IMG/VR virus record: IMGVR_UViG_3300025098_000168
Span: 1 to 32,292 of that record
Strand: one strand, 5' to 3'
Length of the DNA stretch: 32,292 bases
From: a virus
The stretch's first letter is position 1; each line of letters opens with the position of its first letter. Shown here in pieces: positions 1 through 32,292 of the stretch. The translations under genes and the position numbers were made by a program. The notes below the pieces were generated by a model. The model searched no databases. It saw only the letters and a program-made list of their open reading frames with translations, and had not been told where the DNA came from.

Positions 1-1723
1 CCGAAGCATCACCATCAATCACCTTGTTAATTGTAGCATTGAGGTCTGCGTTTTCACCAACCTCGCGCTTAACCTTGTCGGCTATCCGTGAACCCAGTTC
101 TTCGGCTTCAGTAATAGAACGCTTGAAGTCAATGGTGGCTTGATTAGCCTTGGCTCCAACATACTTAGATGGCACGATGCTAGCTAAGATGGCTCCCAAT
201 GTTCCTTGTTCCTTGGCGGCAATAGACCTTGCCTTTACTAACTCTGCCGCTGCATTTTCCGACTGAACCCTTGCTGTAATTTGTTCAATGTCTGGGCGTA
301 TGATTCCTTCTAGTGTAGGGCTGGGTGCAACTTCGGGTGTATTAGGGGCGGGGTCTTTTTTAGCAGCGCGGCGAGCCTTAACCTTAGCTATATCAATATC
401 ATCGCTAATCAGTTTATTGACGGTGTTCTTAGCGGCTTGTTCATTACCAACAATAATTCCTCTACTTTCTCCGTTCTCGTAGATTTCGTAATCTCCATCG
501 TCAGTCTTTTTATATGAGTAGTCATTTATTTCAGCCCCCTCTGGAACATCTTTTGTCGCTCTAGTTGCATCATAAGATGCGTCTACATCCAGCTTTTCGC
601 CTTTAATGTTCCGAGTGAGGTCACTACTTAAAACAATGTCGGAAGGGTCTACCTCCTTAATCTGTTTACTGTTGGCTGTGTTTAGAATAGGTTCACCGTC
701 AAACCCATCCCCAATACGTTCTCCGCTGATTTCGTATATTTTTCTGTCACCAGTTATGAGCGAGTCGAGCGTTTCAATGATTTCACCTGATGCTGTTTCA
801 TCTGTAGCGTTGGGTTGTAGGATGTATTTACCCGTTTTCTCGTCTCTATATGCTAGATATACCGAGTGTCCTTTTTCATCTTTTCCTGTTAAGTGATTTT
901 TAGATGGGCCTTCAGGTAATTCACCAAACCTAACATAAGTGCCTTCAGCCTTGTAAGGTATTCCACTTTCAGTAAACTCTACTTCGGGTGTCTTAGGGGC
1001 GGTGGTAGCCTCTGGGGTGTCTTTAGGTGTCGCAGTAGGTTTCTTAACCTGTCCTTGTTTAGCCACAAACTCCAAGTCTTTGTAATCAATCTCACCCTTA
1101 GCAATGGCTTCGTCTATCTCACTCGCCGACTTACCAGCAAACTTACTTCCAACCTTACTAGCTACAGTTCCAAGCGCACCACCAAACAATGCACCAGCCC
1201 CACCATATTGGGTTAGCTCTTCTTGTGTAGGCAGTCTACCCTCATCTATAATAGCCCTACTGGTGGCTTCTGTAGCTCCCATAGCCGCACCCTTAGTTGC
1301 TTCTCTGGCTGCCACCTTACCTAGTGTTGCGGCTCCCTTGATGCCCTTAGCTGCACCACCAGGAACTAAGTTGATAAGACCCGCCGCAATAGCACGACCC
1401 CACGAGATGTCTTCTTGTCCCTCGATCTTTTGTGCGGCAATAGAACCAGCAATACCAGAACCAAGAGACCCAATGCCATAACCAATAGCTGTGCCTAGAC
1501 CGGGTAAGATGGCGGTTCCAATAGCCGCACCAGCTAGTTGACCACCAACACCAACGCCAATTTCAGTTCCAACACCAGCAACAATTTCACCAGCGGTAGG
1601 TTCTTCTTCTGCGTCAACGGGGATGGGTATAAAATCATCCTTAGCTTCAACATCATTGTCAAGTACGGGAATAGGTGTAAAAGAATTTTCTTCCTCTACC
1701 GGGATTGGTGTAAACTCAGCCAT
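1..1723 (-). CDS. Internal virion protein, partial (runs off the window)
   Basis: The frame is open for 574 codons from an ATG at 1723 to the window edge, so the C-terminus is missing. The start overlaps the upstream stop as TAATG. The N-terminus carries a short motif three times (FTPIPV, FTPIPV, FIPIPV at about residues 4-9, 15-20 and 31-36) separated by acidic spacers. A long Gly/Ala-rich segment with GxxxG-type spacing follows (about residues 43-90) and then a mixed, charged region. Its position last in the late operon, its length and the glycine-rich membrane-like segment suit an internal virion (ejection) protein. That role is inference; I see no catalytic domain in the visible part. Confidence 0.6.
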   Translation of the reverse strand, partial: MAEFTPIPVEEENSFTPIPVLDNDVEAKDDFIPIPVDAEEEPTAGEIVAGVGTEIGVGVGGQLAGAAIGTAILPGLGTAIGYGIGSLGSGIAGSIAAQKIEGQEDISWGRAIAAGLINLVPGGAAKGIKGAATLGKVAAREATKGAAMGATEATSRAIIDEGRLPTQEELTQYGGAGALFGGALGTVASKVGSKFAGKSASEIDEAIAKGEIDYKDLEFVAKQGQVKKPTATPKDTPEATTAPKTPEVEFTESGIPYKAEGTYVRFGELPEGPSKNHLTGKDEKGHSVYLAYRDEKTGKYILQPNATDETASGEIIETLDSLITGDRKIYEISGERIGDGFDGEPILNTANSKQIKEVDPSDIVLSSDLTRNIKGEKLDVDASYDATRATKDVPEGAEINDYSYKKTDDGDYEIYENGESRGIIVGNEQAAKNTVNKLISDDIDIAKVKARRAAKKDPAPNTPEVAPSPTLEGIIRPDIEQITARVQSENAAAELVKARSIAAKEQGTLGAILASIVPSKYVGAKANQATIDFKRSITEAEELGSRIADKVKREVGENADLNATINKVIDGDAS

Positions 1724-3231
1724 TATTGAACTTTGTATTTTTTACCCTCAAAGGTATACTCTGATTTGCCCGCCTTTTTAGCTGCGGCATTTGATTCTTG
1801 ATGCGTTTTAGCTGTCGAGGCGGGTAGAGTCGAGTCCTCGCCTTGCGTCTCCACGGTCGAATCTCCCTCGTCAAACAACAAAGGATCAAATGTATCGCCA
1901 GCTAAGAAAGCCCTGCGCCTAGCACTAATCTCTTTTTCGCTCATGCCGTCTTCACGCAATGCTTGTGCCCGCTCTTCCCACTCACCACGTTTCTTGGCAA
2001 ATGGGGTGGCATCAGGTTCGTTAGCTTCAGCAATGATTTGACGAGAGCGTTCGTTCTGAAGTTCTTGTGCTTCAATTGCTAGGCGGTCAGACTCAATTTG
2101 CTCTGGGGTTCTAGTGTCTTCTGCTTCTGTTTCTAGTGGCTGACCCGTTTTCAAGTCAACGCCAAGTTCATCTGCAATCTTGTTGCCACGAGCAATCTCA
2201 CTAGGGCTTGCACCACGAGCATTTGCCTTAGCCATAGCAGTTCTATCTGCCACACTAATACCTTCACCTCTAGCGGCTCTACGGTCACGGTCGCTCACTG
2301 CTTGATCGCCGGGTCGTCTAGCTTCAAGTCTAGCCTCACGTTCGGCACTTAGTTCGTCCATTTGTCCTGGTGTCAAAGTTACACCACGACCAGCCATAGG
2401 ACGTTCAGGTTGCGTAAATCCGCGTTCTGGCATTGCCTGACCACCAAGGAACTCAGATAAAGGTGCGCCACCTACGGTAGTTAATCCACCTGATGGAGCA
2501 GTTGCTCCTGCTTGTGCGGCTTGGAAGTCTTCAAATGCCTTACGTGAAAACCCTACATTGGGGTCAAAGGTTGTTCCCATTTCAGCAGCCCTTGCTTCTC
2601 CTCGTGCGATTTCCTCTGGCGTGAGTTCACGCTGGTTACGAATGTTGGCAAAGAAAGCTTGAGGTGAGCCAGCCTCACCCTGCGGAACTGCTGCTACTTG
2701 CCCCTGTGCGTTCCCTGAAGGGCTTTCGATTGTTGGGGTGACACTTGGGGTTACTTCGGATGCCGAAGCTCCTGTGGCGGCTTGTGCGGCTACAGATGAC
2801 GGGGTAATTCGACCACGACCTTGAACTGGACTTAAACCAACGTCCGACAGTCTTGCTTCTGACTGACCACCAAAACGACCCGCAGGAACAACTTGGTCGG
2901 GGGCTGACACGTCCCGTCGAGTTACGCCACGTGCTGAGGCATTCATGGAGGGAATTTCATCAACGCTAGGAGAGCCAACTTGCACCTCTTGGTTCAACGC
3001 CGTGTTAACCTCACTTGGTTCAGGTAAAGTTTCTGGTGCTGGCACAATAGCACTTACGTCAACGCCCGGCTTAACCTCACCGCTTCGAGTGAACACAGAG
3101 AGTCCACTAGCCCTTGGTGATTCGGGAACGTTGTAGTCTCGGAAGGTTATTGGCTTCTGAGGTTGAACCTCTCCCATCGCCGCTGCTTCTTTCTTCTTGC
3201 GTTCTTCTTCTAGTAATTCTGCGTCAGTCAT
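1723..3231 (-). CDS. Low-complexity structural protein, probably internal virion
   Basis: A 502-residue protein rich in Ala, Glu, Pro, Ser and Arg, with few hydrophobic stretches, so probably mostly disordered with helical charged parts (about residues 280-440). It ends in a compact aromatic/basic tail, SEYTFEGKKYKVQ, of a type often seen at the C-terminus of phage virion proteins. It is coupled to the next gene by a TAATG overlap. Its place between tail-type genes and the long internal protein suggests a virion or ejection component. I recognise no enzyme motif. A non-coding gap of about 180 bases lies upstream. Confidence 0.55.
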   Translation of the reverse strand: MTDAELLEEERKKKEAAAMGEVQPQKPITFRDYNVPESPRASGLSVFTRSGEVKPGVDVSAIVPAPETLPEPSEVNTALNQEVQVGSPSVDEIPSMNASARGVTRRDVSAPDQVVPAGRFGGQSEARLSDVGLSPVQGRGRITPSSVAAQAATGASASEVTPSVTPTIESPSGNAQGQVAAVPQGEAGSPQAFFANIRNQRELTPEEIARGEARAAEMGTTFDPNVGFSRKAFEDFQAAQAGATAPSGGLTTVGGAPLSEFLGGQAMPERGFTQPERPMAGRGVTLTPGQMDELSAEREARLEARRPGDQAVSDRDRRAARGEGISVADRTAMAKANARGASPSEIARGNKIADELGVDLKTGQPLETEAEDTRTPEQIESDRLAIEAQELQNERSRQIIAEANEPDATPFAKKRGEWEERAQALREDGMSEKEISARRRAFLAGDTFDPLLFDEGDSTVETQGEDSTLPASTAKTHQESNAAAKKAGKSEYTFEGKKYKVQ

Positions 3232-3277
3232 AGTGTTGTGTGTCTTTCTTGTCTGTGTTGTATATAAAATTTAAGGC

Positions 3278-3307
3278 TTGACAGTAAATTGGGGTGGTCG
3301 TTATAAT
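3278..3307 (+). promoter_or_regulatory. Consensus sigma-70 promoter pointing against the late operon
   Basis: TTGACA at 3278-3283 and TATAAT at 3302-3307 with an 18-base spacer: both hexamers are perfect. Initiation is expected near 3314. The transcript would soon reach a T-rich tract (3342-3371) preceded by a weak stem (AAGGA / TCCTT), then run antisense to the gene at 3414-4130. No convincing plus-strand gene follows, so a short or antisense RNA is the likeliest product. Confidence 0.55.
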
Positions 3308-3413
3308 TGATTAGTAGAAGGGAAGGAAAAACTCGCTTCGCTCCTTTTTCTTTTTGTTGTTTCTTTTTCTTTTGCGTCTGTATGTGTAGGGCAATTATTC
3401 GGTTAAGTCAAGG

Positions 3414-4130
3414 TTAGGAGTAAGTGTAAAAGTCTATTTGCCCTTTGACTGCACTAGTAAATATGTATTCACTATCTAATGCGTCTTCACTGCTTGCCAT
3501 TGGGACGCTAATGTGTTTGCTTGATGTTATCGGAATCTCAAATGTTATAGTATTTTCAACTGTAAGACCATCTGCCACAATCTGGCTTTCATTAGCTATG
3601 CGACCACCTCCAGCCCGAACTAAAAACCTGTAATTGTTGTTATTTGAATCATAAACAATTCTGGTGCGGATGAACCGAGTGAAGCTACCGATAATTCCTG
3701 TATCATCTGATTCTATTTCAAAAAAACGCAAGTCAGGTCTAGCTCTACAAACCCTTTCGTATGGCTGCGTATTGCGACCTGAACTATAAATTACGGCTCC
3801 GTTTTCCAACTTAACACCAAGATACAAACCCTGACCAACGTCAGGTAAATTTCCACCCCACGCCTGATTTGCCTCTGAATAATTAAGATACCATTTTCTG
3901 TATCTGGTATAAGTGGTTCCGTAATGATCCTCCTCGATGCTAAGAGATGTATTAGTGTAATCGTGCCCATTCCACGCCCAATTCATAACCTCCTCAAGTG
4001 TGAACTCCTCTGGGCATAGGTCGTATTCTTCCCACGCTTCTGGATTTTCTAATTGGCTGATTGGTATTGTGCAAAATGATGCAAAACCGTTGCCTCTTCC
4101 TAGTGCTGTAAATGGAGTTGCAGTTGGCAT
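3414..4130 (-). CDS. Hypothetical virion/tail protein
   Basis: A 238-residue protein that I do not recognise. It is rich in aromatic residues (many W, Y and F), mixed in charge, with no signal peptide or membrane segment, suggesting a beta-rich folded domain. Two residues separate it from the gene upstream (4133-4588), so it is cotranscribed with the tail genes. A glycine trio and an Asn run (NNNN at about residue 163) look like loops. The context supports a tail, fibre-associated or decoration role, but nothing in the sequence fixes it. Confidence 0.5.
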   Translation of the reverse strand: MPTATPFTALGRGNGFASFCTIPISQLENPEAWEEYDLCPEEFTLEEVMNWAWNGHDYTNTSLSIEEDHYGTTYTRYRKWYLNYSEANQAWGGNLPDVGQGLYLGVKLENGAVIYSSGRNTQPYERVCRARPDLRFFEIESDDTGIIGSFTRFIRTRIVYDSNNNNYRFLVRAGGGRIANESQIVADGLTVENTITFEIPITSSKHISVPMASSEDALDSEYIFTSAVKGQIDFYTYS

Positions 4131-4132
4131 TA

Positions 4133-4588
4133 CTATGGTGCGCTTATTGGAAAGTTAGCTCCCCCACTTGGTGCGTAAGGGCCAGTGTCGGAGTCGTAGG
4201 GAATGTCTATGTAGTAAGGGGAACCATCAATGCAGATGAGGACAGAACCGTTGAATTCTATGTCACCACCACCACCACCACCACTAGCTGGTATGTTGCT
4301 GGAGCCAATCTTATCAATTCCAGCCCTATTAATGTCGGAGTTCTGGTCATCTTGGTTATTATCATACTTCCGATATGTATCGGTAGATACATCATAGATT
4401 CCACCACGATCCTTTGCTGCGCTATACTCTGCCTTGATCTTCCTGCGTTCTGCGGTCGTAAATACGCTAGCCAACTTGGATTTGTAATCGTCCTTTAGCG
4501 CACGATTAAACTTGCGCTCATTGCGCCTAGTTTTGCTTGATGCACGCCTGTCTTTGCGTTCTTGTTCTGACTCGTCGTAGTTTGGCAT
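4133..4588 (-). CDS. Hypothetical two-part structural protein with glycine linker
   Basis: A 151-residue protein in two parts. Residues 1-60 are strongly charged and helical (many E, R and K). After a polar stretch, six glycines in a row (about residues 103-108) lead to a small C-terminal part with aromatic and proline-rich sequence (IEFNGSVLICIDGSPYYIDI). The start touches the stop of the 889-residue gene upstream. I do not recognise a family. The shape, helical anchor plus linker plus small beta domain, fits an accessory tail protein (inference). Confidence 0.5.
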   Translation of the reverse strand: MPNYDESEQERKDRRASSKTRRNERKFNRALKDDYKSKLASVFTTAERRKIKAEYSAAKDRGGIYDVSTDTYRKYDNNQDDQNSDINRAGIDKIGSSNIPASGGGGGGDIEFNGSVLICIDGSPYYIDIPYDSDTGPYAPSGGANFPISAP

Positions 4589-7257
4589 TATACAGTTGCA
4601 GTTACAATTGTTTTCTTGAAATAGATGTTGCCATTAATGTCTTCAAATGCAGGGCGTATATCAATGTCTAGAACATAATGGTTTCCGCTAGGGTCATCTG
4701 GCCCGCCAGTCGCCTCCAACACGAAGGGGGTCGTTGCGTATAGCCTCTTGCCCGACACGGTAAACTTTAATCCGCTCGCGTCGGAGAAACCAACAACCCT
4801 AGCGTAAAGTGATCCACTAGTTGTAGAATTGCTAGCTTCAATTGCTGCGGTTGTTCCCCCATACTGAAAGACAACTACACCATTGCTCGCGAATGATTTA
4901 TCTGTGGCGGTTGGCGCAATCTCTGTAATTCCAGACACATCAGTATTTACCCTATAACCGCGCAAACCTTGAGACTCTACGAATGCCGAATACTTCCAGC
5001 CAATCCCGGAAACGTAGGTTTTTGCCCATTGAGTTGGGTTCCAATAGCCATCTGCTGCGCCAGTTCCGTCATCATAAATCTCATCTGCTGCTGTTATAGT
5101 TGAAGAATTTTGAAAGATGACCGACACGGTTCCAGTGACTTTGGCTTGAACGGGTGGGTCTAGGTTGAAGTTCATTAACATAGGATCAATCCCGACATTT
5201 GAATCAATCTCATCTTGTCGTATGCCAACTACACCAGGATAGGTAAAATCAACCTTCTTCTCATACCGATGAACTAAGTTTGATCCCTCGCCAATTAAAC
5301 TGTTGCCGTTTTTGTCTTGTAGCGTGTCTACAGAAATTGTCTTTAACCCTTCAAAGTTACTTGTGCTTCGTGATGTGACTGGGCCAACAGTTGTTCCTTC
5401 TGTAACTAAAAAGACCGTCGTGACCTCTAAAACACCCTCAGCCAAGTTCTTGGTTGATACGCTTAGTGTTCCAGCCTCCAGCCAAACAGACTCTCTTGTT
5501 TTAATAGAGCCACCGTTGTCTATCTTCTGTGTGCCAAGATACAGACCACTTGTAGGTGCTGAAGATGAGACAGAGCCAATTGTCTGTGCGGTAAAGTTGC
5601 TGACGCTCAGTTCAACCAACGAGATTCTTTGCAACCCATTTAACTCGTAGTCCTCAGTAAAAGACTCATCAAGTCGAAACTCAAATGTAGTGGTCTTTAT
5701 GCCAGCATAATCACTTTCACTCTGGGACAATAGAACGTGGTCGGCTGTTACTTCACTAAGTGCCGATATAACATCAGCTACATCTAGTCCAAAAGCTTGA
5801 ACTGATACTCGCTTTGAGCCACCACTAAGCTCTTGCTTGAGTGACAGAATGCTAGGCTTGAGGAATGTATAACGCTCGGTTGGTATGCCATCAACGTCTG
5901 ACTCTTCCTTACGGGCTAGCGAGTAACCCGCCTTAGTGTCCCGTGATGCTCCGGGATTAAACCATTGTTCCGTAATTGCATTTTGCGAACCCACCTCATC
6001 TTCAGAAGCAGATAGCTTTACGTCATCCTTGAGAAATGTAAACCGTTTGGTCGGAATCCCATCAACATCGCTTTCCTGCTTATTGGCAACACTGTATCCG
6101 CTCGGAGTTGCTGGGGTTCCGTTGAACACCTCTTGAACTATTGCATTTTGCGAGCCGACCTCGTCCTCTGATTCGGAAAGAATTACGTTGTCCTTGAGGA
6201 ACGTAAATCGTTTGGTTGGGATACCGTCTACATCGCTTTCCCGTTTGCTTGCGATACTATATCCGGTAGGAGTGTCTGGAGTTCCATTGAACACCTCTTT
6301 GACGATTGCCTCTTGGCTACCTACCTTGTCCTCAGATTCGGATAATACTACATTGTCCTTGAGAAAAGTAAACCTATTCGTAGGAATCCCATCGACATCC
6401 GATTCTTGTTTGGATGCAACAGAGTATCCACTGGGAGTAGCTGGCGTTCCATTAAATACTTCTTGGACTATTGCCGCTTGACTACCTACATTGTCCTCTG
6501 ATTCGGATAGAACCACATTATCTTTAAGAAATGTAAACCGATTCGTCTGAAGTCCTTCAAAGTTACTCTCTCGCTTACTAGCCAATGAGTAGCCAGATGG
6601 AGTTGCAGGATCAGCACCAATTGTCTCAATAACCTTAGACTGCTGCGAGCCTACGTTGTCTGTTGTTTCAGACAATGTTCCACTTGCCACCCAAGTTTCT
6701 TGTATGCGTGTAAAGCCACCCACATTCTGCCTCTTAGGCACTTCTTCTTCACTAGCTAGGGTTAGGGTCTCAGAACTATAGCCACGCCCTGTATGGGCAA
6801 TTGTGGCCGTTCCTACTACCTTAGCGTAACTTGCGTCCTCTGTGGCTATGACGGTGCGTGTAACACGGCGTAAACCATTAAGTTCGTGGTCTACTTTATC
6901 GTCAGCATCCTGCACATACGAACCAGTCAAAGTCTCGTAGGTAAACTCCAGAACTGGCGCACCATCATTTGGTGTTCTTGGGTAGTTCTGTGACACCTCA
7001 ACTAGACGCATATTAGGATACGTCTCACCTGTCGCTGGCTCCCAACCTACATCTGAACCATCAACTTGTAGAGGAGAGTCATATAGGGAACCAAAGTCCT
7101 TCCAGAAGTTGTTAATGTTGGAGTAGTGCCACTTACTATCTACACCCTTTACGTTGCACCGAACAACAATCTTATACCGGTCATTGTATAGTTTCTCAAT
7201 TTCGGGTGCACCAAATTTAGTAAAGGTTCCGTTAGCGTGTGTAGGTTTGTATGACAT
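4588..7257 (-). CDS. Large tail protein with 55-residue tandem repeats
   Basis: An 889-residue protein directly downstream of the tail fibre gene. The N-terminal 200 residues are non-repetitive. A tandem array follows, with GYS-x-A at residues 222, 277, 332, 387 and 444 (period 55, last unit 57). Each unit carries ESDVDGIPT, RFTFLKD and SESED-x-VGSQ. Degenerate copies of the same plan continue to about residue 640 (QSESDYAGIKT, STSNFEGLKT). The last 200 residues differ and look like a globular C-terminal domain. No enzyme motif is seen. A fibrous tail, baseplate or spike role is inferred from repeats and context. Confidence 0.6.
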   Translation of the reverse strand: MSYKPTHANGTFTKFGAPEIEKLYNDRYKIVVRCNVKGVDSKWHYSNINNFWKDFGSLYDSPLQVDGSDVGWEPATGETYPNMRLVEVSQNYPRTPNDGAPVLEFTYETLTGSYVQDADDKVDHELNGLRRVTRTVIATEDASYAKVVGTATIAHTGRGYSSETLTLASEEEVPKRQNVGGFTRIQETWVASGTLSETTDNVGSQQSKVIETIGADPATPSGYSLASKRESNFEGLQTNRFTFLKDNVVLSESEDNVGSQAAIVQEVFNGTPATPSGYSVASKQESDVDGIPTNRFTFLKDNVVLSESEDKVGSQEAIVKEVFNGTPDTPTGYSIASKRESDVDGIPTKRFTFLKDNVILSESEDEVGSQNAIVQEVFNGTPATPSGYSVANKQESDVDGIPTKRFTFLKDDVKLSASEDEVGSQNAITEQWFNPGASRDTKAGYSLARKEESDVDGIPTERYTFLKPSILSLKQELSGGSKRVSVQAFGLDVADVISALSEVTADHVLLSQSESDYAGIKTTTFEFRLDESFTEDYELNGLQRISLVELSVSNFTAQTIGSVSSSAPTSGLYLGTQKIDNGGSIKTRESVWLEAGTLSVSTKNLAEGVLEVTTVFLVTEGTTVGPVTSRSTSNFEGLKTISVDTLQDKNGNSLIGEGSNLVHRYEKKVDFTYPGVVGIRQDEIDSNVGIDPMLMNFNLDPPVQAKVTGTVSVIFQNSSTITAADEIYDDGTGAADGYWNPTQWAKTYVSGIGWKYSAFVESQGLRGYRVNTDVSGITEIAPTATDKSFASNGVVVFQYGGTTAAIEASNSTTSGSLYARVVGFSDASGLKFTVSGKRLYATTPFVLEATGGPDDPSGNHYVLDIDIRPAFEDINGNIYFKKTIVTATV
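5857..6594 (-). repeat. Protein-coding tandem repeat, five units of about 165 bp
   Basis: Five in-frame units start at residues 222, 277, 332, 387 and 444 of the 889-residue tail protein. Amino-acid identity between units is high while third codon positions have drifted widely (compare 6169-6240 with 6334-6405). The units are therefore old duplications kept by selection on the protein, not recent DNA copies. Confidence 0.8.
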
Positions 7258-7262
7258 TATGA

Positions 7263-8336
7263 TTAGTTAATTACTGTAACTTTCCAAGTTGCAGACGCAG
7301 GGTTCACTGAACCACCAGAAGATTTATGTAGTCGAACTGTCACTGTGTCTGCGGCAGATACATAGCCACACCAGGTCAATCCAGACTCAATTGCGGAAGG
7401 TGCGCCTAGTATGACAACATCCCCCGTTGCTGCACCAGTTACAGTAATGGTAAGTTCTTCACTACTATTTGACGATATAGACGGAAAGTCGAGGGTGGCT
7501 GTAGCCGTAATAAAACCCAAGTTAGTTCGTGCTGCACTAGCCGTTGACGCCCCTGTTCCACCTTCGGTTATGGCTAAGTCCGTGTTGAGTTCGAGAGGTT
7601 GCGCTATATACATTCCTCCAGCAGCTGGCGCATTCCAGACGCTAGTATTACCAACGTAATACCCGAAGTCTTGTGACCCTGCACCAATGCCTTTAAAGCC
7701 AGTATTAGTTCCCAGGTCAATGCTGTAAACTACACTGCTTGCTGATTGACCAATTGCAAGATTGTTGAATTCTACATCATCTGTAGTAGCAAGCCCTTGA
7801 TCTATTGCCTTAACAGCAGTTTCATTCGTCAATTCGGAGTCCATCAATGCTCCTGCTGCTGTAACATTAGTTGTATCAGTTACATCTGCCCCGTCCTCTA
7901 CGTTTAAACCACTCCGCCAGTTTGAGGCAGAAAAATCATCGCTGTTCTCTGGATCAGCGGCAAAGTCGTTTAAGTTTCCTTGTATCACACTTTGCTGACC
8001 AGACCCTGCTGGTTGGTGTAAAGCTAAGAGCGTAGCTAAATCAATTGTTCCACCGGCACTACCCACAGGTATGATAAACTGCTTTGTGCGGTTGTCAGGA
8101 AACTTCACCTCATACACACTATCAATATCAGAGGAACCGTTGTTCCATAGGACAACACTAAAGTCCCCACTACTGTCCGTTTGAACACTACTAGGGTTAC
8201 GAGCAAACACCTCTTCTGGTGTAACATCATCATCTGCCCCTACATCTAGTAGACGAAAGGTTAGGTAAGCACTAGATATAGCGTTGCCCTTTAGGTCTAA
8301 ATATCTTCCTGTTACTGTAGTTTCTGCTGTTGCCAT
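7263..8336 (-). CDS. Tail fibre protein
   Basis: A 357-residue protein. The N-terminus (about residues 1-100, ending around VKFPDNRTKQFIIPVG) looks like a small beta domain of the kind that attaches fibres. The middle has ADVTDTTNVTAAGALMDSEL and DDVEFNNL, motifs familiar from phage fibres. EGGTGASTASAARTNLG follows at about residues 260-276, a widespread fibre shaft element. The C-terminal 75 residues form a beta-rich tip candidate. The assignment rests on these recognised motifs plus position beside other tail genes. The receptor cannot be inferred. An AGGA lies upstream of the ATG, one of few plausible Shine-Dalgarno sites here. Confidence 0.75.
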   Translation of the reverse strand: MATAETTVTGRYLDLKGNAISSAYLTFRLLDVGADDDVTPEEVFARNPSSVQTDSSGDFSVVLWNNGSSDIDSVYEVKFPDNRTKQFIIPVGSAGGTIDLATLLALHQPAGSGQQSVIQGNLNDFAADPENSDDFSASNWRSGLNVEDGADVTDTTNVTAAGALMDSELTNETAVKAIDQGLATTDDVEFNNLAIGQSASSVVYSIDLGTNTGFKGIGAGSQDFGYYVGNTSVWNAPAAGGMYIAQPLELNTDLAITEGGTGASTASAARTNLGFITATATLDFPSISSNSSEELTITVTGAATGDVVILGAPSAIESGLTWCGYVSAADTVTVRLHKSSGGSVNPASATWKVTVIN

Positions 8337-8350
8337 ATATAATTCCTGTG

Positions 8351-8629
8351 TTATCGCTTGCGCTTAATTGCTTTGACCCGACGAGGTTTACCCGCTGGTT
8401 GACCTAGCTTTTTCTTTTGTGCTATGCGTGATCTTTTTTGACTGGATGAAATTTCGCTTGCAGTAGCAGGTGTCTTTTTGCTCACACGCTTTGATGGCCG
8501 ACAGTATGGTGTTCCTCGCTTTTCGCCCTTCCGTCTTCCGCAGGGCTTCCCCGAACGGACATCTACCCATCCTTCCTTGAACCATCTTTTCAGGGCGGCT
8601 CCTGCCTTTGTCTTCCGAACGGCTGCCAT
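8351..8629 (-). CDS. Small basic protein, DUF5872-like
   Basis: A 92-residue, very basic protein. Residues 7-50 (KAGAALKRWFKEGWVDV, then KPCGRRKGEKRG and YCRPSKRVS) match the pattern I know from DUF5872, small proteins frequent in phages of marine bacteria; two cysteines are present. The C-terminal half is Lys/Arg-rich. The start overlaps the stop of the next small gene as TAATG. It belongs to a run of four tiny basic proteins (8351-9668). Function is unknown; nucleic-acid binding or packaging in the virion is a guess from charge. Confidence 0.65.
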   Translation of the reverse strand: MAAVRKTKAGAALKRWFKEGWVDVRSGKPCGRRKGEKRGTPYCRPSKRVSKKTPATASEISSSQKRSRIAQKKKLGQPAGKPRRVKAIKRKR

Positions 8630-8766
8630 TACTTTCCACCACTCTTTCTTTTACCCCGCTTCTTAGCTGCCGCCTTCCGGCATTTAGCAATTGCACCACT
8701 AGCGTAGGCAGAAGGAAAGACCTTATACCTAGACTTTACTTTTCTGTAACAAGCGTCCTTGGCCAT
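8629..8766 (-). CDS. 45-residue basic protein, DUF6321-like
   Basis: A short frame from ATG at 8766 to TAA at 8629. The product contains ACYRKVKSRYKVFPSAYASG followed by AIAKCRKAAAKK, the hallmark of the small phage family DUF6321 as I remember it: paired cysteines, KVKxRYKVxPSAYASG, basic tail. Its stop overlaps the next start. No function is known. The sequence match to a remembered family outweighs the short length. Confidence 0.7.
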   Translation of the reverse strand: MAKDACYRKVKSRYKVFPSAYASGAIAKCRKAAAKKRGKRKSGGK

Positions 8767-8770
8767 ATCT

Positions 8771-9169
8771 TTATTTGATTTGAGAAGAACCAAAGTAGAA
8801 GCCTACGATGGCTAAGGCAGTTTGCCTAATTTCTGGAAGGATGACGAAGCCTTGTATGGTGTCCCATTTAAAGCCCTTGAATAGCCCTAGAAAGCCGTTT
8901 GTCTCTCTACCTACGCTTACCCCTACGTCTGTCCACGCAAAGACGAATGGGGCTACTATAATGGCAAAGACGGTGGATATCACCAGGAACCTACGAACTA
9001 ATACACCACCCTCACGCTTAGCCGCTGCATCAGCAGACGCATCTGCCCCTTGTTGCTTACCAATCATACGCTCGAACTGACGAGCTTGGTTTTCCATTTG
9101 TGCGCCAATGAGCTTCATTACGAAACCACTTACGCCTCCTCCGAGCATTGCTATTAGTTCTGGTGTCAT
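8771..9169 (-). CDS. Holin-like membrane protein (3-TM type)
   Basis: A 132-residue protein. Residues 5-22 are apolar (ELIAMLGGGVSGFVMKLIG). A polar, helical stretch with MENQARQFERM follows. A strong membrane segment lies at about 61-80 (LVISTVFAIIVAPFVFAW) and another at about 112-128 (RQTALAIVGFYFG). The ending ILPEIRQTALAIVGFYFGSS is typical of 3-TM phage holins (PF11351-like). It would sit in the inner membrane and time lysis. It is in the late operon, far from the endolysin at 23.5 kb. Confidence 0.65.
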   Translation of the reverse strand: MTPELIAMLGGGVSGFVMKLIGAQMENQARQFERMIGKQQGADASADAAAKREGGVLVRRFLVISTVFAIIVAPFVFAWTDVGVSVGRETNGFLGLFKGFKWDTIQGFVILPEIRQTALAIVGFYFGSSQIK

Positions 9170-9170
9170 A

Positions 9171-9335
9171 TTATTTGTTTCTTAGTTCTTTGATTACTTT
9201 GATCGCCGATGCGGTCATATAGACAAAAGTGGCAAGACCTACTACAAATCCTAATACTTCATTTACTGGTGCTAGTTCAATGGTGGCGATAAATCCTCCT
9301 GTTCCAATTGTTGATTTGTAGATGATGTCTTCCAT
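9171..9335 (-). CDS. Small membrane peptide
   Basis: 54 residues from the ATG at 9335, starting MEDIIYKS. A longer reading from a GTG at 9365 is possible but would overlap the gene upstream, so the ATG four bases after that gene's stop is preferred. One or two hydrophobic segments are present (VLGFVVGLATFVYMTASAI, about residues 27-45), with a basic C-terminus. Lying next to the 3-TM protein, it may be a holin partner or antiholin (inference). Confidence 0.5.
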   Translation of the reverse strand: MEDIIYKSTIGTGGFIATIELAPVNEVLGFVVGLATFVYMTASAIKVIKELRNK

Positions 9336-9339
9336 ATCT

Positions 9340-9552
9340 TTACTTCTTGATTGATCTCTTACCACTGCAACCCCAAGCCTTACGGCGAACCCTTACCTTG
9401 GGTGTGCGCTTTTGGCTTACAGTTCTAGCGCAATACGCATTACCACGCTTTGTGCCGGGGCTACTAATACGTTTAATGGTCTTACCCTTACTACGGTAAG
9501 TTGTTCCATCTCCATACTTCTGTTGGGCTGTTTTTTTCTTCTTGGCTGGCAT
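9340..9552 (-). CDS. Small, very basic protein
   Basis: A 70-residue protein, Lys/Arg-rich throughout, with KISSPGTK-like and RGNAYCARTVSQ segments and an ending KVRVRRKAWGCSGKRS. Two cysteines lie in contexts resembling the neighbouring DUF5872/DUF6321-like proteins (PYCRPS, ACYRK). I recognise the general type from marine phage genomes but cannot name a domain. Charge suggests binding to nucleic acid. Confidence 0.6.
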   Translation of the reverse strand: MPAKKKKTAQQKYGDGTTYRSKGKTIKRISSPGTKRGNAYCARTVSQKRTPKVRVRRKAWGCSGKRSIKK

Positions 9553-9560
9553 GGTTTTGA

Positions 9561-9668
9561 TTAGTATTTACGTTTGCCTTTGGTGGGACGATTGCCCTTG
9601 GTGTTGCTTTTGCCGTACATACCTTTGGACTTACCTTTGAGGCACATTCTTTTGTTCTGGTTATACAT
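9561..9668 (-). CDS. 35-residue Lys/Gly-rich peptide
   Basis: ATG at 9668 to TAA at 9561. The product has KGKSKGMYGKSNTKGNR and ends in KGKRKY. Nothing else explains the stretch between its two neighbours, spacing is tight on both sides (8 bases to the next start) and the composition matches the other basic mini-proteins. It is short, so the call is tentative. Confidence 0.45.
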   Translation of the reverse strand: MYNQNKRMCLKGKSKGMYGKSNTKGNRPTKGKRKY

Positions 9669-9687
9669 AATTACTTTGGGTTGGGGT

Positions 9688-9924
9688 TTATAGATCGCCT
9701 GGTTGTTCGACGGGTAAATACGTGTCTACCACGGTAGCTTCTTCTATCTCGTCTAGGTCATACTCCGAAACATCCAATGCCCACTCGCCGTCAGCAGTAG
9801 GGACTGGCTTAGTCAACCAGCGTGTGCCTTTGCCTTCCGTCCAGTAAGCGTAGCCGATTTCCTTGCCTTCTTCGTCGGCACGGTCACAAGCGTCTTTCTC
9901 GGTTGGGTAGATTAGATAGGGCAT
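9688..9924 (-). CDS. Small acidic conserved phage protein
   Basis: A 78-residue acidic protein. PYLIYPTEKDACDRADEEGK at the start, AYWTEGKGTRWLTKP in the middle and a Val/Asp/Glu-rich end resemble a small protein seen next to tail genes in other phages. I know no function for it. Its ATG overlaps the stop of the LamG-type tail gene, so the two are probably translationally coupled. It could be a chaperone or assembly partner of that protein. Confidence 0.55.
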   Translation of the reverse strand: MPYLIYPTEKDACDRADEEGKEIGYAYWTEGKGTRWLTKPVPTADGEWALDVSEYDLDEIEEATVVDTYLPVEQPGDL

Positions 9925-11702
9925 TAGTAGATGTCGTATTGATTGTTAATGTTAGTTTCGATGGCTTCACGGTTGGCTGACTCGTCGGAGGGGTAGATGA
10001 TGACCTCGGCAATCTTGCCGTTAAACTTACGGTCTCCTGACGCATCAATACCAATAGTAAAATTAACATTTGCTGGAGTAAATCCAGAGTAAGTGTCCGT
10101 AGCTTTGCTAGTTCCGTCTCGCCAGATTTCAGCATTGCTTCCATCGCCATTGACAGAGATTAGCGTTTGAGCAGTTCCGATTGCTCCTGTGTTAAGCCCA
10201 ACAATTGAATCAGTCGCATTTGCAAAGAAGGAATACTGATTTGAGCTATTTGCAGTTAAGTGAAATCTACCTGATGTGCCTACTTGATATTGCCCAAATA
10301 CGCTCTCCCCCCCAAACGTTGATGTCCCTGTAGCGTGATTCATCACGGAGGTAGCATAGAACAAAGAGGATGTTAGCACTTGTCCACTTATGGATAGTCC
10401 ATCATTAACCCCATCAAAGTCCAACCCACCACTAACAAGCACACCAGCATCAACAATCTTAGGCTGACTTCCAGACACCTGCTGAACAGCATCATTGCCG
10501 TTTCCTGACTGGTCATACCAAGTCTCCACAAAGCCGTCCACTTGGTCATACCCTGTGTCTACTCCAGATGGGAGGTCGATGTCGTAGTGGTCTCCGATGT
10601 TAGCTTCTATGGCTGTTCGGTTGTCCGATTGGTCGGAGTTGTAGATGATGATTTCTTGGATAGTGCCGTCGAATGCTGCCCCCCCTGCTCCCCCACCTAC
10701 ATCTCCACCAAACGATGATGTATTTGAAGTATTGCCAGCCGTTTGAAAACTTAAATCGGTTCCGATGTTTACACCATTCTGGTAAATGTAAGCCTCGCCA
10801 TCTGCATAGTTCAAGAATCCAGTGACAACCTTCTGCGTAGCTCCGTGAGGAGTGCTTGCCGTGGTGCTATCAAAAGAATCAGAATCCAGTCTGCGTCCTC
10901 CGATGCGATAGCTTCCATTGGTTGCATTTGATTCACCGATCGAGTATCTGGTAGGGCCAGTATTAGTTTTTAGCCTAAATATGGCGCCAAATGCTAATCC
11001 AGTTTCATTAGAAGTAGCCACGGCAAACACTTGACCGTATCCAACATCCTTAAATATATCAAGACCACTGCCAGATAATGCTAGGCTATCATCAACCCCA
11101 TCAAAGTCCAACCCACCAGAAACCAAAGACCCACTATCAACAATCTTAGGCTGACTTGCGTCTGTCCCTTGAGTTGCGTGGTTGTTGTTGCCTGATTGGT
11201 CATACCAGTTTTTTACGAAGCCGTCGTTACCAGCACCTACCCAAGTAACTAGCGTCCCATCAGCAACCTCAGCCGCAGTAAAGGAATCCTCTGCGTCGTC
11301 ACTAGAACGCCTTACTTCCACTACGCTACCTGTGTAGCTTGCACTAAGGTTACGGAGGCTGTAGGCGGCGGCGGCTTCTACTAGGTCACCTGTGCGCTCA
11401 CCATTGGAGTCCAACTCACGAATGTCCAGAGGTGGGACGATCTGTCCATTCACCCAATTTACCATTGAGCTATCGGTAATGTCATCCGCAGTAAAGTCTT
11501 TCTCTGCATTGTCGCTTGCTCGTCTTACACGAACAACAGAGGACGCAATCTTCGACAGTCGGCGTAGGCTGTAAGCAGCTGATGCACCAGCATAGGTGTC
11601 AAGTAAGCCGGTAAACAATGGATAGAACTTAGGACGCGCACCACGAAACTGTGATTTAACCTGTCCAAAACTTCTGCGAAATCGTAATCTTCCAAAGCCC
11701 AT
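9924..11702 (-). CDS. Tail protein with two LamG/ConA-like domains
   Basis: A 592-residue protein with internal duplication. A short module, AAYSLRxLS...VVxVRRxSDxAExxFTA, occurs at about residues 42-84 and 112-154. Two long modules follow (about 161-378 and 390-592), each opening with WYDQSGNxNxA, then QPKIVDxGxLVSGGLDFDGV, and ending IIYxSDxSxNRxAIExNI. DFDGV plus the beta-rich body is the laminin-G/concanavalin-like jelly-roll pattern, common in phage adhesins that bind glycans. A virion surface or tail-tip role is likely. It sits between the adaptor and the small-protein cluster and shares a TA-ATG junction with its downstream neighbour. Confidence 0.7.
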   Translation of the reverse strand: MGFGRLRFRRSFGQVKSQFRGARPKFYPLFTGLLDTYAGASAAYSLRRLSKIASSVVRVRRASDNAEKDFTADDITDSSMVNWVNGQIVPPLDIRELDSNGERTGDLVEAAAAYSLRNLSASYTGSVVEVRRSSDDAEDSFTAAEVADGTLVTWVGAGNDGFVKNWYDQSGNNNHATQGTDASQPKIVDSGSLVSGGLDFDGVDDSLALSGSGLDIFKDVGYGQVFAVATSNETGLAFGAIFRLKTNTGPTRYSIGESNATNGSYRIGGRRLDSDSFDSTTASTPHGATQKVVTGFLNYADGEAYIYQNGVNIGTDLSFQTAGNTSNTSSFGGDVGGGAGGAAFDGTIQEIIIYNSDQSDNRTAIEANIGDHYDIDLPSGVDTGYDQVDGFVETWYDQSGNGNDAVQQVSGSQPKIVDAGVLVSGGLDFDGVNDGLSISGQVLTSSLFYATSVMNHATGTSTFGGESVFGQYQVGTSGRFHLTANSSNQYSFFANATDSIVGLNTGAIGTAQTLISVNGDGSNAEIWRDGTSKATDTYSGFTPANVNFTIGIDASGDRKFNGKIAEVIIYPSDESANREAIETNINNQYDIY

Positions 11703-11703
11703 A

Positions 11704-12594
11704 TTAGTGTATGCTTACGTCTTGATTGTAATAAGTCCGAAAGCGTTGTGCTATCGTCTTGTAAATTCCTTGTCTGTTGATCTTGAGCAACGCTTGCTCC
11801 CTCACACGCTCCACCTCGCTAATAGCAATTGGTTGGTAACTGTCACTTTGTCTTTGTGACTGCATGAAACTACGTGCTGCGCTATACGCCATAAACTCAA
11901 ACCACTCGGCAGGGACATCTGATGTTGTGCCACCTGTGCCGTCTCCGTATGTAGTGTCGAAAGACTTCTTGAATGCCATATACACAATGTCCTGACTTGA
12001 GTCAGTTACACGTATGCCATTCTGATCTGGGTAAGCCGTTCCCATCGTTGGGTTAGCACCAGACCATTTCTTACCATTCCAGTGTCCAATGTATTCCCCT
12101 ATCTCTGACAGGGCTTGCACTCTTGGTGCTGGGTCTTCGCCAGCATCAGCCACCCATCCATCCTCCGGGGGAGTGGAGCTAGTGGCTGAATTCGTGTAAA
12201 TAGGGTCTTCGTTCGTCTTCTCTAGGCTCCATCCTTCGACGCCAGCTTCGCCTGTAAATAGGCTATATTTCTCCGTCACACCGTCCGACTCATAAAGCGT
12301 GTATTTTGGCGCGCTTCCCGACAAGCCATTTCGTTGATACAGCCCATTGGCTTCACTTGTTCCAGCACCATACACATTAAAGCTATCTTCCGAATAGCTT
12401 ACATAACCACGCTCTACTGTCCTTGGCTCTAAGACTAGAAACCGTTCCCACCAGGGATTCTCAAGATACAGTTGCCTTGCCGCCGAGTTAAGAAGGAATC
12501 CAACCTGTGTGGCGTCATCACCAGATAAAGCACAACCACAGCGGGCTGCGGTTAAACCAGTTAGTTCAGTCCATGTGCGTGTGCCTTGTGCCAT
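11704..12594 (-). CDS. Head-tail adaptor (tail tubular protein A-like)
   Basis: A 296-residue protein. The N-terminal part (VGFLLNSAARQLYLENPWW) and the helical C-terminal part (EWFEFMAYSAARSFMQSQR, then ERVREQALLKI) fit gatekeeper/adaptor proteins of short-tailed phages. Between them, residues about 74-158 look like an inserted beta domain: VYGAGTSEANGLYQRNG, KYTLYE, GWSLEK, PPEDGWVADAGEDPAP. Position after the capsid gene agrees. The function would be to join the portal to the tail tube. The family call is from memory of such sequences and is moderately sure. Confidence 0.6.
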   Translation of the reverse strand: MAQGTRTWTELTGLTAARCGCALSGDDATQVGFLLNSAARQLYLENPWWERFLVLEPRTVERGYVSYSEDSFNVYGAGTSEANGLYQRNGLSGSAPKYTLYESDGVTEKYSLFTGEAGVEGWSLEKTNEDPIYTNSATSSTPPEDGWVADAGEDPAPRVQALSEIGEYIGHWNGKKWSGANPTMGTAYPDQNGIRVTDSSQDIVYMAFKKSFDTTYGDGTGGTTSDVPAEWFEFMAYSAARSFMQSQRQSDSYQPIAISEVERVREQALLKINRQGIYKTIAQRFRTYYNQDVSIH

Positions 12595-12595
12595 A

Positions 12596-12883
12596 TTATG
12601 CTAATGATGCTTGTTGAAAAGATTTATCAAAGATGTATTTATCAAAGTCTGTATTACCGCCCATACCATCCACTGCCTCGCACTCCTTGCGCGCCAGCAT
12701 ATAGTGGAATTGATCCATAGACTTACCCTTGCGGAGAGTTGCGGGGTCTACGAAGTTGCGGTAATAATATTGTAATGTTCGCTCGTCATTGGCCTGTATG
12801 CCTCGGATGAGAGCGAGCTTCTCCATTGGAGGAAGAGCGTCGAGCTTTTCCTTCGGGGTTAGGGGTTTCTTCTTAATTGCCAT
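12596..12883 (-). CDS. Small protein after the capsid gene, possible head completion
   Basis: A 95-residue soluble, mostly helical protein (KLDALPPMEKLALIRGIQA, then RTLQYYYRNF). Not recognised. It is the first gene downstream of the capsid terminator and is followed after one base by the adaptor gene, a slot often taken by head-completion or tail-assembly proteins. No membrane segment or motif is seen. Confidence 0.5.
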   Translation of the reverse strand: MAIKKKPLTPKEKLDALPPMEKLALIRGIQANDERTLQYYYRNFVDPATLRKGKSMDQFHYMLARKECEAVDGMGGNTDFDKYIFDKSFQQASLA

Positions 12884-12900
12884 TATTCAGGTATTGGACT

Positions 12901-12944
12901 AAAAAGAGGGCGATGTCAAGTCAGTGCTGCTTAACACCGCCCTC
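12901..12944 (-). terminator. Intrinsic terminator after the major capsid gene
   Basis: On the minus strand a 15-bp stem with two G-U pairs (12930-12944 with 12906-12920, outer part GAGGGCG / CGCCCTC) encloses a nine-base loop and is followed at once by five T (12905-12901). It lies 25 bases after the capsid stop. It would cut expression of tail genes relative to capsid unless read through. Confidence 0.85.
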
Positions 12945-12968
12945 GCAGATAGTCGCTAATCTAAACGA

Positions 12969-13925
12969 TTAGGCTTCGTCAGAGAACTCGATCTTACCAA
13001 GACCATTGGGGCCTTGAGAGAGAGTAGTTCCGTATAGGTCACAAGCACCCTTGGAGCCTACGCCACGACCTTCATACTCCTCGGAGCCTTCACCATACAG
13101 TTCGCCCCACTCAAGATAGCGAGGATCGATTACGTAGCCACGGTCAACCGAAGGCATACATGCAGGGTTACCGTTGATGATCTTGACCGTTCCGAAGTCG
13201 GAGTCATACATTTCAACAGTGTAAGGAATGACAGCAGTGCCATTCATGTTGTAGTCGATTTGGCTAGCTGCACCAGCAGTGCGTGTGAACTGCTCAACGA
13301 TGTGAGAGCGTAGTCCTGTGCCAGCAACCAAGTGTAGGTCGAGGAACTCACCACCTTGACCGAACATTGAAGCAAGAACTGCATTGAATGCAGCATCGTC
13401 AAAGTCAGCTTTAGTGCCGCTATAAATAGAAGCGGCAGGTGTGCGGTAAGCAGCGGCGAAGTCGGTGTTGGAAGCATCGGTGATGTCACCAAGACCAGCA
13501 GTTACACCAGCAGTTGCACCAGGAACGTCGGCAGTCTTGCCTTGGTCACCACAAACAACTGTTTCTTTGTCGCGCATAAGCTCTTTAAGAGCCTTCTCGG
13601 AAGCACCAGCTTTGTCTGCAACAACAGCAGAGTTGTGGGCTTCTTGTTCTTTAGTTACTTGCCACTCACGAACGAGACGTTGTGCTTGACCTGTGTATTC
13701 ACCAACAGCGGCGAACTTGTCAACACCAGTGTCAGTTGCAGTGCCTTCGATGTGACCAGTAGCCACAGGAGCTGCAAGAGAGTCCATCAATACGACGGGA
13801 CGCTTGTTGCTGATTTGACGGGTAGGAAGCAATCCACAAACGGGAGCTTGAGTTGCAGCGATGACGGTAGCAAGTTGCTTGAGGTCTTCGCGATTACCAG
13901 TTACATTTGTATCTGTATATGCCAT
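12969..13925 (-). CDS. Major capsid protein, SU10/DUF5309-like
   Basis: A 318-residue protein. The N-terminal third (LKQLATVIAATQAPVCGLLP, KRPVVLMDSLAAP, RLVREWQVTKEQEAHNSA) follows the pattern of the SU10-type capsid family (DUF5309, HK97 fold). The gene sits immediately after the scaffold and before an intrinsic terminator, the standard place for the most expressed virion gene. Two Gly/Ala/Thr-rich loops lie at about residues 128-160. No maturation protease domain is attached. The start has AAAGAAAG upstream rather than a Shine-Dalgarno sequence. Confidence 0.8.
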   Translation of the reverse strand: MAYTDTNVTGNREDLKQLATVIAATQAPVCGLLPTRQISNKRPVVLMDSLAAPVATGHIEGTATDTGVDKFAAVGEYTGQAQRLVREWQVTKEQEAHNSAVVADKAGASEKALKELMRDKETVVCGDQGKTADVPGATAGVTAGLGDITDASNTDFAAAYRTPAASIYSGTKADFDDAAFNAVLASMFGQGGEFLDLHLVAGTGLRSHIVEQFTRTAGAASQIDYNMNGTAVIPYTVEMYDSDFGTVKIINGNPACMPSVDRGYVIDPRYLEWGELYGEGSEEYEGRGVGSKGACDLYGTTLSQGPNGLGKIEFSDEA

Positions 13926-13952
13926 AATTTATATCTTTCTTTGAATTGTTAG

Positions 13953-15008
13953 TTATCGGTTATTAAGGGTTCTTAGTTCACGCATAGCATTTAGCTTTTC
14001 TTGAGGTGTATAACCACCTCCGCTAACTATCTTACTTAGTTCACTGGCTCTGCCGCTCTTGGCATTGCCACGCCCATTGGGAGAAGATGGGACTGCATTT
14101 GGTGTTGACTTAGGAGCCTTACGCTTGAGTATGACTTTCTTCTTCTTACTCTTACCATCGTATAGACTTGCCTGTGCCAGCAACTCTGCTAGTTCCACCC
14201 CGTATTCGGGAATGAGTGACTTGACTAACTTGAACTTAGGAGACTTGATTAACGCATCGTAGCGTTCTTCAGCCTCCCCTTCGATTCCTAGCTCTGCCTT
14301 GAAGGTGTCAATCTTAGCTTCGACATCACCGGCACTTGCCGACTCCTTCTCTGCTTCTGATCGCTTTTGACGTAGATCAGTAACCTTCTTACGCTCTGCT
14401 TTCACGAAGTTTAATACTTCTTGTGCAGGGTAGAACTTACCGCTCTCGTCTCTGACTCCTTTAATGTCTTTACCAGAAGCCTCGTCATACTCAGTGTCTT
14501 GGTTCAGAATTAACTGATCGTTCCAATACTCTGCGTTTGTCTCGGCTTGCTGTATGCTAGTATCTAGTTCCTCGACGCTTGGGGTTAGTTGACGAAGTTT
14601 TAGGGCTTCCTCTTTCTCTAACCGTTCGGCATCAACTTGAGCTTTTAGTTCCTTAATCTCCAGCCGTTGCTTGGCAAATGCCTTGCGGCTACCAATCTCC
14701 AACTTTTCGGTTAAGGCTTCCATCTGCTCTTCGCTTAGGTCGTCTAGGTCAAACTCATCTTCCAACTTAGAAAGAACATTGTCTGGTGACTCTTCTTCGT
14801 CTTCGACCTCTTCTACCTCTGGATTGTCTTCAGCAGTCTCTTCGACCACCTCTTCTGACGCGTCCTCGGCTTCTGGGGCTTCTGGCTCTGTTGCTTCACC
14901 TGCTTTAGCCTTCTCTCGATTAGCTCGCGCTTCTTCGATTGTAAGGGGCTTTAGCGTCTCTTGATCTTGTTCGGACTCAAGGTTATCCGTTTCTGCTATT
15001 TGTGTCAT
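13953..15008 (-). CDS. Capsid scaffolding protein
   Basis: A 351-residue protein. The first 100 residues are extremely acidic (Glu runs, VEEVEDEEES). A long helical/coiled-coil stretch follows (about 100-230, RLEIKELKAQVDAERLEKEE). The C-terminus is basic (KSKKKKVILKRKAPK) and ends in a short helix. This acidic-coil-basic layout directly upstream of the capsid gene is the usual form of a phage scaffold, whose basic tail contacts the capsid protein. Identification is by layout and position; no sequence motif is decisive. Confidence 0.75.
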   Translation of the reverse strand: MTQIAETDNLESEQDQETLKPLTIEEARANREKAKAGEATEPEAPEAEDASEEVVEETAEDNPEVEEVEDEEESPDNVLSKLEDEFDLDDLSEEQMEALTEKLEIGSRKAFAKQRLEIKELKAQVDAERLEKEEALKLRQLTPSVEELDTSIQQAETNAEYWNDQLILNQDTEYDEASGKDIKGVRDESGKFYPAQEVLNFVKAERKKVTDLRQKRSEAEKESASAGDVEAKIDTFKAELGIEGEAEERYDALIKSPKFKLVKSLIPEYGVELAELLAQASLYDGKSKKKKVILKRKAPKSTPNAVPSSPNGRGNAKSGRASELSKIVSGGGYTPQEKLNAMRELRTLNNR

Positions 15009-15087
15009 ATATCTACCTAATGATTAACCGACCAAGGTGGGGGTCGTAATCGTAGTATAGCACACTACCTTGCGCTCATGATAAATC

Positions 15088-15321
15088 CTAATCCCTACGG
15101 CTCAAACTCTTTAGTTGAAACTCGTCAAGTATTTGATTCTGAACGAACTGTGCAGATATGTGACACTTCTTATCGAAGCCTGGATCAGTTCTAGTGAACT
15201 GTGCAGAGATTAACTCGTCTCGCTTATCCTCAAAGTATTCGTAGAACGCACGACCATACTCCGGGTTGTCCCGAAGTAGTTTAATTACGTCTGCTATTGT
15301 CTTCTTAGTTTCCTTACTCAT
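15088..15321 (-). CDS. Small protein between portal and scaffold
   Basis: A 77-residue, mostly helical, charged protein (MSKETKKTIADVIKLLRDN, then YEYFEDKRDEL). Its ATG lies inside the last codons of the portal gene, overlapping by 8 bases, which suggests coupled translation. Not recognised. A gap of about 80 bases without visible structure separates it from the scaffold gene. Confidence 0.5.
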   Translation of the reverse strand: MSKETKKTIADVIKLLRDNPEYGRAFYEYFEDKRDELISAQFTRTDPGFDKKCHISAQFVQNQILDEFQLKSLSRRD

Positions 15322-17428
15322 TCATGCCTTGTGTTACTGTGCCACCCATCTGGGCGGGTTGCGCTCCAACCTTGCCGATCTCAGCGTTCTGTAGTTGCTG
15401 GAGTTGGAAGGTTAGTTGTTTCTCATACTCGGCAAGTAGGAATTGGAATTGTGGCTTAGACTGTAACTCCATAGCACCCGTCTGTGACTGCTTGTAGTCT
15501 TGAACAATCTGAAGTCTGGCTTGACCTGCATTCTGTGGTGCGCCAACTGGTATACCGGCAGCCATCTTAGCAATGTCGTTGGTTGTCTCATTGACAATCT
15601 TAGCAGAACCCTGCTCGGTTGGCATAAGAACTAGGTCGGCTAGTGTAGGATCAAGGGCAGATAGTGCCATATCCGTAATAGCCTCAGAGTTTACACGACC
15701 ACCTTGGTCGTTTTGTAAGACTTGGTATAGACCTGCCAACATCTTCTCAACCTTCTCTGGATCATCGTAGGTGGAGTTAAAGCTCACCGTTATATCCATC
15801 TCGCCCTCGTCCTCCTTCTTGGTGAACTGAACTGGCTCTGGATTACCTGTGACACGTAGGAATAGTTCTTCTGGGCCGTCTAGCTTCCATGTCTCGTAGG
15901 TCATCTTCAGCACGTTCTGGACGTGTGATAGGTATTGACCAATGTTGTGCTGTTGTAGCTGGACACTTAGAGGGTCGTTGGGGTCTTGCCCTGCAATCTG
16001 ATTCGCCTCATCTACTAGTAACTTCTCTAGGTTGAGGTTAGGTGCAAAGCTAGATGGTCGATCAATATACTCTGGCTTACGTCCCGTAGGCCCACTAATC
16101 ACAGCACCAGGCCCCATGCCGGAAGCATCTACACCTGCTGGTGCCCAGATAGTTGGGCTGATGCTCCAACCAGACTCGTCCATGTAACTGTCACGTAGGG
16201 TCTTTTGGTTCTTCTGTGGCGCACGTAGTAGCTCTGGAAGCGTGATACCATCGTATAGTGTCTTACCTAGTGAGGTCTTGGTAATGACGACAGGGTAGTT
16301 CTTACGACCACTTAGTAGCACACGCTTGGCTACATTGGGTGTTCCGTCCTGTTCTGTCATTTCTGGACACCACACAGTTAGGTAAATGCCTTCTGCGTTG
16401 TCAGAGTCGTCTATGAGACGTTCAAATGTTAGGGCAACTTCGATTGTATCCCTAGCTCGTTCGTTGGTAATACGAGCAATACGACCAATGCGGCGGTAGC
16501 TCTGAACGCTGTTGGGGTTGTAGAACTTGCTTTGGTCAATACCACGGTGGTTTTCGATGACGTAGTTAGCCCACTCTTCGTCCCAGCCCTCAGAGCTAAC
16601 ACGATTCAATATCTCTTGTGCCGACATTAGCATCCGAATGTGGATACGTGGTGCGTCTTGGTAGTTTACCGTATAAGCAGGTAGGATAACGTCTGCATCT
16701 GGCATAAGCGTCCGAACGTCTGCTTCAGAGTTCTCCTTTACCGTGACAGGTATCTCTGCTACACCAGACTTACGCAGTTGTCGTAGAGCCTTCTTGACTC
16801 GTGCTTCGTTAAGTTCCCAACCTTCTACACTGTTGAAAAGCTCCATGGCTTCATCGACTCGGTCTTCGTCCATCCAAATCTCTGCTAGCTCTGGTAGAGT
16901 CTCAGCAATCTGGTCAATGTCAAAGAGCTTGAGGTAGCTTTGCTTCTTAGCCCGCCAGCCGCAGTATGTAACCATCAGCCCCGTCTCGTCACCATAGTAA
17001 CCAGATAGCTCCATCTCTTGTTGGAAGTTGGGGATACCATTGTCTCGTAGCCAACGTAGGAACACGGACACCTCTGTTGAACGATCTACGTCAGAGGACT
17101 CACGTGGGTATGCCCGGATGGTGGACTTGCGTAGGGCGTTGGTGCGTAGAGCGTCGTTGTTACGAATCTTCTGCTTTACCAAGAACACCTCAGTGTCACT
17201 TGCTCCTTCATGTGGGAATGCGCCCTCACCCTTCTTAAGGTCAGAGGACTTGCCTTCCCACGCGCAGTTAATGACGTCTCGGTTCTTTTCGCATCGGTCT
17301 ACGTATGCACGTAAATCATCGACGTCGTCATTATACGTCTGCTTAAAATTGTCAAAATCGAAGTCCTCCGAGAAATAGATTTCGGGTTCATCCGAACGGT
17401 CGGAGTATGATTGTGCCATTGTCGTCAT
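15314..17428 (-). CDS. Portal protein
   Basis: A 704-residue protein directly downstream of the packaging genes. Length, an acidic helical N-terminus (DFDNFKQTYNDDVDDLRAYV), a conserved-looking segment HEGASDTEVFLVKQKI, the central mixed region and a Gln-rich helical C-terminal barrel (FQFLLAEYEKQLTFQLQQL) fit portal proteins of P22/SU10-type phages. It would form the dodecameric DNA channel at the capsid vertex and dock the terminase. The start could also be the second ATG nine bases downstream (MAQSYS). Confidence 0.75.
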   Translation of the reverse strand: MTTMAQSYSDRSDEPEIYFSEDFDFDNFKQTYNDDVDDLRAYVDRCEKNRDVINCAWEGKSSDLKKGEGAFPHEGASDTEVFLVKQKIRNNDALRTNALRKSTIRAYPRESSDVDRSTEVSVFLRWLRDNGIPNFQQEMELSGYYGDETGLMVTYCGWRAKKQSYLKLFDIDQIAETLPELAEIWMDEDRVDEAMELFNSVEGWELNEARVKKALRQLRKSGVAEIPVTVKENSEADVRTLMPDADVILPAYTVNYQDAPRIHIRMLMSAQEILNRVSSEGWDEEWANYVIENHRGIDQSKFYNPNSVQSYRRIGRIARITNERARDTIEVALTFERLIDDSDNAEGIYLTVWCPEMTEQDGTPNVAKRVLLSGRKNYPVVITKTSLGKTLYDGITLPELLRAPQKNQKTLRDSYMDESGWSISPTIWAPAGVDASGMGPGAVISGPTGRKPEYIDRPSSFAPNLNLEKLLVDEANQIAGQDPNDPLSVQLQQHNIGQYLSHVQNVLKMTYETWKLDGPEELFLRVTGNPEPVQFTKKEDEGEMDITVSFNSTYDDPEKVEKMLAGLYQVLQNDQGGRVNSEAITDMALSALDPTLADLVLMPTEQGSAKIVNETTNDIAKMAAGIPVGAPQNAGQARLQIVQDYKQSQTGAMELQSKPQFQFLLAEYEKQLTFQLQQLQNAEIGKVGAQPAQMGGTVTQGMNE

Positions 17429-17437
17429 TGTATCATA

Positions 17438-17644
17438 TTACCTTGCGCTCAAGCTTTTTCTCATTTTAGATAAAATGGGATAGATGTGATTGTCGTTCAC
17501 ACCTAGAGCATCGCACAACTGATTTGATGTCATTGGTTCTACTGATCCTGATAGTTCTTTCTTTACGCATTCGATCTTAGACCAATATGCGGAATGCCTA
17601 GATACAAACCCAGAATTTACGTCTTCCTGTCGTGTATCGACCAT
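17438..17644 (-). CDS. Small protein with winged-helix-like end
   Basis: A 68-residue protein. Residues about 36-64 (EPMTSNQLCDALGVNDNHIY then PILSKMRKSLSAR) read as a helix-turn-helix with a following helix, like winged-helix DNA-binding proteins. It lies between terminase and portal, one base after its upstream neighbour. It may be a packaging accessory or a late regulator. The family is not recognised. Confidence 0.5.
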   Translation of the reverse strand: MVDTRQEDVNSGFVSRHSAYWSKIECVKKELSGSVEPMTSNQLCDALGVNDNHIYPILSKMRKSLSAR

Positions 17645-17646
17645 AT

Positions 17647-18021
17647 CTACTTAATCCACTTGTAAAAGAACTCTCCGTCCTCTGAACCACGCTCTGCCTT
17701 GTGGATGGTGCGAGGATTGTCTAGAACGGGCTTGCGATTCTTAGGCACCCCTACCCTCACCTTAACCTTTCTCTCCAAATCCTTGGCAAATATGAAGCGA
17801 GGATTGGCTGTTTTAAGTGGTAGCACTTGAACCTTCACAATGTCCACCGTAGCCGTCTCAATAGCCTCCATCTCTTTCTCAAAGAAAGCTAGTATCTTCT
17901 TGACCCCAGAGGGTAGGATGTCTTTGCCATCCATGTCGGACTCATTACACACTTCCTTACGCACACGCCCAATGTGCATTGCGGTCTTACCTAGTTGTTC
18001 TGCTAGTTCTTTTGGTTTCAT
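17647..18021 (-). CDS. Small HTH-containing protein
   Basis: A 124-residue protein. The first 24 residues (MKPKELAEQLGKTAMHIGRV) look like a helix-turn-helix. A central VDIVKVQVLPLKTANPRF is followed by a basic stretch with KVRVGVPKNRKPVLDNP. It lies three bases downstream of the terminase gene. A role in packaging or in binding phage DNA is plausible but not shown by the sequence. Confidence 0.5.
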   Translation of the reverse strand: MKPKELAEQLGKTAMHIGRVRKEVCNESDMDGKDILPSGVKKILAFFEKEMEAIETATVDIVKVQVLPLKTANPRFIFAKDLERKVKVRVGVPKNRKPVLDNPRTIHKAERGSEDGEFFYKWIK

Positions 18022-18024
18022 AAT

Positions 18025-19665
18025 TTAGTATCCTCCTGTAGTTCGTCTGATAACTCCTATAGATTGAGAGTCGTAGTGTTCTGGGCCTTCGCCGTGGTTT
18101 GCCATACGCAAATAACGGAGGGCATCGATAAAGTCCTTGAGTGGTTCGTCCTTCTTGCCCTGCGCTCCGTAGTTCAAGATGGAGTATATTAGGTTGCCAC
18201 AGGACTCGTGTATTTGTATGATTGGTCTGTTGGCTGCGTCTATCTCGGCATTGGGGTTATACTTGAACCACTCGTCTAGTGCGGCTAGTCCCATGTTCTC
18301 GTTCCTGCCATCTGACGGAACAAAGTGCATGTCGTGGTCTGCGAACTGGTCAAATAGGTCAACGTTGTCGTCATTCTCACTAGCAAAGAAACGAGAGTCT
18401 CCTATACGCTCAAATACACCAACGTCTAGTTCTTCCTCTACTTCGTCAAATAACTCAACATACCCCTTCACGTCATGCCCAATCTTCTTAGAAGCAGGGC
18501 CAAACTTCCATTTGGGATCACCGAACTCTGCCCAACGTCCATGTGTCTGCTCATCAGGCCACTCTCGTAGCACAGTCACATAGCCATGTTGGTCTACTGC
18601 TGCCCATATGGACACATAGTTCCTTGCACCAGCAGGGTCAACCACTTGGTAGATGGTGTGTGTTTCTGGGCTTAGGTCGGGTAGTTCTGAGCAAACGTGG
18701 ACATTTGTGCTAAATAACGGGAACAAGGTGGTCATTGACTTGACCGGGATGCCGTAGGCACGGGTAAGTATCTGCTCCCTTGGGCTATGTTGTAGCTCTT
18801 TCCTAATGCGGTCATAGCCACCGAAGGGGTTCAAGGCACTATGGAAGTAGACAATACCAGCGTCCTTCTTGTGATTGACTTGGACAAAGGGAACGTCCTC
18901 GTTGTTTAGTAGCTCTGCCTTTCGCGTCTGCAATGTCTCCGCATCCTTTAGATATGAGGCTACGAAGGGTGTATGACCATCAATAGGGGTGAAGCTAATG
19001 AGCAACTTAGAGTTACGTGTAGCCAAGCGGAAGCGCATGGTTTCAACCAAGTCCCCGTCCTCTAGGTATTCATCAAGCCACAGACCAAGGTTGTGCCACT
19101 TTGGTGTCTTACTCCCTAGTTCTAGACCCTCAAACTTACCACGGTTGGCTATGAACTGAGAGTAGGTGTGGAAGTAAACAGTTGAGCCATTCGGTAGAAT
19201 GAAGGATGCACCAGTAAACCCGTTCTTGTGTGTGAAGTTCAAATACTCCATCTCCGACTTCGACTTCTTCTTGAACTCTGGTGGTAGGTAGCGGAATACG
19301 GCTCGTTGTTGTATACGCACAGACGCATCAGCATCTTGAGCAAAGCACACAATCTCAGAGTTAGGGTTGGACAACGCTGCTTTGACCACAGCCCTAGAAC
19401 TAAATTCTGTCTTTGAACTACGATTGCCACCATAGATCATAGTGGTCGAGTGTTCACCAAGGCTACGTTCTGCGTGTTGCCAAGGCTCTAGGGTAAACCC
19501 GGAGTTCAGGGGGTCTTCCTCTGATGCCTCAATACGCTTGTGATACTGCTTGTGCCATTGCTTTAGTAGCTCCTTGTCTGCTTGAGACCCATTCGCAAGT
19601 AAGAGTATCTCTTCGTCTGTAGGACGTTCGACGATCGGGTGGGGTTGCCATTCTAACTCAGCCAT
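18025..19665 (-). CDS. terL: Terminase large subunit
   Basis: A 546-residue protein. The ATPase domain has Walker A GGNRSSKT (residues 79-86), a Walker B-type LGLWLDEY (193-200) and a SFTPIDG segment after it (224-230). The C-terminal half carries a nuclease-type opening, VVDPAGARNYVSIWAA, with a conserved Asp. Length is normal for the family. The enzyme drives DNA into the procapsid and cuts the concatemer. The start overlaps a tiny upstream frame as TAATG. Confidence 0.92.
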   Translation of the reverse strand: MAELEWQPHPIVERPTDEEILLLANGSQADKELLKQWHKQYHKRIEASEEDPLNSGFTLEPWQHAERSLGEHSTTMIYGGNRSSKTEFSSRAVVKAALSNPNSEIVCFAQDADASVRIQQRAVFRYLPPEFKKKSKSEMEYLNFTHKNGFTGASFILPNGSTVYFHTYSQFIANRGKFEGLELGSKTPKWHNLGLWLDEYLEDGDLVETMRFRLATRNSKLLISFTPIDGHTPFVASYLKDAETLQTRKAELLNNEDVPFVQVNHKKDAGIVYFHSALNPFGGYDRIRKELQHSPREQILTRAYGIPVKSMTTLFPLFSTNVHVCSELPDLSPETHTIYQVVDPAGARNYVSIWAAVDQHGYVTVLREWPDEQTHGRWAEFGDPKWKFGPASKKIGHDVKGYVELFDEVEEELDVGVFERIGDSRFFASENDDNVDLFDQFADHDMHFVPSDGRNENMGLAALDEWFKYNPNAEIDAANRPIIQIHESCGNLIYSILNYGAQGKKDEPLKDFIDALRYLRMANHGEGPEHYDSQSIGVIRRTTGGY

Positions 19666-19778
19666 TACTTCAATATCTTTTGCTTAACGTGTTGTCTTTC
19701 TCTGCGGTGCTGGGAGCGCTTGCGCCACTTCAAGTGCTTCCACCATTCCACCTTCTTTACCAACCAACTACGACTCAC
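19665..19778 (-). CDS. 37-residue basic peptide between terminase subunits
   Basis: GTG at 19778 to TAA at 19665. The product is very basic and Trp-rich (VEWWKHLKWRKRSQHRRER). The stop forms TAATG with the terminase start and its own start overlaps the end of the gene upstream by 11 bases. It exactly fills an otherwise empty stretch. The junctions argue for translation, at least to couple the terminase. A GTG start and short length keep confidence moderate. Confidence 0.45.
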   Translation of the reverse strand: MSRSWLVKKVEWWKHLKWRKRSQHRRERQHVKQKILK

Positions 19779-20355
19779 CGGAAACTACCTCCGCATCAAT
19801 GGCCGTAGCCCTCATTTGCTTCAACCGTTCTCTAGCTGCTGAAGCTGTGTCTTCTATGTCAGCGTCAGTAATAACCTTCTCTTCCCTTGTGATCTGAGAA
19901 GCCTCACCACGTGCCGTCATGCTTTGCCTATGACTTACCTCAAGAATCTTGTTCTTCGCTTGTAGAGCCTTAGAGAGGGCTTCAACGGCCTTCCAGTCTT
20001 CCTCTGCCTCTGCCCTAGCAATACGCTCCATAGTGTCACTTAGACCCTCCGAGGTGTCCATATAGATGCCACCACTAATCTTACCTCCCTCTTCCTTCCA
20101 GTCACCAATGTGGTCGCACCAGTCAGACTTCAACCTATACACCGTGCTCGTAGCACAACCAGTAAGTTCTAGTATCTTCTTACCACTTGTCCCAACCGCC
20201 AGGAGCATTAAGACCTCTTGAGCCTTAGCAGGGTTACAGACAGTCAAAGGGGGTCTACCACTACCACTAGGCTCCCAAGCCTTTACAAAGGCATTGACAG
20301 ACTCAGAGATGGAGTTTGATAGGTTAGCTAAAGTTTGTTGGTTTTCTTCACTCAT
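19768..20355 (-). CDS. terS: Terminase small subunit candidate
   Basis: A 195-residue protein. A helix-turn-helix lies at about residues 54-78 (AVGTSGKKILELTGCATSTV then YRLKSDW). A long helical, acidic region follows (about 108-145), then a tail rich in Ala and Glu. DNA-binding N-terminus, oligomerising helices and position just before terL are the standard small-terminase arrangement. It would recognise the packaging site. No direct sequence-family match came to mind, so the call leans on layout. Confidence 0.65.
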   Translation of the reverse strand: MSEENQQTLANLSNSISESVNAFVKAWEPSGSGRPPLTVCNPAKAQEVLMLLAVGTSGKKILELTGCATSTVYRLKSDWCDHIGDWKEEGGKISGGIYMDTSEGLSDTMERIARAEAEEDWKAVEALSKALQAKNKILEVSHRQSMTARGEASQITREEKVITDADIEDTASAARERLKQMRATAIDAEVVSGES

Positions 20356-20533
20356 CGTGTGTTGTTATCTCTTTCGCCCACTCCGTCATACGTTCAGTGA
20401 ACAAATCCTTGTTGTTAATCTTTCCAAATCTAGCTGGTAACGCTTCATTTGCATGGTGGGTCATATACCACTCCATAAAGGAAGCATAGAACCTACGGGT
20501 GGTAGCCTCGGCAGGTTGCTCTGTCTTACTCAT
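20348..20533 (-). CDS. Small protein upstream of terminase small subunit
   Basis: A 61-residue protein with ATTRRFYASFMEWYMTHHAN and a helical acidic/basic end (RMTEWAKEITT). It overlaps both neighbours: ATGA with the gene upstream and 8 bases with terS. Not recognised. The tight coupling puts it in the packaging operon. Confidence 0.5.
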   Translation of the reverse strand: MSKTEQPAEATTRRFYASFMEWYMTHHANEALPARFGKINNKDLFTERMTEWAKEITTHDE

Positions 20534-20691
20534 TTATTCGTTCCTTCCCCATACACTATACGAGTTTTAACAAAACCCTTCTTACCCTCCGTCCCCTTGG
20601 TCTTACCAGACCATTTAATTTGAGACCAGTTCTTACCCAACCTCTCGTCGTCCCGATTCAGTTGCCTTGGTTGTGAGCCTTTAGTTGACAT
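20530..20691 (-). CDS. First gene of the late operon, small basic protein
   Basis: 53 residues from the ATG at 20691 (MSTKGSQPRQLNRDDER...). The frame stays open to 20802, but that extension covers a consensus promoter and a repeat array and gives an unlikely Trp/Cys-rich sequence, so it is rejected. The product is basic and polar (KWSGKTKGTEGKKGFVKTR). The ATG lies seven bases after the -10 box, so it may be translated from a leaderless mRNA. Function unknown. Confidence 0.5.
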   Translation of the reverse strand: MSTKGSQPRQLNRDDERLGKNWSQIKWSGKTKGTEGKKGFVKTRIVYGEGTNK

Positions 20692-20698
20692 AATCCAA

Positions 20699-20727
20699 TC
20701 CATATCACACTTTCCCCACCTTGTCAA
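20699..20727 (-). promoter_or_regulatory. Late-operon promoter
   Basis: On the minus strand TTGACA (20727-20722), a 17-base spacer, then TATGGA (20704-20699). Seven bases further is the ATG of the first late gene at 20691, so transcription should begin at or next to the start codon. This would be the main promoter of the virion module. Confidence 0.65.
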
Positions 20728-20736
20728 CCCCCCAAC

Positions 20737-20797
20737 TGTGACACAACGTGACACCCTGTCACACCAACTGTGACACCATGTCCCATATTCTGTCACA
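20737..20797. promoter_or_regulatory. Array of six TGTGACA half-sites
   Basis: Plus-strand positions: TGTGACA 20737-20743, CGTGACA 20747-20753, TGTCACA 20757-20763, TGTGACA 20769-20775, TGTCCCA 20779-20785 (degenerate), TGTCACA 20791-20797. They alternate in direction and form inverted repeats, for example GTGACA-CCC-TGTCAC and TGTCACA-CCAAC-TGTGACA. Centres are 9-12 bases apart, close to one helical turn. The array lies just upstream of the late -35 box, as expected for activator binding. Confidence 0.65.
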
Positions 20798-20859
20798 CCC
20801 AATATACCCCAAATCCCCTAAACCCTTTATTACCATAACATAACAAAGAAACGGTCAAA

Positions 20860-21075
20860 TTGGCACGATTCCTGCTAGACTATATACGTAGACACAGAAC
20901 AACCATCGGAGCAAGCGTATAAGCCCAAGTCCTATAGTCCCCCACTTTGAGTTGTAAAAATACGGGTAGGCATAGAGGAGTCCTAACGGACGTAAACGAA
21001 CAGTGTTCTGACGAACGGTGTCCCTAATGCTTAGAGGTTGGATAGCCCTGATGACGCCATGCAAGCTAGCCATAA
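20860..21075 (+). ncRNA. Candidate structured RNA (copy A), with promoter
   Basis: A promoter-like TTGGCA (20860-20865), 17 bases, TATACG (20883-20888) would start a plus transcript near 20895. It soon contains GGAGCAAGCG (20908-20917) and AGCCCAAGTC (20922-20931), the same two blocks in the same order as at 25570-25601. Small hairpins follow (GTCC-TAAC-GGAC; GAAC-AGT-GTTC). A 7-bp pairing, GACTATA (20878-20884) with TATAGTC (20933-20939), is possible only if transcription starts further upstream. The 3' end is not clear. The only frame here (20855-21073 minus) does not look like protein. Confidence 0.4.
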
Positions 21076-21080
21076 AATAT

Positions 21081-21161
21081 TATCAACGATATAGTGTATA
21101 TTGACTTAACTACCTCGCACTCCTAGTGATCTTTGATCGCTTCTTTCGTAACTCGTTGATA
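21081..21161. repeat. Inverted repeat enclosing a second hairpin
   Basis: TATCAACGA at 21081-21089 is the exact complement of TCGTTGATA at 21153-21161. Between them lies a 7-bp hairpin with one G-U pair: AGTGATC (21125-21131), loop TTT, GATCGCT (21135-21141). It could be the end of the copy A RNA or a cruciform in a control region. Confidence 0.5.
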
Positions 21162-21205
21162 TCAGCCCATGGGGCGAAGCTGTGTCTACGCATAAGCTCC
21201 TAATG

Positions 21206-21237
21206 TATAAGGGACTTAACATATAAAGGACTTCACA
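21206..21237. repeat. Tandem 16-bp direct repeat
   Basis: TATAAGGGACTTAACA (21206-21221) is followed directly by TATAAAGGACTTCACA (21222-21237), 14 of 16 bases alike. A third, looser copy is at 21097-21112 (TATATTGACTTAACTA). Such spaced direct copies in a promoter-bearing junction suggest protein-binding sites. Confidence 0.55.
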
Positions 21238-21314
21238 AGAATATATTTTTTTAGAGGGCTTGGGATATATACAGTAACTAGATCTTTGCTTGCTTTTCTG
21301 ATCCCCTCCCCCTT

Positions 21315-21365
21315 GTTTGTCTCGCGGGTTTGTCTCGCGGGTTTGTCTGCCGGTCTGTCTACCGG
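21315..21365. repeat. Tandem repeat family 1, four units of 12-13 bp
   Basis: Units GTTTGTCTCGCGG, GTTTGTCTCGCGG, GTTTGTCTGCCGG and TCTGTCTACCGG lie head to tail. The first two are identical and the others diverge at the same internal positions. No protein-like frame covers them. This is the first of three adjacent repeat families in the divergent junction. Confidence 0.8.
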
Positions 21366-21373
21366 TTGCGCCG

Positions 21374-21435
21374 CTTGGCAGCGTGCAGCTTGTCAGTTCA
21401 CCGGCTTGTCAGTTCAACAGCTTGGCAATCGCCGG
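21374..21435. repeat. Tandem repeat family 2, four units of 15-16 bp
   Basis: Units begin CTTGGCAGC (21374), CTTGTCAGTTCACCGG (21389), CTTGTCAGTTCAACAG (21405) and CTTGGCAATCGCCGG (21421). The shared core is CTTGkCA. Iteron-like spacing suggests a replication or regulatory protein array. Confidence 0.75.
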
Positions 21436-21471
21436 CTCGCGTGGACCTCTTTTATTCTTTGTTGGGGGGAT

Positions 21472-21602
21472 GCATCTTGCGACCAGGTTATGTGGCTAGC
21501 ATCTTGCGACCGGTATTGCGTGATCCATCTTGTGACCAGGTTATGCGACCATGTTATGTGGCTAGCATCTTGCGACAAGGTTATGCGACCAGCTTATAAA
21601 GC
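21472..21602. repeat. Tandem repeat family 3, about 27-bp units
   Basis: Units start at 21472, 21499, 21526 and 21565 with (G)CATCTTGyGACC and continue AGGTTATG then TGGCTA or CGACCA. The third unit is lengthened by an extra copy of the GTTATG part. The array ends in GCTTATAAAGC (21592-21602), whose ends are complementary. It may be an origin, partition-like or transcription-control array. Confidence 0.75.
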
Positions 21603-21663
21603 AAGACCGTGCAGCGGTGATTCTATGGTATAAAGAAAAAGCAAAGATTTATGAAAAAAGATG

Positions 21664-21693
21664 TTGACGTGCAATAATGCACTCGTGTAAATC
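21664..21693 (+). promoter_or_regulatory. Possible promoter of the plus operon with a palindromic operator
   Basis: TTGACG (21664-21669), 18 bases, TAAATC (21688-21693): the -35 is good, the -10 weak. A palindrome, GTGCA-ATAA-TGCAC (21669-21682), overlaps the -35 and spacer, as a repressor site would. It lies 60 bases before the first plus-strand gene. Confidence 0.35.
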
Positions 21694-21751
21694 GTTTGTA
21701 TCGCAAGCAAATCAGCTAAGCGAAATTAAACCACACAAATCAATAAATATT

Positions 21752-21931
21752 ATGAAAAGCCAAATCACACGAGACCTCGAAGGACGCATTGAAATTACCA
21801 CCGAAAGCGGCCATTTCACCGTCATCCCTTCAGACTTCAGCCGCGAGGAAATTCTTGCCGAAGCATACACCCTACACTCCTACAGCGAAAGCTCCGACAA
21901 CTGGAAAGACTGGGTTTCTTGCCTAGTCTAA
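21752..21931 (+). CDS. Small protein, first gene of the plus operon
   Basis: 59 residues from the ATG at 21752 (MKSQITRDLEGRIEITTES...). An upstream in-frame ATG at 21677 is less likely, since it would lie inside the palindrome and promoter region. The product is acidic, soluble, with a beta-like opening and helical centre (FSREEILAEAYTLHSY). Not recognised. Early position suggests a host-takeover or regulatory role, which is only inference. Confidence 0.55.
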   Translation: MKSQITRDLEGRIEITTESGHFTVIPSDFSREEILAEAYTLHSYSESSDNWKDWVSCLV

Positions 21932-21940
21932 TCAATCACA

Positions 21941-21954
21941 GCCCCGAAAGGGGC
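21941..21954 (+). other. RNA hairpin with GAAA tetraloop
   Basis: GCCCC-GAAA-GGGGC, a perfect 5-bp stem with a stable GNRA loop, ten bases after the first plus-operon stop. There is no T run, so it is not an intrinsic terminator. It may shield the mRNA 3' end or mark a processing site. An unstructured CACA-rich leader follows. Confidence 0.6.
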
Positions 21955-21995
21955 GCAACTCACACAACCACACACAACCACACACACTACACACT

Positions 21996-22244
21996 ATGAT
22001 CAAACCAATCGACATCTTAGCTCAGAAAAAAGTAAAAGAAACCTATCGCACTGAATTGCGGTTCGCTATCAATAAAGAGTTTTTCTCCGCATTCAACACA
22101 GTGAACCCTCCATATCAAAAAACAGCTTCGGGCTACCGCCTATTTTTACCTAGTGGAGAGCGAGTGGAGGTTTCAGAGCACTTCAAAGTAAACGTTTTTG
22201 AGACTGATGGCTTTAAAGATAATTCATTTTTTGGCATTAATTAA
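21996..22244 (+). CDS. Small hypothetical protein
   Basis: An 82-residue protein, mixed charge, aromatic-rich centre (EFFSAFNTVNPPYQKTASGY), no membrane segment. It is preceded by a G-free leader of CA repeats, not by a Shine-Dalgarno sequence. Not recognised. It belongs to a series of similarly sized early genes, each separated by 20-100 bases of hairpin plus A/C-rich leader. Confidence 0.55.
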   Translation: MIKPIDILAQKKVKETYRTELRFAINKEFFSAFNTVNPPYQKTASGYRLFLPSGERVEVSEHFKVNVFETDGFKDNSFFGIN

Positions 22245-22297
22245 AACACAACCACACAACCACACAACCACACAGAGCGCACTAGCGCGACCACACT

Positions 22298-22510
22298 ATG
22301 AAAAACAAAGCAAATACTACCCTAGAATGGGCGAACGCCCGTTTTAAAGAAGGATACAATGTTTACTTTTCAACTGCTTATAAGCATATTAAAGTAACGC
22401 CAAAAAACAAAGACGTGCTGCACGTTACGAAAGACGGTTTACGCGTTAATAAAGACTTGGTAACGTCAAACACGGGTTTACTGGTAAAAGTGACCGCATC
22501 TTTCAATTAA
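22298..22510 (+). CDS. Small hypothetical basic protein
   Basis: A 70-residue basic protein, probably a small alpha+beta fold (TLEWANARFKEGYNVYF, HIKVTPKNKDVLHVTKDGL). A short GCGC-ACTA-GCGC hairpin lies ten bases before its ATG, after CACA-rich sequence. Not recognised. Confidence 0.55.
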   Translation: MKNKANTTLEWANARFKEGYNVYFSTAYKHIKVTPKNKDVLHVTKDGLRVNKDLVTSNTGLLVKVTASFN

Positions 22511-22532
22511 CCATAAACAAAGAAAAAACAAA

Positions 22533-22787
22533 ATGATCGACCTCACATACAAGACAGACGGCCTGAGTGCTACTTTCTACGTAAACAGCAACGCCGGCCT
22601 GAGTGCTTACAAGACGCTCGTTGAAACAATCGGAAGTGCAACGGTGCATCTAAGCCAATTAGACGGCACTTTATACCAGCTTAAGCAAGCGGGATATAAG
22701 ACAAGGCGCACGCCCAACAGGGCGCAATCAAGTGACAATTCATTTAATGCAAGCGACGCAGCTTTACTCGAAAAGCTTTTAGCGTAA
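22533..22787 (+). CDS. Small hypothetical protein
   Basis: 84 residues. The motif GLSA occurs twice near the start (LSATFYVNS and LSAYKTLVE), probably a beta strand then helix. The C-terminal half is polar with a final helix (DAALLEKLLA). The leader is AAACAAAGAAAAAACAAA. Not recognised and no membrane segment. Confidence 0.55.
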   Translation: MIDLTYKTDGLSATFYVNSNAGLSAYKTLVETIGSATVHLSQLDGTLYQLKQAGYKTRRTPNRAQSSDNSFNASDAALLEKLLA

Positions 22788-22876
22788 ACTTTACCCTTGC
22801 AATTGATAAAAGACAAAGAGAAAAGACAACCGGCACAAATGCCAAAAACTAAAAAACCATAAACTAAATAATAAAC

Positions 22877-23125
22877 ATGAAAGCAATAGAAACAAAATAC
22901 CTAGCAGCAACAGACACACGCGGCACACGCATCAAAGCAACAGTCGGAAAGCTTACAGCTACCGTTCCCTATGATTACGCTTTAAGCGACGCGGCAGTTG
23001 CATTTGAGGCCGTAAAAGAATTAGTGAGAAAGCACAAGCTTGAATGGGACATCTCAAAAATGGTTTACGGCGGCACAGACAAAGGATATACCTTTTGCTT
23101 CCCTGAATCTACAATTGAAGCTTAA
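22877..23125 (+). CDS. Small conserved phage protein of unknown function
   Basis: 82 residues. The opening MKAIETKYLAATDTRGTRIK, then a beta strand and VPYDYALSD..., matches a widespread uncharacterised small protein of phages and some bacteria that starts with the same KYxxxTxTRGxRIKA pattern. The rest is helical (AVAFEAVKELVRKHKLEWD). I know of no function. Its leader (ACCATAAACTAAATAATAAAC) is of the repeated type, and a small hairpin, GGCA-CAAA-TGCC, lies at 22832-22843. Confidence 0.65.
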   Translation: MKAIETKYLAATDTRGTRIKATVGKLTATVPYDYALSDAAVAFEAVKELVRKHKLEWDISKMVYGGTDKGYTFCFPESTIEA

Positions 23126-23278
23126 AACCTAGCAAATCAAAGCAAATCACCCTTGCGCCCTGCGTTCCCTATAAGGGGCGCGGGGTTTCGAGGTAGGTGA
23201 AGACACCTAAAAACAAACAAAACGCCCTCAAGGGGCATTCAAACGCCATTAAACGGCATTCAAACCAATAAACAAACC

Positions 23279-23503
23279 ATGAAAACAGAGTTCAATAAAT
23301 ACTTAGAGCGTTGCGAACGCTTCCGCAAATCACCCGAAGGCATTGCAGAGCGAAATGAGAGGGAAAGGTTCCAAGATATTCTTGTCAATTTGATGGAAGC
23401 ATCAAAGCAGCCGACTAACGATCGTTTCTCTAAGAGACTGCACGAAATGGCGATAGAATTGAGGGGAATAAGTGATACTATGCACTTTAAAACGTCTCGC
23501 TAA
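23279..23503 (+). CDS. Small helical charged protein
   Basis: A 74-residue protein, very rich in Glu, Arg and Lys, predicted helical over its length (NKYLERCERFRKSPEGIAER, then RFQDILVNLMEAS). No known motif. The region before it (23126-23278) holds short GC hairpins, for example GCGCCC at 23147-23152 pairing with GGGCGC at 23166-23171, and GCCC/GGGC near 23224-23236, but no gene. Confidence 0.55.
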   Translation: MKTEFNKYLERCERFRKSPEGIAERNERERFQDILVNLMEASKQPTNDRFSKRLHEMAIELRGISDTMHFKTSR

Positions 23504-23532
23504 AAAATAACCATCAAACCAATAAACAAACC

Positions 23533-23952
23533 ATGAAAACGAAACAACTATTATTAGCCCTTGCAATGGGCTTAGTCTCAAACCTGTCCGTCAATGCGTC
23601 TGAAATAGTCGCAGCAACCTTGATCCTGGAAGCGGGCGGTGAGTATTCAACCGGCTCAATGGAAGCCGTCAATGAAGTTATACGAAACCGGGCGGCAAAG
23701 CGCAAGCTTACGACCAGGCAAGTTTGCTTGCAACGGAAACAATTTAGCTGTTGGAACAGCGGTAAAATTGAACAGTTGCTAGCCAAAGCAAAGCGGCACC
23801 CACGATTCAACGAGGCCTTGGCCATTGTAAACGGGAAGCCAACTAATTATACAGGCGGGGCGGATCACTACCACGCAGACTACTGCAATCCATACTGGGC
23901 AAGCTCACTGAAAAAGACTTGCACTATCGGAAAGCATATCTTTTATAAGTAA
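23533..23952 (+). CDS. Exported endolysin, SleB-type cell-wall hydrolase
   Basis: A 139-residue protein. An N-terminal signal peptide (K-rich start, LLLALAMGLVSNL, likely cleavage after VNA at about residue 22) precedes a SleB/Hydrolase_2 domain. AATLILEAGGE (residues 27-37) holds the expected catalytic glutamate. NEVIRNRAAKR (47-57), QVCLQRKQFSCWN (63-75) and TGGADHYHADYCNPYWA (107-123) are typical of the family. It would cut peptidoglycan after export, so lysis may depend on Sec rather than only a holin. Two membrane peptides follow, forming a lysis set within the plus operon. Confidence 0.85.
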   Translation: MKTKQLLLALAMGLVSNLSVNASEIVAATLILEAGGEYSTGSMEAVNEVIRNRAAKRKLTTRQVCLQRKQFSCWNSGKIEQLLAKAKRHPRFNEALAIVNGKPTNYTGGADHYHADYCNPYWASSLKKTCTIGKHIFYK

Positions 23953-23961
23953 ACACAAGCC

Positions 23962-24066
23962 ATGAAAAGACTGACAGACAATCAAATCCTAGCAATCTGC
24001 ACGGTTGCAAGCACGCTCACAGCAATCATATGCGCCATTTATGGCCTCTACAGGTTGCAACTCTAA
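23962..24066 (+). CDS. 34-residue single-TM peptide, holin candidate
   Basis: ATG at 23962, nine bases after the endolysin stop, to TAA at 24066. A short polar start (MKRLTDNQ) is followed by one hydrophobic segment (ILAICTVASTLTAIICAIY) and a basic end. A one-helix protein directly after an endolysin is a natural candidate for a small holin or an inner-membrane lysis partner. The short length makes it less certain. Confidence 0.5.
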   Translation: MKRLTDNQILAICTVASTLTAIICAIYGLYRLQL

Positions 24067-24080
24067 CCCAACGACAAACC

Positions 24081-24272
24081 ATGAAAATAATTATTATATC
24101 ATACATTGCAGCCTCGGCCCTTGCGCTGGGCTTTCTAAGTCACGACTTGAACCGGGCAGAAAGCAACATTGAGATACTGGCCAAAGTGATAAAGAATCAC
24201 GAAGACAGCCTCTCGGACCATCGAACCGTCATTTTAGGTCTTTTGGACAAGCGCAACAACTCATTCATGTAA
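24081..24272 (+). CDS. Membrane-anchored coiled-coil protein, spanin-like
   Basis: 63 residues from the ATG at 24081, chosen because ACAAACC precedes it as in its neighbours; an upstream ATG at 24030 would overlap the gene before. Residues 2-19 are a membrane anchor (IIIISYIAASALALGFL) and residues 21-50 a charged helix. The third place after an endolysin and this topology resemble an inner-membrane spanin (Rz-like), but it is shorter than usual and no lipoprotein partner was found. Confidence 0.5.
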   Translation: MKIIIISYIAASALALGFLSHDLNRAESNIEILAKVIKNHEDSLSDHRTVILGLLDKRNNSFM

Positions 24273-24279
24273 ACAGCAA

Positions 24280-24450
24280 ATGCAAGACATTACCGAACGC
24301 CTCAACCTAGCAAAAATCCTAATCAGAAACACGCTAGCCTCTCACCAGGGAACACCCGAAACTGCTGTGACATATGCAGTCAGGCAATTAGACTTGCCAC
24401 CGGACGTTTCACATTCTCTCATTCAATACGCAAACCAATTAAACAAATGA
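24280..24450 (+). CDS. 56-residue hypothetical protein
   Basis: ATG at 24280 (MQDITERLNLAKILIRNTLA...) to TGA at 24450, overlapping the next start as ATGA. Helical, soluble, ending LIQYANQLNK. The overlap and tight spacing to the gene upstream (7 bases) support it as real. Not recognised. Confidence 0.55.
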   Translation: MQDITERLNLAKILIRNTLASHQGTPETAVTYAVRQLDLPPDVSHSLIQYANQLNK

Positions 24451-24923
24451 ATCATAATATACTAGACACAGCAGGACATCAAAGCCAAGCATCAAGCTGC
24501 ATGAGCTTCTTATCATCGGGAGCAGCCCGGGACGCATACCACAGGCTACTAAAGGAAAGCACAGCAGGACAGAGCAAGGGAGAGCAACGCAAGGCCGTGT
24601 TTGTTCGCCATACAAAAGAAGATCGCAAGCGCATAGCCAAAGCGGCGGCTAAGCGGGTAAACGAGGGAGAGTCATGGCAACACGTTGCCGCTGGCTATCC
24701 ATTGAGCGCAGACTCTATCAGACGCAACGCCGTTGCATTTGGATACTACAAGCCAAGGCAGAAGTTTGGGGAACGAGACGCGCAGCGCAAGGTTTACGAT
24801 CAGCAAGCGGAACAGGTGCTTGCCATGGCCGAACGCAAGGGCATTTCAAAGGCTCAAGCGATGGCCAAGGTGGGCATAAGCGAAAACGCATTTTACCAAT
24901 CAATAGAAAGGGCAAAGCGATAA
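24447..24923 (+). CDS. DNA-binding protein with two HTH regions
   Basis: A 158-residue basic protein. After a polar N-terminus, residues about 58-100 (KEDRKRIAKAAAKRVNEGES, then WQHVAAGYPLSADSIRRNAV) and 122-156 (VLAMAERKGISKAQAMAKVG, then ISENAFYQSI) each read as helix-turn-helix units of the type found in resolvases and small phage regulators. It is coupled to both neighbours (ATGA before, TAATG after). A regulator of the plus or late operon is likely but its target is unknown. Confidence 0.6.
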   Translation: MNHNILDTAGHQSQASSCMSFLSSGAARDAYHRLLKESTAGQSKGEQRKAVFVRHTKEDRKRIAKAAAKRVNEGESWQHVAAGYPLSADSIRRNAVAFGYYKPRQKFGERDAQRKVYDQQAEQVLAMAERKGISKAQAMAKVGISENAFYQSIERAKR

Positions 24924-25183
24924 TGACGGGAAGCATGATTTCAAGCGCAGTCCGATACATGGAGAGCATCAAGGACAAGGTTCCACCAGCATACGAGGAG
25001 GAGATCACCGTAAAGCCCGGCACGCCACACCTGAAGACCCTAGGTCTCGACCCTCACAAGATGGTCAAGGCCGTCGATAAGCTCAAGGCAAAGGGGCTAG
25101 AGGTCAAGGATGCTTGCGAGCAAGTGGGAATGACCAGGTCTCAATACTACAAAACCAGAAAAGGAATAACAAACAGAAGATGA
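24923..25183 (+). CDS. Small HTH protein
   Basis: 86 residues from the ATG at 24923, which overlaps the stop before it as TAATG. The C-terminal 40 residues (MVKAVDKLKAKGLEVKDACE, then QVGMTRSQYYKTRKGI) resemble the second HTH of the preceding protein, so the two may be related. The N-terminal half is acidic. A longer frame from 24674 lies inside the previous gene and is rejected. The end overlaps the next start as ATGA. Confidence 0.55.
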   Translation: MTGSMISSAVRYMESIKDKVPPAYEEEITVKPGTPHLKTLGLDPHKMVKAVDKLKAKGLEVKDACEQVGMTRSQYYKTRKGITNRR

Positions 25184-25392
25184 AAACCATACAGCAATAC
25201 CGAAAGGACAACCCGCACCTGTCAGAAGAGCAGATGCAATCCGCCTACCACGTTACCGAAATAGATGCGCCTGAGTTCGCTGTCAGCGGCTTTACGCTCA
25301 TTGCACCCGGCAGGTGTCTCGCTATACATGAAAGCGGTAATATAGCCCCTTTACGGCTCAAAGGGAGCTATGGTGACGCGAGCGCAAGGTAG
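25180..25392 (+). CDS. Last gene of the first plus operon, hypothetical
   Basis: 70 residues from the ATG at 25180 (MKTIQQYRKDNPHLSEEQM...), overlapping the previous stop. Helical start, then a beta-like stretch (AVSGFTLIAPGRCLAIHESG). Not recognised. A terminator 120 bases downstream closes the operon. Confidence 0.5.
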   Translation: MKTIQQYRKDNPHLSEEQMQSAYHVTEIDAPEFAVSGFTLIAPGRCLAIHESGNIAPLRLKGSYGDASAR

Positions 25393-25405
25393 TGTGTTAT
25401 AATGC

Positions 25406-25434
25406 TTGACAAGTTTAAGAAACTTATTTAATAC
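25406..25434 (+). promoter_or_regulatory. Sigma-70 promoter for a short RNA
   Basis: TTGACA (25406-25411), 17 bases, TAATAC (25429-25434). Initiation is expected near 25441 and a strong terminator ends at about 25551, with no gene between. Confidence 0.55.
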
Positions 25435-25440
25435 ATTCAA

Positions 25441-25551
25441 TCATAGCAGCAATGCTACCGTGTCAAGGCGGATCAGTTTAACTTTCCCCGCTTGTTTTTA
25501 CAAGCAACTTTAAACCCTTCCTACAGCTTGACATGTAGGAGGGGTTTTTTT
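25441..25551 (+). ncRNA. Candidate small RNA of about 110 nt
   Basis: Bounded by the promoter at 25406-25434 and the intrinsic terminator at 25512-25551. Inside are AGCA-GCAA-TGCT (25446-25457) and GCTTGT-TTTT-ACAAGC (25490-25505), so the transcript would be three hairpins in a row. No open frame of note. It could instead be simply the 3' end of the upstream operon. Confidence 0.4.
25512..25551 (+). terminator. Intrinsic terminator
   Basis: A 14-bp stem with one G-U pair (25512-25525 with 25534-25547), an 8-base loop GCTTGACA, and a run of T to 25551. It closes the first plus operon (21.75-25.39 kb) and the short RNA. Its loop contains TTGACA, the -35 box of the next promoter. Confidence 0.88.
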
Positions 25552-25556
25552 ATACC
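25528..25556 (+). promoter_or_regulatory. Promoter embedded in the terminator
   Basis: TTGACA in the terminator loop (25528-25533), 17 bases, TATACC just after the T run (25551-25556). Transcription would begin near 25563, just before the conserved GGAGCAAGCG of the structured region. The upstream transcript thus ends where the next begins. Confidence 0.5.
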
Positions 25557-25562
25557 CATACA

Positions 25563-25910
25563 GTCTAGCGGAGCAAGCGGCCTCACAGGTTAGCCCAAGT
25601 CTGCAAACGGAACCCGAAGCGTAGCTTCTAGGTTCTAGTGGTTGCTAGGTTTGAACGAGATACCGACCTAGCGTAACAGGTGGCTCTTAACGGAGCGTGA
25701 ACACCGTCCCGTAGCTTATACAGCACTTACCACGGCCAAGCGGGGCGACATGAAAGGGCGTCAGACTCATACGATTTGAGACAAGACAGCAGGATGTGGT
25801 TCATTCGTAATGGGTGAACCATGTCCGAACGCCAAGAGCTACACCGATTTGATTGAGGCCAAGTTGCAGCATAAGAGAAAACAAAGTTTCTTTAGAAACT
25901 AGGACGATTC
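25563..25910 (+). ncRNA. Large structured RNA candidate (copy B)
   Basis: No credible frame exists in this stretch. Helices nest without conflict: P1 GCAA/TTGC (25573-25576 with 25864-25867) and GGCCTC/GAGGCC (25579-25584 with 25855-25860). Inside P1 are hairpins 25610-25635 (GAACC, GAAGC arms), 25644-25672 (GCTAGGT/ACCTAGC) and 25683-25696 (GCTC/GAGC). Then comes GTAGCT/AGCTAC (25711-25716 with 25837-25842), which encloses GGCGT/ACGCC (25757-25761 with 25829-25833). That in turn encloses hairpins 25766-25780 and 25797-25821 (TGGTTCA/TGAACCA). A last hairpin, AGTTTC-TTTA-GAAACT, lies near 25900. I do not recognise an Rfam family. A replication origin is the alternative; a near-DnaA box (TTATCCACT) is at 25948. 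Confidence 0.55.
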
Positions 25911-25982
25911 TTCTTGACCATCCAAATACCTTCACCTAAATTTTACGTTATCCACTACACATCAACCAATACATAAATACAT

Positions 25983-26147
25983 ATGAAAACATCAGATAAA
26001 ATAAAAAGCATAATCATAAGTCAAATTAATCAAGACGTAAACGCGGCTTGTGAAAATCAAAGCATTGGCGGTTTAGAATATGAAGAGCTGCTCGACATAC
26101 TGGTAGAAGTCAGCAAGTTGGAGGCAATGAGTCAACCCTCCTCCTAA
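25983..26147 (+). CDS. 54-residue hypothetical protein
   Basis: ATG at 25983 to TAA at 26147. The product is helical and acidic toward the end (YEELLDILVEVSKLEAMS). The leader (AATACATAAATACAT) is A/C-rich like the genes after it. First gene after the structured RNA and before the exonuclease. Not recognised. Confidence 0.5.
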   Translation: MKTSDKIKSIIISQINQDVNAACENQSIGGLEYEELLDILVEVSKLEAMSQPSS

Positions 26148-26169
26148 CTCCAATAACCCAAACGTAAAC

Positions 26170-26931
26170 ATGAACTTAAAAACAGAAACTAAAACTGCCC
26201 TCATTGATCTTGAACTGATCTCTTACTCTCATGCGGCTAAGGCTGAGTCAACCGGCACGGGTCTCAAGAGCCTTGTCGAGATGGTGGAGTTCACCATACA
26301 AAGTGTAGTCTCTGCTTGCCGCGCACAGAAGTATTACCTGGTGGTGTCGGGACGCAACAACTTCCGCAAGGTTTTGTATCCAGACTACAAAGCCGGGAGA
26401 CGTGAGAAGCCACCTCTCTATGCCCCATTGATGGACAAGCTCAAGGAGTTGAATGCTTCTCGCTGGTGCAAGCACGACCAACTGGAGGCGGATGATCTAC
26501 TTGGTATCATGCTCACGAACGGAAGGGTTAAAAACCCAATCCTTTGCAGCATAGACAAAGACTTACTTGGTGTCCCCGGATGGCACTACAACTGGAACAA
26601 GGATGACTGGCCTCGTGAGGTGACACAGGATGAGGCAGACCACCATTGGTTGGTTCAGTTACTCATGGGAGATTCAACCGACAACATTGAGGGGATGAAG
26701 GGGATTGGAATTGCTAAGGCTGAGAAGTTAGTTGCCGCCTACTACGAAAAGACGGGAGTCTTTAATGCACCAGTTGCATCAGCAAAAGAAATTTACGAAT
26801 CCGAAGGTTTTAGTCTTGACGCATATAAGAAGTGCCTCATGCTCGCCTCTATCTGGAGGGCACCGATGCCACCAGAGCTTTTAGAAAACGAACTTATCTC
26901 GGAGGTGGTCAAGACCATTCCGAGCCTATAA
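26170..26931 (+). CDS. 5'-3' exonuclease of the FEN/T7 gp6 type
   Basis: A 253-residue protein. Metal-binding acidic residues appear in family order: an early Asp (D13), LEADD (105-109), SIDKD (127-131) and GDSTDN (167-172). A basic arch region, NNFRKVLYPDYKAGRR (63-78), and a helix-hairpin-helix, GMKGIGIAKAEKLV (175-188), follow the pattern of phage 5' nucleases. It would remove RNA primers and degrade or process DNA ends in replication and recombination. The leader AACGTAAAC-ATG lacks a Shine-Dalgarno site. It opens the replication gene set. Confidence 0.85.
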   Translation: MNLKTETKTALIDLELISYSHAAKAESTGTGLKSLVEMVEFTIQSVVSACRAQKYYLVVSGRNNFRKVLYPDYKAGRREKPPLYAPLMDKLKELNASRWCKHDQLEADDLLGIMLTNGRVKNPILCSIDKDLLGVPGWHYNWNKDDWPREVTQDEADHHWLVQLLMGDSTDNIEGMKGIGIAKAEKLVAAYYEKTGVFNAPVASAKEIYESEGFSLDAYKKCLMLASIWRAPMPPELLENELISEVVKTIPSL

Positions 26932-26954
26932 ACCAAACCAAACCAAACATAAAC

Positions 26955-27191
26955 ATGAGATCAGAAAAACAAAAAGCTAGCACATCAAAATACAAGAATC
27001 GGTGGGTCGATCCTACAGTCCTGACTTTCGAGCAGAGGGTCGCTCGCAAGGAAATGTGGGAGGACATGTGTGGCGGTCAAGTTGATCCAGATGTTGCCAG
27101 TGCCAGCAATTTTCTCCGTTTGCAGAACCAAAGGAAGAGGACGGCCAGGAACAAAGCCGTTGCCGCCATCATGCAAATGCGTGGCATTTAA
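26955..27191 (+). CDS. Small basic hypothetical protein
   Basis: 78 residues from the ATG at 26955, chosen because the repeated CCAAACATAAAC leader precedes it; the frame is open further upstream into the exonuclease gene. Basic and helical (LTFEQRVARKEMWEDM, LRLQNQRKRTARNKAVAAI). It may bind nucleic acid. Not recognised. Confidence 0.55.
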   Translation: MRSEKQKASTSKYKNRWVDPTVLTFEQRVARKEMWEDMCGGQVDPDVASASNFLRLQNQRKRTARNKAVAAIMQMRGI

Positions 27192-27217
27192 TAATAAACC
27201 ATAAACCAAACATAAAC

Positions 27218-27535
27218 ATGAACAAAAAAGACACACACAGAACACCAAGGCACGAACGCACACAGCTGGAGCAAGACTTCAGAGACAAAGCTGCAAACAA
27301 CTTCTACACCTCTAGGAAGTGCGACAACACTGCCTCCCAAGCCCTATACTATGGCCAGTATATAGCCAACAAGTGGGCAGCAGTTAGCGTTCGCACCTCC
27401 CACCGCTATGGCTTCCTTCAGGAAATGACCAAGGAACACGACCAATTTCTGCCTGAGCTAAAGGAAGAAAGCTACGCTAAGAAACTTATGCGAGGCTATG
27501 ATGCCCTAGAGGAGATGAAGAAAGTTTCACTATAA
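27218..27535 (+). CDS. Hypothetical protein
   Basis: 105 residues, charged, helical, aromatic-rich centre (ASQALYYGQYIANKWAAVSV). Preceded by CCATAAACCAAACATAAAC. Position between exonuclease and helicase suggests a replication accessory, but no motif is seen. Confidence 0.55.
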   Translation: MNKKDTHRTPRHERTQLEQDFRDKAANNFYTSRKCDNTASQALYYGQYIANKWAAVSVRTSHRYGFLQEMTKEHDQFLPELKEESYAKKLMRGYDALEEMKKVSL

Positions 27536-27561
27536 ACCAAACCATAAACCAAAACATAAAC

Positions 27562-27726
27562 ATGATTATTAGAACAGCAACCTACCCTTACGGCCCCGCC
27601 AACAGAATGGACGGGGACACAATCGTTCAACGTCTACAAGTTGTCGCAGGACGACCACGCTTCGTGGTGACTACGTTGGCTCCCTATGTGACGGAGATGA
27701 ATACTGGATTCCGGGTTTCCACATGA
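27562..27726 (+). CDS. Short frame of doubtful integrity before the next gene
   Basis: 54 residues from the ATG at 27562 (MIIRTATYPYGPANRM...) to TGA at 27726, overlapping the next start as ATGA. The leader is of the repeated type, so translation does start here. But the other two frames look more protein-like in places: one reads FNVYKLSQDDHASW then stops at 27668, and another reads DYVGSLCDGDEYWIPGFH into the next gene. The region may be a longer gene broken by small indels, or a frameshifted one. Confidence 0.4.
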   Translation: MIIRTATYPYGPANRMDGDTIVQRLQVVAGRPRFVVTTLAPYVTEMNTGFRVST

Positions 27727-27938
27727 AGCCCAAGGGTCGCACGGGGAATCAAATCCTCTCGTGGATGACAGAAAACTTCATAGACGCTGAGTTTGAGTAT
27801 GACACAGACATGATGCCGGAGGCTGTTGTCCTATACAACAAGCACGGGCAGACCCTCGTTACCTACCCATACGGAGACGATTGCTTGAGTGAAGCCTGCG
27901 AGTTCGTGATGGATCAAGAAGAACGCGAAGACATCTAG
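27723..27938 (+). CDS. Small acidic hypothetical protein
   Basis: 71 residues from ATG at 27723. Strongly acidic with FEYDTDMMPEAVVLYNKHGQ and an acidic tail. The same frame is open upstream to 27573 without an ATG and is protein-like, so this may be the C-terminal part of a once longer protein. One base separates it from the helicase start. Confidence 0.5.
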   Translation: MKPKGRTGNQILSWMTENFIDAEFEYDTDMMPEAVVLYNKHGQTLVTYPYGDDCLSEACEFVMDQEEREDI

Positions 27939-27939
27939 T

Positions 27940-29277
27940 ATGCCCAGCTCTAAGAACACCCAGCCGCACTCACTTGAGTCGGAGACTGTTGTCCTTGCGT
28001 CTTGTCTTCTATCTGAAGATGGCTCCGTCTATGACGAAGTGTCGCAGGTCATTCAGCCCTCTGACTTCTACGTCACCCGCAACTCTACGATCTTCTCGAC
28101 CATCGGGGAGATTGTGGGGAAGGGGTTGGAGTTGTCCGACATCACACTACTAGAGCAGTTGCGCTCCAATGGCGACGAGAAGGAAGTTGGTGGTATCAGC
28201 ACCATCTACACAATCCAAGAAGCCTGTGAGACCTCAACCCACGCCACGTATGCCGCCAACATAGTGAAGGAGAAGTCCAAGCTTCGCCAGACCATCCGTC
28301 ATTGCCGGCTCGCCATTGAGGAAGCAGAGGAAGGGGAGGAAGAGGCAGACTCCGTGACATCCAAGCTAGAAGCCGCTCTACAGTCCCTACAAGACGTTGA
28401 CGACGGCAAGGGGGACGGGAGTATCAGAAGTGCCGCAGAAGCCCTTAGAGAGGACTACAAGGCCATGGTGAGTGGAACCTATGAGGTCTCTGCCATGCCC
28501 ACGCGCATAGCACAAGTAGATGAGAAACTTAGCTGTGGTGGTGTAGCCAACGGAGAGGTGATGGTCATTGCAGCACCCACCTCCTGTGGTAAGACTGCCC
28601 TCGCCCTCAACATTGTGTTGCAGAATGCTGTCACCCACAACACGCCCGGTCTCTACTTCTCATTTGAGATGCAAGCAAAGTCTCTGGCTAACCGTATGAT
28701 TCAAACCTGTGCTGCCGTCCCTCTCAAGCGATTGCAAGACGGGATGATGAAACCAGAACACCAGAAGCGTGTCTGGGAAGCAACGGACAAGATGGCCGAG
28801 GCTCCCATCTTCACCAATCACTACGTGAAGAGTGTGGATGAACTTCGTGCCAAGGCTCGGATGTATAAGCGCAAGCACAAGATTGAGTGGATTGTCATAG
28901 ACTACCTCCAGCTTGTGCCTTGGGATCGTAAGATGAAAAAGAACGACGGCATAGCCGAGGTGTCACACCAAGTGAAACTGATGGCAATGGAGTTGGATGT
29001 TCCTGTCTTCCTGCTAGCACAAGTCAATCGTGAGGGAGCCAAGCGTGAGTCTGGTCTTACCTTGTATGACCTCAAGGATTCCGGTGACATTGAGAATGAC
29101 TCCGACATCATCTTACTTCTGTGGCCTGACGGCAAGGATGTTGATGAGGCTAGGAGATCAGACGCAGAGCATGGGTCTTACGTTTCATTGAAGTATAACA
29201 TCGCTAAGCAGAGAGAAGGTGCAAGAGACGTAAAGGGTAAGTTCATCTTTAAGAACCACATAGGACGTTTTCATTAA
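27940..29277 (+). CDS. Replicative DNA helicase, DnaB-like
   Basis: A 445-residue protein. The N-terminal DnaB-type domain (SLESETVVLASCLLSEDG..., about residues 11-110) is followed by a linker and an RecA-fold ATPase. Walker A is APTSCGKT (212-219); YFSFEMQ (239-245) corresponds to the SLEM motif; Walker B IVIDYLQL (318-325); LAQVNRE (359-365) and LKDSGDIENDSD (378-389) are DnaB hallmarks. Length is near normal. It unwinds DNA at the phage fork. No primase domain is fused and none is seen in this window. The stop overlaps the next start as TAATG. Confidence 0.92.
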   Translation: MPSSKNTQPHSLESETVVLASCLLSEDGSVYDEVSQVIQPSDFYVTRNSTIFSTIGEIVGKGLELSDITLLEQLRSNGDEKEVGGISTIYTIQEACETSTHATYAANIVKEKSKLRQTIRHCRLAIEEAEEGEEEADSVTSKLEAALQSLQDVDDGKGDGSIRSAAEALREDYKAMVSGTYEVSAMPTRIAQVDEKLSCGGVANGEVMVIAAPTSCGKTALALNIVLQNAVTHNTPGLYFSFEMQAKSLANRMIQTCAAVPLKRLQDGMMKPEHQKRVWEATDKMAEAPIFTNHYVKSVDELRAKARMYKRKHKIEWIVIDYLQLVPWDRKMKKNDGIAEVSHQVKLMAMELDVPVFLLAQVNREGAKRESGLTLYDLKDSGDIENDSDIILLLWPDGKDVDEARRSDAEHGSYVSLKYNIAKQREGARDVKGKFIFKNHIGRFH

Positions 29278-29459
29278 TGCCCTGCTACAAGATAACCTAC
29301 ACCCGTCTCGACATGCCCTCACCTTGCTCTGCAATTAAAACAGCACACACCGAGGAGGAAGCAATTAAATGCTTGACTACTGGCAGCAAGACTAAAGGAT
29401 ACAAGTTGAAGAAGACAAACGTCTCAATCACCATTACTCAGATAACAGAACTAAAATAA
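29277..29459 (+). CDS. Small basic hypothetical protein
   Basis: A 60-residue basic protein coupled to the helicase by TAATG. MPCYKITYTRLDMPSPCSAI, then AHTEEEAIKC (helix) and a basic beta-like end. The size and strand-helix-strand feel resemble small helicase-adjacent phage proteins. No known function. Confidence 0.5.
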   Translation: MPCYKITYTRLDMPSPCSAIKTAHTEEEAIKCLTTGSKTKGYKLKKTNVSITITQITELK

Positions 29460-29482
29460 ACTAAAACAAACAGAAAGATACA

Positions 29483-30532
29483 ATGTGGATACTACCAAAA
29501 CAATTACACACCTCAGCCTATGTTCCGGATATGAAGGAATTGGGCTTGGACTCAGAAGCGTTCTCCCAAATCTGCGAGAAATCGCTTACGTGGAGAGGGA
29601 AGGATTCCCTGTCGCGAACTTGGTTGCAAAGATGGAAGCGGGAAAGCTGGATGCAGCACCTGTGTTCACGGACGTTAAGACCTTCCCATACGGAGAGTTT
29701 CGTGGACAAGTGGACATCCTCTCTGGAGGATTCCCGTGTCAGCCATTCTCAGCTGCTGGAAAGCGTCAAGCAACTGAAGACCCCAGACACCTCTTCCCCT
29801 ACATCGCAGACGGAATCAGAGAGTGCCAACCTAGAATTGTTTTCCTTGAAAACGTTGCAGGAATCATCTCAGCCAAGACAGCAGACGGAGAGTCAGTTCT
29901 CCAATATGTCCTCAGAGAATTGGAAGGATTGGGTTACAGAGCAACGGCAGGAATATTCTCAGCGGAAGAAGTCGGCGCACCTCACCAGAGAAAGCGAGTC
30001 TTCATCCTTGGCTTGGCCAACGGCGACAGTCTTCGACACGACAGGGGGGAGTTATCCAACCGAGATAGTGGACGGAGTATACCGAAGCAAGCACAGCCAA
30101 GATCCGAACAGTCCTTGGTATGGGGCGAAGCTGCGGGATGCGGTGGAGACTCACGAGGGGAAGAAGAACTGGGCGACACCGAACACGATGGATCATATGG
30201 GTCAGCGGAGTCCAGAGGCACTTCAACGACAGTTCGAGACAACCCGCAAGGGACGGACGCAACCAGCCAACCTTCGGGAGCAGGTGCATCCACAGAACTG
30301 GCCTACAATAACAGTCAACGAGTCACACAACACTCCGTGTCCGAGTCAGTTCAAGAGGAATACTCCACCGCTTGGAACAGCAGTATTACTCGATGGCCAG
30401 CAAGACCAGGTGAACCCCAATACGAATGGGAAGAGCCAAGAGTTACAGGGCAAGCTCAACCCCAACTGGGTCGAGCACCTAATGGGTCTTCCGGCAGGGT
30501 GGACAGACTTAGGTTGCTGGGAAACGGAGTAG
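29483..30532 (+). CDS. Overlapping frame inside the methyltransferase gene, probably real
   Basis: 349 residues from ATG at 29483, two bases before the methyltransferase GTG (ATGTG), to TAG at 30532. About 16 stops would be expected by chance. The product looks like a conserved phage protein: opening MWILPKQLHTSAYVPD; WATPNTMDHMGQRSPEALQR with PANLREQV near residues 233-271; LNPNWVEHLMGLPAGWTDL at the end. WPT-x-T units recur (about residues 180 and 278). I remember similar sequences annotated as hypothetical proteins beside phage methyltransferases. Role unknown; a partner or regulator of the methyltransferase is a guess. Confidence 0.6.
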   Translation: MWILPKQLHTSAYVPDMKELGLDSEAFSQICEKSLTWRGKDSLSRTWLQRWKRESWMQHLCSRTLRPSHTESFVDKWTSSLEDSRVSHSQLLESVKQLKTPDTSSPTSQTESESANLELFSLKTLQESSQPRQQTESQFSNMSSENWKDWVTEQRQEYSQRKKSAHLTRESESSSLAWPTATVFDTTGGSYPTEIVDGVYRSKHSQDPNSPWYGAKLRDAVETHEGKKNWATPNTMDHMGQRSPEALQRQFETTRKGRTQPANLREQVHPQNWPTITVNESHNTPCPSQFKRNTPPLGTAVLLDGQQDQVNPNTNGKSQELQGKLNPNWVEHLMGLPAGWTDLGCWETE

Positions 30533-30585
30533 TTCCTCAGACTGCAGCCAAGGCATTTACCACTCTATCACAAAGACTAATCTAA
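29485..30585 (+). CDS. DNA cytosine-5 methyltransferase
   Basis: 366 residues from a GTG at 29485; no in-frame ATG precedes it. Motifs are in order: motif I LSLCSGYEGIGLGL (10-23), acidic VERE (36-39), catalytic PCQ in GGFPCQPFSAAGK (81-93), LENV (121-124), QRKRVFILG (168-176) and C-terminal LLGNGVVPQTAA (344-355). The target-recognition region (about 180-335) is polar and odd in composition. It would methylate C5 of cytosine in phage DNA, protecting it from host restriction. Almost the whole gene is overlapped by another long frame (29483-30532). Confidence 0.9.
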   Translation: MDTTKTITHLSLCSGYEGIGLGLRSVLPNLREIAYVEREGFPVANLVAKMEAGKLDAAPVFTDVKTFPYGEFRGQVDILSGGFPCQPFSAAGKRQATEDPRHLFPYIADGIRECQPRIVFLENVAGIISAKTADGESVLQYVLRELEGLGYRATAGIFSAEEVGAPHQRKRVFILGLANGDSLRHDRGELSNRDSGRSIPKQAQPRSEQSLVWGEAAGCGGDSRGEEELGDTEHDGSYGSAESRGTSTTVRDNPQGTDATSQPSGAGASTELAYNNSQRVTQHSVSESVQEEYSTAWNSSITRWPARPGEPQYEWEEPRVTGQAQPQLGRAPNGSSGRVDRLRLLGNGVVPQTAAKAFTTLSQRLI

Positions 30586-30599
30586 TTACTAACAGAACT

Positions 30600-30845
30600 A
30601 TGACAACAGACCTAGACGAAGCACGACAATACGCAGACACAATGCTTGAAGCCCTGGACGTAATGGGGCGAGCAATGTATTTTTGCTTAAACCATCCCAA
30701 CTCTCCAGAGTTCAAGGAACACCGTAAGCTCCTCATCGGAGCGCACGAACGTATGGGTAAAGATACTACCGATATGCTAGCGCAGCTTGACGTTCCAGAA
30801 CCTCCCTACGAGCCAACACCAGAGGAGTTATCACAACATGGCTAG
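30600..30845 (+). CDS. Small acidic hypothetical protein
   Basis: An 81-residue acidic, helical protein (EARQYADTMLEALDVMGRAM, then EHRKLLIGAHERMGKD) with a Pro/Glu-rich tail. It lies 15 bases after the methyltransferase and overlaps the next gene by 8 bases. Not recognised. Confidence 0.55.
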   Translation: MTTDLDEARQYADTMLEALDVMGRAMYFCLNHPNSPEFKEHRKLLIGAHERMGKDTTDMLAQLDVPEPPYEPTPEELSQHG

Positions 30846-31266
30846 GGGTGAAATTAATCCAGTCCTTGGTATGACGGAGGGTAAGTTCCGGACGATGGTT
30901 AAGTCTGCCCTTCGTCCTTGTTGGCGCAACTCTTCCCGCAAGACCTTCATCCAATCCGTCCGCACACGCGGCATCAACCCAGCCACAGGTAGAGAACGCT
31001 TCGTCGTGGTCTGCGTAGACTGTGGCAAGGAGATGGGGATAACAGAGAAGGAGAGGCGCAAGAAGCTGGATGGAACCCTAGAGAAGCGAGCTAAGATTGT
31101 CTATGAGATTGACCACGTAGATGGCATCACGCCACTTACCGATGTTCAAACCCTAGAAACCTTAACTCCACACTTCAGGGATATGATCTACGGCAAGCAA
31201 GAAGTTGTATGTGTGGCCTGTCACAAGGTTCGCACAGCCAATCAAAGGAAAAATAAATCAAAATAA
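30838..31266 (+). CDS. HNH-type endonuclease
   Basis: 142 residues from the ATG at 30838; the frame is open upstream to a TTG at 30787, which is less likely. Two zinc knuckles (VCVDCGK, C59 and C62; VCVACHK, C125 and C128) flank the core YEIDHVDG (89-96). Together with H129 and the polar residues after it, this is the HNH beta-beta-alpha-metal pattern. It could resolve replication or recombination intermediates, as nucleases in this place do in T7-like phages, or be a free-standing homing nuclease. The former fits the operon better. Confidence 0.75.
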   Translation: MARGEINPVLGMTEGKFRTMVKSALRPCWRNSSRKTFIQSVRTRGINPATGRERFVVVCVDCGKEMGITEKERRKKLDGTLEKRAKIVYEIDHVDGITPLTDVQTLETLTPHFRDMIYGKQEVVCVACHKVRTANQRKNKSK

Positions 31267-31269
31267 CCG

Positions 31270-31298
31270 TTGACATACCTAAGCCAAGCCCATAGAAC
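31270..31298 (+). promoter_or_regulatory. Possible promoter for the ssDNA-binding gene
   Basis: TTGACA (31270-31275), 17 bases, TAGAAC (31293-31298), preceded by an A-rich tract. Initiation near 31305 would give a short leader before the ATG at 31330. An abundant protein such as an ssDNA-binding protein would profit from its own promoter. Confidence 0.4.
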
Positions 31299-31329
31299 CT
31301 TAACTAACATCATCAACCAATACAATAAT

Positions 31330-32055
31330 ATGAGTAGAACAAGAAATACATCAACCGGGGGTGGTTCATCCAACCCTGCCGCTAAATACCTAGAGTGGGA
31401 CACGCAGTCTGGCGACTGGAAATACTGGGACAAAGAAGCAAGCACAGAGAAGCACCTGCCCATCTCTACAGCTTTCATCGTCCTGGATCAACTCAACACA
31501 GTCAAAGGTTTCCTAGAAGCCAAGCAGACTGGCATCTGGTCTAACGAAGTTCGTGCCGTAGGTGACAAGCTTACCGTTCGCAACAAGGACGGCATCGTAG
31601 CAACTGGTGCATGGTCGGACGTTAAGGCTACCCAAGGAGCCAAGTTCACTAAGTCCATCTACGCCATGGCTAAGACAGGCTCAGACGACTACGAGCTAAT
31701 CAACTTCCAAGTTAAGGGTGCTGCCCTCACCGCTTGGATTGAGTTTGTTGATAGCCTCGGTGGTGACAGCGGTCTATACAGCGACACAGTTGTTTCTATC
31801 AAGGAAGCAACAGACGAGAAGAAGGGGGCTGTGAAGTTCAAGAAACCTCTCTTCTCTGTAGTTAGCAACACCTTGTCCGACGAAGCTGCCGCTCGCGCAG
31901 ATTACTACGACAACCTCCTACAAGACTACCTCGACGGATACCTAGGAGTAGCCTCCAAGGAGCCAGACACCGAGGATGCTGGTAATAGTGGTGCAGAAGA
32001 CTTTGACACATCTGAGCCAACCCCAGAGCCAGAGCTAGTTGAAGCCCCGTTCTAA
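31330..32055 (+). CDS. Single-stranded DNA-binding-type protein
   Basis: 241 residues from the ATG at 31330; the longer frame begins at a TTG inside the promoter. The order is: Ser/Gly-rich start, NPAAKYLEWDTQSGDWKYWD, LPISTAFIVLDQLNTVKGF, GIWSNEV, TVRNKDG. This is the pattern I associate with phage OB-fold ssDNA-binding proteins next to replication genes. The C-terminus is a long acidic tail (about residues 200-241) ending in APF, as in proteins that recruit partners through an acidic tip with terminal Phe. Confidence 0.7.
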   Translation: MSRTRNTSTGGGSSNPAAKYLEWDTQSGDWKYWDKEASTEKHLPISTAFIVLDQLNTVKGFLEAKQTGIWSNEVRAVGDKLTVRNKDGIVATGAWSDVKATQGAKFTKSIYAMAKTGSDDYELINFQVKGAALTAWIEFVDSLGGDSGLYSDTVVSIKEATDEKKGAVKFKKPLFSVVSNTLSDEAAARADYYDNLLQDYLDGYLGVASKEPDTEDAGNSGAEDFDTSEPTPEPELVEAPF

Positions 32056-32094
32056 CCGCCAACCCTTGTCCTAACTAATAACCCCAAAACGCAA

Positions 32095-32127
32095 GGCGGG
32101 GGAGCCGCAAGTAAACGCTCCCTCGCC
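32095..32127 (+). other. Strong hairpin in the 5' leader of the next gene
   Basis: An 11-bp stem with one G-U pair: GGCGGGGGAGC (32095-32105) and GCTCCCTCGCC (32117-32127), with an 11-base loop. No T run follows, so it is not an intrinsic terminator. It lies 12 bases before the ATG at 32140 and may limit translation or block exonucleases. Confidence 0.6.
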
Positions 32128-32139
32128 CGCACCAAAGCT

Positions 32140-32292
32140 ATGACAGAACTTTTTCCAGAAGACGCACAAGAACGTAAGACCTATCCAGTTTGCACCGGTT
32201 GCTTAGAATACTTTCCCCACGCACTAGCTGCTGTATCACACCAGTCATACCTAGGGAACCAACAGCACCACCCAGATAAGCCCTTACATTGG
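32140..32292 (+). CDS. dATP/dGTP diphosphohydrolase-type protein, N-terminal part only
   Basis: 51 codons from the ATG at 32140 to the window edge. CTGCLEYFPHALAAVSHQSY followed by LGNQQHHPDKPLHW is the pattern of the small phage domain formerly DUF5664, now linked to dATP/dGTP diphosphohydrolases (PF18909, from memory). It would act in the phage nucleotide pool. Most of the gene lies outside the window, so substrate and fusion partners cannot be judged. Confidence 0.6.
   Translation, partial: MTELFPEDAQERKTYPVCTGCLEYFPHALAAVSHQSYLGNQQHHPDKPLHW

Follow-up and report, generated by a model that had tools for sequence, protein, structure and literature searches.

A conserved structured RNA in an exchangeable slot behind a putative kissing-loop terminator of a tailed phage

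The DNA analyzed here (hereafter, the window), 32,292 bases long, is a linear viral contig from IMG/VR. Its gene content is that of a tailed phage: the minus strand carries a terminase and structural genes, and the plus strand carries small early genes, an exonuclease, and a DnaB helicase. Among deposited phage genomes the nearest is Phage C75C1 (protein identities of 48-55%). The locus that we describe separates the early genes from the exonuclease operon, and blastn against cultured phages and plasmids found no match to it. In our search for a host, the closest named genome was a Flavobacterium single-cell assembly, which encodes a helicase with 51% identity on a 3.5-kb scaffold; the RNA motif was not found in 295 genomes of the class to which this assembly belongs. 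Judged by eye, the early genes (21677-26170) apparently lack Shine-Dalgarno sequences and instead have A-rich leaders such as AATAAACAAACCATGAAA.

A reading of the window made from its sequence alone had proposed a large nested RNA structure with its own promoter at 25563-25910, in DNA taken to be non-coding. The interval indeed contains no ORF of at least 60 amino acids, and it folds better than shuffled versions of itself (z = -2.8, 0 of 100 shuffles as good). We gathered relatives using the neighboring exonuclease and helicase homologues together with motif scans (individual contigs are given L numbers below), and the RNA, which we call RNA1, proved to be present in about 22 IMG/VR contigs. 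A further scan with the extended motif TACAGCACTTACCACNGC returned four more contigs, all of them apparent chance matches in coding-like sequence. Twenty full-length RNA1 rows, 19 of them distinct, were aligned, and a structure model of 12 helices and 78 pairs (25561-25860, plus strand) was built with RNAalifold and by inspection. A covariance model made from it (R1) recovers both the window's RNA1 and that of L037.

Standard pairs made up 99.0% of the cells of this model in the 19 distinct sequences. Both sides had changed in 23 of the 78 pairs, against a mean of 5.8 (sd 1.8) in shuffled alignments, none of which did as well in 500 trials; compensatory cells numbered 44 (shuffle mean 8.0). 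As a control, sliding the partner by one to three columns left just 2-7 pairs with both sides changed. These counts should be read with two features of the data in mind: the alignment used to score covariation is also the one from which the structure came, and many of the changes stem from three divergent sequences (L023, L032, L037), so that independent events are fewer than cells. The best individual pair (25578-25593) reads U-A in 11 distinct rows and C-G in seven. Across all helices, G-U cells exceeded A-C cells by 187 to 5, and the functional strand is therefore the plus strand. At the gathering score, Rfam 15 found no match in the window to any family, including GOLLD, ROOL, OLE, and the group I and II introns. 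Relaxing the threshold to E <= 10 over 25380-26000 gave only weak, sub-threshold, unrelated matches around the upstream terminator, one of them on the reverse strand. The literature that we searched contained no description of RNA1. Taken together, the comparative evidence indicates that RNA1 is a genuine conserved structured non-coding RNA of about 300 nt, on the plus strand and of no catalogued family; in this the sequence-only reading was right.

Most of the local hairpins among the eight or more nested helices originally proposed are backed by covariation. Following RNA1 from its 5' end, a module (25568-25604) forms the helix GCGGA...UCUGC around GCAAGC...GCCCAAG and contains the best covarying pair. 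Next come the hairpins GGAACC.GAAGC/GCUUC..GGUUCU (25609-25636, five pairs with both sides changed), GCUAGGUU/GACCUAGC (25644-25672, four pairs), and GGUG GCUCU/GGAGC CACC (25679-25705, four pairs), the helix GUCCCGU/GCGGGGC (25706-25746, three pairs), and a 15-bp hairpin close to the 3' end (25792-25826, five pairs). A possible pseudoknot, GUGGU/ACCAC (25638-25642 with 25729-25733), pairs in 20 of 20 rows and, being invariant, offers no covariation evidence. The motif CGATTTGA occurs twice, at 25772 and 25845; both copies read CGAAATGA in L037, as if they had one common partner. As a candidate sRNA-target motif it was set aside, since the window contains no site complementary to the full motif. 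The second copy lies in an almost invariant 3' element, CCGAUUUGAUUGAG (25844-25858). The conserved portion of RNA1 stops near 25860 rather than extending to 25910, and there is no U-run terminator at its 3' end.

The three long-range helices named in the same reading did not fare as well, and none shows a compensatory change. Sixteen of 20 relatives break the third pair (25581-25858) of GGCCTC/GAGGCC, whose 5' strand is occupied by a local hairpin; GTAGCT/AGCTAC is broken in a few relatives; and the outer (first) pair of GGCGT/ACGCC is broken in 16 of 20, with its 4-bp core GCGU/ACGC kept in 17 of the 19 distinct sequences. A better candidate for the closing helix is CAGUC/GAUUG (25561-25565 with 25851-25855), which was predicted by RNAalifold and is paired in 19 of 20 rows, though proof by covariation is absent; GUCU/AGRC is the alternative.

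Directly upstream of RNA1 lies a separate conserved unit (25406-25552, plus strand) consisting of a promoter-like site, three hairpins, and an intrinsic terminator. The promoter-like site is TTGACA-17-TAATAC (25406-25434), with TTGACA present in 19 of 19 aligned relatives and a less constant -10 (for example TACTAA or TTTATAC). The small upstream RNA that would follow (usRNA, 25440-25552) carries the hairpins TAGCA/TGCTA, CCG/CGG, and GCTTG/CAAGC in addition to the terminator, and RNAalifold on the 19 relatives gave 26 pairs, 14 of them with both sides changed. The terminator itself (25512-25552) was located by a terminator scan, and in relatives its stem has been rewired through compensatory changes. 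The terminator loop, CUUGACAUG (25527-25535), pairs with CGUGUCAAG (25459-25467), the loop of the CCG/CGG hairpin, in a kissing contact that sequence comparison supports.

Nine loop types were found among the relatives, each with its own matching partner. The summed helix length of the matched pairs was 83, against an off-diagonal mean of 5.1 per pair, and none of 20,000 permutations was as good; overall, each loop type pairs best with itself. Seven of the types follow the alignment and two come from other lineages (L159, L035); the segments were picked by eye, which favors the match, most of all for these two. We infer that the contact between loop and terminator alters how often the polymerase stops, although the pairing could merely stabilize the small RNA without regulating termination. 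The terminator also accounts for the promoter that had been proposed for RNA1 (TTGACA-17-TATACC), which lies inside it and is not conserved: in relatives the would-be -35 reads GCGACA, ACTACA, or GCATGT and the would-be -10 reads TATGCC or TGTTGT. The -35 changes because its bases form the terminator loop, whose match to the upstream loop has to be kept.

The window phage carries a second conserved structured RNA, RNA2 (20890-21215, plus strand), where the minus-strand structural genes give way to the plus-strand early genes. The motif that RNA1 had been said to share with the 20.9 kb region was recovered, with CGGAGCAAGC at 20907 and 25569 and GCCCAAGTC at 20923 and 25593, and corresponds to a common 5' module, CGGAGCAAGCG..AGCCCAAGTC. 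An alignment of 20 distinct relatives shows compensatory changes in three pairs of one RNA2 hairpin; its folding energy alone is uninformative (z near 0). RNA2 is related to RNA1 by this module only, since the RNA1 covariance model (R1) found no match in it at E <= 10. In most relatives RNA2 has its own extended -10 promoter (TGnTATAAT). A sigma-54 reading of this promoter was rejected, as L028 and L092 lack its GC dinucleotide and keep the extended -10. Between RNA2 and the first early gene (21300-21610) there are many short imperfect repeats (TTGCGACCAGGTTATG, GTCTCGCGGGTTT), a possible origin or protein-binding array.

A gapped motif scan identified the same arrangement in contig 3300045738_000688 (L156/L159), from a phage with Erf and SSB genes in which we found no homologue of the window's terminase. 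Here, a leader with an 11-bp match between its loop and the terminator loop is followed by the terminator and, directly behind it, by CAGTCCAGCGGAGCGAGCGTTTAAGCCCAAGTCTGCA. Model R1 recognizes the 5' module of this contig with 12.8 bits (E = 0.011 when 178 kb are searched and 3.9e-5 for the stretch alone), and the 3' hairpin is, by eye, common to L037. These matches show, at the level of sequence, that the layout of the upstream unit occurs in an unrelated phage together with an RNA bearing the RNA1 5' module.

What follows the upstream unit varies among the relatives: RNA1 in about 22 contigs, other RNAs or RNA-like sequences, or a protein gene. In L007 and its kin, RNA1 is replaced by an unrelated sequence of about 330 nt and then a GIY-YIG (T5orf172/MUG113) ORF (L007 4446-5003). 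L013, L034, and L036 carry another RNA-like sequence, near whose 5' end inspection suggests an H-type pseudoknot with covariation. L033 has a fourth, strongly folded cargo (z = -4.1), and L035 has a protein ORF. The L007 and L036 cargoes are at most candidate structured RNAs, their folding energies being no better than those of shuffles (z near 0). Despite its different cargo, the L007 type encodes an exonuclease 96% identical and a helicase 100% identical to those of the window, and so its swap must be recent. L007 and L013 retain some 55 bases from the 3' end of RNA1, among them CCGAUUUGAUU and the almost invariant 3' element.

Other features were seen between this slot and the exonuclease gene. 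Some relatives have one tRNA-like gene near the RNA locus, and in L007 (5765-5883), L022 (4852-4970), and L006 (about 345-470) a tRNA gene occupies this position, enlarged by about 48 bases that apparently lie in the anticodon loop; ARAGORN found no tRNA in the window. In L009 (800-1600), tandem paralogous ORFs with the repeated motif GACTTACTACGAGAACAGTAATGGC are found there.

The structure, strand, and conservation of RNA1, the loop pairing, the exchange of cargo, and the layout in the unrelated phage can all be read from the sequences. To account for them, we suggest, at about even confidence, that RNA1 is a trans-acting accessory non-coding RNA, carried as exchangeable cargo and produced by read-through past a kissing-loop terminator. 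Transcription from the conserved promoter at 25406 would yield a leader RNA of about 110 nt ending at the intrinsic terminator, and a self-specific contact between the terminator loop and the upstream hairpin loop would tune or stabilize that terminator. Polymerases that read through would make a cargo transcript containing RNA1; there may also be a second, poorly conserved start between the terminator and RNA1. RNA1 would then act in trans on a host or phage partner bound through the 5' module that it has in common with RNA2. The slot lies in the early region, immediately before the replication genes. RNA1 is probably accessory rather than essential because close relatives swap in unrelated RNAs or a protein gene, and this gene-swapping logic is likewise the ground for proposing action in trans.

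The alternative that survives best, though we consider it unlikely, is that usRNA and RNA1 form a cis-acting attenuator or antitermination leader of the downstream replication operon (exonuclease, DnaB helicase). It would explain why RNA1 lies upstream of this operon in relatives, at a much similar position relative to the exonuclease, and why the terminator is structurally constrained. However, the cargo RNAs are wholly different among relatives with the same downstream operon, and RNA2 bears this 5' module at another genomic site. The operon may also have its own start, because a promoter-like TTGACC box follows RNA1 (25914-25942) and TTGAC[CT] is found again behind several types of cargo.

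The variable yet self-complementary loops of leader and terminator, with each type overall pairing best with itself, could also be read as an immunity-type RNA similar to the CI RNA of satellite P4 or the c4 RNA of P1, in which the leader would bind complementary loops in the transcripts of a co-infecting relative and force termination. We regard this as quite improbable: the phages may be strictly lytic, and a pairing inside one transcript may have a structural role and no other. Slightly less likely still is an RNA-primed replication origin or copy control of the RNAI/RNAII kind, where the transcript would be a structured primer or form an R-loop and the variable loops would set incompatibility. 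The neighboring replication genes, the several alternative types, and loops that vary in sequence and keep their pairing speak for such a system. Nevertheless, GC skew shows no sharp switch at 25.5 kb (from about 22 kb onward its cumulative curve is almost flat), the complementarity lies inside one strand and is not antisense, L035 has a protein gene in the same slot, and RNA2 is 4.6 kb away.

The sharp boundaries of the replacements and the GIY-YIG ORF in the L007-type cargo raise the idea that the slot is a homing site for mobile ribozymes, introns, or similar self-splicing elements, one of them with an endonuclease. This we rank lower again, as neither RNA1 nor the L007, L036, and L033 cargoes had a plausible Rfam match (group I and group II introns included) at E <= 10, no empty allele was seen among the relatives, and RNA1 itself contains no ORF. 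Conserved DNA that folds by chance, such as an array of protein-binding sites, would suit the several blocks that are highly conserved in sequence but is refuted in the main by the compensatory changes and the RNA-specific asymmetry between G-U and A-C, which leave it barely credible.

Returning to our preferred reading of RNA1 as slot cargo acting in trans, we tentatively extend it, at low confidence, to a phage RNA platform in which a self-specific, fast-evolving kissing loop controls a terminator and unrelated phages express interchangeable large structured RNAs; possibly such a platform is used in phage-phage or phage-host conflict. The close relatives that swap RNA1 for other cargo amount to a natural experiment, and the pairing of loop and terminator provides a simple, testable regulatory hypothesis with nine natural variants.

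Several known systems have elements in common with this locus. At lambda pR'-6S RNA-tR', a promoter drives a short terminated leader RNA and the downstream products are made through read-through only. The layout proposed for the RNA1 locus is similar, with a promoter, a short terminated leader, and an element reached by read-through. Unlike in lambda, this element is itself a structured RNA and the leader is matched to the terminator loop; no Q-like protein was identified. The P4 CI and P1 c4 RNAs are small phage RNAs complementary to parts of a nearby transcript, with base-pairing specificity and termination as the output. In outline usRNA resembles them in being small, phage-borne, and equipped with complementary loops beside a terminator, but its pairing joins a hairpin loop to the terminator loop of one transcript. 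ToxIN-type loci consist of an RNA antitoxin, a terminator, and a toxin gene. The RNA1 locus likewise has a promoter, a small structured RNA, a terminator that would be leaky, and a second product; that product is mostly RNA, and no toxin and no repeats were identified.

Few large structured phage RNAs are known, and what the most prominent of them, GOLLD, ROOL, and OLE, do is still poorly understood (PMC12286853). Against this background, the RNA1 family is compact and covaries strongly, with a further relative in the window's own genome and an outlier in an unrelated phage. GOLLD and ROOL are large structured phage or prophage RNAs that are often found near tRNA islands; one ROOL example is 659 nt long and many GOLLD RNAs exceed 800 nt (PMC12286853). 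The likeness to them that was noted at the outset stands insofar as RNA1 too is phage-encoded, non-coding, elaborately folded, and without an assigned function, but it does not extend to family membership, for which homo-oligomeric cage formation would be a further mark. RNA1 has no Rfam match, there is no tRNA in the window, and its length of about 300 nt falls below the criterion of about 600 nt. RNA1 differs from GOLLD and ROOL, finally, in its setting, an exchangeable slot behind a terminator whose loop is matched to that of the hairpin upstream.
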